Shown: in pieces, positions 1 to 64,000 of the stretch | How the letters are laid out: every line of letters begins with the position of its first letter | Position numbering within the stretch: position 1 is the stretch's first letter | NCBI GenBank assembly: GCA_900299125.1 | Contig: OMIR01000095.1 | Coordinates: 1-64,000, forward strand | DNA from: Nitrosopumilales archaeon | GTDB taxonomy: Archaea > Thermoproteota > Nitrososphaeria > Nitrososphaerales > Nitrosopumilaceae | DNA: 64,000 nt | Direction of reading: 5' to 3' | Made by a program: the position numbers and the translations under genes | Notes under the pieces: model-generated | Told to the model about the DNA's origin: nothing | The model's input: the letters and a program-made list of their open reading frames with translations, nothing else | The model's database searches: none

Positions 1-780
1 ACTGCTGGTCAGTGTGAAATTGATATCAAATATGATTATATGACAAATGCCGCTGATGCTACACAAACTTACAAGTTCGCAATAAGAAACATCGCACAAA
101 AATTCGGTAAGGTGGCTACTATGATGCCAAAGCCAATATCGATGGATGCTGGTTCTGGTATGCATACTAATGTTAGCCTCTGGAAAAACGGCAAAAATGT
201 GTTTTATGATAAAGATGCAAAAGATGAGATAAGCCAAGTTGGAAGATATTTTTGTGGTGGAATACTAAGTCATGCAAGGGCTCTATGTGCAATCACTAAT
301 CCTACTACAAACTCTTACCACAGACTTGTTCCAGGATATGAGGCTCCTGTGTATATTGCATGGAGCCCTAGTAATAGATCAGCTGCTATTCGTGTACCAG
401 AGCACTTTAGAGGTGAAAAATATGCATACCTCAAACGATTTGAATACAGAGCTCCAGATCCATCTGCAAACCCATACCTAGTATTTTCCGCGGTTTTAGC
501 TGCAGGACTTGATGGCATTAAAAAGAAAACAGAGCCCGGTGATCCAGTTTTGGAAAATATTTACCACATGACAAAAGAAGAAAGAGCTAAACGAGGAATT
601 AAAACCGTTCCAGCAAATCTGGGTGAAGCATTAGACGAGTTGGAAAGTGATAGAAAGTTCCTCAATCCGATTTACTCGAATGAAATAATTGATAAGATCA
701 TTGAATTAGGTAGAAGAGATCATAGAGAGATTTCTATTCGTCCTCATCCACATGAATTCTATCTGTACTTTGATGTTTAG
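1..780 (+). CDS. glnA: Glutamine synthetase, C-terminal part (5' truncated by window edge)
   Basis: Type I glutamine synthetase, which condenses glutamate and ammonia with ATP and is the main entry of ammonium into amino acids. The frame is open from the first base, so about 259 C-terminal residues of a ~470-residue enzyme are present. Visible are the AGQCEID segment at the very start (substrate and metal site), MDAGSGMH (nt 157-180) with the ATP and glutamate binding residues, the NRSAAIRVP arginine block and the FEYRAPDPSANPYL block. The C-terminus lacks the bacterial NLYDL-type adenylylation loop, as in non-adenylylated archaeal enzymes. The stop overlaps the stop of the convergent membrane gene by 4 bp. 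The ATG at 40 is an internal methionine, not the start. Confidence 0.96.
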   Translation, partial: TAGQCEIDIKYDYMTNAADATQTYKFAIRNIAQKFGKVATMMPKPISMDAGSGMHTNVSLWKNGKNVFYDKDAKDEISQVGRYFCGGILSHARALCAITNPTTNSYHRLVPGYEAPVYIAWSPSNRSAAIRVPEHFRGEKYAYLKRFEYRAPDPSANPYLVFSAVLAAGLDGIKKKTEPGDPVLENIYHMTKEERAKRGIKTVPANLGEALDELESDRKFLNPIYSNEIIDKIIELGRRDHREISIRPHPHEFYLYFDV

Positions 781-1058
781 AAAATTGGTCTTCCTGTAAG
801 CTGCAGGATGAAGATGAGTGAAATGGCTACTAGTCCAAAACCTATACTAAAGTAAAATCCGCGTCTTTTTTCATTTGTAGATGCTTTATAGATCAGAATG
901 GTTCCGGCGAGACCTACAAATAATACAATTATTCCAAATATTGTATAGTCTAATCCACCACCTTGAATAAATGGATAGAATATGCCTGACAGTAATGCAA
1001 AAAATGCAATCAGATATGCGTATTTTACAGATGTAAGTATCTTAGTTGTTCCAGTCAA
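777..1058 (-). CDS. Small three-helix membrane protein of unknown function
   Basis: A 93-residue protein with three predicted transmembrane helices (about residues 12-30, 36-55 and 70-88), separated by a short GGGLDY loop and a basic loop (NEKRRG) that should face the cytoplasm. I do not recognise a family. It is convergent with glnA, with a 4-bp stop overlap. It reads in the same direction as the thermosome gene, and its stop lies away from that gene, so it is probably transcribed alone or by read-through from the thermosome promoter. Coding status rests on length, the sharp hydrophobic pattern and tight packing. Confidence 0.7.
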   Translation of the reverse strand: MTGTTKILTSVKYAYLIAFFALLSGIFYPFIQGGGLDYTIFGIIVLFVGLAGTILIYKASTNEKRRGFYFSIGFGLVAISLIFILQLTGRPIF

Positions 1059-1102
1059 ATCATGTTTTTTAAAAAATTGTCAGCAAATAAACGTTTGATG
1101 AT

Positions 1103-2812
1103 TTACATGTCCATGCCCATATCGCCCATGCCACCCATTCCTGGCATTCCGCCCATTCCTCCCATGCCACCCATTCCTGGCATTCCGCCCATTCCTCCAG
1201 CTTCTCCTCCAGGTGGCCCAGCAGATTTAGCGATGGCGATAACATCATCAATTCTCAGAATCATGCAAGCAGCCTCTGTAGCAGCTGAAACGATCTGGTT
1301 CTTGACTGCTAGTGGTTCTATTATCTCACTTGATTTCATATTTCCAACCTTTGCTTTCATCACATCGACTCCGGTCCATTTTTCTCCCTTGAGTTGTTTT
1401 GATCTGAGATTAGTAAGAGTATCAATTGGATCCATGCCAGCGTTTTCAGAAAGTGTTAGGGGAATGGCTTCCAAAGAATCAGCAAATTTCTCAACCGCTA
1501 ATTGTTCTCTACCTTCTAATGATTTGGCCCAATTACGAAGCCTTGTTGCAGCAAAGGTTTCTGGTGCACCGCCGCCGGCTACAATTGAGGGATTTTCCAT
1601 CACATCTTTAACTACCATTAATGCATCATGAACTGATCTTTCAACTTCATCAACCACCCTTTGAGAACCACCCCTAAGCAAGAGTGTTACAGACTTAGGA
1701 TTCTTACATTCTTCAACAAAGACCCAGCGATCTTCTTCAATTTTACGTTCTTCAACCAAGTTTGCAGCGCCAAGATCTTTTTCAAATAAATCATCAAGAT
1801 TAGTAACGATTCTAGCTCCTGTAGCTTTTGCTAGTTTTGTCATATCAGATTCTTTTACACGTCGAACAGACAATATTCCTGCTCTTGCGAGATAATGTTG
1901 TGCCATGTCATCTATTCCTTTTTGGCAAAGCAAAACATTTGCTCCGGAACCAATAACCTTATCAACCATATTCTTGAGCATTCGGTTTTCCTCATCAAGG
2001 AATGTCTTCATTTGTTGTGGATTTGAAATATTTATTTTGGCATCAAATTCAGTTTTGTCAATTTCGAGTGCTGTGTTGATTAAAGCAATTTTTGCACTAG
2101 TAATCTTTTTTGGCATTCCACCATGAACAACTTCTTTGTCAAGAACAATTCCTTCAACCAATAATGAGTCTTTCATTGAACCTCCTGCCTTTTTCTCTAC
2201 TTTGATATCATCTTGATCAACCGTGAACGCACCTGTATTTTTTTCTGCGACTGAGACTACGGCCTTAACAATTAATTCGGCCAAGTGCTCAGACTCTTTT
2301 TTTACTAATTTTGTTTGCATGGAAGTTTTTGCAATTTTCATAAGTATTGATTTATCATTCGCGGTGACTTCTTCTGCTATATCTTTTAGAAATTGTAATG
2401 CTTTTTTCTGGGCCTTTCTATAACCATCAACTATTACTGTCGGGTGAACATCTTGGTTAATCAATGACTCTGCATTTTCTAATAATGCACCTGCTAAAAT
2501 TACGGCAGATGTGGTTCCATCACCAACTTCACTATCAGTTGTCTTAGATATCTCAACAAGCATTTTTGCTGCTGGGTGTTGTACATCAATTTCTTTGAGA
2601 ATGGTGGCACCATCGTTAGTAATTGTAACGTCGCCAAGAGAATCAACTAGCATTTTATCCATTCCTCTTGGGCCGAGACTAGAGTGAACGATTTCAGCTA
2701 TAATCTTTGCAGCCGCAATATTGTTTTTCTGGGCTTCACGTCCTTTGTTTTCAGTTGAGCCCTCCTTTAACAATACAACAGGCAGGTTGCCTTTAGGTAC
2801 TTGAACACTCAT
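1103..2812 (-). CDS. thsA: Thermosome subunit (group II chaperonin)
   Basis: ATP-driven group II chaperonin that folds cytosolic proteins inside a double ring. The 569 residues show the family blocks in order: [11 protein letters not shown] (about 44-54), [11 protein letters not shown] (65-75) and GDGTTSAV (97-104) of the nucleotide site. The C-terminal tail (about 535-569) is made of [11 protein letters not shown] repeats that project into the cavity, with an MGMDM end. The start is MSVQVPKG, about 30 nt downstream of a strong TATA box. The repetitive tail produces long spurious open frames on the other strand. Thaumarchaea often carry two thermosome genes; which paralogue this is (thsA or thsB) cannot be decided here. 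Confidence 0.97.
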
Positions 2813-2835
2813 TAGATCATGACTCTAATTTTTCC

Positions 2836-2848
2836 CTTTTTATACCTT
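2836..2848 (-). promoter_or_regulatory. TATA box of the thermosome gene
   Basis: Read on the minus strand the sequence is AAGGTATAAAAAG, a close match to an archaeal BRE/TATA element. Its centre is about 30 nt before the thermosome ATG, placing the transcription start a few bases before the start codon. No Shine-Dalgarno sequence is seen in the short remaining leader, so a leaderless or nearly leaderless mRNA is inferred. Confidence 0.65.
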
Positions 2849-2938
2849 ATTTGTTACGTTATGCCGTGAAACCGAATAAATTTTTGTTCTATGAAAACAA
2901 TCGCTGTTTTTAAATTGGGATATAAATTCCAAAAAATC

Positions 2939-4261
2939 ATGGTTGGTTCTACATACAAAAATTCGTACAAGAAAATTCTTGCGGATTTAGTAGAGCACAA
3001 CAAATGGTTTGAAAATTCCATACCGCTAATTGCGAGTGAAAACGTACCTTCTCCTGCAGTAAAAGAAGCGTTACTATCTGACTTTGGGAATCGTTATGCC
3101 GAAGGTTGGCCCGGCGAACGTGTCTATGCAGGGTGTGTCTATATCGATAAGGTGGAGGTTCAGTGCATGGATTTAGCAAAAAAACTCTACAAGGCTAAGT
3201 TTGCAGATGTCAGGCCTATTTCTGGTGTTGTAGCTAATCTAGCAATTTATTCAGCATTTACAAGTCCTGGCGATGTTATGATTGCACCGTCCATACCAGC
3301 TGGTGGTCACATATCACACGGTAAAAAGGAGCATTCTGGTACTGCTGGCCTAGTTCACGGATTAGACATTGAATTCTATCCGTTTGATGCGGAGGAAATG
3401 ACCATTGATGTGGACAAGACCAAAGAAAAAGTCGAGGAGTTAAAGAAAACAAACCGCTTGCCTAAGATGGCAATGTTTGGTGGATCATTGTTTTTGTTTC
3501 CACATCCAGTACGAGAATTATCTGATTTTCTAAAATCATATGACATTCACATCAATTATGATGCAGCACACGTCGCAGGACTAATTGCTGGAGGTCAGTT
3601 TCAAGATCCATTACGAGAGGGAGCTGATACCATGACAATGAGTACGCATAAGACGTTGTTTGGACCGCAAGGAGGACTGGTCTTGGGTGGAGAGCAACAT
3701 GGTGAAGCGATTAAAAAGGCAACATTCCCCGGATTGACATCTAGTCATCACATTCATCATATGGCAGCTAAAGCAATTGCGTTTGCAGAGACACTAGAGT
3801 TTGGTAAAGCATATGCAAAGGATGTAATAAAAAATGCAAAGGCTCTAGCTGACGCATTATCTGATGTAGGCTTCAAGGTATTAGGTGAAAAACGCGGTTA
3901 CACAAAATCACACCAGATTGCAGTGAATGTTTTGGATTATTCGGATGGTGGAAAAGTAGAGGCTGATTTAGAAAAAGCAAACATTATCGTAAATAGACAG
4001 TTAATTCCAGGAGACATCAAGGCAGGGCGTAATTATTTTCACCCTGGTGGAATCAGATTGGGCGTGTCAGAACTTACAAGGCTGGGTATGAAGGCTGCGG
4101 AAATGAAAGAAATTGCAGGGTTTATCAAAACTGTAGTGATAGACAAAAAGGATCCAAAGAAGCTTGCGGCCAAGGTCAAGTCATTTAGAAAGGACTACCA
4201 AAAGGTGCATTATTGTTTTGATAACAAGTTAGGCGCCTATGAATACGTAAAGCTTCGTTAA
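2939..4261 (+). CDS. glyA: Serine hydroxymethyltransferase
   Basis: PLP enzyme that interconverts serine and glycine with a one-carbon carrier. With the start at 2939 it has 440 residues, normal for archaeal SHMT. Visible are IPLIASENV (28-36), the GNRYAEGWPG substrate loop (50-59), the DAAHVAG block with the cofactor-binding Asp208 and His211, and TMSTHKTLFGPQGG, whose Lys238 forms the PLP Schiff base. An in-frame ATG at 2891 would add 16 residues. I prefer 2939 because TTTTTAAATT at 2907-2916 is a TATA-like box 26-30 nt before it and the family homology starts after it. The end overlaps the convergent polD2 stop by 4 bp. Confidence 0.96.
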   Translation: MVGSTYKNSYKKILADLVEHNKWFENSIPLIASENVPSPAVKEALLSDFGNRYAEGWPGERVYAGCVYIDKVEVQCMDLAKKLYKAKFADVRPISGVVANLAIYSAFTSPGDVMIAPSIPAGGHISHGKKEHSGTAGLVHGLDIEFYPFDAEEMTIDVDKTKEKVEELKKTNRLPKMAMFGGSLFLFPHPVRELSDFLKSYDIHINYDAAHVAGLIAGGQFQDPLREGADTMTMSTHKTLFGPQGGLVLGGEQHGEAIKKATFPGLTSSHHIHHMAAKAIAFAETLEFGKAYAKDVIKNAKALADALSDVGFKVLGEKRGYTKSHQIAVNVLDYSDGGKVEADLEKANIIVNRQLIPGDIKAGRNYFHPGGIRLGVSELTRLGMKAAEMKEIAGFIKTVVIDKKDPKKLAAKVKSFRKDYQKVHYCFDNKLGAYEYVKLR

Positions 4262-7200
4262 TTATAATCAGTTAACAACAATTGATCTCCGTTTCTTTTG
4301 CCAAAGACCAAATTAATCTCATCTTCAAGGGTTCCTATTCTTCCTTTGAGGTATGGGCCAACATCATATTTTTCGACTAGGCGCTTTGCAAGTCTGAGAT
4401 ATTTCTCAATTGAAGGCCTAGTTATTGTTTGAATTAGATTCTTACCGCAAATGCAGTGTTCAAGTAGTGGGGTTCGTCGGTATTTTCTACCACATGTAGT
4501 ACAACGAAATTCCTGTCTGCCATAGGCCCTGAGATTTCCAATAATGTCTGGCACGAGATGTGTCGTGATAACATTAGTAACAATTTCTGTAGTATCAACT
4601 GCAGAAATGATCTCCGCGTTTCTAATCTGCATATCAAACTTATCTAACATCGAATCTAAAGTGGAATAAGCACTTCGTGATCGTGATGTAGTCAGAGTTG
4701 TAGTAGTGTGAGTAAAATGATAATCGTAGAATTGTCTTTCCGTTTCGAGTCTGTCCTTGATGATTTCTACACTTGTGACCTCTGATGCTTTTTTGAATGA
4801 TATCGTGTCTTCAAAGAATTCGAGTGGGAGTTTTTTTGTCACCTCAAAATTATGTGCCTGAGGTTGAGACTCGTGGGGCAACACAACAGGTTGGACCAAA
4901 AGTGGTGCATCCATCAGTCCACCAATTTTATCAGATAAGAATTGTCTTGAGAAATTTAAGAGTGCATCCATCAAAAGCATGATGGAATCGGCATCTCCAT
5001 CAGCATCACGTCTTTTTGCAGAGTGCCAGTTTGGTGTACCAAAACATACATGGGTTTCTGTATATCCAATAATTCTGCCTACAATCCCTACGGATGTATG
5101 TGGAGCGAGTCCAATTACCAGATGACCGATTAGATCTTCATTATTCCTAACATTATAAAATGCAGTCTTACCATAGAATTTTCCTAGTTCAATGTCAATA
5201 TACTTGCAAGTTTGGACTAGGTATTTTCCGCTTTCATGTGGAATAATGATGTCCTGCATTTTGATCTCCACTGTTTGGTCATCACTAACAAGTGGTTTAT
5301 CATCGATATCAGTGTAATAGCCAAGCTCGTTTAGTTTTTGGATTGATGTTCCAATCCATGCTGGTTTGAAATGAGTTAATGGTGAGTTGGTTGCATCAAA
5401 TCGTACAGTACCGTCTTTGAATACAGTGAGACCTTGACTTTGTCGTATTAGTCCTTTCTCTAGCGGCTCTGCAATTCTATCTTGGTTAATGAGTTCCTCC
5501 ACACCCTTGAATGGTTTTTGTATTCTGACGCCGATTTTTTCTTGAGCTGCGATTAGTCTCTCCTTTAGTGGAAAAGGTTTGAAGGTATGAGTTGGTACTT
5601 TTTTCTTACATTTTTGGCAAAATGTCGTATCTAATTCAGACCGGCATATGGAACAGACATTCTCTATTTTTGTGCGATTTCCACATATTGAGCAGTTTAT
5701 ACTAATTGAGGGAATATTACAGTTCTTGCAGATGCGATTAAAAATATTACAGAAAAATTTTGAGTCATTACTTGCCTTGAGTAAATCTCTGGTCATTCCA
5801 CCTCTGTCACCAATTGGAAATAGAGTGTGTACGCGGGGTTTCATTAGTCGAGGTGCTGCTTTTTCAGGTCTACCTATTCTTACTCCAATGGAAGTCGAAA
5901 ATTTTGGCCTGATTTTGATTCCAGTAGATTTGGATAGGATTTGTGGAACAGATTCAGCATGATCCACATGAATAGTATTTGAGAACAGAATCTGATAAAA
6001 GACGTTTGCCTCTATTTCACCTAATACGATGTAATCGTCTGTGATAATATGGGGAACGCCGATTTTTTCTAGAATTGGTTTTACTTCTTTAGAGTAGATT
6101 ATTCGTTCGTCTTCTATTTTGACAGGCTTCAGTAGTATTTCGAGTTCGGCTGGTGAGATTTGCTCCCAATAGAAAAGATATTTTGGATGTAATGGAATCT
6201 TGAAGTTTAGGGAAATCTCTAGTGCTTCTTCTAAGCTAGGGGTTTTTACCAGAAAATCCTGTAGTTCTGTTTTTGCCTCGTATTGAAGTAGTTTTTGTGT
6301 GAGCTCCTCCAACCAGAACTCCTCTACATACCCAGAAGGTATGAGTTGAGCATTGTTTTCCAAAAAATCTCCAAATGAAATCAAAATGTCACCAAGATAC
6401 AAAATTCTCTCAATGTCATCCTTGATTTTTTTGCCTTGTTCGACGTTTTGGATTCTTAGTACATTACCATTTTTGAGTCGCACAATAGGAGTGTCGATGG
6501 AGTCCACAAAGGCAACAGTAGCTCCCTTGCCAGGAACATCGAGTTTTACCTGGGTTCCAACGGCTATTGTGTGGTTGAGGATTTCTGCTACTACGGGGTG
6601 AATTCCCACAGAGGCAAACCCAGTGTTGCATGCTCTTCCATATCTGAGTCGAAATCCACCTATCTTGTTTGGCATGGATAGAACTGATCTTCCTGCTATT
6701 ACCTCCTTGAGTCTTTTAGTCGCCGAGTCGCCTTCCTCCCCTTTTTGTACAGCTCCTTTCAAGTCACCTAACCAATCCCACCCATCTAGCTTGTAGAGAT
6801 CAATTCGTTTGAGGAGTTTTTTTGCACGCCCTATTAGACCGTCATTTAGAACACGTAGAGCGCCTCCACGAACACGGTCGGTCTTTATTCGGGTCATGTT
6901 TTTGTGATTTACCACCTCGTTTGGGTCGGTATCTACTCCGTCGAGTTCGACGGGTAAATTGGAAATTACTTTGATGATATCTTGATCTTGAACATGGTAT
7001 TGGAAGCTTCCAACATCTCTCTCATAAACCCGTAATTCTTCAACAAATCTGCCTGTTTCATCATCAAATGCGTTCGCTTGATATTTTGCGAGTCCAACAG
7101 CCTGTCTAACGTGATCGGCTATCAACATTGTAACAGCAGATTCTGTTCCGCCCGCAGAACGCATTGGTCCAGCGATAGATACTGAAAGGTAATCAGAACC

Positions 7201-7632
7201 ATCCTTGTTCTTCTTTATTATAACACTGGAAATTCCCTGTAATGGTGCAATAGTTACTCCTTCTGTGACTATAGCCAAACCTACGCGAACTGCATTGTCT
7301 AGTCTTTGCTCCAAGGTGGCATCTTCGGGGAGGTATTTGCCTAGAGCTATGCTTTTAGATATTTCTAATGCCGCTAGCTCCTTTCCTTTAATTTTGAGCA
7401 TCTCACGTAAGGGTTCTGCAATGTCGATGTCGTGCATTTTTGCGACACGGTCAGCTAGATCAAAGGCTATTTTGGGCTCTACTATTCCAGAGGAATCAAC
7501 TAGGGTAGATTTTGCCTCTGCGGCTCGCTCAAAGATTGAGTAGACCTGTTCTGAAATCTGGGAATAGTATTCAAGGTAATTGTTAGGCATTGGGATTCCC
7601 TGAATTCGGGAGATCGCTGTATTCTCTGACAT
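4258..7632 (-). CDS. polD2: DNA polymerase D large (catalytic) subunit DP2
   Basis: Catalytic subunit of the archaeal replicative polymerase PolD, which pairs with DP1 (encoded at 11880-13310). Length is 1124 residues, uninterrupted by an intein. Visible are the KTDRVRGGALRVLNDG and GGFRLRYGRACNTGFA blocks (double-psi barrel region). A Cys-rich zinc module follows at about residues 620-670 (CKNCN, CSICGN, CSICRS, CQKC). The acidic catalytic loop RDADGDADSI lies at about 874-882, and a C-terminal zinc finger (CTTCGRKYR...CICG) near 1060-1080 is the region that contacts DP1 and PCNA in known structures. It starts 2 nt after the GGGP synthase stop, so the two are co-transcribed. Confidence 0.97.
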   Translation of the reverse strand: MSENTAISRIQGIPMPNNYLEYYSQISEQVYSIFERAAEAKSTLVDSSGIVEPKIAFDLADRVAKMHDIDIAEPLREMLKIKGKELAALEISKSIALGKYLPEDATLEQRLDNAVRVGLAIVTEGVTIAPLQGISSVIIKKNKDGSDYLSVSIAGPMRSAGGTESAVTMLIADHVRQAVGLAKYQANAFDDETGRFVEELRVYERDVGSFQYHVQDQDIIKVISNLPVELDGVDTDPNEVVNHKNMTRIKTDRVRGGALRVLNDGLIGRAKKLLKRIDLYKLDGWDWLGDLKGAVQKGEEGDSATKRLKEVIAGRSVLSMPNKIGGFRLRYGRACNTGFASVGIHPVVAEILNHTIAVGTQVKLDVPGKGATVAFVDSIDTPIVRLKNGNVLRIQNVEQGKKIKDDIERILYLGDILISFGDFLENNAQLIPSGYVEEFWLEELTQKLLQYEAKTELQDFLVKTPSLEEALEISLNFKIPLHPKYLFYWEQISPAELEILLKPVKIEDERIIYSKEVKPILEKIGVPHIITDDYIVLGEIEANVFYQILFSNTIHVDHAESVPQILSKSTGIKIRPKFSTSIGVRIGRPEKAAPRLMKPRVHTLFPIGDRGGMTRDLLKASNDSKFFCNIFNRICKNCNIPSISINCSICGNRTKIENVCSICRSELDTTFCQKCKKKVPTHTFKPFPLKERLIAAQEKIGVRIQKPFKGVEELINQDRIAEPLEKGLIRQSQGLTVFKDGTVRFDATNSPLTHFKPAWIGTSIQKLNELGYYTDIDDKPLVSDDQTVEIKMQDIIIPHESGKYLVQTCKYIDIELGKFYGKTAFYNVRNNEDLIGHLVIGLAPHTSVGIVGRIIGYTETHVCFGTPNWHSAKRRDADGDADSIMLLMDALLNFSRQFLSDKIGGLMDAPLLVQPVVLPHESQPQAHNFEVTKKLPLEFFEDTISFKKASEVTSVEIIKDRLETERQFYDYHFTHTTTTLTTSRSRSAYSTLDSMLDKFDMQIRNAEIISAVDTTEIVTNVITTHLVPDIIGNLRAYGRQEFRCTTCGRKYRRTPLLEHCICGKNLIQTITRPSIEKYLRLAKRLVEKYDVGPYLKGRIGTLEDEINLVFGKRNGDQLLLTDYN

Positions 7633-7634
7633 GT

Positions 7635-8384
7635 CTAGTTTAGATTCTTGATACTATTTGCTATTTCGGATAGTTTTGTGAGACTGTCCTTTTCTTTTTC
7701 TAGCATTGTTCCTATGACTAAAGCGTCGGCTCCAGCCTTTACTAGTTCGGCTGCGGTTTTGGCATCACGGATTCCTCCTCCGATAATAAGAAATCCATTG
7801 AAAAGTTTGCGTACGGTCGCTACCATTTCTGGTCGAATACTTTCCTTTGCACCCGATCCCGCCTCCAAATACACAAACCTCATACCCAAAAACTGGGCTG
7901 CCAAACAGTAGGCGGCAGCAATGTTGGGTTTATCAAATGGGATTCCCTTTGCAGCCCCGACGAACCATGCTGTCGTGCCTTCTCCTATGATAATGTAAGC
8001 TGTAGGTAGTGGTTCAAGACCGAATTTTAGTACACTTGGGGCACCTAATGCTTGTGCTTGTGTAATGTAATAGGGATTCTCCGAGTTCATGAGTGAACTA
8101 AACAGTATTGCATCTGCTGCCGGTACAACACCAGTTACATTTCCTGGAAACAAAATAATTGGAATTTTGACTGATTTTTTGAGATTTTTCACCACTTCAG
8201 CCATTTCTAGCTGGTCAATTGCTGATGAGCCACCTACTAGTATTGCTCCCGCGCCAATCTTTTCGACATCTTGGGCCAGTTTTATGGACTCTTGTAATTT
8301 TGAGACTTCAGAATCAATTAGTACAAACAATAATGCACCTTTTTTCTTACGCGTAGTCAGCAAATATTCCTCTACTTTACCCAT
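7635..8384 (-). CDS. Geranylgeranylglyceryl phosphate synthase
   Basis: Prenyltransferase of the PcrB/GGGPS family. It makes the first ether bond of archaeal lipids by joining geranylgeranyl diphosphate to sn-glycerol-1-phosphate. The 249-residue TIM barrel shows GAILVGGSSAID (about 46-57), PIILFPGNV (substrate loop), FVYLEAGSGA (about 170-179), GGGIRD (about 202-207) and the phosphate-binding GADALVIGT near the C-terminus. It leads a two-gene operon with polD2 (2-nt gap). Its substrate is supplied by the glycerol-1-phosphate dehydrogenase encoded at 25026-26096. It is long and has the residues of group II enzymes. Confidence 0.95.
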   Translation of the reverse strand: MGKVEEYLLTTRKKKGALLFVLIDSEVSKLQESIKLAQDVEKIGAGAILVGGSSAIDQLEMAEVVKNLKKSVKIPIILFPGNVTGVVPAADAILFSSLMNSENPYYITQAQALGAPSVLKFGLEPLPTAYIIIGEGTTAWFVGAAKGIPFDKPNIAAAYCLAAQFLGMRFVYLEAGSGAKESIRPEMVATVRKLFNGFLIIGGGIRDAKTAAELVKAGADALVIGTMLEKEKDSLTKLSEIANSIKNLN

Positions 8385-8449
8385 GGAGTTTGGTTTGAAT
8401 CAATTGTTTTAAAGTTTAATTAAAATGAGGTATACAGATTTGTATAGCT

Positions 8450-8812
8450 ATGGTAGACATAGATGATTCCAAATTTAATAATATTATCAAGCAAATTATC
8501 AAAAAATCACTATTTACAGAGCGACAAATTCAAATTATTTTAAACCGTAAGAATCTCTCCGAATTCAAGTTTGGTATTAGTAAAGGTGCATATTTCCGTC
8601 AAGTAGCCCAATCTCGAGAGAAGCTTATGGGCTTGTTTTATTCGATAATTCTGCTTCGAGGTCTAGGTATTCTTCTTCCAGATGACATTGATGTGATATC
8701 TAGGCTCGCAGAACAGGTTTCTGTGATAAAAGACAGTGACGTATTTCCAGAAAGAGAAGAACAGGTGACAAACGTCATAGACAAATTGGTTCGCCAAGCG
8801 TGTGGAATGTGA
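8450..8812 (+). CDS. Conserved-looking 120-residue protein, unknown function
   Basis: A mostly helical, soluble protein. It has basic helices in the N-terminal half (KQIIKKSLFTERQIQIILNR, about 13-32) resembling a helix-turn-helix arrangement, and a hydrophobic helix (LMGLFYSIILLRGLGIL, about 60-76). No Cys clusters or signal peptide are seen. The ATG at 8450 is preceded by AT-rich sequence with TTAATTAAAA around 8415-8425, a plausible TATA element. A DNA-binding role is only a guess from the helical pattern. It is divergent from the GGGPS-polD2 operon. Confidence 0.7.
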   Translation: MVDIDDSKFNNIIKQIIKKSLFTERQIQIILNRKNLSEFKFGISKGAYFRQVAQSREKLMGLFYSIILLRGLGILLPDDIDVISRLAEQVSVIKDSDVFPEREEQVTNVIDKLVRQACGM

Positions 8813-8937
8813 TGAATCACGGTTTGTTTCTCGTTGATTATGAAATATTGTGATTGTGTATGACGCATTAGTTGACACAAGGTGTGAAATTATGTTGGCC
8901 AATCACAATAAATCACATAGATCTCACTAAATCATTG

Positions 8938-9516
8938 ATGATAATAGAGATTCCTGAACCCCAGGTAATTGGTGCAGTGATACTTGCATTCGTAGTAGGG
9001 GTATTTGGGATGATTGTCTATAGCAAAATCAAGGTACTCACTGGAAATAAAACCCAGGATCCTGCCTATTTGTCACGCTTAGAATACTATGAAAGGCAGC
9101 TCATAGACATGAAAATACGAATGGATGCTTTGGATCTGGAAAACCATGAATTTGAAACACATAACTCGGATAAAGTGGACCCTGTTTTTGAAAAAAAGAT
9201 GGAAAAACCAGCACCGAAAGACTCAGAAGAGGTCAAATTAGAGCCTACCAAGCCTAATCCAAAACCAAGAATGCCAAATATGGGCTTTGAAGGTGTGGCT
9301 GAACACGTCTTAGGATTAATCACAGTCAAGGAAATGACGTCACGTGATATCCAAGTCACAATTGGACGTAGTCGTGAGCACACATCTAGGTTGATGAAAA
9401 GACTTTTTGAGGAGGGTTACGTAGAGAGAAATAACAAAGTCAGACCATTTACTTACCAAATTACTGAAAAGGGAAAATCCAAACTGGCCAACCAAGAACA
9501 ACCCATTCCGGTATGA
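8938..9516 (+). CDS. Membrane-anchored winged-helix transcriptional regulator
   Basis: Begins with one transmembrane helix (about residues 9-28, VIGAVILAFVVGVFGMIVYS), followed by a charged helix and a Pro/Lys-rich linker. It ends in a winged helix of MarR/ArsR type (about 122-185: VAEHVLGLITVKEMTSRDIQ, then RSREHTSRLMKRLFEEGYVE as recognition helix and RPFTYQITEKGKSKL as wing). A cytoplasmic DNA-binding domain tethered to the membrane is inferred. An in-frame TTG at 8872 would add 22 residues; ATG 8938 is preferred because it puts the membrane helix near the N-terminus. Several AATCAC/GTGATT motifs lie upstream. Confidence 0.75.
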   Translation: MIIEIPEPQVIGAVILAFVVGVFGMIVYSKIKVLTGNKTQDPAYLSRLEYYERQLIDMKIRMDALDLENHEFETHNSDKVDPVFEKKMEKPAPKDSEEVKLEPTKPNPKPRMPNMGFEGVAEHVLGLITVKEMTSRDIQVTIGRSREHTSRLMKRLFEEGYVERNNKVRPFTYQITEKGKSKLANQEQPIPV

Positions 9517-9540
9517 GATTTTAACCTGTTTTTATTTTGA

Positions 9541-9603
9541 TATTTTTATTAGGATATCCTAATAAATTTCACAACGAAAATATTTTTATTAGTTCAACCT
9601 AAT
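9541..9603. promoter_or_regulatory. Paired operator-like sites ATTAG-N6-CTAAT, 40 bp apart
   Basis: Two copies of ATTAG-N6-CTAAT lie at 9548-9563 and 9588-9603. Each is preceded by the same TATTTTT (9541-9547 and 9581-9587). The first is part of a perfect 22-bp palindrome at 9545-9566. The centre-to-centre distance is exactly 40 bp, close to four helical turns, so dimers bound at both sites would face the same side of the DNA. They lie between the membrane-anchored winged-helix gene and the AbrB-like microprotein gene. Either protein could be the binder. The palindrome could also act in RNA as a hairpin after the upstream gene. Confidence 0.5.
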
Positions 9604-9649
9604 TTATGTTGTTTAAGGAGGTTTTTGATATAATTTAGAAATTCTGAAA

Positions 9650-9658
9650 ATTTTAAAT
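9650..9658 (+). promoter_or_regulatory. TATA box of the AbrB-like microprotein gene
   Basis: ATTTTAAAT is centred about 26 nt before the ATG at 9680. That is the expected distance for a leaderless archaeal transcript. No ribosome binding site is seen in the AT-rich stretch between. Confidence 0.5.
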
Positions 9659-9679
9659 ATCTTAATTTATTAATATAAT

Positions 9680-9841
9680 ATGATGCTTACAGAAAATGAT
9701 GAATTAGTAAAGATCACGGCTGTGGGAACTATCTCCATACCAAAACAATTCCGAAAGTATTTGGGCATACAAAAAGGTGACTATGTTAAAGTCAGCCTGC
9801 AGGGAGATGCACTCGTGCTTAAACGTGTGAATATATCCTAG
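9680..9841 (+). CDS. AbrB/MazE-type DNA-binding microprotein (53 aa)
   Basis: Translation from ATG 9680 gives 53 residues that fit the swapped-hairpin SpoVT/AbrB domain: VKITAVGTISIPKQFRKYLG, then IQKGDYVKVSLQGDALVLKRV. The pattern V-x-x-x-G-x-I-x-I-P-K-x-x-R-x-x-L-G-I-x-x-G-D is the family signature. Such proteins are dimeric DNA-binding regulators or antitoxins. No toxin gene lies beside it, so a stand-alone regulator is more likely. The preceding region carries two spaced ATTAG-N6-CTAAT sites that could be its own operators. The stop overlaps the convergent neighbour by 4 bp. A second ATG follows immediately at 9683. Confidence 0.85.
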   Translation: MMLTENDELVKITAVGTISIPKQFRKYLGIQKGDYVKVSLQGDALVLKRVNIS

Positions 9842-10224
9842 TCGAATTTCTGTGGAATCTTGACTATTTGGTAGACCCAAGATTTGCCCTGACGTAAGCG
9901 GTTAATCCTACCCTTGGTGTTGAATCTAGCCAAATATGTCGAAATAATACTTAGTTTGATTGGTTCGTTGTACTCATCCTCATATTTTTCCAGTATCTCG
10001 TTTGAAGTAAAGTTGCCCATTGGGAAGTATTTGTCTACAATATGCCAGATTTTAGCACCTACCGAGTCCAATTGTGGTGACTCGCCCTGGTCCTCAATAT
10101 TCATGAGATTCATTAATTCGAAAATTTTGATGACCTTATCTCGGGTTATGTTGCCCTCAATGTTGAAGTTGTATTTAGCTCCATCCGAGTCTTCCAGGTC
10201 TATTCGTATCCTTTTTTTTGCCAT
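9838..10224 (-). CDS. Origin-adjacent 128-residue protein with probable winged-helix C-terminus
   Basis: The N-terminal 25 residues (MAKKRIRIDLEDSDGAKYNF) look like a beta-hairpin. The C-terminal half (about 60-125) has the helix-helix-helix-wing pattern of a winged helix: IWHIVDKYFPMGNFTSNEIL, LSIISTYLARFNTKGRINRL, WVYQIVK. The start of the 158-residue protein at 52509-52985 (MAKIRIRIGSNEIEI) is similar, suggesting a shared N-terminal module. The gene lies immediately beside the origin region and reads away from it. A role in origin function or local regulation is inference only. I do not recognise a named family. Confidence 0.7.
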   Translation of the reverse strand: MAKKRIRIDLEDSDGAKYNFNIEGNITRDKVIKIFELMNLMNIEDQGESPQLDSVGAKIWHIVDKYFPMGNFTSNEILEKYEDEYNEPIKLSIISTYLARFNTKGRINRLRQGKSWVYQIVKIPQKFD

Positions 10225-10383
10225 TTTCGTGATCGATCGTGGAGATTGGTTAACAAATGAACGGATCCGGTCGGCTTTGTTAACTCCCAGCGTTGTTAAC
10301 GTTGACTGCGTATCCCGTGCCTAGACCTACTAACATCTGTTAACAGTCTAATACCCTTTTATTATCTAAAACTACCAAATTTG

Positions 10384-10408
10384 ACGCCTGGAGTGGAAAT
10401 TAGGGGGT
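10384..10408 (+). repeat. Origin recognition box 1 (strong)
   Basis: First copy of the 25-bp direct repeat; core GGAGTGGAAATTAGGGGG. The GTGGAAA core followed by a G-run matches the part of archaeal ORBs contacted by the winged helix and AAA+ domain of Orc1/Cdc6. It is identical to the copy starting 62 bp downstream, about six helical turns away. Confidence 0.8.
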
Positions 10409-10445
10409 TGATTGTAACTTGTTAACAGTGTTAATGTGAATATTC

Positions 10446-10470
10446 ACGCCTGGAGTGGAAATTAGGGGGT
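10446..10470 (+). repeat. Origin recognition box 2 (strong)
   Basis: Second identical copy of the 25-bp repeat, in the same orientation as the first. Both G-runs point toward the AT-rich tract and the orc1/cdc6 gene. In studied archaea the polarity of ORBs fixes the orientation of the bound initiator relative to the unwinding element. Confidence 0.8.
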
Positions 10471-10528
10471 CAAAATTGCCTTTTTTGGGTGTTTTCTTAA
10501 CATCAGGTTAACTTTTTGTTAATTTCCC

Positions 10529-10550
10529 ACACACCTTGATTTCCACTCTT
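10529..10550 (-). repeat. Origin recognition box 3 (weaker, inverted)
   Basis: On the minus strand the sequence contains GAGTGGAAATCAAGGTGTG. It shares GAGTGGAAAT with the strong boxes and AGGTGTG with box 4. It lies on the left edge of the AT-rich tract and faces the opposite way to box 4. Confidence 0.65.
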
Positions 10551-10645
10551 CTTCTTTTATTTTTTTTTTAAAAATCAAATTAAAAATAATTAATTACAAA
10601 CTAAACTCAAACTATCATAGTCATTCTAAACACTTCATGATTAGT
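10551..10645. other. AT-rich tract, candidate duplex unwinding element
   Basis: About 95 bp with very few G or C. It includes a T10 run passing into A5 and stretches of TTAAAAATAATTAATTA. It lies between the inverted weak boxes 3 and 4. Its composition and position fit the DNA unwinding element of an origin; this is inferred, not proven. Confidence 0.6.
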
Positions 10646-10656
10646 CAAAGTTAGAA

Positions 10657-10678
10657 TTGAGTGGAAATAGAGGTGTGA
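10657..10678 (+). repeat. Origin recognition box 4 (weaker)
   Basis: Contains GAGTGGAAATAGAGGTGTG, near-identical to box 3 in inverse orientation. It ends 3 bp before the TTG start of orc1/cdc6, so it overlaps the position of the promoter or leader. Binding by Orc1/Cdc6 here could repress its own gene, an inference from position. Confidence 0.65.
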
Positions 10679-10681
10679 GAG

Positions 10682-11887
10682 TTGAGTGAAGATCCAGTAG
10701 ATCGATTACTTGATGGAGTTGAAAGTGGTAAATCCATAATCAAAAATCGTCAAGTATTACATTTTTCATACTTACCCGAAATAATACTACATCGAAATGA
10801 GGAACTCGAAAAGGTTACTCAATCATTATCACCAATTCTAAAACAATCCAGACCATCCAATCTTATTGTATATGGCAAACCTGGAACAGGTAAGACACTT
10901 GTTGTAAAAAAAATATTAGACAAAATCAAACAACGGGTTGAAAAGTCAAAATTTCCAATCAGATTGGTTTATACCAATGCCAAAGATGAGGCCACTTTGT
11001 ATAGTTTGTTTGTAAGTATAGGAAGACAGTTGGATTTGGATGAAAAAGAGATACCGGCAACTGGACTAGCAATTTCTGAAATTTTTAAACGACTTCTAAA
11101 ATCAATAGAAAAAAATCAATACAACATTGTTTTTGTAATAGATGAAATTGATTATTTAGCACAATTAATCTCAAAAACAGGAAAAGATGTTATGTATCAA
11201 TTAACCAGAGCAAACGAGCGTCTAAAATCTGGCTCACTAACACTGGTAGGAATATCAAACGACCTCACATTCAAGGAAAGACTAGACCCACGCGTAATCA
11301 GCTCACTCTCTGAAGAGGAGATAGTTTTTACCAATTATTCAGTAGTTCAACTAAAAGAGATACTAAAAGAGAGAATCAAAGACGCCTTCATCGATGGGGC
11401 GGTTGAGGATTCTGCATTAAACCTCTGTGCTGCAATGGCTGGAAGAGAACATGGTGATGCAAGAAGGGCTATTGACTTGTTACGAGTGGCAGGAGAAATG
11501 GCAGAGCGAACACAATCAAACAAAGTTACTGAAGAACACATTAGAGTAGCATCTACTAAAATAGAAGAGGATAAAGAGACAACAGCACTTCAATCTTACC
11601 CACTTCACGAGAAACTTCTAATCATTGCTGTAATGAAGGCATCCGGTCTTTCCACCGGAGAGATCTTTACAGCATACAAAACACTTTGCAAGGCAATCCG
11701 CCAAAAAGAACTTTCCCAACGAAGAGTAACTCAGATGTTATCTGAAATAGAAATGTCCGGAATTATTTCTGGTAAAATAGTCCATCAAGGAATACATGGA
11801 AGAACAAAGAAATTCACACTTACTATATCACCAGATACTGTCAAAGAGACATTCAAAAACGAAGCTACACTAGAAGATATTATTTAG
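10682..11887 (+). CDS. orc1: Origin-binding initiator Orc1/Cdc6
   Basis: AAA+ ATPase that binds origin boxes and loads the MCM helicase. The 401 residues include Walker A GKPGTGKT (65-72), Walker B VFVIDEIDYL (150-159, Asp154-Glu155), sensor 1 near LTLVGISND (about 185-193), and sensor 2 in GREHGDARRAIDLLR (about 264-278). A C-terminal winged helix (about 300-395) provides DNA binding. The start is TTG at 10682 with a GGTGTGA stretch 5-12 nt upstream that may serve as ribosome binding site and is also part of box 4. The gene sits directly at the origin. Its last 8 bp overlap the end of the convergent polD1. Confidence 0.96.
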   Translation: MSEDPVDRLLDGVESGKSIIKNRQVLHFSYLPEIILHRNEELEKVTQSLSPILKQSRPSNLIVYGKPGTGKTLVVKKILDKIKQRVEKSKFPIRLVYTNAKDEATLYSLFVSIGRQLDLDEKEIPATGLAISEIFKRLLKSIEKNQYNIVFVIDEIDYLAQLISKTGKDVMYQLTRANERLKSGSLTLVGISNDLTFKERLDPRVISSLSEEEIVFTNYSVVQLKEILKERIKDAFIDGAVEDSALNLCAAMAGREHGDARRAIDLLRVAGEMAERTQSNKVTEEHIRVASTKIEEDKETTALQSYPLHEKLLIIAVMKASGLSTGEIFTAYKTLCKAIRQKELSQRRVTQMLSEIEMSGIISGKIVHQGIHGRTKKFTLTISPDTVKETFKNEATLEDII

Positions 11888-13310
11888 AAAAATCTCTTTT
11901 AAAGACCTTAAATGTCTTCAAATTAACCAATACGGCAATACCAGAAGTAGGCGAAATTCCTACTCCGGACTGGAAAGGAGTTTGCGATTGCCAGGCACCA
12001 GAATTCAAAATTAGGATATTTTTGTACAAGTCCAGATCAACTACATGTACGTGCCCAGCATGAAAAATATCAGGAACCTCATCAATAACCATATAATCTT
12101 CCAATTCTGGGGCAATCGGAGTCTGGGCTCCATAAATTGGGCTCAGATGTCTTGCTTTGAGTAAATACTGCATTACCTTGGCTGGCTTGTCGTAGCTTAA
12201 ACCGGGGGTTGTTTTAACAATATCGTCAACTGACTGTCCGTGAAAAATCAACACCTTGACCCCGTTCAGAGATATGATGGCAGGATTACCAATCATAAAG
12301 AAATTTTTTCTATTCCACAAATCAGAGTTATATTTTGCGGGAATAGCTGGTTGGGGAAGTGCTCTTCTTCCTGGGTCATGATTGCCGGGCGCGATAAACA
12401 CCTTGATGTGTTTTGGGACTTTGTCTAAGATATCGTAAAGCATTTTGAGCTGATCTTGGGTGTTCAAAGCAACTAGTTCTTTATCCTGGTTTGGGTATAT
12501 TCCAATTCCATCTACTACATCCCCACCTAAAACAAAAAACCGAACCTTTTTTGCAATGGGGTCTGGGCTTGAAAACCAAGCAACCAAATCCAAAAACTCC
12601 TTTTCCATGAAATACTTAGAGCCAACATGAAGATCCGAGACAAAAACCGCGTATGCCTCTGTCTTTGAACGATTTGTTGCACGTTCTGGGATGTCTGGCA
12701 AAATAATGTCTTTTACAATAAAACCACCATTTTTACTAGTCACAATTTTTTCCATTACTAATTGATCCATTAGCAAGCCAGAAGCTACCTTTTTGAGATC
12801 TTCATCTATCACAATAGTTTCCATATTTCCACTTTGATCATCCAATGTTATTTTTGTGACATTCCTGTCGGTTCGTCTATCTGTTACCAAACCACAGACA
12901 TAGACCTCATCTTTGGACTTGGAGGACTTTACAGCAGAGATGCTCTTGATCAATTTTGCTTCAGGCCTATTAGACATGATTCTTTTTAACTTGGCATATC
13001 TGCTTGAAAATAAGGCGGTAAAACCCTTCACTCCTTCCGCAGAAGCCAAATTTGACGTAGGATCAAAGAGAATTTCATGATGGTTCTCTATGGATTCATC
13101 CTCCTGTACGCCCAGAAATAACTCGAGATCTTTTTCTGAAATTAGGTATAATTGTTGACGTTCTTTTTCCTTAACGATTTGCTTTATGATCCTCTCTAAT
13201 TCCTTTACATCCACCTGCTCTAGAATTCTTAATGCGTCCGGATGAATTTGAAAACCTTTGTTAATTACGAAATTCAATGCAGTACTTACATCACTAATCA
13301 TAAACATCAT
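11880..13310 (-). CDS. polD1: DNA polymerase D small subunit DP1 (3'-5' exonuclease)
   Basis: Partner of DP2; carries the MRE11-like proofreading nuclease. The 476 residues have a helical N-terminus (about 1-75), a linker, an OB fold (about 130-205) and a calcineurin-like phosphoesterase domain. The metal ligands are visible as SDLHVGS (225-231), GGDVVDG (262-268), GNHD (309-312), FHGQSVDD (about 357) and AGHVHV (about 423-428). This motif set is intact, so the nuclease should be active. Starts at 13310 (MMFMISD) or 13301 (MISD) are both possible. It is convergent with orc1/cdc6 with an 8-bp overlap; polD2 is only 4.2 kb away. Confidence 0.96.
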   Translation of the reverse strand: MMFMISDVSTALNFVINKGFQIHPDALRILEQVDVKELERIIKQIVKEKERQQLYLISEKDLELFLGVQEDESIENHHEILFDPTSNLASAEGVKGFTALFSSRYAKLKRIMSNRPEAKLIKSISAVKSSKSKDEVYVCGLVTDRRTDRNVTKITLDDQSGNMETIVIDEDLKKVASGLLMDQLVMEKIVTSKNGGFIVKDIILPDIPERATNRSKTEAYAVFVSDLHVGSKYFMEKEFLDLVAWFSSPDPIAKKVRFFVLGGDVVDGIGIYPNQDKELVALNTQDQLKMLYDILDKVPKHIKVFIAPGNHDPGRRALPQPAIPAKYNSDLWNRKNFFMIGNPAIISLNGVKVLIFHGQSVDDIVKTTPGLSYDKPAKVMQYLLKARHLSPIYGAQTPIAPELEDYMVIDEVPDIFHAGHVHVVDLDLYKNILILNSGAWQSQTPFQSGVGISPTSGIAVLVNLKTFKVFKRDFSK

Positions 13311-13387
13311 AACATCAAATCACGTTTTAATTAACTCTGCTTCAGATCAACAAACTCTTATTCACCGTTCCAAATCATAATTCGTAA

Positions 13388-13942
13388 TTGAAAAAACGAA
13401 TATTGCTATTCTTTGTCTTTTTAGGCATATTTTCCACGTCTTTCTCTCTTGGTGCAGAAACTAGTGTTTCAGAAGAAGAAGCTAAAATGTTCCTCGACGA
13501 GTTCAACAAACTTCTCGATTCACTAAAGGGTGAGAACTTTGGCTTTGAGATATTTCTACACAATACTCAGATCGCACTAGCAATGTTCATCCCGGGATTT
13601 GGAATAGGCTGGGGAATTTTCACGGCATTCTCTACTGGATTTGCGTTTGCAGCACTATCCACAACCACCCCATTACTCGGTCAAATCCCACCACTAGCGC
13701 TTATTTTTACCACCCCATTCGGCCTAATGGAACTCGCAGCATACTCACTTGCAACATCCCGTAGTTTTATTCTGATTATTGCACTATTCAAAAAAACTTC
13801 ACTAAAACAACAATGGAAACCGCTTGTAATAGAAATAGGAATTGTGGTTGGATTGTTACTAGCAGGCGGTATCATTGAAGCATATATGATAGAGAACTTT
13901 GGCGGGCAGGAACTTCTACCAAAACCTGATCTCAAAAATTGA
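13388..13942 (+). CDS. SpoIIM-family (DUF95-like) membrane protein
   Basis: Has a signal-like N-terminus (KKRILLFFVFLGIFSTSFSLGAE, cleavage near residue 20-22) and then an acidic helix. Three or more membrane helices follow, including the family-type segment FLHNTQIALAMFIPGFGIG (about 55-73), a conserved F-G-L-M-E-L-A-A-Y stretch (about 115-124) and a final helix near 155-175. This resembles the integral membrane family named after stage II sporulation protein M, widespread in archaea with no settled function. The start is TTG at 13388. Confidence 0.75.
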   Translation: MKKRILLFFVFLGIFSTSFSLGAETSVSEEEAKMFLDEFNKLLDSLKGENFGFEIFLHNTQIALAMFIPGFGIGWGIFTAFSTGFAFAALSTTTPLLGQIPPLALIFTTPFGLMELAAYSLATSRSFILIIALFKKTSLKQQWKPLVIEIGIVVGLLLAGGIIEAYMIENFGGQELLPKPDLKN

Positions 13943-14011
13943 CTAATTTTTGTGGTTTTGCCAAAATAATTAAGTAGTTAATTATAAACAAAATCAGGAT
14001 ACGAATTGATC

Positions 14012-14884
14012 ATGAGATATCTGCCTTCATTGATGGTTCTTCTAGCCATATTAGTTACTATATCTATCAACAACGCTGACGCTCAACTGTCTGGAAACAA
14101 AGCTTTTACACTTTCTGGCACCGGTTATGCAATCTCTAACACTTCTATTTCGGATTCTAGTTTGGAAATGACTTTCTCCATGACCCAAACCAAAAACAAA
14201 TCTGACTTGACACTTCAAGATGGTGTGATTATGGTTGATCAAAAAGACTGGGAACTTTCTGAACTGAGTGGCTCTGTTTTACAAAATGGTAAACTCTTCA
14301 AATTTAGCTCCAAAGCAACAGATCAACAAGGTGCCCAAGCAACTCTTAATGGAATTGCAAAATTAATAGATAACACACCATCAGAATCAATCTATACCTT
14401 TAGTGGAGTTTTAATTGATTCTACAAACCAAAAAACAAAACTAGTTTACACAACCAAAACTACAGAATTTATCATCAAACAAATAACTCAAACTCAAAAA
14501 TCCAGCACGACCATCAAAATTTTAAAGGGAGCAGCTAATCCTGAAGAAGCCACATACAAAACGCAAATTGGGGGCTTTAAGTTTAATTTCGTATCTGAGG
14601 ATAGAATAACAATTCCACCAGGTGGAACTGTTACATTTGTGAACGAAGATATTGTATCACACTCTCTCAAATCTGGTACTACGAACTATAACTCGCACAA
14701 AAAAACATTCACAGCTGATGGTAAAGTATCAAGCGGGAATATTTCTCCCGGACAATCATGGACTGTCAAATTTGATCAACGGGGATTTTATAGATTGTTT
14801 GATCCGGAATATCAGCATATAGATCTCACTGTATTTGTAATGGATACTTCAAAGATCTCGAAGACAAAAACTCCACTCAACTAG
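14012..14884 (+). CDS. Secreted protein with a cupredoxin-like domain lacking the copper cysteine
   Basis: Signal peptide (about residues 1-25, ending NADAQ). It is followed by a beta-rich N-terminal domain and a C-terminal cupredoxin-like domain (about 195-280: IPPGGTVTFVNEDIVSHSL ... ISPGQSWTVKFDQRGFYRLF). In blue copper proteins the histidine after the N/D-x-x-x-H segment is followed by a Cys and a second His near the end. Here the first His is present, but the terminal loop reads YRLFDPEYQHIDLT with no Cys. Mononuclear type 1 copper binding is therefore unlikely. TTG at 14006 is an alternative start; ATG 14012 gives the cleaner signal peptide. It overlaps convergent cbiE by 4 bp. Confidence 0.75.
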   Translation: MRYLPSLMVLLAILVTISINNADAQLSGNKAFTLSGTGYAISNTSISDSSLEMTFSMTQTKNKSDLTLQDGVIMVDQKDWELSELSGSVLQNGKLFKFSSKATDQQGAQATLNGIAKLIDNTPSESIYTFSGVLIDSTNQKTKLVYTTKTTEFIIKQITQTQKSSTTIKILKGAANPEEATYKTQIGGFKFNFVSEDRITIPPGGTVTFVNEDIVSHSLKSGTTNYNSHKKTFTADGKVSSGNISPGQSWTVKFDQRGFYRLFDPEYQHIDLTVFVMDTSKISKTKTPLN

Positions 14885-15576
14885 AGATTGATATATGACT
14901 CTAGATTGTGTTGGTTGATAACTATTACAGATAAATCAGAAAATTCTCTTCCCTCCAAATCCGAAACATTACCCACAAACTCCGTTTCTTTGTCAGTCGT
15001 TAGGAATTCATATACATGAACCCTTAACCTTTCGGTGTCAAAACCATTTTTTCTTAAATATTGAGCAATTTCTGATTGCATAAAATGCTTGGTTGGTTCA
15101 CGAGGCCATGGACGTGGAACTAGAACAACGGAAAATCCATCCAGTATTGCTTTTTGTAACTCCAATTTCTTATCCTCTATAGAAGTAGTGACGTGCATTG
15201 TGATCACTTTTGAGCGATCAAGAGGTACCTTAGCCTTTGATGCGGCTACTTGCGTAGCGGAGATTCCTGGAATTATAGATATTTCACCAAAAATCTCAAT
15301 TAACCTATCAACAACCTCTGATTCTGAAAAATTTACATCACCCGTAAACGGTACTACAAGTTTTTTCTGGCCTAGTGTTTTTACCACCCTTTGATAAGCC
15401 TCCTCTTGGTTTTGCATGGATATCTCATATACTTCCTTTCCAATTAGAAGAGACTGGATAGTCTGCAAAGTGTATTTGTAGCCAATAACTACATCAGAAT
15501 CTAAAACAACTTGTTTGACTAGCTCAGTAACGTATTTTGGCGAACCTGGACCCACACCCACTGCAAAAACACTCAT
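14881..15576 (-). CDS. cbiE: Cobalt-precorrin-7 C5-methyltransferase
   Basis: SAM-dependent methyltransferase of the tetrapyrrole methylase family, CbiE type, acting late in anaerobic corrin ring synthesis. It starts MSVFAVGVGPGSPKYVT, the family N-terminus with the GVGPG loop. Further family blocks are YEIS, VVPFTGDVNFSES (about 75-87) and IIPGISATQVAASKA (about 107-121). An upstream in-frame ATG at 15618 adds 14 residues but would overlap the preceding gene more deeply. The 15576 start overlaps that gene's stop by 4 bp (translational coupling). No CbiT decarboxylase domain is fused. Its partner cbiH lies at 57749-58522. Confidence 0.92.
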   Translation of the reverse strand: MSVFAVGVGPGSPKYVTELVKQVVLDSDVVIGYKYTLQTIQSLLIGKEVYEISMQNQEEAYQRVVKTLGQKKLVVPFTGDVNFSESEVVDRLIEIFGEISIIPGISATQVAASKAKVPLDRSKVITMHVTTSIEDKKLELQKAILDGFSVVLVPRPWPREPTKHFMQSEIAQYLRKNGFDTERLRVHVYEFLTTDKETEFVGNVSDLEGREFSDLSVIVINQHNLESYINL

Positions 15577-16058
15577 CGCTTCATCTCCAATTTGATATAT
15601 TGAATAACTGGTGACCAATTAATTTTCAGGAAGGTCATAGGTGCTTTTACTGGATAACTAACCCAATCACGTACAATTGAAACATGATATTTTACTACCT
15701 TGCTATTATTACGTAATTTTAAAACCAAAACAGATCCCCAAGATTTCTCCTCAGCTTCTACACTGACAACATCAGCGGATTTGAATCTTAAATTTTTATG
15801 ATTTTCTAAATCTATATCTAATTTTTTTTCATCATATCCATCATGAATAATTATTGTATTATCTGGTTCCTTTAGTAACATCAAGATTTGACGTTGGACA
15901 GCAGACTTCCACCATTGTGGTTTTGCTTCAGTCTTTGATACTATGTACAGCCCCCTATTGGTTACAAATAACATGCACTCTTTTCCTCTTGCGAACAATC
16001 TCTTTTCCTCAAGCCATACTGATAACAAGTGAGTCTTTATTTGCTCATCAGAATCCAT
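15573..16058 (-). CDS. Unknown 161-residue protein translationally coupled to cbiE
   Basis: A soluble protein with alternating beta strands: CMLFVTNRGLYIVSKTEA, then NTIIIHDGYDEKK, then VVSVEAEEKSWGSVLVLKL. The layout recalls a pleckstrin-homology-like barrel, but this is only a pattern impression. It starts MDSDEQIKTH at 16058; an ATG at 16097 adds 13 hydrophobic residues and would collide with the divergent cyclophilin start. The stop overlaps the cbiE start by 4 bp, so the two are made from one message. A link to cobalamin synthesis is inferred only from that coupling. Confidence 0.75.
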   Translation of the reverse strand: MDSDEQIKTHLLSVWLEEKRLFARGKECMLFVTNRGLYIVSKTEAKPQWWKSAVQRQILMLLKEPDNTIIIHDGYDEKKLDIDLENHKNLRFKSADVVSVEAEEKSWGSVLVLKLRNNSKVVKYHVSIVRDWVSYPVKAPMTFLKINWSPVIQYIKLEMKR

Positions 16059-16077
16059 AAAATAACAATCTAGGCTG

Positions 16078-17643
16078 TTGTTAAAAACCAATGCCATTGG
16101 CTTTTATTTGAGATTACAAAAATCTCTTCTATTGCAAAATCTAATCATAATCTTTGTTATTGGATTTTTGTTTATTTGGCTAATACCAGTATTTGGTGAA
16201 ACACAAATTTCTGATAAAGTCGTTATTCTCACAACACAGTCTGGAGAAATTGTAATTGAATTATTTCCTACAGATGCTCCAAAAACAGTAGAAAATTTTC
16301 TAAAATTAACAGAACAGAAATTTTATGATAGAACTGTTTTTCATAGAATCATCAAAGATTTCATGATTCAGGGTGGTGATCCAAAAACTAAACCAGGTGG
16401 ATATACTCATCTGTCTGAATGGGGAACTGGAGATGCCGGCTATACAATTCCTGGTGAATTTAACACAATCAAGCACAAACGAGGAATTGTCTCAATGGCT
16501 CGTGGTGGTGATCCTGACAGCGGTAGTTCGCAATTTTTTATTGTAGATAAAGATACGCCATCACTTGATCAAAATTATGCCGTATTTGGTAGATTGGCAA
16601 CAAAAGCAAGTTATGATACACTAGACAAGATTGCAAATCTAGAAACCACTGGCAATGAAGGAAATAACATTGCTTATGATTGGGGTAAGGGAGAAATTCT
16701 CAAGGCCGAAGTAAAAAACAGATCTGATATCCCAGATATTCTTGATCAGGGAGAACCAGAAAGAGTTAGCCCAAAACTAAATGAACAAACTCCATATCAT
16801 AATGATAAATTAGGATTTTCATTCGTTCCACCACAGGGGTGGCTTGTTCAGGAACCTCAAAAACAAAATTCTGATACTCCAGATATTGTTGTAGTTGGAG
16901 ATAAAATTGGAGGATTTACTCCACATATTTCAATTACAGTGGTTCCAGCAAAAACCACATTAGAAGTATACAACGAGAATTTAATTAAAAATTTGAAACC
17001 TGGAATTGACTCTGGAATACTATCAATCCAAAAACAGGAAAAAGTCACAATCAATGGAAATGAGGCCTTTGTCATAGAGGCGTCAAACAAATTCAATAAC
17101 AATGAAGGACAAATCAAAGTCAAGTTCAAACAAGTCATAATTCACTTCAACGATAAATTTTACATTTGGACATATGCTAACAGTGAAAATAATTTTGAAA
17201 CCACTCTGCCAAAATTTACTGCCTCCTTAGAATCACTATCGTTTTCCAATCAACCCGGACAGTGTGCTATAGCAACTGCCTCATACGGAACAGAGCAATC
17301 ACCCCAAATCCAGTTACTACGAGAAATCAGGGACAATTCACTATACCAAACCAATTCGGGAACTGCATTCATGGTGGGATTTAACGAATTTTACTATTCT
17401 TTCAGTCCTACAATAGCAGATTGGGAACGACAAAACCCATTGTTCAAAGAATTTGTAAAAATTACTATAACTCCAATGCTGTCTACCCTGTCAATTCTAA
17501 ATTATGTTGATATTCAATCAGAACAGCAAATACTGGGCTATGGAATTGGAATTATACTACTCAACGCCGTAATTTACTTTGGTATTCCAGTTATTGTAAT
17601 TATATCAATTAGAAAGAAATTCAAAAAATCTATTCCTCGTTAA
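16078..17643 (+). CDS. Membrane-anchored extracellular cyclophilin with CFI-box C-terminus
   Basis: A 521-residue multi-domain protein. A signal/anchor helix (about 17-38) is followed by a cyclophilin-type peptidyl-prolyl isomerase (about 48-215) with FHRIIKDFMIQGGDP and SQFFIVDKDTPSLDQNYAVFGR. A beta-rich domain (about 240-385) comes next. The C-terminal block QCAIATASYGTEQSPQIQLL (about 399-418) matches the CFI-box type seen before C-terminal anchors. A terminal transmembrane helix (about 480-510) and a basic tail (KKFKKSIPR) end the protein. Inferred role: foldase or proline isomerase acting on secreted proteins at the cell surface. The start is TTG at 16078, uncertain because later TTG codons are possible. 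The short cytosolic-type paralogue is at 50745-51224. Confidence 0.88.
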   Translation: MLKTNAIGFYLRLQKSLLLQNLIIIFVIGFLFIWLIPVFGETQISDKVVILTTQSGEIVIELFPTDAPKTVENFLKLTEQKFYDRTVFHRIIKDFMIQGGDPKTKPGGYTHLSEWGTGDAGYTIPGEFNTIKHKRGIVSMARGGDPDSGSSQFFIVDKDTPSLDQNYAVFGRLATKASYDTLDKIANLETTGNEGNNIAYDWGKGEILKAEVKNRSDIPDILDQGEPERVSPKLNEQTPYHNDKLGFSFVPPQGWLVQEPQKQNSDTPDIVVVGDKIGGFTPHISITVVPAKTTLEVYNENLIKNLKPGIDSGILSIQKQEKVTINGNEAFVIEASNKFNNNEGQIKVKFKQVIIHFNDKFYIWTYANSENNFETTLPKFTASLESLSFSNQPGQCAIATASYGTEQSPQIQLLREIRDNSLYQTNSGTAFMVGFNEFYYSFSPTIADWERQNPLFKEFVKITITPMLSTLSILNYVDIQSEQQILGYGIGIILLNAVIYFGIPVIVIISIRKKFKKSIPR

Positions 17644-17776
17644 GATTTGTATCGATCGTCAATCTCTGTATTTGACAATATAGAAAATCGGCTATTATCT
17701 ACCATTTCCATGTGTCAATTTAGATAAAAAATAAGATTAGAAAAATTATAATTAGTATGCAAAGCTGACCGTGAAA

Positions 17777-18193
17777 TTAATGCAAAAACCTAGGAATTAT
17801 TTTTACAATATGGGCCATTGATATTTTTCCAGGGCCCATTGTTATTATGCTTAAATTTGCAGCCAACAAAATTAAATCCAATTCATATCCACCCTGACCT
17901 AACAAATTTCCTACCTTTTTGACATGAAAAATTGCACCAAGCATTATGATTGATAGGATCGACGCAGAAATTCTGTTTAAAACACCTATGATCAGCATCA
18001 CTCCACATACTGACTCGGCAAGAATTATTGGAATCATCAATCCCATCGGAATACCTAGACTGTCCAGGAAGCCACCAAATCCAGGATTTTCCAACTTTCC
18101 TAGCCCATGAACTAAAAATATTACTCCAACGGTTAGTCTGATACCTAAGTTAGTCAGATCATTGAGCTTTCCTTCTTTGATATTAGCTTCCAT
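17777..18193 (-). CDS. DoxX-family membrane protein
   Basis: With the start at 18193 it has 138 residues and four membrane helices of the DoxX/DoxD superfamily: NLGIRLTVGVIFLVHGLGKL opening, then GLMIPIILAESVCGVMLIIG, then a short helix and the ELDLILLAANLSIITMGPG end. The family is linked to quinone-related electron transfer and redox stress, but specific functions are mostly unknown. The start was chosen because TTTTATTATA on the minus strand lies about 25-31 nt upstream. Longer frames to 18232 or 18325 lack family homology and would overlap the divergent methyltransferase. Confidence 0.82.
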   Translation of the reverse strand: MEANIKEGKLNDLTNLGIRLTVGVIFLVHGLGKLENPGFGGFLDSLGIPMGLMIPIILAESVCGVMLIIGVLNRISASILSIIMLGAIFHVKKVGNLLGQGGYELDLILLAANLSIITMGPGKISMAHIVKIIPRFLH

Positions 18194-18250
18194 ATTGCAT
18201 TCAGCTTTTGACGATATAATAAAAGGTTCCATTAATTTTGTTTTAAGAAA

Positions 18251-19093
18251 TTGGTAAATTCGATTAATACGGAATATAAAAAAAGAATGATAGATACTTG
18301 GAATGAAATAGCACCACGATATCATAAAAGATGGGCAGACAAATCAATTGGGCCATTTCAAAGTTCCAAAAAACTTGTATCGATGGCAAAAATTCGTTCT
18401 GGAGACACAGTATTAGATCTAGCTTGTGGAACCGGTGCAGTAACTAGAGAGATTGCAACCAAGATTGGTAGAACCGGATATCTAATTGGAGTTGACAGCT
18501 CTATGACAGCACTATCTATTGCAAAAAAAACACTTGTTAAGACAAACGTTGATTTCATAAATTTTGATGCAGAAAACTTTGGGTTTAACCGAAAATTTGA
18601 TGTTATCACATGCCAATTTGCTTTATTCTTTTTTCCAGATTCTAATAGGGCATTAGATAATATCCGAAAAACACTGAAAAAAAATGGAAAACTAGTATTG
18701 GCAGTTCATGGTGCAGGAAAAACTGTCCCATATTTTTCAAGCATTATGGATTCAGTCCAGAAATTCATCCCACAATATCTACCTGTAGGGACTCCAAACT
18801 TTGATAGATTTGGGACTACTACAAATCTAAAAAATACAATCATAAAAGCTGGCTTTGTTAATATTGTAATCAATGAACACAATTTTTGGTATTCTCCAGG
18901 AACATTTTCAAAGTATTGGTCTGATTATTACAAATATCTGGCAAAACCTCTTCGAAAAAAGATTAATGAATTAACGCCCACCCAGATAGCACAACTAAAA
19001 AAATTAATTCAAGAAAAGACAAAACCCTTTACAAAAAATGGCATAATCAATTTTCCATGGAAGATTCTAATTCTTTGTGCAAAAAAACCATAA
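18251..19093 (+). CDS. Class I SAM-dependent methyltransferase
   Basis: 280 residues with a Rossmann-type SAM fold. Motif I VLDLACGTGAVTREIA is at about 54-69, an acidic loop (IGVDSSMTAL) ends beta-2, DVITCQFALFFFPD is motif IV-like (about 116-129), and the post-motif LKKNGKLVLAVHG follows. This resembles UbiE/Coq5-like enzymes acting on lipid or quinone-like substrates, but the substrate cannot be read from sequence. The start is TTG at 18251. It is divergent from the DoxX gene with a 57-bp gap that must hold both promoters. Confidence 0.85.
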   Translation: MVNSINTEYKKRMIDTWNEIAPRYHKRWADKSIGPFQSSKKLVSMAKIRSGDTVLDLACGTGAVTREIATKIGRTGYLIGVDSSMTALSIAKKTLVKTNVDFINFDAENFGFNRKFDVITCQFALFFFPDSNRALDNIRKTLKKNGKLVLAVHGAGKTVPYFSSIMDSVQKFIPQYLPVGTPNFDRFGTTTNLKNTIIKAGFVNIVINEHNFWYSPGTFSKYWSDYYKYLAKPLRKKINELTPTQIAQLKKLIQEKTKPFTKNGIINFPWKILILCAKKP

Positions 19094-19184
19094 TTCTCAT
19101 ACATCTCAAAATTATACCGAAGTTTTGCTCAAAAATACTCTAACATTAAAATCAATACAATCATGTCTCGGAGGGGGGTTCTTT

Positions 19185-20249
19185 TCAGAGTATTAACAAG
19201 TCTTTTGTGAATTTATGCATAATAGTTGGTCTTTGTTGAACGATCACGGAATCCTCTATTCTTATACCAAACCTATTTGGAATGTAAATTCCAGGCTCTA
19301 CTGTTATTGCCATATTTTTTTGTAGAAAAGATGTACTCTTTTGGGAAATTGTTGGAAATTCATGAACCTCTAATCCAATTCCATGACCTGTTGAGTGAAT
19401 GAAATATTTTCCATAGCTATTCATCTCAATGTGATCTCTACATGCATCATCCACACTCTTACATGAAACGTTTGGTTTTACAGCCGCCAATCCTAGTTTT
19501 TGTGATTCTTTCACAATTTCATAGACTTCTTTAGCCTGATCTGAAATTCTACCCAAGCCAAATGTTCTCGTAGCATCACTGACATAACCCTTGTATCTTA
19601 ATGTAAGATCTACTACTATCATATCTCCACTCATAAATTTTCTGTCAGTAACTTGAGCGTGTGGCAACGCTCCATTTGGACCCCCAGCAATTATCAATGG
19701 ATTCAGGGTAGATCGATATCCAGTTGCAAACATGTCTTGCTCCATTGCAAATGACATCAGCTTTGTCTGTAGTTCCGACTCTCGTAATCCCTTAGTTATT
19801 TTCGTTGTACAGACTTCATACATATCATCTAAGATTCTAGATGCTTTTCTGAGAATTTTGATCTCCGAATCATCCTTGATCTCTCTGGCTCTATAGAAAG
19901 GCTCGGTGGAATGTCTTATCTTTGGTAAAGATTTTTTGAGAATCTGCATCATATCGTAGTTCTGGCAATCGGTACAAACTTTTTTTCCATTGATCTTTGT
20001 CAATAGACTAGTTAATAGGCCGGTACCACGCTCCGATGTAACAACTTCACAATCAATACTGTCTTCGTGTGCCCGACTTACCTCAAGCTCTGGCGCAATT
20101 ATGGTTGTACTCCCATTCCTCTCTAAAACACCTATTGCTTCACCCCAAAACCCGGTAAGATAAAAAAGATTTTCTGGTTCAAAGCAAACTAAAATGTCAC
20201 AATCTATTTTTTGTGCTTGTTTTAGAAGCACATTCCTTCTACTTTTCAT
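19185..20249 (-). CDS. pepQ: M24-family Xaa-Pro aminopeptidase/dipeptidase
   Basis: About 354 residues with a creatinase-like N-terminal domain (1-120) and a pita-bread catalytic domain. All five metal ligands are visible: Asp in VVDLTLRYKG, Asp in YVSDATRTFG, His in HSTGHGIGLEVHE, Glu in VEPGIY and Glu in RIEDS. It removes N-terminal residues preceding proline or cleaves X-Pro dipeptides. The start is taken at the second methionine (MKSRRNVLL); ATG 20258 adds three residues. It stands alone, with about 90 bp to the previous gene. Confidence 0.92.
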   Translation of the reverse strand: MKSRRNVLLKQAQKIDCDILVCFEPENLFYLTGFWGEAIGVLERNGSTTIIAPELEVSRAHEDSIDCEVVTSERGTGLLTSLLTKINGKKVCTDCQNYDMMQILKKSLPKIRHSTEPFYRAREIKDDSEIKILRKASRILDDMYEVCTTKITKGLRESELQTKLMSFAMEQDMFATGYRSTLNPLIIAGGPNGALPHAQVTDRKFMSGDMIVVDLTLRYKGYVSDATRTFGLGRISDQAKEVYEIVKESQKLGLAAVKPNVSCKSVDDACRDHIEMNSYGKYFIHSTGHGIGLEVHEFPTISQKSTSFLQKNMAITVEPGIYIPNRFGIRIEDSVIVQQRPTIMHKFTKDLLIL

Positions 20250-20518
20250 AAATATCAAAACACCGAACCGTGAATTAATCTTTGTCGAAATTTAGAAACT
20301 ATTGAATTATGATAAAGTATTGTTCAATAATTTATTTAGTTCAAATTATAACAAAATTAATTCTGATAACTCCATCGTAATTCTATTATTGTAGAACTCA
20401 ATTCCAACGATTTAAAATTGAAAAAGCTCCTTATCCAGAAATTAATAAAAAAATCAGGTTTATGCGTAATTTCATGCGAAAAGCTTTTTGAGGGTTCAAT
20501 TCCGAGTATAATTGTATA

Positions 20519-20797
20519 ATGCAAAAGACAGAAAGTCCAACCTATCTTAAAGCAATCACAATTCGTGATCAAAGCGACATACATTCTATCAAAGATGATA
20601 TGAAAAAGAATATGATACTTATCTTGCGTGTTACACCGTTAGCACAGAAAGATGTAGAACAGCTTCGAAAACTTGTAGAAGAGCTGTATGCACAAGCAAA
20701 AAACTTCAACGCTGATATAGCGAGATTGGGAGAAGAAAGAATTATCGTGACACCTCCTGGTATAAAAATTTGGAAACCAGAATACGATCTAAAATAA
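20519..20797 (+). CDS. sepF: SepF-like cell division protein
   Basis: A 92-residue SepF core: YLKAITIRDQSDIHSIKDD, MILILRVTPLAQKDVEQLRK, then IARLGEERIIVTPPGIKIW. SepF anchors FtsZ to the membrane in archaea and bacteria. This copy starts only about eight residues before the core. No N-terminal amphipathic membrane-targeting helix is visible, and no upstream start codon is available before an in-frame stop at 20489. Membrane recruitment may therefore differ. The window also contains an ESCRT-III protein (32694-33335), so both division systems are represented. Confidence 0.85.
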   Translation: MQKTESPTYLKAITIRDQSDIHSIKDDMKKNMILILRVTPLAQKDVEQLRKLVEELYAQAKNFNADIARLGEERIIVTPPGIKIWKPEYDLK

Positions 20798-20860
20798 TAT
20801 TTAGAATTTACTCAAAAATTATACTGACTATTAATATCGGAGCAAAATAAAAAATATCAG

Positions 20861-21913
20861 TTGAATAAAACCACACTGACTATAATTTTCTTACTTACCA
20901 TTTCAACTCCTTTAGCATTTTCAGAACTAAACCCAACCAAAATAGTTGAAGAATGTGAAAAAATATACCCAGAACTAGAATCACTTGGTAAAACAAAGTT
21001 CCAAGAGAGATACATGTATCACCCAAATCTCAGAATTTGTTTTAGTCTGTACAACGATGTTTCTTGGCTTTCAAAAGATCCCGAAAGGATAGATCGACTG
21101 ATCGCATTATTGATAGAACCCATCTCGAACAAAGCAATCCGCGATCGTAACACCCAGACCGATATAATTCCGCAGTGGATTAAAGACGATGCTACAAGAT
21201 GGCACCAAGGAAAGGAACACGATAACGTCTTTTCTTATGGGATCAGATTTCTAATAAACTCAAAGGTAATCACCCCACTGAAGGATTTATCAGTCATCTC
21301 AAAATGTCAAGCAGATCGAATTTGTATTTCTGATGACACATACATTAGATATTCAAGATCGAACAATCAAAATGAAAATACCATCCTCACTCATAGATTT
21401 GAGACTCGTACAGACTCAATTTTAATAAGCTCGGTGGAAATTACTAAAGAAAAAATTACTCGTAATAATTTTCACACTGACTTTGATGGATTAGACAGTC
21501 AGACAAACCATCATTATCAATTCATTCATAATATTCCAATCAGAGTGGGATCAAGCATTCCATCAAAGTATGTGGTTACTGTAACCAATGAGGTTGTATT
21601 TCCTTTCAAAAACCAACAAAGAAATGCCGTGATTGCGTGGGATAAAACCAAGCAATACCAAGAAGTAATTGATAAAAACACAGGCATAGTCTTATTCGCG
21701 AAATATCACGACCGAATCAAAAAAACACAATGGATTGTACAATTAACCGATACCAATGCTTTTTCTCAAGAATTCGAAATTCAATATGAGCAAATGAATA
21801 TCCCAACTTGGATAAAACAACCCGTAAGATGGTGGACAGAGGGCAAAATATCTGATTCTGAATACATCAATAGTATCAGTTATTTACTAAAAAACAAAAT
21901 TTTGGAGATTTAG
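20861..21913 (+). CDS. Secreted protein with two thaumarchaeal IPxWIK/W-type repeats
   Basis: 350 residues with an N-terminal signal peptide (about 1-21, ending AFSEL). Two copies of a short helical repeat are visible. The first, IIPQWIKDDATRWHQGKEHD (about 104-123), is followed by SYGIRFLINSKVI. The second, NIPTWIKQPVRWWTEGKISD (about 312-331), is followed by INSISYLLKNKIL. Such I-P-x-W-I-K ... W-x-x-G ... Y-L-x-x-x-x-I units are frequent in secreted thaumarchaeal proteins; their function is not known to me. The middle is beta-rich. The start is TTG at 20861. Confidence 0.75.
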   Translation: MNKTTLTIIFLLTISTPLAFSELNPTKIVEECEKIYPELESLGKTKFQERYMYHPNLRICFSLYNDVSWLSKDPERIDRLIALLIEPISNKAIRDRNTQTDIIPQWIKDDATRWHQGKEHDNVFSYGIRFLINSKVITPLKDLSVISKCQADRICISDDTYIRYSRSNNQNENTILTHRFETRTDSILISSVEITKEKITRNNFHTDFDGLDSQTNHHYQFIHNIPIRVGSSIPSKYVVTVTNEVVFPFKNQQRNAVIAWDKTKQYQEVIDKNTGIVLFAKYHDRIKKTQWIVQLTDTNAFSQEFEIQYEQMNIPTWIKQPVRWWTEGKISDSEYINSISYLLKNKILEI

Positions 21914-21942
21914 TCGCCAATACATTATGATTCTTTTTTTGT

Positions 21943-22356
21943 ATGACCATATCACATTCTGAAAAAATTAACTGTACAGAAAACCAACTTTGGCAGTTAC
22001 TACTAGAAAAAATAACAAACCCAGAATATACCATTAAAGAGGTGTCAAAATCAAAAATTCTTGAATCTTTTTCTGATGGATATCTCAGAGAGATGAACGT
22101 ATCTGGAATGCATATCGTGGAGCGGATAATTGTTAGTTCAGAAACAAAAGAGATCATTTTCAATCTCGTTGATAATATAGAATTTGAAGGATACATAATT
22201 AATAAAATTGAAAATAAAAATGATGATGTCATCTTGACATATTTACAGGAATGGAAACCAAAAAACTCTTCTATTCAATATTCTCAAAACCAGTTTTTAA
22301 TTACAATAAAAAATTCAGTTCTTGCAATGAAAAAACTTGCCGAAAAAAATCTATAA
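21943..22356 (+). CDS. SRPBCC/AtaL-like lipid-binding-fold protein
   Basis: 137 residues. The opening MTISHSEKINCTENQLWQLL resembles the AtaL-like (DUF1857) branch of the START/SRPBCC helix-grip fold, which binds hydrophobic ligands. Alternating strands follow, with a long C-terminal helix (about 113-134) typical of the fold. Ligand unknown. It lies 29 bp after the secreted repeat protein, in the same direction, and convergent with fttA. Confidence 0.65.
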   Translation: MTISHSEKINCTENQLWQLLLEKITNPEYTIKEVSKSKILESFSDGYLREMNVSGMHIVERIIVSSETKEIIFNLVDNIEFEGYIINKIENKNDDVILTYLQEWKPKNSSIQYSQNQFLITIKNSVLAMKKLAEKNL

Positions 22357-22380
22357 AATTCTGTAACGTTGATGTTAGAT

Positions 22381-24315
22381 CTAAAATAATCTAATTGCTT
22401 CTTGTACCTGAGGATAATGCGCAGGTACACGGAATTGGCGACGAATATTCATCGCTAAGCTCTCACATTTTCTCCGCTCACCATGGTTTACCAAAACACG
22501 TCGAAGCTTTGGTCTTAGCTTGTGCACAAATGACATTAGTTGATTAAAATCACTATGGCCAGAAAATCCATCCAGCTTTATCATGGAGCAGTTTACGTTT
22601 ACTACTTCTACTTTTCCATCCTTACCAAGTAGTGATACTTGCTTGGAACCATCGAGAACTCGACGACCCAATGTACCGTTTACTTGGTATGACACAAAAA
22701 TAATCTTATTTTTGTTTGACGGTGCAATATTTCTAAAATATTCTAAGACTGGGCCCCCCTCTAACATGCCAGATGTTGCCAGTATGATGCAGGGGGTATT
22801 ATCTCGGAGTGGTTCCTCTCGTCCATCGGAATGTTCAATATTTGTGAAATATTCAGAATCAAATGGATTATCATCAGTTTCCAGAATTTTTTGTCGCAAT
22901 TCGCGAGCCAAATATTCTGGATATGCTTCATGTATGGCAGTTGCCTCTGAAATCATACCCTCTGTGAATACAGGTGCTTCAACCATTTGACCTGCCTTCA
23001 TGTAATGATCAATTACCATTAGGATTTCCTGCGCACGACCTACCGCTGGAATTGGAATGAGTACTTTTCCACCATCAACCAATGTATTGTTTACAGCATT
23101 GATGAATGCGGATTCTACTTCTTGTCTTGTTGGTTGTATGTCTTCTCTTGCGCCATAGGTGCTCTCTATGAGTAATGTCTCTACTCTGGGATAGTTCCAC
23201 GATGCACTATCAAACAGAATGCTTTTACCAAATTTAATGTCGCCAGTATACACAAAGTTATGATCACCATTACCAATGTGAAAGTGACATGTAGCAGAAC
23301 CCAAGATATGGCCTGCATTTGAAAAAACCAATTTGATGTCTGGTGCAATGTCAGTTACTGTCCCATATGGTATAGTAATGGTTTGTCGCATGATCTGTTT
23401 TACGTCGCGTTCTGCGTAAATTGGAGATCTTCCCTGTGCAGACGCAACTCGAATTGCATCCAATTGAATAAGATTCATCATTGGTAGTGTGGGTTCTGTA
23501 CAATAGATTGGGCCCTTGTAACCATATTTGCAAAGAACTGGCAAAAATCCAGTATGGTCCAAATGTGCGTGACCAATTACTATTGCATCCAATTCGTCTA
23601 GTGTTATGTTTGACCAATCCAGTCTTGGAAATGCTTCAGATGAAGATCTCGCGCCCGGGTTTACACCACAATCAATGAGGATCTTGCTTTCGGGCGTGGT
23701 AAGTATCATGCTTGATCTGCCTACTTGGCCAAATCCCCCCAACGTCATCAGAGAAACTTCGGATTTCTGCGCGAGTCTAGGTCTGAAAATACTCTCACCA
23801 ATTTGTTTGAGATGTTTAGCACGCTCAGACGATGTAAGTTTTAAATTGTAATTGATTTGCTGAATTGTGCTTGATTGAATGGTTGTTGCCTTTCTAACTC
23901 GGATCCTCCAGCCCATTTGTTCGGTTAGTTTGGCTGCATTGAATTCGGGATTATTTTGAAGTAGCCATGGTCTTCTAACTTCTAGAGACACCTCGCCTGT
24001 AGCGGTATCAAAGAATGTACTTCCTAGTTCTGCCTCTTTTGGAATGAATTCCACAATTAACTTACGTGCATCTTCTTCATTTTTTCGAATAGACTCTTCT
24101 GTTCTAACAACGATTCTTTTTTTAATTACATTTACAAGATCTGAGACAATTTGGTTGTTCTCCATTAGGAAAGATGGTGATTTTGTATAAAGTGCTATTC
24201 TTGGCCCTTCATAATCGATTTTACTAACTTGTGCCTCTTTAGGAATACTTTGCAGTATTGTTGCCATTACACTTTGGGCTGTTGATGAATCCTTCTCATG
24301 CTGTCTTTTTTGCAT
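22381..24315 (-). CDS. fttA: Transcription termination factor FttA (aCPSF1), KH-beta-CASP nuclease
   Basis: Archaeal CPSF73-like beta-CASP ribonuclease that cleaves nascent RNA and terminates transcription. It has N-terminal KH domains (about 10-150), then a metallo-beta-lactamase fold with HAHLDHTG (about 245-252), NAGHILGSA and YTGDIKFG. The beta-CASP region shows IPIPAVGRAQEIL and ATSGMLEGGP, and the C-terminal SGHSDFNQL and LVNHGE ligands are present. The start is taken at ATG 24315 (MQKRQHEK), 7 nt after the psmB stop; a TTG at 24333 would overlap psmB by 11 nt. It is co-transcribed with the proteasome beta gene. Confidence 0.95.
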   Translation of the reverse strand: MQKRQHEKDSSTAQSVMATILQSIPKEAQVSKIDYEGPRIALYTKSPSFLMENNQIVSDLVNVIKKRIVVRTEESIRKNEEDARKLIVEFIPKEAELGSTFFDTATGEVSLEVRRPWLLQNNPEFNAAKLTEQMGWRIRVRKATTIQSSTIQQINYNLKLTSSERAKHLKQIGESIFRPRLAQKSEVSLMTLGGFGQVGRSSMILTTPESKILIDCGVNPGARSSSEAFPRLDWSNITLDELDAIVIGHAHLDHTGFLPVLCKYGYKGPIYCTEPTLPMMNLIQLDAIRVASAQGRSPIYAERDVKQIMRQTITIPYGTVTDIAPDIKLVFSNAGHILGSATCHFHIGNGDHNFVYTGDIKFGKSILFDSASWNYPRVETLLIESTYGAREDIQPTRQEVESAFINAVNNTLVDGGKVLIPIPAVGRAQEILMVIDHYMKAGQMVEAPVFTEGMISEATAIHEAYPEYLARELRQKILETDDNPFDSEYFTNIEHSDGREEPLRDNTPCIILATSGMLEGGPVLEYFRNIAPSNKNKIIFVSYQVNGTLGRRVLDGSKQVSLLGKDGKVEVVNVNCSMIKLDGFSGHSDFNQLMSFVHKLRPKLRRVLVNHGERRKCESLAMNIRRQFRVPAHYPQVQEAIRLF

Positions 24316-24322
24316 TAAATCA

Positions 24323-24958
24323 CTACAAAGCAATGATGGCTTTTTTTTGCTCTTTGGTCAAAAGTCGATAGCCATCTTTATCGATAATTGCAACATTGAT
24401 ACCGTCTCCGGTCCCAATGTTTCTTACAATTGCTGCCTTTACTGCACGCAATGCGATGACTTTGGCCTCATTCACGGTGAGGTTATCACGATATTCGTCT
24501 TCTAGGGTTCCATATGCTACTGGAGAACCACTGCCTGTTGTAACATATTTTTTTTCTTCCACAGAACCAAACACATCCACATTAACTAATTGAGGACCCT
24601 GTTTATCATATCCACCAATTAGAATATCTGCAATGAATGGATAACCTCTGTTTTGATGGAACATTAACGAACAAAGTCTTGCAAGCGATCTAATTGGTAT
24701 GTCTTCGTTTTTTTGAACACGATGAATGTTTGCATGATATCTCAGAACATCTGTAATGTTTTGCGCATCTGCAACTCCTCCAGCCATAGTCATTCCTGCA
24801 TGTCTTGCTATCTGTTGCACCTTCATAGTGTTGTTATTAGCGATAAAATATCCAGCACTGGCACGCATGTCTGCACACAAGACAACACCGTCACTTGCCT
24901 TGATACCTACAGTGGTTGTTCCATGTAGAATTTTATCTTCTACGCTATTAGCTGACAT
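24323..24958 (-). CDS. psmB: Proteasome beta subunit (threonine protease)
   Basis: Catalytic beta subunit of the 20S proteasome. A 13-residue propeptide ends in HG, followed by TTTVGIK, so Thr14 becomes the N-terminal nucleophile after self-cleavage. Partner residues are visible: Asp30 in CADMRASAG and the lysine in NTMKVQQIARH. GSGSPVAYG and GDGINVAIID complete the family pattern. Length (211) is typical. It leads the psmB-fttA operon. An AGGAGA ribosome binding site lies four bases before the ATG, behind a short leader from the TATA element shared with the divergent gene. Confidence 0.96.
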   Translation of the reverse strand: MSANSVEDKILHGTTTVGIKASDGVVLCADMRASAGYFIANNNTMKVQQIARHAGMTMAGGVADAQNITDVLRYHANIHRVQKNEDIPIRSLARLCSLMFHQNRGYPFIADILIGGYDKQGPQLVNVDVFGSVEEKKYVTTGSGSPVAYGTLEDEYRDNLTVNEAKVIALRAVKAAIVRNIGTGDGINVAIIDKDGYRLLTKEQKKAIIAL

Positions 24959-24992
24959 AAAATCTCCTAGATGACATCAAATGGTTTTGACC

Positions 24993-25003
24993 CGTTTAAA
25001 TAA
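24993..25003. promoter_or_regulatory. Shared, near-symmetric TATA element for psmB and glycerol-1-phosphate dehydrogenase
   Basis: CGTTTAAATAA contains the self-complementary TTTAAA and is the only TATA-like element in the 67-bp gap between the two divergent genes. Its distance to GTG 25026 is about 28 nt (leaderless). On the minus strand, a start 27 nt away would leave psmB a leader of about 13 nt that holds the AGGAGA ribosome binding site. One element may thus serve both directions. Confidence 0.5.
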
Positions 25004-25025
25004 CTTTGGGGGGTCACCTTGATAA

Positions 25026-26096
25026 GTGGTAGGCTCAACCAGTGACATAATGCACAAATCTCCATCTCACACAATGGAGCTTCCACGCCTGATCGTTGTG
25101 GGAGAAAAAAACATCGATAATTTTGGGAAATTTTTAGCCCACTTACACCCAACAAAGAAGGCTTCGGTCATAGCGGGTAATCATGTTCAAAAAATTGTTA
25201 AAACAAAAATCCTCAAGTCCCTAAACGGATCCAAAATCAAATCCATCTGGCATATTCCAAATAATAATGACGAAAAATCAATCGAATTCATACAATCTAA
25301 AGTGAAAAAAGATAATCCTGATCTTATCATTGGAATTGGTGGTGGACGTTCAGTAGATATCGCAAAAATGATTTCTTTTAACTTGCAAAAACCTTTTGTC
25401 AGTTTACCTACTGCTGCTTCACATGATGGAATTGCGAGTCCTTTCGTCTCGATTAAAGGAGAAAAACCACATTCTCTCACAGCATCAGCTCCCTTGGGCG
25501 TGTTTGTTGACATAGATATTATTAAAAAAGCACCAAAGAAATTATTGGCTGCTGGATGTGGTGATTTGGTAGCAAAAATCACCGCAGTAAAAGACTGGGA
25601 ATTAGGCCGTGATATGACTGGAGAGTATTATGGAAGATATTCATCAAATCTTGCATCTATGAGTGCTAAAATTCTATTGGAAGCCGCGGAAAAGAAAATA
25701 CAACCTGATATACGTGATATAGTCGAGGCCTTAATCAGTGCGGGTGTTGCATCATGTATTGCAGGTAGTAGTAGGCCATGTTCTGGCTCTGAACATCTGT
25801 TTTCACATGCTTTGGATAAGATAGTTCCCGGTATTGGATTACACGGGGAAAAGTGCGGCATCGGTGCCATCATGATGGCAAAACTTCAAGGACAAGACTG
25901 GAAGATAATCAAGAACACTTTAAAAAATAATGGGGCGCCAACCACTGCTAAACAATTAGGAATTCAAAAAGAAATGATAGTAAAAGCTCTGATAATAGCT
26001 CAATCATTACGACCTGAACGATATACGATTCTAAAACAGGTCAATATGACTGAAATGAAGGCATTAGCACTTGCTAAAAGCACCGGCGTTATCTAA
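25026..26096 (+). CDS. egsA: sn-Glycerol-1-phosphate dehydrogenase
   Basis: NAD(P)H enzyme that reduces dihydroxyacetone phosphate to sn-glycerol-1-phosphate, the backbone of archaeal lipids and substrate of the GGGP synthase at 7635-8384. Family features are the nucleotide loop IIGIGGGRSVDIAK (about 100-113), SLPTAASHDGIASPF (about 124-138), CGDLVAKITAVKDWELG with zinc ligand Asp, SGSEHLFSHALD (zinc His) and LHGEKCGIGA (second zinc His). The start is GTG 25026 on the basis of TATA spacing; ATG 25050 (MHKSPSH) is a good alternative. It is divergent from psmB. Confidence 0.93.
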   Translation: MVGSTSDIMHKSPSHTMELPRLIVVGEKNIDNFGKFLAHLHPTKKASVIAGNHVQKIVKTKILKSLNGSKIKSIWHIPNNNDEKSIEFIQSKVKKDNPDLIIGIGGGRSVDIAKMISFNLQKPFVSLPTAASHDGIASPFVSIKGEKPHSLTASAPLGVFVDIDIIKKAPKKLLAAGCGDLVAKITAVKDWELGRDMTGEYYGRYSSNLASMSAKILLEAAEKKIQPDIRDIVEALISAGVASCIAGSSRPCSGSEHLFSHALDKIVPGIGLHGEKCGIGAIMMAKLQGQDWKIIKNTLKNNGAPTTAKQLGIQKEMIVKALIIAQSLRPERYTILKQVNMTEMKALALAKSTGVI

Positions 26097-26174
26097 AATT
26101 TTAATTCGAATAGTACAAATCATCCATACAAATTCTACGCGCGAATTAAATACAAAATTCACTTTAACCATCTC

Positions 26175-26297
26175 ATGACAACAACTGCATGGAAATGTTT
26201 CAGATGCGATCTGACATTCAAAGAGGAGTCATTAGCAAATCTACATCAAAATATCTGCAACCATCAATCACGCCAAATACGTGTAACCATTGCATAA
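26175..26297 (+). CDS. Zinc-finger microprotein (40 aa)
   Basis: Translation from ATG 26175 gives a 40-residue protein with C-x2-C (WKCFRC, Cys8 and Cys11) and then His24, Cys28 and His30 in LHQNICNH. This spacing fits a C2H2- or C2HC-type finger. A TATA-like GAATTAAATAC at about 26143-26153 lies 25-30 nt before the ATG. The gene is preceded and followed by non-coding AT-rich sequence. Likely nucleic-acid or protein binding; no named family. Confidence 0.7.
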   Translation: MTTTAWKCFRCDLTFKEESLANLHQNICNHQSRQIRVTIA

Positions 26298-26336
26298 TAC
26301 AGCAAAGCGGATTAATGAGAACTACTTATCAAAACC

Positions 26337-26441
26337 ATGAACTGTAAAAATCTCCAGGTAGGTTGTTTTCATGATTCCAAACTTCATGACGCTATGGGTA
26401 AATGCCTTGTAAAGGGTTGCCGTTGTAATTTTTATACATAA
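26337..26441 (+). CDS. Possible Cys/His-rich microprotein (34 aa)
   Basis: A 34-residue open frame with five Cys (3, 10, 23, 28, 30) and His12 and His17, ending KCLVKGCRCNFYT. The Cys density in so short a frame, in an AT-rich genome, argues against chance. It resembles the other zinc-binding microproteins of the window. No convincing TATA box or ribosome binding site lies upstream. Coding status is uncertain. Confidence 0.4.
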   Translation: MNCKNLQVGCFHDSKLHDAMGKCLVKGCRCNFYT

Positions 26442-26633
26442 TTACCTAATGCCAGAACCAATTAGATTCTACTCTAATTATCAATTCATTAAACCAGACT
26501 GACCAAATACACCATTTTCAATACAGAAAATATGTAATATAATCATCCAAATGAACTATTTATTGACAATAACACTAGTAGAAATCATTAGTAAAGGTTT
26601 AAGAGTAAATTTGTAAATAATAACTAGTGAAAA

Positions 26634-26786
26634 ATGAGTCAAACATTAACAAATCTCTATAGTTCTATGCTCAAGACACTAGTAGATAGACGTGCAGAGC
26701 TAGTCGCAGAAATTGAAGAAATTAACAATCAAATTGTGGAAATCAAAAAAGAAGCGAAAGATAACGGCATAAACATAGTTCACTAA
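26634..26786 (+). CDS. Coiled-coil microprotein (50 aa)
   Basis: A 50-residue frame with a clear heptad pattern: LYSSMLKTLVDRRAELVAEI then EEINNQIVEIKKEAKDNG. Nearly the whole protein is one amphipathic helix. It lies alone in a roughly 840-bp stretch between egsA and the SDR gene. A TTGTAAATAA stretch at about 26611-26620 could be its TATA element. Function unknown; a dimerising or partner-binding peptide is a reasonable guess. Confidence 0.55.
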   Translation: MSQTLTNLYSSMLKTLVDRRAELVAEIEEINNQIVEIKKEAKDNGINIVH

Positions 26787-26932
26787 AATTTATTCTGTGT
26801 TTCCGGATAAATCATAGACAATCATTACTGAATTTGCTATACTGTTGATTTAGTATGATATTCCATTATGAATGATTTTTCTGAATCTGATAAGCATCAG
26901 ATTAAAATCAATCATAATTATACACCCATACA

Positions 26933-27574
26933 ATGAAAGCAATTGTTTTAGGTGGTTCGAAGGGAATTGGAAAAGCAATCGCAAAATCTTTAGACTCCAT
27001 TGGATGTGATGTAAAAGCTACATCCAGAAAAGAAATTGATACGGCTAACCTATCAAGCGTTAAACGATTCATAAAAAAACAAAAAGACATAGATATTTTG
27101 GTTCTAAACACAGGAGGTCCTCCACCGAAAAAATTCTCAGAGGTAACAGAAAAAGAATGGCAAAAATATCATAATCAACTATTCTTGGGATTTTGTCTTT
27201 TGCTCCAAAAACTCAAGATTCGTGACGGTGGATACATCTTTGTTATAACTTCAGGAGTAATTAAGGAACCAAATCCTAGGTTGGTAATATCGAGCGCATA
27301 CAGGCTAGCATTTACTGCAGTTTTTAAGCTTGCTAGCAAAGAATTTGCATCTAGAAAAATTAACTGTATCAATATTGCACCCGGATTAATAAACACAGAT
27401 AGAGTACGTGAACTAGGAAATGCTGCGGAAATGATAAGAACTATTCCAATGAAAAGACTCGGTGAACCTAGTGAGATCGGTGATTTTGTTAAAGGAATCG
27501 TTGAAAATAAAATCAAGTATCTTTCTGGAGTAACAATAACATTTGATGGTGCTAACTCTAATTTTGTAGTTTAA
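26933..27574 (+). CDS. Short-chain dehydrogenase/reductase
   Basis: 213-residue Rossmann-fold SDR. The cofactor loop GGSKGIGKAIA is at about 8-18, LNTGGPPP takes the place of NNAG (about 59-66), a catalytic Ser lies in VITSGVIK, and the Tyr in SSAYRLAFTAVFK is followed by Arg where the usual Y-x-x-x-K has Lys four residues on. The C-terminus GVTITFDGA is typical. The Y-R-L-A-F spacing means the canonical Lys is replaced (Tyr-x-x-x-Phe), so catalysis may be atypical. Substrate unknown. It sits 3 bp before the hemerythrin gene and is probably co-transcribed. Confidence 0.8.
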   Translation: MKAIVLGGSKGIGKAIAKSLDSIGCDVKATSRKEIDTANLSSVKRFIKKQKDIDILVLNTGGPPPKKFSEVTEKEWQKYHNQLFLGFCLLLQKLKIRDGGYIFVITSGVIKEPNPRLVISSAYRLAFTAVFKLASKEFASRKINCINIAPGLINTDRVRELGNAAEMIRTIPMKRLGEPSEIGDFVKGIVENKIKYLSGVTITFDGANSNFVV

Positions 27575-27577
27575 TAT

Positions 27578-28120
27578 ATGAGCGCTACAGGCATCTTAAG
27601 ACAAGATCATCTCAAAATAAAAAGACTAGAAAAAATCATCATCAAATGCTATGAACATCTTTACGCAGGCCAAACTATTCCTTTGTCAGATATAGAGAAA
27701 ATCAATTTTATAATTTCCGAATTTCTTGATTCAATTCATTATTCCAGAGAGGAAGATTCGTATTTTGCATGTGTTGTGAGTTATGATTCACTAAAAGATG
27801 AAATTAGAAAATTTATGATAGAACATGAGTTTTCTCGTAGAATTGCAAAAAATATCAACAAATATCTTCAAAACTGGAAAGATGGTAAAGACTCACGTGA
27901 ACCAGTAGCAAGGTTTCTCAGAACATATTCAATTTACTTGGATGATCATTTAAAAAAAGAGGATGAGTTTTTTAACAAAGTGGAATTAGAAATTCTACCC
28001 AAAGAAGAAGAGCAAGCAATGTATGAACAGTTCCAATCTGTTATGGCAGTATCCACTAAAATGGAGATAATTCTTGAGCATATTGAATTTCTAGAAAAAC
28101 AATACTGGTTTAAGTCGTAA
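27578..28120 (+). CDS. Hemerythrin-like HHE domain protein
   Basis: 180-residue helical bundle with the iron ligand pattern: His11 (RQDHLKIKRL), His54 and Glu58 (IHYSREE), His83 (IEHEFSRR), and His124 with Glu128 (DDHLKKEDEFF). Hemerythrin-like proteins bind a di-iron centre and sense or carry oxygen or reactive species. It immediately follows an SDR (3-bp gap) and precedes cysC. Likely a cytosolic oxygen or redox-related protein; precise role unknown. Confidence 0.85.
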   Translation: MSATGILRQDHLKIKRLEKIIIKCYEHLYAGQTIPLSDIEKINFIISEFLDSIHYSREEDSYFACVVSYDSLKDEIRKFMIEHEFSRRIAKNINKYLQNWKDGKDSREPVARFLRTYSIYLDDHLKKEDEFFNKVELEILPKEEEQAMYEQFQSVMAVSTKMEIILEHIEFLEKQYWFKS

Positions 28121-28156
28121 AGTCTTTAAGAGATAGCAAAACCAAGCAATCTGAAA

Positions 28157-28669
28157 ATGGTGTTTGTATTATGGATGACAGGACTACCATGTTCTGGAAA
28201 GACAACAATAGTTAGAGCGATGCAAAAAATTGTACCAAATCTTGCTATTCTAGATGGTGATGAATTGAGAGAATGGTTATCACCAAAAGATTTTTCAAAG
28301 GAGGGAAGAGTCGAGCACAACAAAAAGGTAGCACATCTAGCTAAATTACTACTAAAACATAATGTCCCAGTTGGAGTATCATTAGTCAGTCCATTTTTTG
28401 AGAATCGTTCGGATGCCAGAAAAATTGTTGGAGATGATTCAAAATTCTTTGAGATATACGTAAAATGTTCCTTACAGGAATGTGAAACTAGGGATGTGAA
28501 AGGAATGTACAAAAAAGCACGTGCAAACGAAATCAAACAGTTCACAGGCGTATCTGACCCATATGATATCCCCACAAATCCGGATTTCGTAGTTGGAACC
28601 GATAAGGAAACACTGGAAGAGTCTGTACAAAACATGTTAAATTTTCTTAAATCAAAAAAAGTGGTCTAG
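28157..28669 (+). CDS. cysC: Adenylylsulfate (APS) kinase
   Basis: Phosphorylates APS to PAPS. The 170 residues have Walker A GLPCSGKTT (9-17), LDGDELREW (about 32-40, APS binding Asp-Gly-Asp) and a VSPFFENR block. The lid motif KGMYKKARANEIKQFTG (about 117-133) and GVSDPYDIP match the family. It is convergent with cysQ, their ends overlapping by 4 bp. The pairing is functionally coherent because CysQ removes the PAP left after PAPS use. Confidence 0.92.
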   Translation: MVFVLWMTGLPCSGKTTIVRAMQKIVPNLAILDGDELREWLSPKDFSKEGRVEHNKKVAHLAKLLLKHNVPVGVSLVSPFFENRSDARKIVGDDSKFFEIYVKCSLQECETRDVKGMYKKARANEIKQFTGVSDPYDIPTNPDFVVGTDKETLEESVQNMLNFLKSKKVV

Positions 28670-29478
28670 GAAATATATCTTCGAATAATCTCTTCATGAA
28701 CTAATCCGTTTGTCACAATTAAACCATTTTCATGATTTAATATCTCGGTATTGTATTGTACCGGTTCACCTTTCATATCGGTAATTTTTCCACCAGATTC
28801 AATTATCAAGCAATGTGAAGCACAAGTATCCCACTGTTTTATCTTATTGGAGGTGGTCAGATACAAATCTGCCAACCCCTGACAAATCTCTGCTACCTTA
28901 AGAGAACTACCACGACTCTCAAAACTTGCAACTCCAAGTTTTTTAAAAAATTCCTTCTCTTGTTCTGTTAGGTGGAATCTACTACCCACCGCCTTGCACT
29001 GTTTAAGGTCATTTATTTTACTCACTTGAAGCCTTGACCACTTTCCGTCTTCCAATTTGAATGCTCCAGAATTTTTCTGTGCTAAAAATATGGTATTGGT
29101 TGTTGGTCTACTAATTACACCTAGAATAGGAATCCTGTTGTGAACCAAGGCAATCATAATTGTAAATTCGCCGGTTTTATTAACAAAATCACTCGTCCCA
29201 TCCAGAGGATCTACTATCCATATTTTTTCTTCCTCAAGTCTGGATATGTCATCAGTGTCCTCTTCTGAAAGAATATGATAACCTGATGGTGCTAAAATCT
29301 GTTTGATAATCTCATTACTTTGTAGATCCGCCTTGGTTATTGGCGAATTATCATCCTTAGAATGCGAGCTAATCTCTCCTCCATAAACATCCATGACAGC
29401 TGAACTGGCCCTCTTGACTGCCTCTAGTGCTCGAAATGTTTCATCATGAGGGTTTGAAAATGGTAAACTAGAAGGCAT
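28666..29478 (-). CDS. cysQ: 3'(2'),5'-bisphosphate nucleotidase, CysQ-type inositol monophosphatase family
   Basis: Mg-dependent phosphatase. Metal-binding motifs are SEEDTDD (about 71-77), WIVDPLDGTSDF (about 87-98) and KQWDTCASHCLI (about 213-224); the N-terminal SPITKADLQS is typical. Most likely it hydrolyses 3'-phosphoadenosine 5'-phosphate to AMP, as suggested by its overlap with cysC, although inositol or fructose bisphosphate activity is possible in archaeal members. Length 270 residues. The small membrane gene at 29480-29689 ends 1 nt before it begins. Confidence 0.88.
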   Translation of the reverse strand: MPSSLPFSNPHDETFRALEAVKRASSAVMDVYGGEISSHSKDDNSPITKADLQSNEIIKQILAPSGYHILSEEDTDDISRLEEEKIWIVDPLDGTSDFVNKTGEFTIMIALVHNRIPILGVISRPTTNTIFLAQKNSGAFKLEDGKWSRLQVSKINDLKQCKAVGSRFHLTEQEKEFFKKLGVASFESRGSSLKVAEICQGLADLYLTTSNKIKQWDTCASHCLIIESGGKITDMKGEPVQYNTEILNHENGLIVTNGLVHEEIIRRYIS

Positions 29479-29479
29479 A

Positions 29480-29689
29480 CTATCGTGCTAAATCTGGCTT
29501 GATAGTCCATGCAATTCCCAATACTACAAAAGGTATCGAAATAAATCCCACAAGTTTTAGCAATGTGAAAAATTGCGTTGATGCTTCACTAGGAACATTG
29601 AATAGAAATGGCATTGGAATTGCAACTGCAAACCAAATTGCTGAAAGTAAAATCAATGTCTTCACACGTCTCTTCCTTAAAGATTCCAA
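29480..29689 (-). CDS. Two-helix membrane protein upstream of cysQ
   Basis: 69 residues, N-terminal basic segment (ESLRKRRVK), then two membrane helices (about 10-30 and 42-62) and the short tail IKPDLAR. Only 1 nt separates its stop from the cysQ start, so it is co-transcribed. No family recognised. The start is ATG at 29689. Confidence 0.7.
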   Translation of the reverse strand: MESLRKRRVKTLILLSAIWFAVAIPMPFLFNVPSEASTQFFTLLKLVGFISIPFVVLGIAWTIKPDLAR

Positions 29690-29722
29690 TACTATGAATA
29701 AAAAATCGCGTATTAAATTGAT

Positions 29723-30466
29723 TTACTTTAGTGATTCGCCACCATCAATCGGTAAAACAGCACCTGTAACCCATGCGGAATCTTCATCTGATGCAAAGTA
29801 TAATGCTGCTTTGGAAACATCATTAACTGTACCATATCTTCCTATTGGATATGCAAAATTCATCATTTCCCTAGTTGCCGGCGTTGCCAGAAACTCTGAT
29901 GTCATATCTGTTTCCACCACACCTGGACAAATACAATTTACTCTAATCTTATTTTTTGCATATTCCAAAGCCCAGCATTTTGTTAGTAAAACCAAAGCTG
30001 CTTTGGAAGCCGAATATGCATCGGCGCTAAAGTTCTCATAGGCCTTCATTCCTGCAGATGAAGCAATGTTAATAATCACACCCCCATTTTTTTGTAAATA
30101 CGGTATTGCGTGTTTTGTCGAATAAAACGAACCATGGAGATTTACATCAAAAACATCTTTCCATTCCAAATCTGAAATCTCATGCAGAGGTTTGATCTTT
30201 GGAAAAATCCCAGCGTTATTCACCAAAATATCCAATTTCCCGAATTTCTCGATTGTTTTATTTATGAGATTTTTAACTTCGACCTCTTTTCTGATATCTG
30301 CGAGTACTGGATACGCATCAATTTCCGAAGCAGTTTCCTTTAACCTGTCATTGTCTTTGCCTGAAATAACAACACTCCCACCATTCGCTATGAACTCTTT
30401 TGCAATGGCTTTTCCTATGCCTCTGCTTCCTCCAGTAATTAATGCGACTTTACCTGAAAGTTTCAT
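29723..30466 (-). CDS. SDR-family oxidoreductase (FabG-like)
   Basis: 247 residues from ATG 30466. Classical SDR motifs are intact: ITGGSRGIGKAIA (cofactor loop, about 9-21), LVNNAGIFP (about 82-90), INIASSAG (catalytic Ser) and Y-S-A-S-K (catalytic Tyr and Lys) in FSADAYSASKAAL. The C-terminal AVLPIDGGESLK is family-typical. Likely NAD(P)-dependent; substrate unknown (3-oxoacyl or hydroxyacyl compounds are common). An upstream ATG at 30499 would add 11 residues without homology. Confidence 0.9.
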   Translation of the reverse strand: MKLSGKVALITGGSRGIGKAIAKEFIANGGSVVISGKDNDRLKETASEIDAYPVLADIRKEVEVKNLINKTIEKFGKLDILVNNAGIFPKIKPLHEISDLEWKDVFDVNLHGSFYSTKHAIPYLQKNGGVIINIASSAGMKAYENFSADAYSASKAALVLLTKCWALEYAKNKIRVNCICPGVVETDMTSEFLATPATREMMNFAYPIGRYGTVNDVSKAALYFASDEDSAWVTGAVLPIDGGESLK

Positions 30467-30564
30467 TATCACAGTTAAGTTTTCGAGGTAATATAGCACT
30501 TTGAAAAACTAATTTAAAATATTCCAATTTTCTTTGTATTTTTCTGAAAAAAATTAGGATAAAT

Positions 30565-30574
30565 ATTAAATATA
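30565..30574 (+). promoter_or_regulatory. TATA-like box before a GC-rich island
   Basis: ATTAAATATA, 23-30 bp before the abrupt rise in G+C that begins near 30597. The spacing suits a promoter whose transcript begins at the island. No well-supported gene follows on this strand. Confidence 0.35.
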
Positions 30575-30594
30575 ACAATATCTTATAATTAATA

Positions 30595-30712
30595 ATGCGA
30601 AAGGACATAAATCCTGCAGACTGAATGGTGCGTGACCCAGTAGAACTAATTTGTGTCCCAAAAGTACGCAGTAGCGTAGTGGATTGGAGAGGTGTTCTCT
30701 CATGGTTCTGCG
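30595..30712 (+). ncRNA. GC-rich intergenic island, candidate structured RNA
   Basis: About 118 bp with close to 50% G+C, in a neighbourhood nearer one third. It has possible small stems: AGGA/TCCT around CATAAA (30602-30615), GAGAG-GTGTT-CTCTC (30687-30701) and TGCGT/ACGCA (30629-30672). A TATA-like box precedes it. No tRNA fold was found. A 43-codon frame from ATG 30625 runs into the convergent gene and looks non-genuine. In AT-rich archaea such islands often mark RNA genes, but this is unproven. Confidence 0.3.
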
Positions 30713-31164
30713 CTTGGGGTCACGCCGATTTCATTTTTCAAATAAACCGATACTGAACCTACAAGTTCTCCATTTGGATTAATGATTATCTCCAAATTTT
30801 GGTCTTCGGGAATCTCTATTCTCTCTTGTCCTAGATATTTCCAAGTATAATATTTCCCAAAATCTCCATGTTCTGTTGAAACCAAAACATAATCCTCATC
30901 AAATGAAAATGATTTTCCTTTCAATATTATCGATAATTTTTGAGGACTCTCTCCACTAGAAACAAATCTAAATTCATACCTGCCCTGCTTAGCAAAAAAA
31001 GTATCCATAAAAATTCCATTCTGATATAAATCCGGATTTGCTAGCATTATGTGATAAATTTCATCCCTTTCAACATCTTCCGACGGTGCACTAATAATCA
31101 AACCAATGACTATTCCAATAGGTATCACTATCAACCCTAGAATAATCACATTCTTCTTTTTCAT
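30700..31164 (-). CDS. Membrane-tethered extracytoplasmic beta-domain protein
   Basis: 154 residues. A short basic N-terminus (MKKKN) and one membrane helix (about 5-25, VIILGLIVIPIGIVIGLIIS) are followed by an outward-facing beta-rich domain (about 50-150: GRYEFRFVSSGESPQKLSII ... LVGSVSVYL). It looks like a small jelly-roll or galactose-binding-like sandwich. No catalytic motif. The last three codons may overlap the GC-rich island. ATG 31170 is an alternative start two residues earlier. Confidence 0.72.
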   Translation of the reverse strand: MKKKNVIILGLIVIPIGIVIGLIISAPSEDVERDEIYHIMLANPDLYQNGIFMDTFFAKQGRYEFRFVSSGESPQKLSIILKGKSFSFDEDYVLVSTEHGDFGKYYTWKYLGQERIEIPEDQNLEIIINPNGELVGSVSVYLKNEIGVTPSAEP

Positions 31165-31221
31165 AAACAAATAGCAAAGAAAATTACTATAAAAATTTGT
31201 AAAACAACAAAAAGAAAGGAT

Positions 31222-32133
31222 TTAGAGCTTTAATGCTTCTTTTAGTCCCTTGTATCTATTTCGGATTGTAACCTCAGTTACTCCAGCTGCTTGTGCAATA
31301 TCTTTTTGAGTCTTGTTCTCGCCTAGCATTACACAAGCCAAATACAAAGCAGCTGCTGCCAGACCCATAGGATCTTTTCCTGCAGATACTTCTATTCTAC
31401 TAGCTTCCTTGAGAAATTCTAGTGCTTTTCTCTTTGTCTTTTCAGACAAGTCTGCGATACTGGCAATTCTAGCTACACCTTTTATTGGATCTACCACAGG
31501 CATTTTCAGGTCTAGTTCCCTGAGTAACAATCTGTAACACCTAGCAACATCTTTTCGCTTGATATTGATTCCAGTTGCTACATCTGTTAGTGTACGAGGA
31601 GTTTCTGTATTCCTACATGCTGCATATAGAGCGGCAGCCACTAATCCAGGAATTGAGCGACCTCTGACAAGTCCCTTGTCTAATGCCTTTCTGTAGATAT
31701 ATGCAGTCTTTTCAATTACTGCATCAGAAAGTGCAAGCTTGTCTTTGAGTCTATCAAGCTCCGAAAATGCTTGCCTAAAGTTTCTATCTACTGGTTCATG
31801 AACCTGACTTCGTGAGTCCCATGTTCGTAACCTTTCGATAGTGCTCTTCATTGAAGATGTAAGTGGTTTTCCAGATGCATCTTTATCTGCCTGACCGATG
31901 ATCGTTGCAAGTCCCATGTCGTGCATTGCAAGTGAAGTCGGTGTACCTGTTCGAGTTCGATTCTCCCCTTCTTCTTTTGAAAAGGAACGCCACTCTGGAC
32001 CTTCTTCTTCAACACGTTCTGTTGCAACAAATCCACACGTGTTACAAAACATCTCGCCAGTGCTACCATCCGTTAGCATTGCGCCTTTTGCACATCGTGG
32101 GCAGCGATCGCTATTTCGTGCTGTTTGTGTCAT
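31222..32133 (-). CDS. tfb: Transcription initiation factor IIB (TFB)
   Basis: Recruits RNA polymerase to TBP-bound promoters. From ATG 32133 it has 303 residues: an N-terminal zinc ribbon with Cys11, Cys14, Cys30 and Cys33, the B-reader/linker (GPEWRSFSKEEGENRTRTG), and two cyclin-fold repeats (about 105-195 and 200-300). The C-terminal helix-turn-helix (TQKDIAQAAGVTEVTIRNRY) reads the BRE. The start was chosen because TATATAAATATT-type sequence lies about 22-34 nt upstream; an ATG at 32172 overlaps that TATA element. Thaumarchaea usually have several TFB paralogues. Confidence 0.96.
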   Translation of the reverse strand: MTQTARNSDRCPRCAKGAMLTDGSTGEMFCNTCGFVATERVEEEGPEWRSFSKEEGENRTRTGTPTSLAMHDMGLATIIGQADKDASGKPLTSSMKSTIERLRTWDSRSQVHEPVDRNFRQAFSELDRLKDKLALSDAVIEKTAYIYRKALDKGLVRGRSIPGLVAAALYAACRNTETPRTLTDVATGINIKRKDVARCYRLLLRELDLKMPVVDPIKGVARIASIADLSEKTKRKALEFLKEASRIEVSAGKDPMGLAAAALYLACVMLGENKTQKDIAQAAGVTEVTIRNRYKGLKEALKL

Positions 32134-32154
32134 GTGTATCACCGATTCAAATTC

Positions 32155-32167
32155 TCTATATAAATAT
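32155..32167 (-). promoter_or_regulatory. TATA box of tfb
   Basis: Minus-strand sequence reads AATATTTATATAG. The element lies 22-34 nt before ATG 32133, the expected position for a leaderless transcript, and supports choosing that start. Confidence 0.6.
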
Positions 32168-32310
32168 TGCACAAGATTTATCTATGATTTTTACATCTAT
32201 TCAATTTTTCAAATGTTAACACGGTACACATTACATTTTATCATCTTGCAACAATTTTTTTTCTGTGTCTTTTGCAAAAGATTTCTCAATTCTAAAAAAA
32301 TCATCTAACA

Positions 32311-32325
32311 TTTGGTTAGACCAAA
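32311..32325. promoter_or_regulatory. Small palindrome between tfb and a zinc-finger gene
   Basis: TTTGGT-TAG-ACCAAA, six-base arms around a three-base centre. It lies about 180 bp upstream of tfb and 140 bp upstream of the zinc-finger gene, somewhat far for a classical archaeal operator. Possible regulator site. Confidence 0.3.
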
Positions 32326-32466
32326 CTGATGAACACAAATCTGTTTTCCTAAATTTGATTTGTCAACATTTGGAAAAATCGAAATAAGTAAAATTTTCTT
32401 TTTCAGGTAATTAGTTCCGAAAAACGTAAACCTTAAATACTATATATAGAACGGACTACTATAAAA

Positions 32467-32565
32467 ATGGAAACATGTCCATTATGTGGCGAAATAGTCA
32501 CAACATCATATGGAGTGCACTCTCATATCAAGAAGATGCATCCACAAAGCATTCTAGCTCAGTAA
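32467..32565 (+). CDS. C2H2 zinc-finger microprotein (32 aa)
   Basis: A 32-residue frame that is almost only one zinc finger: METCPLCGE (Cys4, Cys7), ten residues, then HSHIKKMH (His18 or His20, and His25). A strong TATA element (TTAAATACTATATATA, 32434-32449) lies 18-33 nt before the ATG. That is one of the best promoters in the window for so small a gene. It is divergent from tfb. Likely a nucleic-acid or protein-binding microprotein. Confidence 0.75.
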   Translation: METCPLCGEIVTTSYGVHSHIKKMHPQSILAQ

Positions 32566-32693
32566 TCTAGGCGAATTGTTTTTTATTTTCTATTTAGTCA
32601 CAGCGAATGCTGTATTCTAAAAGTTGTCCATTAGATCTTTTGGTAAAATAGATTTCACACCCCCCAATTTCAATAAACTACTCAAAGTTTACC

Positions 32694-33335
32694 ATGACAA
32701 ACTTCCAGAATTCCTGGTCCAAACAGTCAACACCAAGCGTATCTGATAAGTTGGGTGATATCCTCAAACCAAAAGGCGCATTAAAGCCAAGAATTGAGCA
32801 AGCAACAAGAAGCTTACAAAACCAAATCTCAAAACTTGACGGAATGCTGACCAAACTCAAGCAAAGAGAGCAAACACTATTCCAAAGAATAGTACAAGCT
32901 ACCCAAAAACATGATACTCAAACTAGTAAGGTTTTAGCCAATGAACTAGCCGAAGTCAGAAAAGTTTCCAAAATGTTAGGAAACTGTAGAATGGCTCTAG
33001 AACAAATCGAACTAAGACTAACAACATTCCACGACCTAGGAGACACCGTAGTCACAATAGCACCAACAATCGGCCTAATGAGAAGTCTGAAATCTTCACT
33101 TGGCAAGTTTATGCCTGAAGCAGACCAAGAACTAGGCATGATGACTGAAATGCTGAATGGATTAATGGCAGAGTCTTTCTCAGGCGAGGGAGCATTTGGC
33201 ATGGATCAGAGTACAAATCAAGAATCTGAAAGGATTCTAGAGGAAGCTGCAGCAGTGGCTGAGGCATCTGTGGGAGACAAATTCCCATCAACACCAGTTA
33301 GCTCAAAGACTGCAACCTCAACAAGATACCTCTAA
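32694..33335 (+). CDS. cdvB: ESCRT-III protein of the CdvB family
   Basis: A 213-residue Snf7/CdvB-type protein. After a short N-terminal segment (SVSDKLGDILKPKGALKPRI) it has the long basic helical hairpin (about 34-105, with KLDGMLTKLKQREQTLFQRI) and further helices (about 110-170). An acidic C-terminal part ends in a proline-containing tail (DKFPSTPVSS) that could contact the MIT domain of the CdvC ATPase. It forms membrane-remodelling filaments at cell division. No winged-helix domain is evident after the core, so it may be a paralogue of the main CdvB. cdvA and cdvC are not in the window. Confidence 0.9.
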   Translation: MTNFQNSWSKQSTPSVSDKLGDILKPKGALKPRIEQATRSLQNQISKLDGMLTKLKQREQTLFQRIVQATQKHDTQTSKVLANELAEVRKVSKMLGNCRMALEQIELRLTTFHDLGDTVVTIAPTIGLMRSLKSSLGKFMPEADQELGMMTEMLNGLMAESFSGEGAFGMDQSTNQESERILEEAAAVAEASVGDKFPSTPVSSKTATSTRYL

Positions 33336-33365
33336 AGTATCTTCTTCTTTTATTATTTTAAAAAA

Positions 33366-33384
33366 CTGTTCCGCTATGCGTTCC
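33366..33384 (+). repeat. Copy 1 of the 18-bp repeat TGTTCCGCTATGCGTTCC
   Basis: The 18-bp core is at 33367-33384, preceded by C. It lies between the cdvB stop and the stop of the convergent coiled-coil gene. Read on the minus strand it encodes ERIAE(Q) in the same frame as the coiled-coil gene but after its stop codon. Confidence 0.85.
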
Positions 33385-33395
33385 ACTCTGAATCA

Positions 33396-33863
33396 CTAGA
33401 TTTTCTGTCTAGATTCCTTAATTGACTTGACTTTATTTTCCTCACCATCAACTACGCTGTCGATGCTGGCAAGTTTGCTTCTTAGATTGCCTATGAGTGC
33501 ACCCACTTCATCTGCTTGCTTTTCAACCTGAGCACGTTTGTTAGAAAGTTCTCGTATTCCTCTACCTTCTTCTTCAATATAATCACCAACTTTGACTAAT
33601 TTCTCCTTTAAATTCTGAATATCTACTGACTCGTCCTCTATCTCCTTAACTAATCTGGTACGCTTGTCTTTTAGGTTCTTGATCATTAATCCGACGTAAT
33701 CAATGGCTTCCTCGAGCTTTGCACGTTTATTCATCAAGTCTGCTATTCCGATTTCTGAGCCAGTAGTCTGTTCCGCTATGCGTTCCGCTTCAATTCTCGG
33801 TTTTTCTTGCTCTAACATACTACCCTGTTCAATTTCTTCGGTCTTCTTAAATTTTTCAAACAA
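33396..33863 (-). CDS. Coiled-coil protein convergent with cdvB
   Basis: 155 residues, almost entirely heptad coiled coil from about 40 to 150 (LMNKRAKLEEAIDYVGLMIK ... LRSKLASIDSVVDGEENKV). The N-terminus is charged (MFEKFKKTEEIEQGS). It contains copy 2 of the 18-bp repeat, encoding residues ERIAEQ (about 27-32). A TATA-like AATAAATC lies about 25-30 nt before the ATG on the minus strand. Cytosolic, no membrane segment. Its place beside an ESCRT-III gene and its filament-like make-up suggest a structural role; that is inference. Confidence 0.75.
   Translation of the reverse strand: MFEKFKKTEEIEQGSMLEQEKPRIEAERIAEQTTGSEIGIADLMNKRAKLEEAIDYVGLMIKNLKDKRTRLVKEIEDESVDIQNLKEKLVKVGDYIEEEGRGIRELSNKRAQVEKQADEVGALIGNLRSKLASIDSVVDGEENKVKSIKESRQKI
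33768..33789 (+). repeat. Copy 2 of the 18-bp repeat, inside the coiled-coil gene
   Basis: Core at 33769-33786. The match to copy 3 extends a few bases further (CGCT at the end). On the minus strand it encodes A-E-R-I-A-E-Q of the coiled-coil protein. It lies 402 bp (134 codons) from copy 1. Confidence 0.85.
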
Positions 33864-34020
33864 TTTGAATCAGTTATAGTGTATGATGATTTATTCCTAA
33901 TAAAGATAAAGTAAGATAAAAAACCACCAATGACAAAAATTTCTGACTAGGATTTATCTATAATTGTCTTCACCGCCAGGAAAATAGCCATTTTCATGTG
34001 TTTCATGACTATGAAATGGT

Positions 34021-34041
34021 TGTTCCGCTATGCGTTCCGCT
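34021..34041 (+). repeat. Copy 3 of the 18-bp repeat, upstream of a winged-helix gene
   Basis: Core at 34021-34038, with GCT extending the match to copy 2. It lies 50-70 bp before the winged-helix start at 34091 and about 160 bp upstream of the coiled-coil start. The distance to copy 2 is 252 bp, again a multiple of three. Confidence 0.85.
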
Positions 34042-34090
34042 GTGACGTTTCAAAACATCCCTAATCTAGACTGCAGTGTATTACTATACC

Positions 34091-34378
34091 ATGTCAAAAC
34101 AACAATACAGGTCCGAAATGGGCATAATGGGAGATATCCTCAATGTCACCATGGAAGGAGGCAGGCAAGGAACCATAGTTTCTGCAATATCTAGAAGGGC
34201 TAACCTTTCACACTATGCGGTAATTGACAAATGTGAAAAGTTATCCTCTGCAGGCTTGGTACAAACAGTCAAGACTGACAAAAACCGACTATATACAATC
34301 ACTGAAAAAGGCATCGAGTTTGTCCAAGAGTTCCGAAAATTCCAATCCATCCTGGAAGCACTGAATTTGAGGTATTAA
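34091..34378 (+). CDS. Winged-helix DNA-binding protein
   Basis: 95 residues from ATG 34091. The fold pattern is clear: GIMGDILNVTMEGGRQGTIV, then SRRANLSHYAVIDKCEKLSS as helix-turn-helix, then AGLVQTVKTDKNRLYTITEK as wing, and a C-terminal helix (FVQEFRKFQSILEAL) for dimer formation. This is the short archaeal winged-helix type (DUF4364/PadR-like appearance). An upstream GTG at 34076 would add five residues. Only 2 nt separate its stop from the following membrane regulator gene, so they form an operon. Confidence 0.8.
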   Translation: MSKQQYRSEMGIMGDILNVTMEGGRQGTIVSAISRRANLSHYAVIDKCEKLSSAGLVQTVKTDKNRLYTITEKGIEFVQEFRKFQSILEALNLRY

Positions 34379-34380
34379 AC

Positions 34381-35601
34381 ATGAAAAACCAAGAGGCAGT
34401 ACTCTGTAACAAGAAGGATGTCGTTCCTAATCCACATGGAATGATTTTTGTAAGGATTAGAGATATCCTGATCAGAATGGTAAAAGCACCAATACTAGCT
34501 ATAGGAATTCTTCTTACAGTAGTACTGCCTACACAATCTTTTGGTTCCCTCCGGAGTGTCGAATTTACAATTTATCCTGATGGGACTACTCATGTTTCTC
34601 AACAGGCTATTGCTGATCCAACTGAACCAGAACTAAAAGTGAATCTCTTTGGTAAATCATTTGATAATTTCATAGCTCAGGATGAAAACGGATTACTACT
34701 ATCATTTGAAATTGAAGGTAAAGTGGCCACTGTTCAGACATTCGGGGCTTCATCAGTTTCCATAGAATATGACAATTATGATTTAATCTCAAAGAAAGGT
34801 AAGATCTGGACATTTACAATTGACTCGCCGGTAGATTATTCTGTAACAATGCCAGACGAAGCAACTATTGTAGACATATCAAATCCAGACAATATTGACA
34901 TTATTGATAACAAACATGTTTCACTTCTTAAAGGAAAAAACCAAATAGAATATTTCTTCAACACTTCGGGTCCAGCACTATCTGCATTCAATACAATCAA
35001 CCAAGTCAAGTCTTTGTTAGATGAAGCAAATTCCAAAAAAATTGATGTAAGTTCAATTCAGGAAAAACTTGAGATGGCTGTATCCGCATATGACAATAAA
35101 AAATATACCGATGCTGAAAACCTGGCTCATGAGGCAAGAACTCTAGCAGAACAAAAAATTGCAGAAGCTGAAGTTAATAATCAAAATTCAAACACAATTG
35201 ACTGGTTCAAAAATAATATTGTAGGTATTGCTACTTCAATTGTAGCTATTGGCGGTGCTGTTTCAGCAATTACATTACTTCTCAAAAAAACCAAAAGCGT
35301 AGTAAAAAAGACAATGGGACCATTACTAAGTAAGGAAGAAACTGAAACCGAATCTATATCGGAATCTGAGATAGATGAACCAATAACCCTAGAAATGAGG
35401 GATGATGATAGGCAACTAGTATCATATCTGGAGAAAAATGGGGGTCAAGCCTTTGAACGGGAACTTCGCAAGAAATTCCTCTTACCTAGAACCACCATGT
35501 GGCGTGCTGTTAAACGATTAGAACGTCAGGGTGTAATCGAGATACAGAAAAAAGACTTTCAAAATCTTGTCAGACTCAAGACAAAGGGAGATTCACAATG
35601 A
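34381..35601 (+). CDS. Transmembrane one-component regulator: extracellular sensor plus cytosolic winged helix
   Basis: 406 residues. Order of domains: N-terminal membrane helix/signal anchor (about 35-56); extracellular beta domain (about 57-205: VEFTIYPDGTTHVSQQ ... VSIEYDNYDLI); coiled linker (about 206-270, KSLLDEANSKKIDVSSIQEK); second membrane helix (about 280-302); acidic linker; C-terminal winged helix (about 340-402: DRQLVSYLEKNGGQAFEREL, TTMWRAVKRLERQGVIEIQK). The topology puts the sensor outside and the DNA-binding domain inside. The sensor resembles the extracellular part of the protein at 51227-52114. In-frame ATGs at 34441 and 34477 are alternative starts. It overlaps the next gene by 4 bp. 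Confidence 0.82.
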   Translation: MKNQEAVLCNKKDVVPNPHGMIFVRIRDILIRMVKAPILAIGILLTVVLPTQSFGSLRSVEFTIYPDGTTHVSQQAIADPTEPELKVNLFGKSFDNFIAQDENGLLLSFEIEGKVATVQTFGASSVSIEYDNYDLISKKGKIWTFTIDSPVDYSVTMPDEATIVDISNPDNIDIIDNKHVSLLKGKNQIEYFFNTSGPALSAFNTINQVKSLLDEANSKKIDVSSIQEKLEMAVSAYDNKKYTDAENLAHEARTLAEQKIAEAEVNNQNSNTIDWFKNNIVGIATSIVAIGGAVSAITLLLKKTKSVVKKTMGPLLSKEETETESISESEIDEPITLEMRDDDRQLVSYLEKNGGQAFERELRKKFLLPRTTMWRAVKRLERQGVIEIQKKDFQNLVRLKTKGDSQ

Positions 35602-36908
35602 AAATTTTACTAATATTAGTATTATTTACAATTATTACAAGTATCATAATTACACCAGCATTTGCAGAATCTAAAATAGAATCCTTTGTGAATCTCGCTA
35701 CAAAAGCAAGAGATCAAGTAAAAATTCAGATGGATAAGATGCCATCCATTTCACAAGAGACCAAAGATTTGTACTCACAAGGAAACGCGGAAACCGAGCT
35801 TCTGATTTCAGCTGCTAAAGCTGGTGATAATACTGAGGCAAAAAAACACTTTTTGGCTGCAATGAAAGCTTTCAGAGAAATTACTCAAGTATTTTCTGAA
35901 ACAATTCCATCATCTACAAATCCTTCTCAAAATACTGTGAATATTACTACACCAATAAATGACTTTGAATACGGAAATACATTAAAAAGATTCGAAGCCA
36001 ACGTAAACATACTAAAATCTGTCGCATCCAAAAATAATCTCCAAGTAGATTTTAGTAAAATTGATGGATTAATTCAAGCAGCTAGGTCAAGTCTTGCAAG
36101 CGGAGATGTAGTTGCTGTCGAAAAAACAATTTCAGAAATTAAAACATCTGGAAATGAATTGCAATCAACCATCAAAAACATGGTTTCTGAGCGTTCTAAT
36201 ACTAGAGCCATATCTTTTGTAAACAAGTACATAGCAAAAATTGATGCTGTTCTGGCACAGGCTAAGGAATTGAACATTCCGGACGATCAAATTAACAAAC
36301 TGAAAATAGCAAAAGAAGAACTAGAATCAAGTAATGATCCGTCACAAATTGTCTTAAAAATAAAGAGAGTATACCAAATTAACTTGGATCTACTTGACGC
36401 CAAAAACCAGAAAATACTCTCAGAGTTATCAAAACTTGAAAATAGACTTTCCATATTGGAACCTAAAATCGATGACACGATCAAGCCTAAATTTGATGAA
36501 GCAAAATCAATTCTTATTTCACTCAAAGCTTCCACTTTAAACGATGATCCAATAAAAACACTAAGAATTTTAGATTCAAAATTAAAATCGATTGAATCAT
36601 ACGTTTCATCACAATCTAATCCACCTAACACCCAAAATGATCAGAAAATTCAAGAAAAGCAAAAAGTGAAGGTTCAAACCAAGGCACAGAAATACTCTAC
36701 AGAAATTTCTAAATTAGAATCTAGGCTTGCGGAAATAGAACCTCATATTGATGATGTAATAAAAACAAAATTTGATACAGCCAAATCTATGCTTGCAAAA
36801 CTCAAAGAGTCTGGTACAGAATCCAAAATGACAATACGTTCAATTAATTTGTTAATTGATGAAATTGTTCAATACGTCGAATCAGTAGATTCTGAGGACA
36901 CCGAATAA
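35598..36908 (+). CDS. Secreted coiled-coil protein with an internal ~65-residue repeat
   Basis: 436 residues. Signal peptide (about 1-23, ending PAFAES), then a long helical, coiled-coil-rich body. A repeat is visible near the C-terminus: SKLENRLSILEPKIDDTIKP (about 276-295) recurs as SKLESRLAEIEPHIDDVIKT (about 370-389). Each is followed by KFDxAKSxL and a second helix. No Cys and no membrane anchor. Its ATG overlaps the stop of the sensor-regulator gene (ATGA), so it is translationally coupled to it. It may be the outside partner or ligand-bearing subunit of that sensor; inferred. Confidence 0.75.
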   Translation: MKILLILVLFTIITSIIITPAFAESKIESFVNLATKARDQVKIQMDKMPSISQETKDLYSQGNAETELLISAAKAGDNTEAKKHFLAAMKAFREITQVFSETIPSSTNPSQNTVNITTPINDFEYGNTLKRFEANVNILKSVASKNNLQVDFSKIDGLIQAARSSLASGDVVAVEKTISEIKTSGNELQSTIKNMVSERSNTRAISFVNKYIAKIDAVLAQAKELNIPDDQINKLKIAKEELESSNDPSQIVLKIKRVYQINLDLLDAKNQKILSELSKLENRLSILEPKIDDTIKPKFDEAKSILISLKASTLNDDPIKTLRILDSKLKSIESYVSSQSNPPNTQNDQKIQEKQKVKVQTKAQKYSTEISKLESRLAEIEPHIDDVIKTKFDTAKSMLAKLKESGTESKMTIRSINLLIDEIVQYVESVDSEDTE

Positions 36909-36951
36909 TCCTAACAAAACTTCATATAGATTTTGAAGACGACAAATACTG

Positions 36952-37146
36952 ATGTCATCAAAACAGATCTCTATCGGTGTAGGTGTGCCAATGATAATAG
37001 TGGGTGCATTGATGGCATTTTTCTGGGCACCAACTAATCTGGAGTGGACAGATACCATCGAGTTTGTTGGCGGATTGATAGGAATTCTGGGGATCATTTT
37101 TTTTGTAGCCGGATTGTTATATACAAAACAACCAGTAATAACCTAG
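36952..37146 (+). CDS. Two-helix membrane protein
   Basis: 64 residues with two membrane helices (about 7-26, ISIGVGVPMIIVGALMAFFW, and 36-57, FVGGLIGILGIIFFVAGLLY) and a short polar loop (APTNLEWTDT). Family unknown. It follows the secreted coiled-coil gene by 43 bp in the same direction and may end that operon. Confidence 0.65.
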   Translation: MSSKQISIGVGVPMIIVGALMAFFWAPTNLEWTDTIEFVGGLIGILGIIFFVAGLLYTKQPVIT

Positions 37147-37182
37147 TCTGAATTAAATAATGATTCCAACTAGTTCATCTAC

Positions 37183-37896
37183 TTGAAAGCAAGACTCTTT
37201 GAGATTTTTACATCAATAGAAGGTGAAGGAATTCTATATGGTACAAAAACACTTTTTGTCAGACTAGCTGGATGTCCCTTTAGATGTTTTTATTGCGATA
37301 CCAAGGAATCTCTACCCATTGATTCTGGACAGGAATATTCAATTGAAGATGCATGTAAACTAATTGAAAAAAATCTAAAAGAAAAAACTTACAAGGTAAA
37401 CTTTACTGGTGGAGATCCATTAGTTCAAGCAGAGGCAGTAGCACAGATGGCAAAGTTTGTGCAATCCAAAAAAATTCCTACATACCTAGAATCATCATGT
37501 TTTGATTCTAGGAAATTTTCTTTAGTTTTACCTTTTATTGATTTTATTAAAGTTGAACTCAAAACACCTGACTCTGAATTTACAGAATCAAAACATTATT
37601 CATTACTAATAGACAATGCATTAGATTGTTTACGGCAATCAATAACTGCAAAGAAACCGACCTATATCAAAATTGTAGTCTCGGCAAAAACAGAGCTAGA
37701 ATCATTTTCAGATTTGGTACGGAGAATTTTTGAAATCGTTAGCACTATGGATCTCAAGGGATTTATAATACAACCAACTAGTGATTTTGCAGAACCTACA
37801 TTGCAGAAATTAATGACTTTTTATGATTATGTTTATCCATACTATAATGAGGTACGTGTAGTACCACAATTGCACAAACTAATAGGTGCTCCATGA
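37183..37896 (+). CDS. queE: 7-Carboxy-7-deazaguanine synthase (radical SAM)
   Basis: Converts 6-carboxytetrahydropterin to CDG in the pathway to preQ0 and archaeosine of tRNA. The 237-residue protein carries the QueE-type cluster motif GCPFRCFYCDT with Cys31, Cys35 and Cys38 (C-x3-C-x2-C), the N-terminal FEIFTSIEGEG, and NFTGGDPL (about 85-92) for SAM binding. The start is TTG at 37183. Its stop overlaps the folE start (ATGA), linking the first and third steps of the same pathway. queD and queC are not in the window. Confidence 0.93.
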   Translation: MKARLFEIFTSIEGEGILYGTKTLFVRLAGCPFRCFYCDTKESLPIDSGQEYSIEDACKLIEKNLKEKTYKVNFTGGDPLVQAEAVAQMAKFVQSKKIPTYLESSCFDSRKFSLVLPFIDFIKVELKTPDSEFTESKHYSLLIDNALDCLRQSITAKKPTYIKIVVSAKTELESFSDLVRRIFEIVSTMDLKGFIIQPTSDFAEPTLQKLMTFYDYVYPYYNEVRVVPQLHKLIGAP

Positions 37897-38447
37897 ACAA
37901 AGAAAGAGTCCATAAACTAATTCGTGAAATAATCATCGAGTTAGGTGAAGATCCTACGCGCGAAGGACTACGCGGTACACCAGAAAGAATTGCAGACATG
38001 TATGAAGAAATTTTTTCAGGCTATGATTCTGATTCAGAACTATCAGTACAATTCTCTGAAGATTCGGATGCAGTCATAGTTAAAGATATCAAATTCTATT
38101 CAATGTGTGAACATCATATGCTACCATTTTTTGGAAAAATTAGCATTGCATATCTTCCCAACGGACGTGTATTTGGAGTATCAAAACTAGTTAGACTGGT
38201 AGAAAAATTTGCAAAACGCCTTCAAATTCAGGAAAGGATGACCAAAGATATCGCAGATGAACTTTATGCACAAGGAGTCAAGGGTGTAATGGTTCTATCA
38301 GAAGCAGAACACTTTTGCATGAAGATGAGAGGTGTCAAAAATGATGCAACTATGACTTCAACCGCATATCGCGGAGTATACGAGAAAAAGGAAAATCGAG
38401 AAGACATCATATCAATTATTCATAATTCTAAATCTTCCCTTCTTTGA
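37893..38447 (+). CDS. folE: GTP cyclohydrolase I
   Basis: Makes 7,8-dihydroneopterin triphosphate from GTP, the entry to deazaguanine synthesis. The 184 residues are FolE1-like: ELGEDPTREGLRGTPER (about 16-32), zinc site SMCEHHMLPF (about 70-79), FGVSKLVRLVEKFAKRLQIQ, and SEAEHFCMKMRGV (about 142-154) with the second zinc Cys. Translationally coupled to queE, which argues for a role in archaeosine rather than folate. Confidence 0.95.
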   Translation: MNKERVHKLIREIIIELGEDPTREGLRGTPERIADMYEEIFSGYDSDSELSVQFSEDSDAVIVKDIKFYSMCEHHMLPFFGKISIAYLPNGRVFGVSKLVRLVEKFAKRLQIQERMTKDIADELYAQGVKGVMVLSEAEHFCMKMRGVKNDATMTSTAYRGVYEKKENREDIISIIHNSKSSLL

Positions 38448-38482
38448 AAAAGATAAATAATCAAATAAGAAATTAGCTTTTT

Positions 38483-38737
38483 GTGGGAGCACACAATAAT
38501 GTTCACATTCCCGGAGAATCTTGGCCTCACTTTACATGGTTTGCCATAGAATTCTTTGTTGTCCTAGCCATAGCAGCTTTTAGTTCACGCGAGATCACAA
38601 AAATTATCGCTAAAGATGCAGAACCAATAATGCAAAATTGGTACTTTTTTGGTATTATTGCTGCCATTGTAGTTATCTGGTATATGGGAATACGTTATGG
38701 AATATTACGCAGAAAAGTACTAGAAACCAGATATTAG
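38483..38737 (+). CDS. Small membrane protein, two helices
   Basis: 84 residues from GTG 38483. An N-terminal His-containing segment (GAHNNVHIPGESWPH) is followed by membrane helices at about 16-33 and 52-70 and a basic tail (RRKVLETRY). Family unknown. The UPF0201 gene starts 1 nt after its stop, so they share a message. Confidence 0.65.
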   Translation: MGAHNNVHIPGESWPHFTWFAIEFFVVLAIAAFSSREITKIIAKDAEPIMQNWYFFGIIAAIVVIWYMGIRYGILRRKVLETRY

Positions 38738-38738
38738 A

Positions 38739-39128
38739 TTGATTCCATTAGTAGATTGTTCTATAGATATCTCATGCTCAAAAAATCCTTCTGAGGATAG
38801 TACAAAGTTAGAGTATGCAATTACTAATATTTTTGGTAACTTGGATATTCAAACTAGTAAATATGCCCTTAAGGCGTCTTCAAAATCACTAGAAACATTA
38901 ACAAAAATTCACGAATCAATTACAAATCATAATACCAAAAAAATCTATCATCGAATTTTAAATGATAATTTATCTGAAAATTCAACTTGGTTTTATATCA
39001 ATAAACAAGCAGCTTTTGTAAACAATGTCGCAGTATGTGAACATGAAGATGAATCTCCTCTAGGACCAATCAAAGTTATGTTATATTCAAAGAATATCCA
39101 ACGAATAATAGAGTGGTTAATTTCTTAA
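38739..39128 (+). CDS. UPF0201/COG1325-like RNA-binding protein
   Basis: 129 residues. The C-terminal pattern STWFYINKQAAFVNNVAVCE (about 83-102) followed by DESPLGPIKVMLYSKN matches the archaeal UPF0201 family (COG1325), whose fold resembles ribosomal L5-type RNA-binding domains and which has been associated with the exosome. The start is TTG at 38739. Role probably in RNA metabolism; exact partner unknown. Confidence 0.78.
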   Translation: MIPLVDCSIDISCSKNPSEDSTKLEYAITNIFGNLDIQTSKYALKASSKSLETLTKIHESITNHNTKKIYHRILNDNLSENSTWFYINKQAAFVNNVAVCEHEDESPLGPIKVMLYSKNIQRIIEWLIS

Positions 39129-39299
39129 AGCGCATTTAGATACAATTGTAGACCGTCAAATTTCATATTGATATATTTTACAATAAAAACAAAACCTGTA
39201 TTTTGTGTGCGTATAACTATGATTTTGTCATATTTTTTTCATTGTTACTCAAACGAATTTGTTTAAGGATTTTTTATGATTTATTTATTACTCGATAGT

Positions 39300-39599
39300 A
39301 TGTTAACAAAAATATTCATGACGTTTATCATCATTTCATTACTTGTAATTCTAAGTTATACTCAATATGACAAAATATCACATTTAATTAATTTAGCAAT
39401 TGGTTCATCTTTTAATCATATGAAAGATATCAAAGATTCTACAATCAAAACAATTTCTTCTCAGATTGATAAAACATCAACTAATGTTAGTAAAAATATG
39501 GATGGACTAGTTGAAAGCAAAATAAATCAAGTTGTCAAAAACACAGAGAAATTAAATCCGCTTCCAAAACTTGGTTCTAGTTTAAAAATCACGAAATAA
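39300..39599 (+). CDS. Membrane-anchored helical protein
   Basis: 99 residues from ATG 39300. One membrane helix near the N-terminus (KIFMTFIIISLLVILSYTQ) is followed by a Ser/Thr/Lys-rich helical tail (KDSTIKTISSQIDKTSTNVS) resembling a short HAMP-free signalling or tail-anchor stalk. Family unknown. An in-frame ATG at 39276 adds eight residues. Two AT-rich TATA candidates cannot be separated. Confidence 0.55.
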   Translation: MLTKIFMTFIIISLLVILSYTQYDKISHLINLAIGSSFNHMKDIKDSTIKTISSQIDKTSTNVSKNMDGLVESKINQVVKNTEKLNPLPKLGSSLKITK

Positions 39600-39650
39600 T
39601 TTTTAATGAATTTTTATGAATTAGATTAGACCACTCTTGTTAAAATACAT

Positions 39651-40373
39651 TCAGCAAAAAGACACTAGATCAACTAATCTTGGTAAAGACTCAACTGAAG
39701 TTGCTCTTATAGACAAATTCATTTCTGATGATATTGGTGTTTTTTCCGGATTTATCTCAATTAATTTTGCACCATTTTGCTTTGCGTATAATGGTAGTGA
39801 ATTAGCTGGTGAAACAACCAAAGATGTACCTACAATTAACATTAAATCACAACTCTGAGCTTGGGAAACGGCTTCTCTCCAAACATCATGCGGCAATTCT
39901 TCACCAAACCAGACTACATCTGGACGCAAAATATTACCACAATTACATTTTGGAGGCAATGTCTCAAATGAGACTCTCAGATTCTCTTTGAAATTGCAAA
40001 CTGTACATTTAGTTCGAATGATGTTACCGTGAAGTTCTAAGACTGTTTTACTTCCAGCTCTTTGATGTAGTCCGTCAATGTTTTGTGTTAAAATAGTAAC
40101 ATCCTTGTATTTCTCAAGCTCCGATATTGCATAATGACCAGCGTTTGGCTTCGCAGTAAGGATATTCGCCCTTCTTTCCTCATACCACTCCCAAACAAGA
40201 ACAGGGTTTTGATTGAATGCATCTATGGTGGCAAGTTTCATTGGATCATATTTTCTCCATAATCCATTACTACCCCTGAAAGTTGGAATTCCACTCTCCT
40301 TAGAAATTCCGGCACCTGTTACAATAACAATTTTCTTTGAATCCTTAATTTGTTTTGTTAAAGGTTCAAACAT
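39651..40373 (-). CDS. cobB: Sir2-family NAD-dependent protein deacylase
   Basis: 240 residues. Sirtuin motifs: GAGISKESGIPTFRG (20-34), TQNIDGLH (96-103), catalytic His115 in LELHG, zinc ligands Cys123, Cys126, Cys143 and Cys145, and the NAD pocket IVGTSLVVSPA. Residues Tyr64 and Arg67 (WYEERR) match the Y-x-x-R pair of class III sirtuins (SIRT5, CobB), which bind succinyl or malonyl lysine, so desuccinylase activity is likely besides deacetylation. Last gene of the prs-trmG10-rnz-cobB operon (1-nt gap to rnz). Confidence 0.93.
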   Translation of the reverse strand: MFEPLTKQIKDSKKIVIVTGAGISKESGIPTFRGSNGLWRKYDPMKLATIDAFNQNPVLVWEWYEERRANILTAKPNAGHYAISELEKYKDVTILTQNIDGLHQRAGSKTVLELHGNIIRTKCTVCNFKENLRVSFETLPPKCNCGNILRPDVVWFGEELPHDVWREAVSQAQSCDLMLIVGTSLVVSPANSLPLYAKQNGAKLIEINPEKTPISSEMNLSIRATSVESLPRLVDLVSFC

Positions 40374-40374
40374 T

Positions 40375-41274
40375 TTATTTTAATTCTATTGAAAGCAAAT
40401 CTTTTGCTGCAACTACTGATTTGTGTATCAAACTAGCTTCTTTTGCGAGATCATCTTCATTTTTATGTCTTGCAGAAAAATGTGTCAAAATGAGATTTTT
40501 TACATTTGCATTTTTTGCCAAGGTAGCCGCCTCTTTGGCCGTAGAGTGACCTGTTTCAATTGCTTTATCCCTTAACGAATCTGAAAATGTACAATCAAAT
40601 GATAAATAATCACAATCTCTAAAGAATTCTTCTAATGATTTTGTAGGGCGAGTATCACCAGATATACCAATTTTTTTTCCAGGTCTATTTTTACCAACTA
40701 CCTGAGAAGAAAAAATTTTTCTCTCCCCAATTCTTACCTCTTTTCCGATCTGTAATTCATGCCACAAAGGACCTTCTGGTATTCCTAATCTTAATGCTGC
40801 TTCTCTATCGAATTTACCTGGCTTGTCTTTTTCTACGAACTTGTACGAATATGCTAATACAGAATGTTCCGCCTTTTCTGCATAAACAGTAAATGATTTT
40901 TCTTCACATACAACACCGGGATTTACAGAAGTAATAAAAACAGGAAATGACATTCCAAACTGTAAAATTCTTATATTTTCTCCTAAAAATTGCTCAATAC
41001 CATCAGGACCGAAAATTTGAATTGATTCCGTACGGTGCTGCAACGTCATCGTTTGTAATAATCCCAAAATTCCAATACAATGATCTCCGTGCATATGAGT
41101 CACAAAAATTTTCATCTTCTTATTCCAACCAAGACCTGACTTGAGGTACGAAATCTGTGCACCTTCACCCGCATCAAACATCAATACTTCGCCTTCTCGC
41201 TCAAGACAAATGCATGATAGAGATCGATTTTCTGTAGGCTGTGCAGCTGAAGTTCCTAGAAACACTAACTTCAT
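40375..41274 (-). CDS. rnz: Ribonuclease Z
   Basis: Endonuclease that removes the 3' trailer of pre-tRNA. A metallo-beta-lactamase fold of 299 residues, with LGTSAAQPTENR N-terminus, HMHGDH (60-65) as zinc motif, a flexible exosite region (about 150-185), SGDTRP and the final His in LTHFSARH. Length is that of the short archaeal/bacterial form. Its start overlaps the trmG10 stop by 4 bp. No CCA is encoded in the tRNAs seen here, consistent with need for this enzyme followed by CCA addition. Confidence 0.95.
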   Translation of the reverse strand: MKLVFLGTSAAQPTENRSLSCICLEREGEVLMFDAGEGAQISYLKSGLGWNKKMKIFVTHMHGDHCIGILGLLQTMTLQHRTESIQIFGPDGIEQFLGENIRILQFGMSFPVFITSVNPGVVCEEKSFTVYAEKAEHSVLAYSYKFVEKDKPGKFDREAALRLGIPEGPLWHELQIGKEVRIGERKIFSSQVVGKNRPGKKIGISGDTRPTKSLEEFFRDCDYLSFDCTFSDSLRDKAIETGHSTAKEAATLAKNANVKNLILTHFSARHKNEDDLAKEASLIHKSVVAAKDLLSIELK

Positions 41275-42212
41275 TTAATTAAAATCATCCTCGTTAGGCT
41301 CTTATGACGATATATTTCGTATTTTTTTGTTAAATTTAATTTGATATTCTCATCAAATCCTTTTTTACACATCACTGCAAACTTAGTTTTTTTTGGAATT
41401 TTGGAAAGGAACTCTTTCATAATTTTTTTTGGAGGTTCAGATACCTTTGATGCTGTTCCATAAGGCAAATCAATCACAATTCCATCAAATTTGATATTGT
41501 ACATATACTCGTAATCATTATTGTAAACTTCACCTGAAAAATTATTTACCTTTAGATTTTCCTTTGAAATTTTACACATCCTTTCATCAAAATCAATTCC
41601 TACCGCCTTAATTCCCATAGACTGTGCTTCTAGTAATGTACTACCTGTACCGCAGAATGGATCACATACAATCTCATCATCATTAATTTTTGCAAGATTT
41701 ATCATAGCACGCGTTAACTTCCAATCCAATTCATGATGGAATTTCGTTAATTTTTCTGGTCTTTTTTGAGGCATGAATTTAGTTGAAAAACCAAAAAAAT
41801 TTTCTTCATCTGTGAAAATCATGTAAATTATAACCTCTGGATCATCTAATGACACTTTAGCATTACAAAAAGTTGAAACCATATTTCCAAGTGAACGTTC
41901 AATTTCTTGAACATCAATTTCTTTTTTTGATAGATTTACTGCCTTACACATAAAAGACTTAGCTCCAAATAAAATTGAATAATTATTCTCATCAAAAAAA
42001 ACATTCGACATTTTTCGTAAGAGTTGTCCTGATATTTTGATAAATGTAGCTCGCTTAGCCACTTTTTCCCATGGTGTAACACTTTGTGCTAAAATAAGAT
42101 TTGATATTGTTTTTATCTTTGCAAATCTATCGTACATTTTTATGAGAGTAACAACTTCATCAACAGCTAATTCTGGATATTCTTTTGAAACTAGGAAAAA
42201 ACTCTCTGGCAT
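41271..42212 (-). CDS. trmG10: tRNA (guanine-N2)-methyltransferase, THUMP domain (Trm-G10/Trm11 type)
   Basis: 313 residues: an N-terminal THUMP-like RNA-binding part (about 1-150), then a Rossmann methyltransferase with FCGTGSTLLEA (SAM loop, about 185-195), IGIDFDERM-type acidic loop, and DLPYG (catalytic N/D-P-P-Y-like motif, about 240-244). Archaeal members make m2G or m2,2G at position 10 of tRNA. Its start is directly after the prs stop and its stop overlaps rnz, tying tRNA modification and processing. Confidence 0.88.
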   Translation of the reverse strand: MPESFFLVSKEYPELAVDEVVTLIKMYDRFAKIKTISNLILAQSVTPWEKVAKRATFIKISGQLLRKMSNVFFDENNYSILFGAKSFMCKAVNLSKKEIDVQEIERSLGNMVSTFCNAKVSLDDPEVIIYMIFTDEENFFGFSTKFMPQKRPEKLTKFHHELDWKLTRAMINLAKINDDEIVCDPFCGTGSTLLEAQSMGIKAVGIDFDERMCKISKENLKVNNFSGEVYNNDYEYMYNIKFDGIVIDLPYGTASKVSEPPKKIMKEFLSKIPKKTKFAVMCKKGFDENIKLNLTKKYEIYRHKSLTRMILIK

Positions 42213-43085
42213 TTAAATTGCCTTTGCGATTATTCCTGAAACGTCTACCAATGAAGTACTGCCAGGTATTGTATTAGCAGAAAATATGGCAGAAACTCCA
42301 GCGTTTTTGATCTTTTTTTCTGCATTATTGATAAGAAGTGCATGAGTGCAAGCAACAACGATCTTTCCACATTTCTGCTTCTTGAGAAATTGCGTGGCTT
42401 TTACTATACTTCCACCAGTGCTGATCATATCATCAACTATTACTAGGTCTCTACCTTTAACATCATCCAAATTATTAGTCATTATCCGAACCTTTCCTGT
42501 TTTTCTATCACGTTGTTTCTTTAAAGCAATATAATCAGTTCCATAGAATTTTGCGAATTCTGCAGCCCGTTCTTTACCACCCAAGTCAGGTGAGATTACA
42601 ATTGGATTTTTAAGTTTTAGTTTTTTTAAATAATTTGCTAATTCTGGAACAGCTGAAACATTTTTGATTGGAATCTTGAAAAGTTCAGCTCCTAACATAC
42701 TATGCATATCTACTACTATAATCTTCGATGCGCCAGCAGATGAGAGAAGTTTTGCAATTACTGAAAGTGTAACTATCTCACCAGGTAAAAATTCTCTATC
42801 TTGTCGTGCGTAACCCATGTATGGAATTACACATATTACATCTCTTGCCGATTGCCTTGCTTTTGATATTAAAGATAGCGTTTGAATCAAATTTGAATCC
42901 ACTGGGGGGTATGTCGAATTTACAACAATTACTTTGCCCTTTGGTTTTGCAGAAATCGTAATCTTACTTTCTCCATCTGGAAAAATTTTTACTTCTGATG
43001 AAACAAATGAAGCATTCAGTTTCTTTGCTAACTTCTTTGCTAGTATATCGGATGATTTTCCGCCAATTACAGTAATTCCAGACAA
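42213..43085 (-). CDS. prs: Ribose-phosphate pyrophosphokinase (PRPP synthase)
   Basis: Makes PRPP from ribose 5-phosphate and ATP. 290 residues, with FPDGES (about 36-41), YMGYARQDREFLPGE (about 88-102), VVDMHS and the PRPP loop VIVDDMISTGGSI (about 212-224). The short archaeal-type length and absence of a C-terminal allosteric extension are typical. First gene of the four-gene operon that runs to the sirtuin gene. Confidence 0.96.
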   Translation of the reverse strand: MSGITVIGGKSSDILAKKLAKKLNASFVSSEVKIFPDGESKITISAKPKGKVIVVNSTYPPVDSNLIQTLSLISKARQSARDVICVIPYMGYARQDREFLPGEIVTLSVIAKLLSSAGASKIIVVDMHSMLGAELFKIPIKNVSAVPELANYLKKLKLKNPIVISPDLGGKERAAEFAKFYGTDYIALKKQRDRKTGKVRIMTNNLDDVKGRDLVIVDDMISTGGSIVKATQFLKKQKCGKIVVACTHALLINNAEKKIKNAGVSAIFSANTIPGSTSLVDVSGIIAKAI

Positions 43086-43140
43086 TAAATCAACAATCTA
43101 AGGGTCTCTCTTAAGTTTTAGCAAGCGTTATTTTCTCAGG

Positions 43141-43857
43141 TTATGCCTTTGGCTTTTCTTCTTTCTTTTCAGCTTTTTTGTTGTTGTATGTTTCTATAAA
43201 ATTGATTTTTTCCAACGTTGGAATAAATTTGAAAATGTCCATCTGGATAAAATGTTTAATGACTCTTAACGTTTCAGCACCAAAGATCTCTTCAGGAATT
43301 GTTACATCAAGAGAATTATCTGTCAACTTTGATGATATCTTTGAATCCTCAACAGGCAGGTGTCTCTTTAGAATACCATTTACTTTATCCTCATTAGTTT
43401 CTAGTGCTTTAAGCACATTGACATCATAAACTACTGTTTTTCCTGCTAGTCTATGGTTGAAATCTACCTGCACTCTGCCAGAACCCACAAATCTAACAAC
43501 TCCTGTTTTTTGGTCAACCTCTATTGTATCGCCTACACCAACCTTGTCTGCATCTTCACCTAACTTTCTTAGTGGAATCATACGAACTTTGCCAGAATCT
43601 CTTTCACCAAAACCCTTGTCTGGTGTAACATCTACTTTTAGCTTATCTCCAGCTTTTGCACCAGCCAAAGCATCATCAAGACCTTTTAGAACCCAAGATT
43701 CTCCTACGGAGACTAATTTTGGTTGATACTTGATATTTTCTTGGAAAAGATTGTGTTTTTTTGCCTCATCCACAACTGTTGTCTCTACAACTTCATCCGA
43801 ATCCTTTACTTTAGCAGTATAATCGATTAAAATTAGTGAGCCTTTTGTAAACGCCAT
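43141..43857 (-). CDS. slyD: FKBP-type peptidyl-prolyl isomerase (SlyD-like)
   Basis: 238 residues. The FKBP core is split by an insert-in-flap domain as in archaeal FKBP26 and SlyD: GSLILIDYTAKVKDSDEVVE, VLKGLDDALAGAKAGDKLKV, PDKGFGERD, then VRFVGSGRVQVDFNHRLAGK (the flap insert and core return), and a C-terminal helical extension rich in Lys/Glu (about 165-238). Cytosolic foldase/chaperone. It stands as its own unit between prs and the aminotransferase. Confidence 0.93.
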   Translation of the reverse strand: MAFTKGSLILIDYTAKVKDSDEVVETTVVDEAKKHNLFQENIKYQPKLVSVGESWVLKGLDDALAGAKAGDKLKVDVTPDKGFGERDSGKVRMIPLRKLGEDADKVGVGDTIEVDQKTGVVRFVGSGRVQVDFNHRLAGKTVVYDVNVLKALETNEDKVNGILKRHLPVEDSKISSKLTDNSLDVTIPEEIFGAETLRVIKHFIQMDIFKFIPTLEKINFIETYNNKKAEKKEEKPKA

Positions 43858-43890
43858 ATAAGACAGTCCTCGAATTTCCTAATATTAAGA

Positions 43891-45036
43891 TTAGAGTTGC
43901 TTTAATTTGTCTTCAGCGACTTTGAGCGCTTCCATCTGTTTGGCCTTGTAACCCATCATTTCTAGTGTAGAACCAATAGCTGAAATTGTTCTCATGACGT
44001 GGTACTTTTGAACTTCACCCATACAACCTACTCTGAATACCTTGCCTTTGAGATTTCCAAATCCACCAGCAACTAATACTCTGAATTTATCTGCGAGTGT
44101 ATTTCTAAACGTCTTATCTTCTAATCCATTAAGATAGTTCAAAGCTACCACTACCGTAGATCTTGCATCTTCTTTAGCAAACGGAGTTAGACCTAACTCT
44201 GATAATCCCGTGTAAAGTGCCTGAGAACAAATTCTATGTCTTCTGATTCTGTTATCTAATCCCTCCTCCAGTATTATGTTCATTGCCTCTCTATATGCAT
44301 ACAATAATGGAAGAGCTGGTGTGAAAGGTGTATGTTTTGCCTCTTCATAGTACTTGAAATATCTTGACAGATTAAAGTACATAGTTTTTGGAGGATTTTC
44401 ATTCATGTATTTTTTGGCCCGTTCATTAACTACAATAGGCGAGATTCCTGGAGGTGCGGCAAATGCCTTTTGTGCACCTGTCATAGCAACATCAATACCC
44501 CACTTATCCATCTCCAATTCTTCACCGCCTACAATCGAGACACCATCAACTACATAGAACGCATCGTTTCGAGCAGTAAGATCCTTTATTCTATCCAAAT
44601 AATTTATCATGGTGCCAGTCGAAGTCTCGTTCCATACACAGTAAAACGCCTTGACATCCTTGTTGTTATCGAATGCCTCTCTTACTTGGTCTAATGTTGC
44701 GTTGGTGCCAGGAGTACTCTCTAACTTTATTACATTAGCACCGGCCCATTCTAACATCTGCGCTAATCTTCCAGAGAACTCTCCGTTAGTAGGTATGATA
44801 ACTTTGTCTCCCTTCTTTATGAGGTTAACAACACTTGCTTCAACCGCACCAGTTCCTGATGCTGAAAGCAAAACTGCCTCTCCATTACTTTTGAAAACCT
44901 TTTGGGTTTTTTCAACAGAATCCTGATACAATTCAACAAAATCGTCACTTCTGTGATTAATCATCGGTGTAATCATTGCACGCATAACTCTTTCAGGTAC
45001 ATTGGTCGGACCGGGTAACATAACGAGATATTCCAT
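43891..45036 (-). CDS. Class V aminotransferase (alanine-glyoxylate/serine-pyruvate type)
   Basis: 381 residues. PLP fold type I: MLPGPTNVPERV N-terminus, LLSASGTGAVEASV (cofactor loop), VVDGVSIVGGEELEMDKW (Asp binding the pyridine N) and MTGAQKAFAAPPG with the Schiff-base Lys (about 196). Closest to archaeal alanine-glyoxylate or serine-pyruvate aminotransferases. Together with glyA this suggests a serine/glycine route, but substrate is not certain. Confidence 0.9.
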   Translation of the reverse strand: MEYLVMLPGPTNVPERVMRAMITPMINHRSDDFVELYQDSVEKTQKVFKSNGEAVLLSASGTGAVEASVVNLIKKGDKVIIPTNGEFSGRLAQMLEWAGANVIKLESTPGTNATLDQVREAFDNNKDVKAFYCVWNETSTGTMINYLDRIKDLTARNDAFYVVDGVSIVGGEELEMDKWGIDVAMTGAQKAFAAPPGISPIVVNERAKKYMNENPPKTMYFNLSRYFKYYEEAKHTPFTPALPLLYAYREAMNIILEEGLDNRIRRHRICSQALYTGLSELGLTPFAKEDARSTVVVALNYLNGLEDKTFRNTLADKFRVLVAGGFGNLKGKVFRVGCMGEVQKYHVMRTISAIGSTLEMMGYKAKQMEALKVAEDKLKQL

Positions 45037-45071
45037 AGGTAGTTTGACCTGTTTTACGGCTTTATTTAAAA

Positions 45072-45566
45072 CTAAAGCTTAGCTAAGCGATCTTGCGCAT
45101 TTATTTTTAGTAAAATCTTTTCAGTTCCAGATGGCACAAATTCAGACCATCTTTGCCCTTTTGATATTTTTGTCCGAATGTCAGTCCCTGATAAAATTTC
45201 TCTCTGTTTAAGTGGCACTGATACGACTTTGATTCCACGCTTTTTGTATAATTCATGCGTGAATTCATCATTTGAAAATACAATATCGTAACTCGGAATT
45301 ATGTTGTCGACATGATAAGTCCATTTTGCATGGTCATTTACATCAGGAACAAAATAGATCTTACATCTCTGGAGATCTGATTTTTCTACGGATAATTCGA
45401 TCATCTCTTTTCGTTCTTCTGCAGTGAAAGGATTTCTTTTTTCATTAAATTTGTTAGAACTACCAATTCCAATTGCCAGAGTATCTACTTGAGCTAAAGC
45501 AAACTTTACTGCCGCTAAATGTCCAAGATGAAAAGGTTGAAACCGACCAATAAAAAGACCGTTCAC
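45072..45566 (-). CDS. nadM: Nicotinamide-nucleotide adenylyltransferase (archaeal NadM)
   Basis: Last step of NAD synthesis. 164 residues of the nucleotidyltransferase fold: GRFQPFHLGH (7-16) holds the H-x-G-H motif, IGIGSSNKFNEKRNPFTAEE binds substrate, and SGTDIRTKI (about 129-137) is the I-S-G-T-x-I-R equivalent. NAD made here feeds, among others, the sirtuin of the nearby operon. Confidence 0.95.
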   Translation of the reverse strand: MNGLFIGRFQPFHLGHLAAVKFALAQVDTLAIGIGSSNKFNEKRNPFTAEERKEMIELSVEKSDLQRCKIYFVPDVNDHAKWTYHVDNIIPSYDIVFSNDEFTHELYKKRGIKVVSVPLKQREILSGTDIRTKISKGQRWSEFVPSGTEKILLKINAQDRLAKL

Positions 45567-45617
45567 ATTTTCCTTTCTTTCATTTGATTTAAAAACTAAA
45601 CAATGAAATCAAATTGA

Positions 45618-46631
45618 GTGGAGTCTCTTCTAATCGATGGTTCACATGGAGAAGGTGGAGGTCAAATTCTACGGTCTGCAATTACACTTTCTACCATTAT
45701 GCACAAACCAATAAAAATAGAAAATATCCGACATAATCGCAAAATTCCGGGCCTAAGGCCATCCCACCTTTCAACCATAAGACTCCTTGGAAAAATTTGC
45801 AATGCAAAGATTGATGGATTATCAATCGGCTCTACTAGTGTTTTATTCAATCCAGGAGAAATTCATGAAACAAGACTTGAAGAAAATGTTGGGACAGCTG
45901 GTAGCATCTCATTAATTTTGCAGACGATAATTCCAGCAGTATCTTTATCCGGAAAAAAACTTAGGCTTTCTATTACTGGAGGAACCGATGTCCCTTGGAG
46001 TCCAACAATGAATTATACAAAATTAGTTCTCGGCGAGGTATTCTCAAGAATCGGAATAAAATTTGAAATGAATATCATCAAACGTGGATATTATCCCAAA
46101 GGAGGAGGACAAGTAGATATCATAATCCATCCATGTACCAAATTAATTCCAATCAGATTATCCAAGAGAATATCAAAAAAAGCAAAACTCGTCTGCTCTT
46201 TTTCACACATTCCCAAAAATATAATTCTAAATCATGTTAATTATACAAAAAATTATCTAGAAAAACAAGGCTATCAGACACAAACGATAATTTCAGAAGA
46301 AATGGCATTAAACTCTGGAGCGTCAATACTGGTGTATAATTTTGACAGTGATTCTATTAATGGCGTAGATGAACTCTTTGATTTTCAAAATAACAAAAAC
46401 TTTGGAGAATATTCTGCAGAGTCATTTATCTCATCTGAATTAGGAGTTGATGTTAATCTGTCTGATATGATTGTGACTCCTTTAGCATTGCTTAATGAAA
46501 CATCAAAATTCACGGTTTCAAAAATATCAAAACATTTGGAAACTAATCTCTATATCACATCCAAAATTACTGGTTGTAAATATGGCGTAGGGAAAATTGA
46601 CGGTGGATATGAAATTCGAATCAAGTCTTAG
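45618..46631 (+). CDS. rtcA: RNA 3'-terminal phosphate cyclase
   Basis: Converts RNA 3'-phosphate to a 2',3'-cyclic phosphate through an adenylated enzyme. 337 residues with DGSHGEGGGQILR (about 7-19), RHNRKIPGLRPSHLS, GTAGSISLILQTIIPA, YYPKGGGQV (about 170-178) and the nucleophilic His in SKHLETNLY near the C-terminus (about 308). The start is GTG at 45618. Divergent from nadM, convergent with the CopD-like gene with a 4-bp overlap. Confidence 0.93.
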   Translation: MESLLIDGSHGEGGGQILRSAITLSTIMHKPIKIENIRHNRKIPGLRPSHLSTIRLLGKICNAKIDGLSIGSTSVLFNPGEIHETRLEENVGTAGSISLILQTIIPAVSLSGKKLRLSITGGTDVPWSPTMNYTKLVLGEVFSRIGIKFEMNIIKRGYYPKGGGQVDIIIHPCTKLIPIRLSKRISKKAKLVCSFSHIPKNIILNHVNYTKNYLEKQGYQTQTIISEEMALNSGASILVYNFDSDSINGVDELFDFQNNKNFGEYSAESFISSELGVDVNLSDMIVTPLALLNETSKFTVSKISKHLETNLYITSKITGCKYGVGKIDGGYEIRIKS

Positions 46632-47119
46632 ATTCCGACATTCAAGATAGCCGCCAATAATAAAACCAAGACTGAAAGAACAACAGTTACCTCACCCACT
46701 ATGATGATCTTTCTTCGTAATCTCATTATCTGCACTTGTGTTAACTCTTTTCGCATTATTTTCTCCTCAACATCCTTTCTGATAATTCTAACATGCAATG
46801 CAAATGAACCCAAAAGTCCAACGACTAATAATATTTTGATTACTAGAACAGTTCCGTATGTAGTTCCAAATAATAATTCCGGTTTATTCAAAATCTGCTG
46901 AGAATTCCAGATGCCGGTTGCAATCAAAATGAGTAAAGCTGGCACTGCTATCTTATTGAATCGTCTTCCCACTTTGATCATTATTTGAAGTCGTTCTTCT
47001 ACAGTTGGTGCCATTGTCTTAAGAATTGGAGCAAATACTAAAGCGATAAAGAGAGAACCCCCAACCCATATCGCAGAGCAAATCAAATGAATCCAAATAA
47101 TTATTGCATGTTCTAGTGC
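46628..47119 (-). CDS. CopD-like multi-helix membrane protein
   Basis: With TTG 47119 as start, 163 residues and four membrane helices of the CopD superfamily: EHAIIIWIHLICSAIWVGGS, IAVPALLILIATGIWNSQ, TVLVIKILLVVGLLGSFALH, and a C-terminal helix. His residues in helices 1 and 3 could bind haem or copper. A longer frame to 47221 adds 34 residues with no homology and overlaps the divergent gene start. The shorter start has GATAATATTTG about 30 nt upstream. Family members act in copper handling or as b-type cytochromes. Confidence 0.75.
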   Translation of the reverse strand, partial: ALEHAIIIWIHLICSAIWVGGSLFIALVFAPILKTMAPTVEERLQIMIKVGRRFNKIAVPALLILIATGIWNSQQILNKPELLFGTTYGTVLVIKILLVVGLLGSFALHVRIIRKDVEEKIMRKELTQVQIMRLRRKIIIVGEVTVVLSVLVLLLAAILNVGI

Positions 47120-47199
47120 CAATAATTTACTAATCCTATGTTCAAATATTATCTCTTGGAAACCAACACTTTTTAGTTCAGATAATTTGATAAATTTTA

Positions 47200-47694
47200 T
47201 TGGTATTTCGAAGTAGAACAATCCTCTATGTTGCTATCGCCGCACTCCTAGCAATGCTTGGAGGCTTTACCTGGTATGCCAGCATGGATAATCCCAAATT
47301 GGAAATGGTTGATCTTAAAATTGGAACGGTTAAACTTGTTAGCGAGAATACAATCGAAGGCAAAGCAAAACTTGACGTCGGATTCGTAATTAAAAATCCA
47401 AGTGACAAAACTTTCACAGTTTCTAGGATTGATTATGAGTTATTTGCCAATGATGTATCTATAGGCAAAGGAGGATATTCCACCGAAGATATTGCAATGC
47501 CAGGACGTGCTGCATTTTATCCAAATGCAGAAATTGAACTACCTAGTTCATTTACTCTCACTAGAACAACAGAAAATTCTCAACAATATACCGCGATTAC
47601 AACAGAAAGTCCGGTAGTATATTCAGCCAAGGGAATTATCGTTGTCGAGTCTGCATGGAGTCTAGTAGAAAAAGAATTCAAAACATCTCAGTAA
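47200..47694 (+). CDS. LEA14/WHy-like extracytoplasmic protein
   Basis: 164 residues with an N-terminal membrane anchor (about 8-27, ILYVAIAALLAMLGGFTWYA) and a single beta-sandwich domain with the LEA2/WHy pattern: VDLKIGTVKLVSENTIEGKA, LDVGFVIKNPSDKTFTVSRI, DYELFANDVSIGKG. The shorter secreted protein at 53119-53562 looks like a paralogue. LEA14-like folds are linked to stress and desiccation tolerance and to protein-protein contact; role here unknown. The start is TTG at 47200. Confidence 0.75.
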   Translation: MVFRSRTILYVAIAALLAMLGGFTWYASMDNPKLEMVDLKIGTVKLVSENTIEGKAKLDVGFVIKNPSDKTFTVSRIDYELFANDVSIGKGGYSTEDIAMPGRAAFYPNAEIELPSSFTLTRTTENSQQYTAITTESPVVYSAKGIIVVESAWSLVEKEFKTSQ

Positions 47695-47705
47695 TTTTGT
47701 AAAGG

Positions 47706-47779
47706 TGGGCCGAGAGAGATTCGAACTCTCGATCACCGCCGTGTCGAGGCGGTATCCTAACCAACTAGACTACCGGCCC
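47706..47779 (-). tRNA. tRNA-Val, anticodon GAC
   Basis: 74 nt on the minus strand. Acceptor stem GGGCCGG/TCGGCCC (seven pairs, one G-T), D arm TAGTCTAGTTGGTTAGGAT, anticodon stem CCGCC/GGCGG with loop TCGACAC giving anticodon GAC, T arm GAGAG TTCGAAT CTCTC. No intron. The 3' CCA is not encoded (A, then CC, then T). Confidence 0.96.
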
Positions 47780-47835
47780 AATAAATTAAAGTCGATGAAC
47801 TCTACATTATTAACCTTTAAACCGTTTCATATTTT

Positions 47836-48552
47836 ATGAGTGATTTTTCGAGCCAAGAAAAATCTGGACTTTACAAGGCAATCTACACAAGAAGAGATGT
47901 ACGTTCTCATTTTCATTCCAATCAAATTCCAGATGAAATTCTCACTAGAATTCTCAATGCAGCTCATCACGCACCATCGGTAGGATTTTCTCAACCATGG
48001 AATTTTGTGCTAATCCGTGACAATTCAACCAAACTCCAAGTCAAACAATCATTTGATCTAGAAAAAACACGCTCATCAAATGACGTCGATTATCAAAAAA
48101 AGGAAAAATATCTCTCACTTAAACTCGAGGGAATCTTAGAATCTGATGTAAATCTCTGTATAACTTATGATCCTAGTCGTTTTGGACCATTTGTAATAGG
48201 TAAGTCAAGCATTCCAGAAACAGGAATCTATAGTGTATGCTGTGCAGTACAGAATCTATGGCTTGCAGCTCGTTCAGAAGGAATCGGTGTTGGGTGGGTC
48301 AGTATTTTATCGAATCAGAAATTAAAAGAAATACTAAATCTCCCAGAACACATTATTCCAGTTGCCTATCTTTGTTTGGGATATGTTAAAGAGTTTGCAG
48401 AAAAACCAGATCTTGAATCAGCAAAATGGCTACCAAGATTAAAACTTGAAGATGTAGTGTATTTTGAAAAGTGGGGACAAACATCAAGTCAACTTTGGGA
48501 TAACATTAATGTCCTAATCAAATCAAATTTAGATTACGCTTTTATGAAGTAA
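47836..48552 (+). CDS. bluB: 5,6-Dimethylbenzimidazole synthase (BluB)
   Basis: Oxygen-dependent flavin-destroying enzyme that makes the lower ligand of vitamin B12. 238 residues; BluB-specific blocks are YTRRDVRSHF (about 17-26), NAAHHAPSVGFSQPWNFVLI (about 40-59), SIPETGIYSVCCAVQNLWLA (about 126-145) and EGIGVGWVSIL. These differ from general nitroreductases, especially the SIPETG and HAPSVGF stretches. Together with cbiE and cbiH this indicates true cobalamin synthesis. Confidence 0.92.
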   Translation: MSDFSSQEKSGLYKAIYTRRDVRSHFHSNQIPDEILTRILNAAHHAPSVGFSQPWNFVLIRDNSTKLQVKQSFDLEKTRSSNDVDYQKKEKYLSLKLEGILESDVNLCITYDPSRFGPFVIGKSSIPETGIYSVCCAVQNLWLAARSEGIGVGWVSILSNQKLKEILNLPEHIIPVAYLCLGYVKEFAEKPDLESAKWLPRLKLEDVVYFEKWGQTSSQLWDNINVLIKSNLDYAFMK

Positions 48553-48570
48553 AAACTCCGTTTTTATGCT

Positions 48571-48664
48571 GGGCTTGTAGCGCAGAGCCACTTTTGGCGC
48601 GTAACATGGATAGCGCAGTAGCCTCCTAAGTTACAGGTCGAGGGATCGAAGCCCTCCAAGCCCG
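48571..48664 (+). tRNA. tRNA-Arg, anticodon CCT, with a D-loop intron
   Basis: 94-nt gene. Acceptor stem GGGCTTG/CAAGCCC (seven pairs); D stem GCGC/GCGC; anticodon stem GTAGC/GTTAC with loop CTCCTAA giving CCT; variable loop AGGTC; T arm GAGGG ATCGAAG CCCTC; discriminator G. CCA not encoded. The D loop is 29 nt long. Removing 19 nt (48586-48604) leaves AGCATGGATA with the expected G18-G19. The flanks fold into a bulge-helix-bulge, so the extra sequence is an intron at a non-canonical position, after base 15. Confidence 0.93.
48586..48604 (+). other. 19-nt tRNA intron in the D loop (bulge-helix-bulge)
   Basis: Intron AGCCACTTTTGGCGCGTAA. Pairing: central helix GCGC (48580-48583) with GCGT (48599-48602), inner helix GCCA/TGGC closing a CTTT loop, three-base bulges AGA and AAC. 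Cleavage after the second base of each bulge, the rule for archaeal splicing endonuclease, yields exactly this 19-nt excision. The outer helix is weak, so it is a relaxed motif. Confidence 0.8.
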
Positions 48665-48703
48665 CTTTTTAACTTTAATAAACAAATAATCTGGGGTTAA
48701 ATT

Positions 48704-49213
48704 ATGAAGATAGCAGTAATTTCTGGCAGTCCGCGTAAACAAGCGTTAACACAAGTTATTATGAAATTCATTAATGATTATGTGAAATCAAAAAATTTAC
48801 AAACAAATTTCATAAATTTATCTGATGGTGCCGTAGATTTTTACAAAGGCTCCGACATTACTTATTCTACTACAACACTTCAGGCTGCAAAAGATATCAT
48901 GGATGCCGACGTTTGGTTAATTGGAACGCCAATTTATAACTCATTTTTTAGCGCTGCACTCAAAAATCTTTTTGAGCATGTAAATTACAAGCAGACAGAA
49001 GGCAAGGTAGCAGGACTTGTTATTTTGGCCTCAAGCCAGATAGGTTTTACGGATGTCCAAACAATGCTTACCCAGCTCATGTCGTATTTTAGAGTAGTAA
49101 CAAATCCCAAGGCAGTCTTTATGACAGTGGATCAAATTAAAGATGGAACGATTAATGAAGAAAGTAAAATTAGACTTAAAGAACTCGTCGATGAAACATT
49201 ACTTTTGGCTTAG
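48704..49213 (+). CDS. NADPH-dependent FMN reductase (flavodoxin fold)
   Basis: 169 residues: ISGSPRKQALTQVIM (about 6-20) forms the FMN phosphate loop, WLIGTPIYNSFFSAALKNL (about 70-88) the second FMN-binding segment. The rest matches the SsuE/NADPH-dependent FMN reductase superfamily. Reduced flavin made here could serve BluB, encoded one tRNA upstream, which consumes FMNH2; that link is inference from position. The stop overlaps the convergent gene by 4 bp. Confidence 0.88.
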   Translation: MKIAVISGSPRKQALTQVIMKFINDYVKSKNLQTNFINLSDGAVDFYKGSDITYSTTTLQAAKDIMDADVWLIGTPIYNSFFSAALKNLFEHVNYKQTEGKVAGLVILASSQIGFTDVQTMLTQLMSYFRVVTNPKAVFMTVDQIKDGTINEESKIRLKELVDETLLLA

Positions 49214-49611
49214 GCAGAACTTGAAGCTGTAGGTAGATGAACTACCTTGAATATTTTGACAATATAATCCCCCTCAAATATTCTAGTCACCTTTGTACCA
49301 GTTACATCTCTTACTCGGAATTTGTATTCATATGAGCCGTCTTCTTTTACTGGAGTTTGTGCAAAATGAATCGGTTCACCATTTTTGAATATCTGAATTA
49401 TCACAGGATGGCCATCTACTGGACTTGCAACTTTGCCCTCTACAAACCCCCATGGCAGCTTGTTATTCTTAGGGGCAGAAAATGGTACAACTGTTTTTTC
49501 TATGCCAATTGAGGAATCAATTGGAGTTAGACTTGTTTGTGCAAATGCTGTGTTTACTGTTGTTACAGTAATCAAAAGTGCAATGACAGTAATGATTGCC
49601 TTAGCGAGCAT
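49210..49611 (-). CDS. Small secreted Ig-like protein
   Basis: 133 residues. Signal peptide (about 1-24, ending TAFAQ). Then one beta-sandwich domain (about 50-125: WGFVEGKVASPVDGHPVIIQ, then KEDGSYEYKFRVRDV, then FEGDYIVKIFKV) that looks like a carboxypeptidase-regulatory or Ig-like fold common in thaumarchaeal surface proteins. No Cys. No anchor at the C-terminus. Confidence 0.72.
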   Translation of the reverse strand: MLAKAIITVIALLITVTTVNTAFAQTSLTPIDSSIGIEKTVVPFSAPKNNKLPWGFVEGKVASPVDGHPVIIQIFKNGEPIHFAQTPVKEDGSYEYKFRVRDVTGTKVTRIFEGDYIVKIFKVVHLPTASSSA

Positions 49612-49653
49612 TAAAATTTTTTTACCAAAGTCAAATATTAAGATGACGTATTA

Positions 49654-49776
49654 ATGATATGTGTGGAACAACTAAACGATGGCTGCATTTGCAAGTGTCA
49701 CTATGGTGGCGCAATTAGCTGTCCAGGATGTAAGAAAAATCACCGCGGCGCTAAGAGCTGCAATCATTGTAATTGA
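49654..49776 (+). CDS. Cys-rich zinc-binding microprotein (40 aa)
   Basis: Frame from ATG 49654 with eight Cys and two central His: DGCICKCHYGGAISCPGCKK followed by HRGAKSCNHCN. C-x-C-x-C and C-x2-C pairs with a final C-x2-C fit one or two zinc knuckles. The density of Cys codons in 40 residues excludes chance in practice. The stop is directly adjacent to the stop of the convergent membrane gene. A GTG at 49663 is an alternative start. Confidence 0.7.
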   Translation: MICVEQLNDGCICKCHYGGAISCPGCKKNHRGAKSCNHCN

Positions 49777-50223
49777 TCATCTTTTCTTTGCAGCTATAGC
49801 CTTTAGATTTGCTAACTCTGCTTTGAGTCCCTCAATTTGTACTAAAGTTTCCAAGTTTGCAATCTGATGTCGCATTCTATTAATTTCATCATCCTTGAGC
49901 TTTACTTCATCTTTTAATTCATTTAATTCCCGTGTAAATGAGGCACGAAATCTATCCAACTCTTGCATAGATATACTTGCAATACTATCTAGCTTTTTTT
50001 TTTCGATATCAGCATGTTCAACGTGACCATGTTCACCATGTTTTCCAACATAATCAGCACTTTTTTGTGCCAAATAGCAGATTGCTACTAAAAACCAAGT
50101 CACTATAACAGATACTAGTAGAAGTTGATTCAAAGCAGCAGGCATGTAAAAGTACATACCGGATAAAAACACTGCAAAGCAAGCAGTCACTACAGTTGCA
50201 AGATGGTTACGTAGATAACCCAT
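49777..50223 (-). CDS. Membrane protein with C-terminal coiled coil
   Basis: 148 residues. Two membrane helices (about 9-28 and 34-52), a His-rich stretch (GKHGEHGHVEHADIE, about 61-75) that might bind metal, and a cytosolic coiled coil (about 76-145, RELNELKDEVKLKDDEINRM). Family unknown. The layout resembles small scaffold or tether proteins. Confidence 0.7.
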   Translation of the reverse strand: MGYLRNHLATVVTACFAVFLSGMYFYMPAALNQLLLVSVIVTWFLVAICYLAQKSADYVGKHGEHGHVEHADIEKKKLDSIASISMQELDRFRASFTRELNELKDEVKLKDDEINRMRHQIANLETLVQIEGLKAELANLKAIAAKKR

Positions 50224-50295
50224 GAATTTGATCTAAAAATGTCGAATATAACGTTAATGCTAATTTTTAATAATAAAAAGAAAAAATGAACGATT

Positions 50296-50535
50296 TTATT
50301 CGTCTTTTTCTGTTACGGATAATTCTTGCGGTACTTCGGATTGTAAAATTTTTATTTTTGTGAGAAGCTCATTTCTGAGATCGCGTGCAACCCTTCGTAC
50401 TGTTGGTCTTGGAACACCCAATTCTTCAACAACTTTACTGTAAATGTCCTGCTTGTCAGTTAGTCCTTTCTCAAGGTAGGTATTGATTGCTGCTTTGATA
50501 ACGGTGCTCTGATTTGTACGATTCACAGATTCCAA
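50296..50535 (-). CDS. Small helix-turn-helix protein
   Basis: 79 residues. The core KGLTDKQDIYSKVVEELGVP-RPTVRRVARDLRNEL (about 23-58) is a clear helix-turn-helix, followed by an acidic tail. The start is TTG 50535 (or GTG 50526); CTTATATAG on the minus strand lies about 24-32 nt before it, suggesting a leaderless message. Probably a DNA-binding regulator or chromatin-associated protein; the R-P-T-V-R-R-V recognition helix is strongly basic. Confidence 0.75.
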   Translation of the reverse strand: MESVNRTNQSTVIKAAINTYLEKGLTDKQDIYSKVVEELGVPRPTVRRVARDLRNELLTKIKILQSEVPQELSVTEKDE

Positions 50536-50744
50536 TTTTTCTCGATCTATATAAGACTACACTTGGAAAAAATAGTATCTTAACAAACACAGTAATTAAT
50601 GACATTGTCTTCATATTTTAGAAATACTTCTCAAAAATATCTAATCTGATTACATTCTGAAATATGAAATTAAAATATTTACAAAATAATTTCTAAATTA
50701 TTCAATAGCAAGACTCTTATGCTCAAGTATGAATCGTGGTTTAA

Positions 50745-51224
50745 TTGACCAATGCAACTATAGAAACTAATTTCGGAAAAATCATATTTAAATTACTTCC
50801 AGAGCTTGCTCCAGAACACGTTAGAAACTTTATCAAACTTGCACAGTCTGGATTTTATGATGGTACACTTTTTCATAGAATTATTCCTGGATTCATGATT
50901 CAGGGAGGAGATCCAAATACCAAAAACTCTGACAAGTCAAAATGGGGAATGGGAGGACCTGGATACACTATCAAGGCAGAGTTTAACAAACGCTCACATC
51001 TAAGAGGCATAGTCTCTATGGCTAGAGCCATGGTTCCAAACAGCGCAGGCTCACAATTCTTTATTGTTACCTCAGATAGTACATTTTTGGACAATCAATA
51101 CACCGTATTTGGTGAGGTCTTGGAAGGAATGAATATTGCTGATCAAATTGTAAGCCAACAAAGAGACAGAAATGACTGCCCTCTGCAAGAAATTCGAATG
51201 GCTAAAGTCACCATTTCTGAGTGA
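50745..51224 (+). CDS. ppiA: Cyclophilin-type peptidyl-prolyl isomerase
   Basis: 159-residue single-domain cytosolic cyclophilin: APEHVRNFIKL, FHRIIPGFMIQGGDP (catalytic Arg and Phe), GIVSMARAMVPNSAGSQFFI, and FLDNQYTVFGEVLEGM. It is the soluble counterpart of the membrane-bound cyclophilin at 16078-17643. The start is TTG 50745. The stop overlaps the GTG that could begin the next gene. Confidence 0.95.
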   Translation: MTNATIETNFGKIIFKLLPELAPEHVRNFIKLAQSGFYDGTLFHRIIPGFMIQGGDPNTKNSDKSKWGMGGPGYTIKAEFNKRSHLRGIVSMARAMVPNSAGSQFFIVTSDSTFLDNQYTVFGEVLEGMNIADQIVSQQRDRNDCPLQEIRMAKVTISE

Positions 51225-51226
51225 TT

Positions 51227-52114
51227 ATGAGACTAATTTTTGCACTATTATTACTAGTCGGATTACTTACATCCTCAGCACTTGCCCAAGAAATCAAAAT
51301 TGGTGATCCAGCCGATCAGGTCGTATCGGTAAGGATTTCAGAAAATGGAGAAGCTCATGTAACGCATACTGTTAAAAAAACAAACTCTCCTAAGCAAGTT
51401 GAATTACTATCACCTGATTTTACAAATTTTTCTATTAAAGATGATAATGGTACGGAACCAACATATGCAAACACGAACGGTAAAAATTCAGGAATTGTTT
51501 TATTTCCCACAAATAACGATGTTACAATCGAGTATGACATTAATGACATAATTCAGGAAAATAATGGTTTATGGACATTGGATTATCTGTATCTTGCTGA
51601 CACTGCGTTTTTCCTACCGGATAAAGTGGATTTATTCTACGTTAATGGTAATTTGATCAAATTAGGCGAAAAAAAAGGATTCATATGTCATGGTTGCCAA
51701 GTGAAACTCCAATACGAACTAGCTCCGACTATAATTAAAAAGCAAGTTACTTGGGAAGGAAAAACTTTTGATGTCCAAATTATAACTCAGACAAAAATCT
51801 CAGAACTTACTTTAGATCAACCAAACAAAACTCTTAGCATTGATGTTGCAGAGCCCAACAAATACATCACATTAATAATTCCGAGAGATTTATTGTGGAA
51901 TCCATACGAAGTCTCACTTAATGATAAATTAATAAAAAAACAAGAGAGAGTTGATCAAGATAATTACGTTTGGTTACATCTAAATCCTGAAGAGAAGGGT
52001 ATTCTCAAAATTCAAGGCGTATCTGTCGTCCCAGAATTTCCACTAACTACTGTATTGATATTAAGTGCTGCAATGAGTATTATTGTTTATACGGCTAGAT
52101 TCAATCGCCACTAG
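51227..52114 (+). CDS. Surface protein with sensor-type beta domain and PEFP-like C-terminal anchor
   Basis: 295 residues from ATG 51227. Signal peptide (about 1-20, ending ALAQE). A beta domain (about 28-165: VVSVRISENGEAHVTHTVKK ... VTIEYDINDIIQENNGLWTL) matches the layout of the sensor in the regulator at 34381-35601. A second beta domain follows. At the end, VPEFPLTTVLILSAAMSIIV plus a basic tail resembles the PEF/PEFG-CTERM signals processed by archaeosortases. It overlaps the preceding cyclophilin at an alternative GTG (51221). Confidence 0.78.
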   Translation: MRLIFALLLLVGLLTSSALAQEIKIGDPADQVVSVRISENGEAHVTHTVKKTNSPKQVELLSPDFTNFSIKDDNGTEPTYANTNGKNSGIVLFPTNNDVTIEYDINDIIQENNGLWTLDYLYLADTAFFLPDKVDLFYVNGNLIKLGEKKGFICHGCQVKLQYELAPTIIKKQVTWEGKTFDVQIITQTKISELTLDQPNKTLSIDVAEPNKYITLIIPRDLLWNPYEVSLNDKLIKKQERVDQDNYVWLHLNPEEKGILKIQGVSVVPEFPLTTVLILSAAMSIIVYTARFNRH

Positions 52115-52268
52115 ACCCACACGAGCAGAACCCATATTCATCAATTCTAACATTACATATGGGGCACTTTTCTCCATAATCTACTTCCCAAGGTTCCTTT
52201 CCAAATAATTTGAAATGATCATCAATTTCTAAAGGAATTATTCTTTTTTTATTCAATGTTATTTCCAA
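52101..52268 (-). CDS. Zinc-ribbon microprotein (55 aa)
   Basis: Minus-strand frame from TTG 52268, 55 residues ending YGEKCPICNVRIDEYGFCSC-GSSGD. C-x2-C and C-x-C make a four-Cys zinc ribbon. The stop overlaps the convergent surface-protein gene by 14 bp. No ATG in frame, hence the TTG start; a second TTG lies four codons later. It is similar in style to the 62-residue zinc protein just to its right. Confidence 0.6.
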   Translation of the reverse strand: MEITLNKKRIIPLEIDDHFKLFGKEPWEVDYGEKCPICNVRIDEYGFCSCGSSGD

Positions 52269-52327
52269 TACATTTTCATATAATAATGTGAGTCAGAATT
52301 ATTAATGCAAGCTACTTTTTTCAATCC

Positions 52328-52516
52328 ATGAAATGCGAATGCGGTTGTCACTGTATCAAATGTAAAAGTAACCACCTTGAATCATTCCAAATAGGAGAAA
52401 AAGAATCAGACGGATATTTTGACATGCACCATACTTGTCATGAATGTAATACTCATTTTGATCACCTAGATGGAACTATTTTTAAGAAATGCAATATTTG
52501 TAACTATTCTAGTTGA
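52328..52516 (+). CDS. Cys/His-rich zinc-binding protein (62 aa)
   Basis: 62 residues with nine Cys and six His: MKCECGCHCIKCKSNHLESF, HHTCHECNTHFDHL and FKKCNICNYSS. It probably holds two zinc sites. The C-terminal CxxC pairs form a ribbon. The stop overlaps the convergent gene by 8 bp. It lies back-to-back with another zinc-ribbon microprotein (gap 59 bp). Confidence 0.72.
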   Translation: MKCECGCHCIKCKSNHLESFQIGEKESDGYFDMHHTCHECNTHFDHLDGTIFKKCNICNYSS

Positions 52517-52985
52517 ACAATACTTTTTGATAAAAAGTTTTTTTTTGTTTTGAGCTCTTTTCTAACTCTCTCTTAAATGCCATCTTTGCCAATATCTTTG
52601 ATACTGCAAGTGGACTAGCTATCATTCCATGATAAAGCAACTGCTCTACAGTCTCAGATACAGTTCTCGGTTTGGAAAAAAATCCATCAAATTCAAGCTC
52701 CTCAATTTTACTGGGTAATTCATCTGCTGAAACAGGTCTTGGAGGAGTAAATTCTGGCTCGTGAACCTCTGCGTCTTTAAGAATACTGAGGTAGTCATGG
52801 CCTGATTCGTTATTGGCGTCGAGTTTTTGATTCGTTGGTGCCAAACTCTCAATTTTTGGAGCATTTTCTTGTAACCTAAACGCCAAATCTGCAATTACTT
52901 GAGATGCGGTATCGTTATCAATGTAAAAGTCACGGGAATCAATTTCAATTTCATTTGAACCGATTCTGATTCTAATCTTAGCCAT
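52509..52985 (-). CDS. 158-residue protein, N-terminal module shared with origin-adjacent protein
   Basis: The N-terminus MAKIRIRIGSNEIEIDSRDF resembles that of the 128-residue protein at 9838-10224. The middle is acidic, Pro-rich and likely disordered (about 40-100). The C-terminal part (about 105-155, KPRTVSETVEQLLYHGMIAS then KILAKMAFKREL) is helical and basic. No recognised family. ATG at 52985. Confidence 0.7.
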   Translation of the reverse strand: MAKIRIRIGSNEIEIDSRDFYIDNDTASQVIADLAFRLQENAPKIESLAPTNQKLDANNESGHDYLSILKDAEVHEPEFTPPRPVSADELPSKIEELEFDGFFSKPRTVSETVEQLLYHGMIASPLAVSKILAKMAFKRELEKSSKQKKTFYQKVLFN

Positions 52986-53118
52986 CTACTCCACTTCTCA
53001 TCATATTTGATTTATCTTGTAAGCTTAATAGAACTCAAAGAATCGATCAAAACTTTTACACACCTTATGATAAAATTTTTGGCATCTTGCCAAAAAAGCC
53101 GATTTTTGATAACTGAGC

Positions 53119-53562
53119 ATGGTCAATAAAACGATCACACTAGTATTGTTACTATCTGCAATTCTAGTATTCGGGTATAGCCAATACGCTTCAGCCTTGC
53201 AAATTAATGCCAAAATTTTACAGAATAATCTTATTCAAAAGTCCGAAAATAACGCACGTTATAATTTACAACTCGAATTCAATAATCCTTCATTATTGTT
53301 TCTTACAGCAGGAAAAACAGAATTCACAATTATTTCCGATGATAAGATAATTGGAAAAGGCCAATTAGATGCGTTCTCTTTACCAGCACTAGGTACAGCA
53401 ACTACCGATGGAGTTTGGATCAAGGATCAGTCGGCATCTGAAAACTCGCAGATAAAAATCTCTGGTATTACTAAATACCAACTACTTTTCACATCTGTTG
53501 ATTTGCCCTTTACTTACTATCCATCCTATGAACAGAATAGGAAATTTATAGCAGACTCATAA
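53119..53562 (+). CDS. Secreted LEA14-like protein
   Basis: 147 residues. Signal peptide or anchor (about 1-26, ending YASALQ), then one beta domain with the strand order of the LEA14-like protein at 47200-47694 (ARYNLQLEFNNPSLLFLTAG, FTIISDDKIIGKGQLDAFSL). Probably a paralogue. It is followed 10 bp later by the PfkB kinase gene. Confidence 0.7.
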   Translation: MVNKTITLVLLLSAILVFGYSQYASALQINAKILQNNLIQKSENNARYNLQLEFNNPSLLFLTAGKTEFTIISDDKIIGKGQLDAFSLPALGTATTDGVWIKDQSASENSQIKISGITKYQLLFTSVDLPFTYYPSYEQNRKFIADS

Positions 53563-53572
53563 AGTCGCTTTA

Positions 53573-54466
53573 TTGCTTACAGTTTTTGGTTCAACTGCAC
53601 TAGATACGATACGAACCCCTGACAGAGTACTAAAGAATGTCTTGGGTGGTGCAGCAACGTTTGCAGGAATTTCTGCAAGTTTTTTTGTAAACACTGGACT
53701 AATTGCAGTTGTTGGAACCGACTTTCCAAAAAAATATCACAAAATTTTAAAAAAACACCTTGATCTCAAAGGACTTGCTATCCATAAGGGTAAGACATTT
53801 CGGTATGACGGAAGCTACGATGAAACATTATCAACGAGAACTACAAACAAGACCGAGCTAAATGTCTTAGGTTCTTTCCAACCAGTAGTACCAGAACGTT
53901 ATAGAAAATCCAAATTTGTTTATCTAGCAAATAACGACCCTGATCAGAATACAAAAATTTTACGTGAATTTGATAACGTAAAGTTTTCAATGTGTGATAC
54001 TATAGAATTTTGGATAAAATCCAAACGTAATTCAGTAATCAAAATGATAGGTTCCGTTGATGCAGTAGTCATTAATGATGAAGAAGCAAAACTTCTCACC
54101 AAAGAACATAATCTCATTAAATGTGCAAAAAAAATGATGTCTTGGGGAGCAAAGTATGTTATTATCAAAAAGGGCGAACATGGCTCTCTGTTATTTTTTG
54201 ATGATGTTATTTTCCCATCTGTAGCATTCTCTCTAGAAGACATTGTGGATCCTACGGGTGCGGGTGATTCCTTTGCGGGGGCGATGATTGGGTACTTGGC
54301 AAGTAAAAACTCCATAAAACTATCTGAGATAAAAAAGGCAGTAGTATATGGAAACGTCATGGGTTCCTTTGCAGTTGAAAAGTATGGCTTAGCTGGACTA
54401 ACCAGTTTATCTAAAACCATGATTCAGAATAGAATCAGAAAATATCAATCGATGACAGATTTCTGA
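53573..54466 (+). CDS. PfkB-family sugar or nucleoside kinase
   Basis: 297 residues of the ribokinase fold: LGGAATFAGISASFF (about 23-37) replaces the usual GG N-terminal motif, and DPTGAGDSFAGAMIGYL (about 223-239) holds the anion hole and catalytic Asp. Substrate not deducible: ribose, fructose or nucleosides are all possible. The start is TTG 53573. In the same direction as the upstream LEA-like gene. Confidence 0.85.
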   Translation: MLTVFGSTALDTIRTPDRVLKNVLGGAATFAGISASFFVNTGLIAVVGTDFPKKYHKILKKHLDLKGLAIHKGKTFRYDGSYDETLSTRTTNKTELNVLGSFQPVVPERYRKSKFVYLANNDPDQNTKILREFDNVKFSMCDTIEFWIKSKRNSVIKMIGSVDAVVINDEEAKLLTKEHNLIKCAKKMMSWGAKYVIIKKGEHGSLLFFDDVIFPSVAFSLEDIVDPTGAGDSFAGAMIGYLASKNSIKLSEIKKAVVYGNVMGSFAVEKYGLAGLTSLSKTMIQNRIRKYQSMTDF

Positions 54467-54500
54467 AAGGTTATCTAGCAGATCAATCCGTAAATTTCTG

Positions 54501-54830
54501 ATGGATAGACTAGATGAGATATTTTCAATGCAAAAAGGACTCTCTGAAATGATGAATCTAGATAGATATCCAAAGGATTCAGAAGGTCGTGTTTCCGCTT
54601 TATCAACAGCCATTATTCATGAAGCAGTTGAACTACAGCGTACAACTAATTGGAAATGGTGGAAAAAACCGACCCCGTTTAACAAGGATGAAGCAAAAGA
54701 GGAACTAATTGATATTTGGCATTTTGTTGTTCAAGCATCTCTTGAATTAAACCTAACTCCAGATGATATTGTCTCTGAATATAGAAAGAAAAATGAAATT
54801 AATCGAATCAGACAGAAAAATGGATATTAA
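54501..54830 (+). CDS. All-alpha dUTPase-like NTP pyrophosphohydrolase
   Basis: 109 residues matching the dimeric dUTPase (MazG-related) fold: LDEIFSMQKGLSEMM, HEAVELQRTTNWKWWKKP (about 40-57, metal-binding Glu and base pocket) and AKEELIDIWHFVVQASLELN (about 69-88, E-E-L-x-D metal site), ending NRIRQKNGY. It removes pyrophosphate from dUTP to keep uracil out of DNA. It lies 34 bp after the kinase gene. Confidence 0.85.
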   Translation: MDRLDEIFSMQKGLSEMMNLDRYPKDSEGRVSALSTAIIHEAVELQRTTNWKWWKKPTPFNKDEAKEELIDIWHFVVQASLELNLTPDDIVSEYRKKNEINRIRQKNGY

Positions 54831-54946
54831 ATTATAATCTCTTGTGAATTATTTTTCGTAATAACACTTTGAGATTCTAAAGATTTTAAAATTATATTTT
54901 CATGAATAGGAAATACCTTTTGATTTCTTTATACAAAATTCACTAT

Positions 54947-56026
54947 TCATAATGATTTGATTATTTTAGCAGTAGTTTGCAAGTGTTTATGTGTGACTTG
55001 AGGTTGTACTGGTAAAGATAAAACACTTTTTGCAGCCCATTCCGTAATCGGTAAACTTTTTTTCTTATCATAATACGGCGTTTTATGAATAGGTGTACCA
55101 TAATACACTGTTGCACCAATATCGTTTTCATTTAGAATTTTTGAGATCTTGTCTCTATTTTTACTAGATATGGTATACAGATACCAGTTCACTTTTTCTT
55201 GTTTTCTTGGAGCTGGTAATGTCACATCAGCACCAGAAAGTAACTCGGTCAAAATCCTGGCGTTATTTTCTCGTTTCTTTAAAAATCCTGGCAGTTTTTT
55301 CATTTGTACCTTGGCAATTGCAGCATTAATTTCAGGCAATCTCAAGTTCAATCCCAATATTCTAGTGTCATAACCATACACCATTCCATGATTTCTAATC
55401 ATTAGTAATTTATCACGTAGTTTTTCATCTGATGTAGAAATAATTCCACCCTCACCAGAAGTCATAACCTTTGCTGCATAGAGACTAAAGCAACCAAGTT
55501 CCGAGAATGTTCCAGTTTGTTTTCCTCTATATGAGGAACCTAACGACTGACATGCATCTTCAATTATCGGAATATGGTGCTTTTGTGCAATTTCTGAAAT
55601 CTCATCAATATAGGCAACATTTCCATACAAATGAACTGGCATAATCGCCTTGGTTTTTTTAGTTATTTTCTTACGCAAATCATCCGTATCAATTGTAAAA
55701 TTATCACGTCTGATATCTACAAAGACAGGTTTTGCGCCAACTGAAACTACCGAGTTAGCCGTCGCTACAAATGTAAATGATGGTAGTAACACTTCATCTC
55801 CAGATTTAATATTAAGAGCATATAGAGAAGCTTGCAAGGCTGCAGTTCCTGAATTTACCGCAATAGCGTACTTTGATTTTAAAAATGAACAAACTAGTTT
55901 CTCAAATTCCTGAACATTTGCTCCACCATCTTTTGCAGCTGATGTTAATGCGCCTTTTTTTATTACTGCGGCAACCTCGGAAATCTCCTCTTTACCTACT
56001 AGTGGCATATTTACTGGAATCTTCAC
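54947..56026 (-). CDS. DegT/DnrJ/EryC1/StrS-family sugar aminotransferase
   Basis: 359 residues, PLP fold type I. Opening MKIPVNMPLVGKEEISEVAA; cofactor loop NSGTAALQASLYAL (about 58-71); VHLYG and IEDACQSLGSSYRGK (Asp and Gln near PLP, about 154-169); the motif containing the Schiff-base Lys is CFSLYAAKVMTSGEGGI (about 179-195). Such enzymes make amino sugars for glycans or glycosylation of surface proteins. It stands alone in this window, so the glycan cannot be named. Confidence 0.9.
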   Translation of the reverse strand: MKIPVNMPLVGKEEISEVAAVIKKGALTSAAKDGGANVQEFEKLVCSFLKSKYAIAVNSGTAALQASLYALNIKSGDEVLLPSFTFVATANSVVSVGAKPVFVDIRRDNFTIDTDDLRKKITKKTKAIMPVHLYGNVAYIDEISEIAQKHHIPIIEDACQSLGSSYRGKQTGTFSELGCFSLYAAKVMTSGEGGIISTSDEKLRDKLLMIRNHGMVYGYDTRILGLNLRLPEINAAIAKVQMKKLPGFLKKRENNARILTELLSGADVTLPAPRKQEKVNWYLYTISSKNRDKISKILNENDIGATVYYGTPIHKTPYYDKKKSLPITEWAAKSVLSLPVQPQVTHKHLQTTAKIIKSL

Positions 56027-56110
56027 GGTTTCTGATTTTACATCATCAGTAATTAAACCTCATTCATAAATCAACAATTCTTATATTCACATCATAATTT
56101 TTGGCCATAG

Positions 56111-56677
56111 ATGCCATCACATCACCTGCAACAAACTGACTTAGCCTACAAAGTATACCTGTACATTTTTTACGCATGTGGATTTATGATGCTCTCAATT
56201 ATGGCCTATGGAACATGGGCTATGCTCAAAGAATGGAACGAAAATGGTACCTATGTGATGGGTGAGGTACTTGTAACAACAGAGTTTCCCTTTCCACATT
56301 TTGCAAAACTAATCACATGGCTTTTCTTTGCATGTATCATTGGATGGTATTGTGTTTCACGAATTGGATGGAAAAGAGCTGTAGGACTGCAATCTTGGCG
56401 AATGTCGTTATTACAACTAATGCTATTGGCATTTACCATAATTAATCTGTATGAAGTTTTGTATAATTTTACAATTCTCAACGCATTGATTGGTGCAGGT
56501 ACAGTAAATGGACACGTACCTGATATTGACAGATTAACGATTACATATCCTGATCAGAGCAGACCTTGGAATCTAATCTTTGCAACAAAAATTTTCCTAG
56601 TTGGATTTTTGATTTCAGCTCATGCGTTCTACTTGTCTACTAGACCACGAAAATCTAAAGAAGAACTTGAAACGTAA
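56111..56677 (+). CDS. Four-helix membrane protein, unknown
   Basis: 188 residues with four membrane helices (about 15-34, 60-80, 97-117, 155-175) and an outside loop with charged residues (VPDIDRLTITYPDQSRPWN). Helices 1-2 are linked by a long segment (LKEWNENGTYVMGEVLVTTE). No family recognised with certainty. Neighbours (aminotransferase upstream divergent, tyrS downstream) give no hint. Confidence 0.72.
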   Translation: MPSHHLQQTDLAYKVYLYIFYACGFMMLSIMAYGTWAMLKEWNENGTYVMGEVLVTTEFPFPHFAKLITWLFFACIIGWYCVSRIGWKRAVGLQSWRMSLLQLMLLAFTIINLYEVLYNFTILNALIGAGTVNGHVPDIDRLTITYPDQSRPWNLIFATKIFLVGFLISAHAFYLSTRPRKSKEELET

Positions 56678-56708
56678 CTTTATAGGATTATAGTCAAGAC
56701 AAATATCG

Positions 56709-57752
56709 TTGGATGTTACAAGCAAAATTGAGTTAATCAAAAAACCTCCTTATGAGGAAGCAGTTACGGAAGATGAATTAAGAAATCTTTTTTCAACAAA
56801 TTCAAAACCGCGTCATTATATTGGATTAGAGATATCAGGTTTTCTGCACTTGGGGAGCTTGATAAGTACTGGATTCAAAATTAATGATTTCATTAAAGCA
56901 GGTGTTGAATGTAATGTCTTTTTGGCTGATTGGCATACTCTGATTAACGATAAACTTGGTGGTAACTGGGATACAATATCCAAAGTATCAAATTATTACG
57001 AACGTGCGTTCAAACTAGTCTGTCCCGGCGTGAATATTATCCGCGGTAGTGAACTATATGACTCCCACAAAGAATATTGGAAAAATTTTGTATTATTCAC
57101 AAAACACATGACATTAGCTCGAACAATGCGTACATTGACAATTATGGGAAGGTCTGAATCGGAGGAAAAAATTGATCTCTCCAAATTGCTCTACCCGCCA
57201 ATGCAAGCAGTTGATATCCATACACTAGATGTTGATATTGCTCATGCGGGAATGGATCAAAGAAAAATACACATGTTAGTCAGAGAGATTTTTCCAAAAA
57301 TGAAGTGGAAGATGCCAGTGGCTGTACATCATGGATTGCTTGCAGGACTAACGGAACCAGTTGAGAGTGAATTTGGGGGCGAGTTAGGTAAGATGTCCAA
57401 ATCAAAACCTGCCTCTGGCATATTTGTTAATGATTCAGATGAGGAAATAAGATCCAAAATAAAAAAGGGTTGGTGTGAACAAGGAAAATCTAACAATCCT
57501 ATTTTGCAAATAGCAAAACACATTCTCTTTCATGAAATACCAGAACTCAAAGTGGAAAGGCCTGAAAAGTATGGAGGCAACATAATCTATTCGAGTTATT
57601 CCCAATTAGAATCTGATTTTGCAGCAGCAAAACTACATCCAATGGACCTAAAAAATCTAGTTTCAGAAAATCTCGTCAAAATAATAGCGCCAATCAGGGA
57701 TAATCTGAAAATGGATGAAGAAACAAGAGATGCGATTAAGAATTCCGTCTAG
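56709..57752 (+). CDS. tyrS: Tyrosyl-tRNA synthetase
   Basis: 347-residue archaeal/eukaryal type class I synthetase. HIGH-equivalent FLHLGS (45-50), tyrosine pocket residues in VFLADWHT and VDIAHAGMDQRKIHML, and KMSKS motif GKMSKSKP (about 227-234). The start is TTG 56709. It ends 4 bp over the stop of the convergent cbiH. Confidence 0.95.
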   Translation: MDVTSKIELIKKPPYEEAVTEDELRNLFSTNSKPRHYIGLEISGFLHLGSLISTGFKINDFIKAGVECNVFLADWHTLINDKLGGNWDTISKVSNYYERAFKLVCPGVNIIRGSELYDSHKEYWKNFVLFTKHMTLARTMRTLTIMGRSESEEKIDLSKLLYPPMQAVDIHTLDVDIAHAGMDQRKIHMLVREIFPKMKWKMPVAVHHGLLAGLTEPVESEFGGELGKMSKSKPASGIFVNDSDEEIRSKIKKGWCEQGKSNNPILQIAKHILFHEIPELKVERPEKYGGNIIYSSYSQLESDFAAAKLHPMDLKNLVSENLVKIIAPIRDNLKMDEETRDAIKNSV

Positions 57753-58522
57753 CTGGTTTGTAGATTATACTTTGATGTATAGCCGCGCGGATTTATCATC
57801 AGGTTCTTGAAATTATATGTCGATGAATTGCCGATAATCACAGTACTAATCATACCTAGCTTATCTGCATGTGCTTCCATGTTCTCCAAATCTGTAATTA
57901 CTATTGTTTGCGAGTCTCTATATGCGCCTTTAATTATAGCAACAGGGGTATTTGGCTTTCTATATTTGAGTAATAACTTTCGAGTATCTTGTAATTGATG
58001 AATTCTTTTCTTACTTGAGGGATTGTAAATTACGATTACATAATCTCCTTGAGCAGCTGCCTCTACTCTCTTTACAATCATCTCCCATGGTACTAGCAAA
58101 TCACTCATTGATACAACAGCAAAATCAGTCATCAATGGAGATCCAATTAGTGAAGCACAAGAATTCAATGCTGAAACACCAGGGACTACCTCTACCTCTA
58201 GACCTGTCTTGGGATCCCATCCAGATTCTGCAAGAGTTTCATAAATTAGGCCTGCCATACCATAAATTCCGGGATCCCCGCTACTAACAAGCGATACAAC
58301 TTTTCCAGATTGGGCAAGTTCTATGCATTGTTTTGCTCTTTCAACTTCTTGTGTCATTGCATATCTGTGAATTTCCTTTCCCTGGATCAAATCCTCAACT
58401 AATCCAACATAAGTGTCGTAGCCTACTATGGTATCGCTCTCTTCTATGACTTCTTTAGCACGAAATGTCATATGATCATGAGAACCAGGTCCGACACCAA
58501 CAATGTAGAGTTTTCCTATCAA
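57749..58522 (-). CDS. cbiH: Precorrin-3B / cobalt-factor III C17-methyltransferase
   Basis: 257-residue SAM-dependent tetrapyrrole methylase of CbiH/CobJ type that contracts the ring. Family motifs: LYIVGVGPGSHDHMT (5-19), VGYDTYVGLVEDL (about 33-45), SLVSSGDPGIYGMAGLIYE (about 76-94), EVVPGVSALNSCASLIGSPL (about 111-130) and VIYNPSSKKR. Like cbiE (14881-15576) it lies alone, so the corrin genes are scattered. Confidence 0.93.
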   Translation of the reverse strand: MIGKLYIVGVGPGSHDHMTFRAKEVIEESDTIVGYDTYVGLVEDLIQGKEIHRYAMTQEVERAKQCIELAQSGKVVSLVSSGDPGIYGMAGLIYETLAESGWDPKTGLEVEVVPGVSALNSCASLIGSPLMTDFAVVSMSDLLVPWEMIVKRVEAAAQGDYVIVIYNPSSKKRIHQLQDTRKLLLKYRKPNTPVAIIKGAYRDSQTIVITDLENMEAHADKLGMISTVIIGNSSTYNFKNLMINPRGYTSKYNLQTS

Positions 58523-58548
58523 GTAATGTTTTTTTCTAAAATGCTAAT

Positions 58549-59976
58549 TTATCCTTTGTTTGATTTAGGTGATTCTATGATTGGGCAATTCACAAGATGA
58601 TCTTCACTTAGTGGTCTAGCTAATGTCACGATTATGCCCCCATCTGACTTTTTTGTTTCAATATCTGAGATTGTTTCTAATGGGATGGCTGATTTTGACT
58701 CTCTCCATTCAACAATAGATACTCTACATAATGGAAAATATCCCTCATCTATTGCTGAACTGATTACATTAGGCTGAAATCCAAGAGTACCAGAGCCCTT
58801 AATTCCATTTTTGAACTGATACATTTCAGATACCAAATCTGACGAAGCAATATTTGCGAGCCTATACGAAGTAGGAACTCTCAATAAATCAGCAGGTCCT
58901 TTTGGAGTTGCATCTGTGATAATATAGTAAGTGCTCCTACCATCATAACCCCATGCTCTATGTGCAACAAATGTAACACTCTTAGACTCCTTGTTAATTT
59001 TTAAAACTTGGATACCATCTAGCGATTCAGTATTATTAACACTCTGTATTTCTCCACCTGGCCAAATGATTTGTGGAACATTCAACGTGACATCTGTTTT
59101 CATGAGTTTTAGTCGAGAGTCTTTTTCAGCTTTTAGTATGTCATCAGTTGACTCTAAAACTACAGGCTTTTGGCCAGTCTTCCATGTAGCAGTAATTACA
59201 TTAGATAATGGAGTGTATCCATTTTGTCCAGGACTTGTTCCAAATACCTCTCCCTGAAATCCATAGATTCCATTTCCTTTGATACCGTTAGTGAATATGT
59301 ATATCGAATCTTGAGAGGATGATGGCGACCATCTAAGCTTCGGTGCAAAATTTACATTCCAATTCTCTTTTTGAGCTATCTTATCTGCAATTGTTTTGTT
59401 GCTTGAATCAGTGATGATATAGCTGACATTTCCTTTAGCATAGAAACCATCACGCATTGGAATAGTAACTGGAATATTCTGATCAACTAACTCGATTTGC
59501 TTCTCTTTGACTTCATATGTTTGTGATACAAACTCTATTGGTTGCCCACGAATCCATCCATCCACACTAGTGGTAACGACAAAAGATGATTTACTCCTAA
59601 ATGCAACCGCAGAACCAGTAAAATCAAAACTCCCTCCTTTTTTGGACTCAATTTCAGTTAATCCGTATATTGTGTCTCCATCAACAGTCCATGTATCTTG
59701 ACCTTTTGAATCTGCACTTGAAATCTGATGCAACACTAGAATTTGAACTGGAGTATTTGCCGTAAATGTCAAAGAACCCGTATAAAGACTGTCCTTATTA
59801 GGTGCAAGTACCAGTGCAAATTGATCTTTCCCATTTGATGGATCAGTTGTAGAAACAAATGTCTTTGTAAAATGTACTTTGCTTTGTAGCTTGGCACTAG
59901 CGAAAGGTTCAGTCATTAAAAATGAAATTACAAAGGCGCTAATGATTATGATTGCAAAAATTATGAATCTGTTCAC
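58549..59976 (-). CDS. Large secreted protein with tandem beta-rich domains
   Basis: 475 residues. Signal peptide (about 1-28, ending ASAK). Two copies of a ~130-residue unit: GFYAKGNVSYIITDSSNKTI ... IYGFQGEVFGTSPGQNGYTP (about 176-276) and AHRAWGYDGRSTYYIITDAT ... LGFQPNVISSAIDEGYFPLC (about 335-440). Both share the Y-x-I-I-T-D, F-x-N-G-I-K-G-x-G and G-Y-x-P-L marks. Function unknown. It appears to be a surface or periplasmic-space protein. Confidence 0.75.
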   Translation of the reverse strand: MNRFIIFAIIIISAFVISFLMTEPFASAKLQSKVHFTKTFVSTTDPSNGKDQFALVLAPNKDSLYTGSLTFTANTPVQILVLHQISSADSKGQDTWTVDGDTIYGLTEIESKKGGSFDFTGSAVAFRSKSSFVVTTSVDGWIRGQPIEFVSQTYEVKEKQIELVDQNIPVTIPMRDGFYAKGNVSYIITDSSNKTIADKIAQKENWNVNFAPKLRWSPSSSQDSIYIFTNGIKGNGIYGFQGEVFGTSPGQNGYTPLSNVITATWKTGQKPVVLESTDDILKAEKDSRLKLMKTDVTLNVPQIIWPGGEIQSVNNTESLDGIQVLKINKESKSVTFVAHRAWGYDGRSTYYIITDATPKGPADLLRVPTSYRLANIASSDLVSEMYQFKNGIKGSGTLGFQPNVISSAIDEGYFPLCRVSIVEWRESKSAIPLETISDIETKKSDGGIIVTLARPLSEDHLVNCPIIESPKSNKG

Positions 59977-60012
59977 TGGTATTTTGGATTCTGCAAAGAT
60001 GTTTAAGCGTTT

Positions 60013-61410
60013 TTAGTTTCCTAATCTGAACTCATCATGTAATGCTTGAACAGCAGAAGCGCAATCAGAATCTTTTACAACAAACGCCAAATTAAGCTCA
60101 GATGAACCTTGAGCAATCATCATTACGTTAGTTTTTCTCTTTGCAACTGAACCAAACACTCTTGAGGCCACTCCAATCGTTCCTCGCATTCCAGAACCTA
60201 TTAGAGCTATAATGGAGACATCGGTAGTAACATCAATTTTTTTGATAATCTTTCCTAACAGCTCCATTTCAATTGTATTTACTGCCTTGTCGAGGTCGTT
60301 CTTTTTTACCACAATAGAAATACTTGATTCTGATGGACTCTGCGAAATCATCATTATGTTTACACCTGCCTTTGCTAGTGTAGTGAAAATCGTAGCTGCA
60401 GTACCGGGTGCCCCGACCATACTGCCTCCACGCATATCAATTAGTCCATTATGGCGAATCACCGATACACACTTGACTGTCTTGTTTGTCTTCTCATCAG
60501 GATTTGCAGTGACTAGAGTGCCAGTATTGTTTACATTAAAGGTACTTCGAATTCTCATGGGTATTTTCTTTGAAAGTAATGGCTCAAAGGAGCGTGGATG
60601 GATCTGCTTTGCTCCAAAGAGAGCCATCTCCATGGCCTCAACATATGATACTTCTGGAATTACTTTTGCAGTTTTGACCATCTTTGGATCTGCACTCATC
60701 AATCCATCAACATCACTCATCAGCCAAACTTCATCTGCTCTGATACAAGAGGCAATAATTGTAGCAGTATAATCGGAACCCCCACGCCCAAATGTAGTAA
60801 CATGTCCATGCTGATCAGCTCCAGCAAAGCCCCCAATCACTGGAATGAATTTTTTTGATAATAATGGTTCAAGATTTGTAGAAACTCGTAGTCGTGTAGT
60901 ATCCATTAATGGTTTGGATTGGCCAAAATTTGAATCCGTTACAATTCCAACCTCTTTTCCAGTCAATGCAACTGATTTTGTTTTCAAATCAAGTATGGCA
61001 TGAGAGACAATCTCTATTGAAAGCCTTTCTCCGAAAGATATCAAATAGTCCAACGATTGCGGTGTGACTTCGCCTAGCAAAATCATCCCGTGCATTAAAC
61101 CCTTTAATTCATTTAAAATTGATTCAAGTTTTTGATCAAGTGACTTTCTAATTACGGAATTAGATATTGTTTCATTAGCAATCTGCAGATGTTTTTTAGT
61201 TAATTTTGATAATATCGAATCTGCTTTCACACGATTTTCTTTTTTAATTGAATCAGATATTTCAAGCAAATCATCAGTAGTATCACCTATTGCGGAGCAC
61301 ACCATCACAATTTGATTCTTCTTTGAATTAATTTGGATAAATTTTGCAACAGCTTTGATATGCTTTGGTGTTCCAACCGATGTCCCTCCAAACTTGATCA
61401 CTAATCTCAT
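60013..61410 (-). CDS. lysC: Aspartate kinase
   Basis: Phosphorylates aspartate, first step to threonine, methionine and lysine. 465 residues: KFGGTSVG (5-12), amino acid kinase domain with FGRGGSDYTATIIA (about 208-221) and SDVDGLMSADP, and two C-terminal ACT domains (about 316-385 and 398-460) for feedback regulation. It is followed by the rpo11-tfs-pcna operon, which reads in the same direction from the right. Confidence 0.95.
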   Translation of the reverse strand: MRLVIKFGGTSVGTPKHIKAVAKFIQINSKKNQIVMVCSAIGDTTDDLLEISDSIKKENRVKADSILSKLTKKHLQIANETISNSVIRKSLDQKLESILNELKGLMHGMILLGEVTPQSLDYLISFGERLSIEIVSHAILDLKTKSVALTGKEVGIVTDSNFGQSKPLMDTTRLRVSTNLEPLLSKKFIPVIGGFAGADQHGHVTTFGRGGSDYTATIIASCIRADEVWLMSDVDGLMSADPKMVKTAKVIPEVSYVEAMEMALFGAKQIHPRSFEPLLSKKIPMRIRSTFNVNNTGTLVTANPDEKTNKTVKCVSVIRHNGLIDMRGGSMVGAPGTAATIFTTLAKAGVNIMMISQSPSESSISIVVKKNDLDKAVNTIEMELLGKIIKKIDVTTDVSIIALIGSGMRGTIGVASRVFGSVAKRKTNVMMIAQGSSELNLAFVVKDSDCASAVQALHDEFRLGN

Positions 61411-61443
61411 TGGATTCCTCTCCCGAAATGACTTTTTATGCTT

Positions 61444-62187
61444 TTAACTTTCTACTCTTGGGGCCAAGTAAAAGTGAATTCTGCCCATATTTGCAACCTT
61501 GAACTCTATTCGAAGTGGCTTGGCAGAGGAATATTCGCATACTATAGTTCCAGTTGCAGAGCCAACGGCCTTTACTATGGGATTTAGGTATTCTAGGCTA
61601 TACGTACCAGTGGACTCTTCCTTGGATGAAATTTCTGTCAGCTCATCTTGTTGCTTTGCCAATGAAATTAGTACCTCACCAGAATCCCCCTTTCCTGAAA
61701 ATTCCGCCTTTGCAACATCTGTCTTTATTGTCAGATAGTCAGATACGACCTGAACGTCTCCTAAAATCTTGTCAAATAATGTGTTGGCAAGACCAATCTT
61801 TGTATCATAGGGAATTTTTGGTAGCGGCGTATCAGTGGCAGAGGATTCAATTAGTCGCATTTTGTATTGTTTATTCCTTCCAATTACTATCAAGAGCATA
61901 CTATCAGAGATACTGATCTGGATTGATTCAGATTTTTCAGCTCGCTTGATTAACTTTGAAAACTCATCAATCCTTACACCGAATTTTATTGGACCATCAC
62001 ATTCGTATTTCTCAAATGCGGAATTTGGCCAAGAAATATCAATTAATGCAACATGAGATGGATCCATTCCGCGAAAACTTATTCCTTCAACAGTGGCTTC
62101 AAATGTGGCCTCTTCAACTAGAGTGGAAATTGCAGATAATATTGCCTTCCAATCATCTGAACCACTAGTCTTTGCAGAGAAAACCAT
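61444..62187 (-). CDS. pcn: DNA sliding clamp PCNA
   Basis: Homotrimeric processivity factor that tethers PolD and other enzymes. 247 residues with two homologous clamp domains; family blocks are GISFRGMDPSHVALIDISWP (about 35-54), a basic face, the interdomain connector near residue 120-130 (LPKIPYDTKIG), and the C-terminal RIEFKVANMGRIHFYLAPRV. Third gene of the rpo11-tfs-pcna cluster (37-bp gap). Confidence 0.96.
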   Translation of the reverse strand: MVFSAKTSGSDDWKAILSAISTLVEEATFEATVEGISFRGMDPSHVALIDISWPNSAFEKYECDGPIKFGVRIDEFSKLIKRAEKSESIQISISDSMLLIVIGRNKQYKMRLIESSATDTPLPKIPYDTKIGLANTLFDKILGDVQVVSDYLTIKTDVAKAEFSGKGDSGEVLISLAKQQDELTEISSKEESTGTYSLEYLNPIVKAVGSATGTIVCEYSSAKPLRIEFKVANMGRIHFYLAPRVES

Positions 62188-62224
62188 TTAGCTATCTGGC
62201 ATTTCGCTTCCAGTTAAATCTTCC

Positions 62225-62521
62225 TTAGGCATAATTACGCCAAGTATGTGAACACTTGACACATCGGTAGAACTGTGTAGTTGGTTCATCAGCTGATCTT
62301 GTTTGAAGCATCCACCAAACAGCTTGATCATTGCCACATTTCTCACATTCAATCTTAATTGTTGGTAATGTTTCCTTACCTTCATCTTCTTCAAATACGG
62401 TAAAAGATTTGTCAAGCTGAGTGTTCGTTTTTTTAATTTCTGATTTAGCAGTCTCAGAATAACCACACTTAGTGCATGAACCTTTCTTTAACCGCAGATT
62501 GCACTTGGGGCAAAATTGCAT
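62225..62521 (-). CDS. tfs: Transcription factor S (TFIIS/Rpb9-like cleavage factor)
   Basis: 98 residues: N-terminal zinc ribbon with FCPKCNLRLKKGSCTKCGY (about 3-21) and C-terminal TFIIS-type ribbon CEKCGNDQAVWWMLQTRSAD-EPTTQFYRCVKCSHTW (about 59-94), which carries the acidic R-S-A-D-E-P tip that enters the polymerase funnel to stimulate RNA cleavage. Starts 1 nt before the rpo11 stop. Confidence 0.95.
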   Translation of the reverse strand: MQFCPKCNLRLKKGSCTKCGYSETAKSEIKKTNTQLDKSFTVFEEDEGKETLPTIKIECEKCGNDQAVWWMLQTRSADEPTTQFYRCVKCSHTWRNYA

Positions 62522-62803
62522 CTAAGCACCTTTAATTTTTGAATGAATTAATTGCTTTAACTCTTGGGCCGATTCTATTGCTGCTTTGGTAGCCTTCTCG
62601 ACTTCCTTTAAAGGACTACCTTTTGAGGAATTGACACGCATTCTATATTCCGCAGTTAGTGGGTGTCTTAGAATGACACCGGCAAAGTCAACCTGATTAT
62701 CTTTTATCAACTCATGCTGGACTATATACAAAGTACCAACGTCTGTTCCTCTTAGTGCGAGTTCTGTCTCTTTTGAGGAAGACTTGACTACTTGTACGTT
62801 CAT
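62522..62803 (-). CDS. rpo11: RNA polymerase subunit Rpo11 (RpoL)
   Basis: 93 residues from ATG 62803, pairs with Rpo3 in the polymerase assembly platform. Alpha-like motif: ELALRGTDVGTLYIVQHELI then VDFAGVILRHPLTAEYRMRV, and a C-terminal helix. A longer frame from 62845 lacks homology. Gene order rpo11-tfs-pcna puts transcription elongation and replication together. Confidence 0.93.
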   Translation of the reverse strand: MNVQVVKSSSKETELALRGTDVGTLYIVQHELIKDNQVDFAGVILRHPLTAEYRMRVNSSKGSPLKEVEKATKAAIESAQELKQLIHSKIKGA

Positions 62804-62847
62804 TCTATCGGAAAACCACTTATTGTGGATATAAATCATCGTCAAAC

Positions 62848-63384
62848 ATGGGAAGCATAACGACTCTATCAGAAGTAATCCTCACATCGGACAAGCCGGA
62901 ATATTCCATATCGGACGATATTGTAATCTCGGCATCATTTCAAATCAAGGGAGATCTTAGGGATTCTCTAAATGAGAAAAACTGGACTGAGGCATACAAC
63001 AAATTTGATAATCTCTTCAAACTAAAATACGGAATCAAACTCGTTTCTGGGGGCTTTAGAAAAAAAGAACTAAAAAATATTGATACTTATCGTAAAGCAT
63101 CTTTTTTTTGGACCAGAAATCCCAAACTGGTAAACCCTATGAAAGAAAAGCGAGTCTGGGTCCAGGTTGCAAAAAACTTTGAACCGTTCATTAAATTAAC
63201 GGAGGAAGAGATCAAATCGGAATTATTAGATTTCAACGAAAAAATCTCCATAAAGGCATCAGAACTTGGTTCAGGCAAACATAAAATCAGTGCTGAGGTT
63301 TGGACATCTTGGCAGAAACATCTATGGACTGATTCAGGTGATGGAAAAGCAACTTCTAAGGAAATTGAAATTATAGTAAATTAA
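62848..63384 (+). CDS. Beta-sandwich protein of unknown function
   Basis: 178 residues, cytosolic (no signal peptide). Strand-rich start (TTLSEVILTSDKPEYSISDD) and end (SAEVWTSWQKHLWTDSGDGK) suggest an immunoglobulin-like or arrestin-like sandwich with a middle basic segment (GGFRKKELKNIDTYRKASFF). I recognise no family. It is divergent from rpo11, the two starts being 44 bp apart (62803 and 62848), so promoters overlap. Confidence 0.65.
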   Translation: MGSITTLSEVILTSDKPEYSISDDIVISASFQIKGDLRDSLNEKNWTEAYNKFDNLFKLKYGIKLVSGGFRKKELKNIDTYRKASFFWTRNPKLVNPMKEKRVWVQVAKNFEPFIKLTEEEIKSELLDFNEKISIKASELGSGKHKISAEVWTSWQKHLWTDSGDGKATSKEIEIIVN

Positions 63385-63417
63385 AAAATTATAAACAACA
63401 ATTTCTGTGTTTGATCA

Positions 63418-63570
63418 ATGGCAAAATATGACGGATTGTTGGGTCAACCGGTTTTAGAAATCGAAGAACCGGATGCAGAAGGCGGAATTACACTTATTTT
63501 CAAAGACAATAGATTCCTATTTGTAAAAATTGTTGATGGTAAACTTGATACCACATCCATTCCGGAATAG
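63418..63570 (+). CDS. Small beta-rich protein (50 aa)
   Basis: 50-residue frame from ATG 63418: DGLLGQPVLEIEEPDAEGGI then TLIFKDNRFLFVKIVDGKLD. Regular strand pattern, acidic. TTAAAAAATTATAAAC at about 63381-63396 is a TATA candidate 22-37 nt upstream. It follows the previous gene by 33 bp. No family known. Coding is supported by the amphipathic strand pattern and ATG/TATA spacing. Confidence 0.6.
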   Translation: MAKYDGLLGQPVLEIEEPDAEGGITLIFKDNRFLFVKIVDGKLDTTSIPE

Positions 63571-63627
63571 GTCTTGGACTCAATTCTGCGACTACAGCTT
63601 TATTTCAAGCCCTTTTAAAAATAGTCT

Positions 63628-64000
63628 GTGGATAAAATAGTCTTTTTTGATCTTGGCGGGGTTCTCTTAAACTGGCAAGATGACTGGTTATATGAAGAAG
63701 TTTCAAGACAGACTAGAATCTCTATAAATAAAATCAAACAGGATTTTGATTCATACATATCCTTACTTTTCACAGGAAAAATTTCCGAAAAGGAATTCTG
63801 GGAAAAAATACTTGGAGACGTAAAAATTAATCCTAATACTATTTGCGAAACTTTTCAGAAAAACGCTAGTCTCAATGAAGATATTTTTGCACTTGCTCAA
63901 CATTTGAAAAAATGCAAATATCAGATAGGAATCTTGTCAAATATCACTCCGGAAACAAGAAAAACTCTTCACAACGAGTGGTTCACCAGTTTTGATCATG
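63628..64000 (+). CDS. HAD-superfamily hydrolase, N-terminal part (truncated by window edge)
   Basis: Frame from GTG 63628, preceded in frame by a stop two codons upstream, open to the window end (about 124 residues). Motif I VFFDLGGVLLNW (about 5-16; D-x-G in place of D-x-D, normal for epoxide-hydrolase-like and related HADs), cap helices (about 20-90), and motif II ILSNITPETR (about 104-113). It belongs to the haloacid dehalogenase superfamily, likely a phosphatase; substrate unknown. Confidence 0.85.
   Translation, partial: MDKIVFFDLGGVLLNWQDDWLYEEVSRQTRISINKIKQDFDSYISLLFTGKISEKEFWEKILGDVKINPNTICETFQKNASLNEDIFALAQHLKKCKYQIGILSNITPETRKTLHNEWFTSFDH

Follow-up and report, generated by a model that had tools for sequence, protein, structure and literature searches.

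A conserved TTAACA array interleaved with the origin recognition boxes of a Nitrosotenuis-like archaeon and its candidate protein partner

Results

A second set of repeats at an ORB-type replication origin

The region at 10225-10681 of the window, i.e., the whole 64,000-nucleotide stretch of archaeal DNA analyzed here, is supported by its sequence as the origin from which the chromosome of a Nitrosotenuis-like archaeon, an ammonia oxidiser, is replicated. Besides origin recognition boxes (ORBs) for the initiator Orc1/Cdc6, it carries a second set of repeats, a TTAACA array, which comparison of related genomes indicates is deeply conserved. Taken as a whole, we consider it probable that this is an origin with Orc1 on the ORBs and a second factor, most likely a 128-aa protein encoded next to the origin (p128), on the array. 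This reading builds on the observed sequence elements, their conservation, the linkage of the array to the ORBs, the co-occurrence of the array with p128, and a switch of gene orientation at the locus. The ORB-type origin as such is correct but ordinary and of a textbook kind, because inverted ORBs with an AT-rich tract are the design of Sulfolobus oriC1 and a single origin of Nitrosopumilus maritimus was already known; what appears to be new is the second element together with its candidate partner protein.

The assembly comprises 1.56 Mb in 109 contigs; among named genomes, the closest to it belong to Nitrosopumilales, Thaumarchaeota, and Candidatus Nitrosotenuis. The genes of the locus are arranged in the order DP2 (4258-7632, minus strand), GGGP synthase, a 120-aa protein, a winged-helix protein, p128, the intergenic region, orc1/cdc6, and the DNA polymerase D small subunit (DP1; 11880..13310, minus strand), a conserved neighbor of orc1. 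The orc1/cdc6 initiator gene (10682..11887, plus strand) was assigned by matches of its product to Pfam Cdc6_lid and Cdc6_C as well as to TIGR02928 (E = 1.7e-110), and it is present in a single copy in the genome.

Direct comparison of the 25-bp repeat ACGCCTGGAGTGGAAATTAGGGGGT at 10384-10408 and 10446-10470 confirmed what an earlier note on this DNA had reported, namely two identical copies with starts 62 bp apart, and the likeness reaches 27 of 28 bp when counted from 10381 and 10443. The repeats had also been said to resemble ORBs, and they do: each encloses a putative strong Orc1/Cdc6 box on the plus strand (ORB1, 10390..10408; ORB2, 10452..10470, of the same sequence), and the two copies of CTGGAGTGGAAATTAGGGGGT fit the archaeal ORB consensus (TCCA-GAAA followed by a G-string), the common motif being TCCA[CG]T[TG]GAAA[TC][GA]AAGGGGT (PMC4164010). 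Scattering of the repeat through the genome, which had been named as a reason to give up the origin reading, was not seen. The strong-box core, with up to three mismatches, occurred at these two sites only in the whole 1.56-Mb genome (reversed control: 0), and a relaxed genome-wide box search returned the four boxes of the origin and two isolated matches elsewhere, with no more.

The remaining two boxes are weaker, and both had been described as inverted copies. Their existence was borne out, as box 3 of the GAGTGGAAATnnnGGTGTGTG class (10530..10548, minus strand) and box 4 (10659..10677, plus strand) are 89% complementary to each other over 19 bp; their polarity was not, because box 4 shares the orientation of the strong boxes and only box 3 is opposite to them. 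These oppositely oriented boxes do flank, as stated before, an AT-rich tract (10551..10656; 106 bp, 81% AT), which is the presumed duplex unwinding element, and only 0.25% of the 106-bp stretches in the window are as AT-rich. Likewise, the orc1/cdc6 reading frame was correctly placed just after the last box, since its TTG start codon at 10682 follows box 4 by 3-4 bp. The tract is conserved in sequence (CTAAAAATAATTAATTACAAACTAAACT). In its part at 10571-10610, conservation goes beyond composition to the sequence itself (CTAACTAAAAATAATTAATTACAAACTAAACT), and the spaced CTAA/ATTA units found there may serve in unwinding, provide contacts to single-stranded DNA, or belong to the promoter of orc1.

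Across 93 related upstream regions, the strong boxes, the inverted box with its near-invariant GGTGTGTG ending, and the AT-tract sequence were all kept, the spacing of the strong boxes being 62 or 61 bp in 88 of them, while box 4 was often degenerate, as it is in much of the family. The layout of the boxes is conserved throughout Nitrosopumilaceae. In three relatives (L013, L064, and L093), insertions of a few hundred bp within the origin region have shifted the positions of the array and the ORBs, and both are still there. The interpretation of the region as a replication origin, put forward in the earlier note, is thus sustained by the fit of the repeats to the ORB consensus, the presence of a single Orc1/Cdc6 gene, an AT-rich tract flanked by oppositely oriented boxes, the conserved spacing of the strong boxes, and the orientation switch. 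The architecture that it had singled out is present apart from the polarity of box 4, but it is not new, being the layout of Sulfolobus oriC1 (PMC12141716).

The TTAACA array is interleaved with the ORBs

The unusual part of the locus, which had escaped mention, is an array of about nine TTAACA/TGTTAA hexamers at 10248-10523, interleaved with the ORBs, six of which read GTTAAC. Sites a-d (at 10249, 10279, 10295, and 10339, spanning 10248..10345) lie upstream of ORB1, sites e-f (TTAACAnTGTTAA; 10420..10435) between ORB1 and ORB2, and sites g-i (10496..10523) between ORB2 and box 3. The TTAACA sites are confined to 10249-10523, with zero inside the AT tract at 10551-10656. The GTTAAC palindromes begin at 10249, 10279, 10295, 10339, 10421, and 10507, so that six of the 13 in the 64-kb window fall within 264 bp (10249-10512), and in 200 Markov-shuffled windows there were never more than three per 300 bp. 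Counted as TTAACA/TGTTAA, ten matches fall in one 300-bp stretch, with at most two anywhere else in the window. At no other place in the genome were GTTAAC pairs at most 34 bp apart found (two matches versus 20 for the reversed control). Both in the window and in the halves sampled from two complete relatives (G014 and G019), the densest TTAACA cluster coincided with the origin.

Individual sites of the array were retained in 50 to 89 of the 93 relatives (site f in 89), and sites a, b, and c kept their 30- and 16-bp distances in 78; sites g-i are likewise supported by conservation in relatives. What is conserved is the TTAACA/TGTTAA core rather than the palindrome, with sites d, g, and h reading GTTAAC in 11, 7, and 11 of the 93 relatives, respectively. 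A role of GTTAAC as a Dam/SeqA-like methylation palindrome was rejected because the flanking G is unconserved at several sites, and the full palindrome is therefore not kept at every site. Between sites c and d, the conservation line revealed a further block, TGACTGCCTAGCCCACGCCTAGA, i.e., TGACTGCCTAGCCCACGCCTAG (10302..10324); it contains two GCCTAG units, and a portion of it is similar to ACGCCT, with which the ORB repeat begins at its 5' end. No published account of the TTAACA array was found in the open-access literature searched, a scope outside which Pelve et al. 2013 falls, and nothing relevant emerged there on GTTAAC sites in archaeal origins, on gene tags for the origin of N. maritimus, or on winged-helix proteins of origins.

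TTAACA or TTCACA marks origins in about 30 families

In about 30 families of the phylum, origins linked to orc1 bear the motif, either as TTCACA or as TTAACA. Within the same order, the array was enriched over shuffles as TTAACA in families f1, f2, f3, and f8 and as TTCACA in f4, f6, f7, f10-f14, and f16; some of the families tested in this way reach a P of only 0.01-0.02. Elsewhere in the phylum, the TTCACA form was found in f18, f21, f24, f25, f29, f30, f34, f37, f40, f45, f46, f50, f54, and f55, and the TTAACA form in f27; several of these other families may be Bathyarchaeia. When mapped on an Orc1 tree, the motif switched to TTAACA at least twice, and it did so in 100% of the bootstrap trees. 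A first tree without f27 had given one switch, and inclusion of f27, an independent TTAACA case, raised the number to two.

p128 is the candidate binder of the array

The gene of p128 (9838..10224, minus strand) encodes 128 aa with a predicted N-terminal beta-hairpin and helix and a MecI/BlaI-like winged helix, and we regard its product as the candidate binder of the array. Searches of Pfam and NCBIfam gave no match for the window protein, its score with Penicillinase_R (PF03965) being 15.8 bits against a curated cut-off of 22.6, and its relatives match this family with E-values up to 1.1e-7. In the structural model, the C-terminal half is a winged helix (pLDDT about 90), and the N-terminal hairpin and helix are less well modelled; a Foldseek search with it returned MecI, BlaI, Fur, ArsR, and archaeal AspA-type winged helices (E about 0.003-0.02), none of them decisive.

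p128 was detected in 52 of 61 relatives (44 of 46 among good genomes) and, of 200 genomes sampled from the phylum, 128 have it, as a single copy. It is usually divergent from orc1 across the origin, an arrangement shared by the majority of genomes in the order and seen in further families. None of the nine p128-less genomes with a usable stretch (at least 243 bp) had an array upstream of the orc1 ortholog, a co-occurrence that phylogeny could explain because the p128-less genomes are mostly distant lineages. Conversely, p128-bearing genomes in which no array was found upstream of orc1 belong to f20, f33, f41, f43, f47, f49, and f51; most p128 copies in them are divergent, or the origin may lie elsewhere. 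Four genomes (G070, G074, G087, and G103) of families that otherwise carry p128 have neither p128 nor the Orc1-1 ortholog and contain a diverged Orc1 paralog only. This double absence could be either a co-loss or a missing contig, and it was not counted as evidence because the two genes are neighbors that could drop together from incomplete assemblies.

The form of the motif is accompanied by a difference in the putative recognition helix of p128. Residue 93 of this helix is Thr in 20 of 22 sampled p128 sequences from TTCACA genomes, the exceptions being L120 (Val) and L272 (Ala), and it is Ile, Val, Leu, or Ala in all inspected p128s from TTAACA genomes, with Ala in the independent f27 case. 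The switch from C to A in the motif took place at least two times, and the lineages concerned lacked Thr93 in every case. These sequences, which represent few independent events, are consistent with residue 93 of p128 reading the A/C position of the motif, and we are slightly inclined to accept, judging from such comparisons, that p128 is an accessory origin factor that binds the TTMACA array.

Somewhat unlikely, though credible, is that the array is bound by another protein, be it Orc1, a nucleoid protein, or the membrane-anchored winged-helix protein encoded at 8872-9516 (plus strand; N-terminal hydrophobic segment, HTH_27), with p128 as a mere syntenic neighbor. Such a view would agree with the broad synteny of p120, wH, p128, orc1, and DP1 and with the presence of Orc1 in all cases. 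However, the array variants track position 93 of p128 in two independent switches, and several Orc1-encoding origins without p128 show no array. A second Orc1 was ruled out as the binder, since the window genome contains a single Orc1 gene.

The array follows the ORBs when neighboring genes are displaced

The position of the array was compared with those of p128 and orc1 in families where these genes have parted, and the array was found to follow the ORBs, not the neighboring gene. In f2 (L229), the p128 gene lies about 2.5 kb off, and the array remains with the ORBs at orc1; in f4, f7, and f55 (including L232 and L240), it is orc1 that is displaced, and the array remains with the ORBs near p128. 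In f25, f30, and f45, where the p128 gene has a different genomic location, the ORBs at orc1 lie amid the array, and the region upstream of the displaced p128 contains no comparable array. Since the array stays with the ORBs whichever of the two genes has moved, a pure promoter/operator role in relation to p128 is unlikely. The same observations render improbable the broader proposal that the array is only the operator or promoter of the divergent p128 and/or orc1 (autoregulation), with no role in initiation. It has in its favor that the array is intergenic between divergent genes, that sites a-d are near the p128 start, and that MecI/BlaI-type proteins are usually repressors, but the displaced families and the occurrence of sites between ORB1, ORB2, and box 3 argue against it. 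Autoregulation of p128 as the sole role is weakened by the displaced cases as well.

We consider it highly improbable that the array is a centromere-like segregation site located at the origin and p128 a partition protein. Winged-helix centromere proteins (pNOB8 AspA and TubR) are among the Foldseek matches of p128, and repeated half-sites near an origin recall parS/centromere arrays. Yet these matches are weak, with E about 0.01 and with equal scores for MecI, Fur, and ArsR; no ParA-like partner was seen among the neighbors, and the sites alternate with the ORBs instead of forming a group of their own.

In the two-factor mechanism that we favor, Orc1/Cdc6 would bind the two strong ORBs and the two weaker boxes of opposite polarity and would load MCM at the AT-rich unwinding tract, where melting would take place. 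A second sequence-specific factor on about nine TTAACA/TGTTAA half-sites would shape or regulate the initiation complex. The most likely candidate for it is p128, encoded divergently across the origin; it may act as a dimer on inverted half-site pairs such as TTAACAnTGTTAA, and it could organize or gate the complex or control the timing. The extension of this mechanism to the Nitrososphaeria and related lineages, i.e., bipartite origins composed of ORBs with Orc1 and a TTMACA array with p128, the latter being an ancient, dedicated second essential factor unrelated to UBP, is tentative, its chances being close to evenly balanced.

Gene orientation turns at orc1

Gene orientation and GC skew were analyzed in two complete relatives, G014 and G019 (loci L149-L228), with 40 stretches sampled per genome. 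In G014, the cumulative gene-orientation bias changes direction at orc1, the best of the 40 positions (P = 0.007), and in G019 its best turning point lies within one stretch of orc1 (P = 0.001); in both genomes, genes are co-oriented with forks departing from the orc1 locus. A GC-skew minimum at the locus, to which the earlier note had looked for support, did not appear: the skew was weak or uninformative in G019 and showed a maximum, not a minimum, near orc1 in G014. GC skew was consequently dropped as an origin marker for want of a consistent signal in these two genomes, and gene orientation may be the better marker in this family. That the ORB-like repeats only regulate orc1 and replication starts at another locus is hardly conceivable, because the abutment of box 4 on the orc1 start and the missing GC-skew minimum are outweighed by the orientation switch at orc1 in two genomes, the locus-unique boxes, the AT tract, and the precedent of N. 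maritimus, whose single mapped origin has ORBs adjoining cdc6 (PMC4010727, PMC5797428).

Relation to known origins

The nearest precedent for a second origin element is ucm/UBP of Sulfolobus oriC1, where inverted ORBs surround an AT-rich tract that holds ucm, a single 11-bp site (PMC12141716). Its ligand UBP is a 111-aa protein that binds DNA through a beta-hairpin with a C-terminal strand swap, has over 300 genomic sites, and has been reported from Desulfurococcales and Sulfolobales only (PMC12141716). The present locus resembles oriC1 in having an Orc1-type initiator gene at the origin and two inverted ORBs around an AT-rich tract and, if p128 binds, in providing an extra sequence element for a small non-initiator protein. 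It differs from ucm/UBP in position, site number, genomic distribution, and protein fold: about nine hexamers lie outside the AT tract and are clustered at the origin only, with no TTAACA site inside the tract, and the model of p128 predicts a winged helix with an N-terminal hairpin and helix instead of the UBP fold, the gene itself adjoining the origin.

Closer in phylogeny is N. maritimus, a member of the same family as the window genome, for which a single mapped origin is on record (Pelve et al. 2013, as related in PMC4010727). Its origin has been predicted with Ori-Finder 2 (PMC4164010), and its ORB repeats precede cdc6 (PMC5797428), so the two have in common a single origin with ORB repeats beside cdc6; in contrast to our locus, a second motif or partner protein is not described in PMC4010727, PMC4164010, and PMC5797428. 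The cdc6-adjacent location, the repeated ORBs, and the AT-rich element are also shared with oriC of Pyrococcus and Halobacteria, where the ORBs lie directly 5' of cdc6 (PMC4010727). Haloarchaea differ in having long G-strings and a G-rich inverted-repeat enhancer, and no TTMACA array or p128 has been reported from them (PMC4010727). As to the protein, the C-terminal domain of p128 shares weak sequence and fold similarity with the MecI/BlaI (PF03965) repressors, but p128 is below the Pfam cut-off, has another N-terminal domain, and is associated with an origin rather than with resistance genes.

A study of ucm/UBP published in 2025 closes by asking about analogous origin proteins in more divergent archaea (PMC12141716). 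The second repeat set is conserved and probably bound by an uncharacterised DNA-binding protein, so that a partner protein may be required at archaeal origins beyond Sulfolobus as well; the locus supplies a testable candidate class of sites and a candidate protein for much of the phylum, the globally abundant ammonia oxidisers among them. Confirmation would mean that archaeal origins are generally two-factor, comparable to bacterial oriC with IHF or Fis, and the array could serve as a sequence marker for origins in metagenome-assembled genomes where GC skew fails.

Other genes near the origin

The close relative G014 contains three extra, diverged Orc1/Cdc6 homologs, which possibly derive from integrated elements. 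The synteny of the winged-helix gene at 8872-9516 with p128 and the origin is held across the order and in other families, and its product could anchor the origin at the membrane or, alternatively, bind the array in place of p128. Finally, a 52-aa open reading frame at 9683-9841 (plus strand), convergent with p128, appears to encode an AbrB/SpoVT-type DNA-binding protein, which would be the third small DNA-binding protein adjoining the origin.
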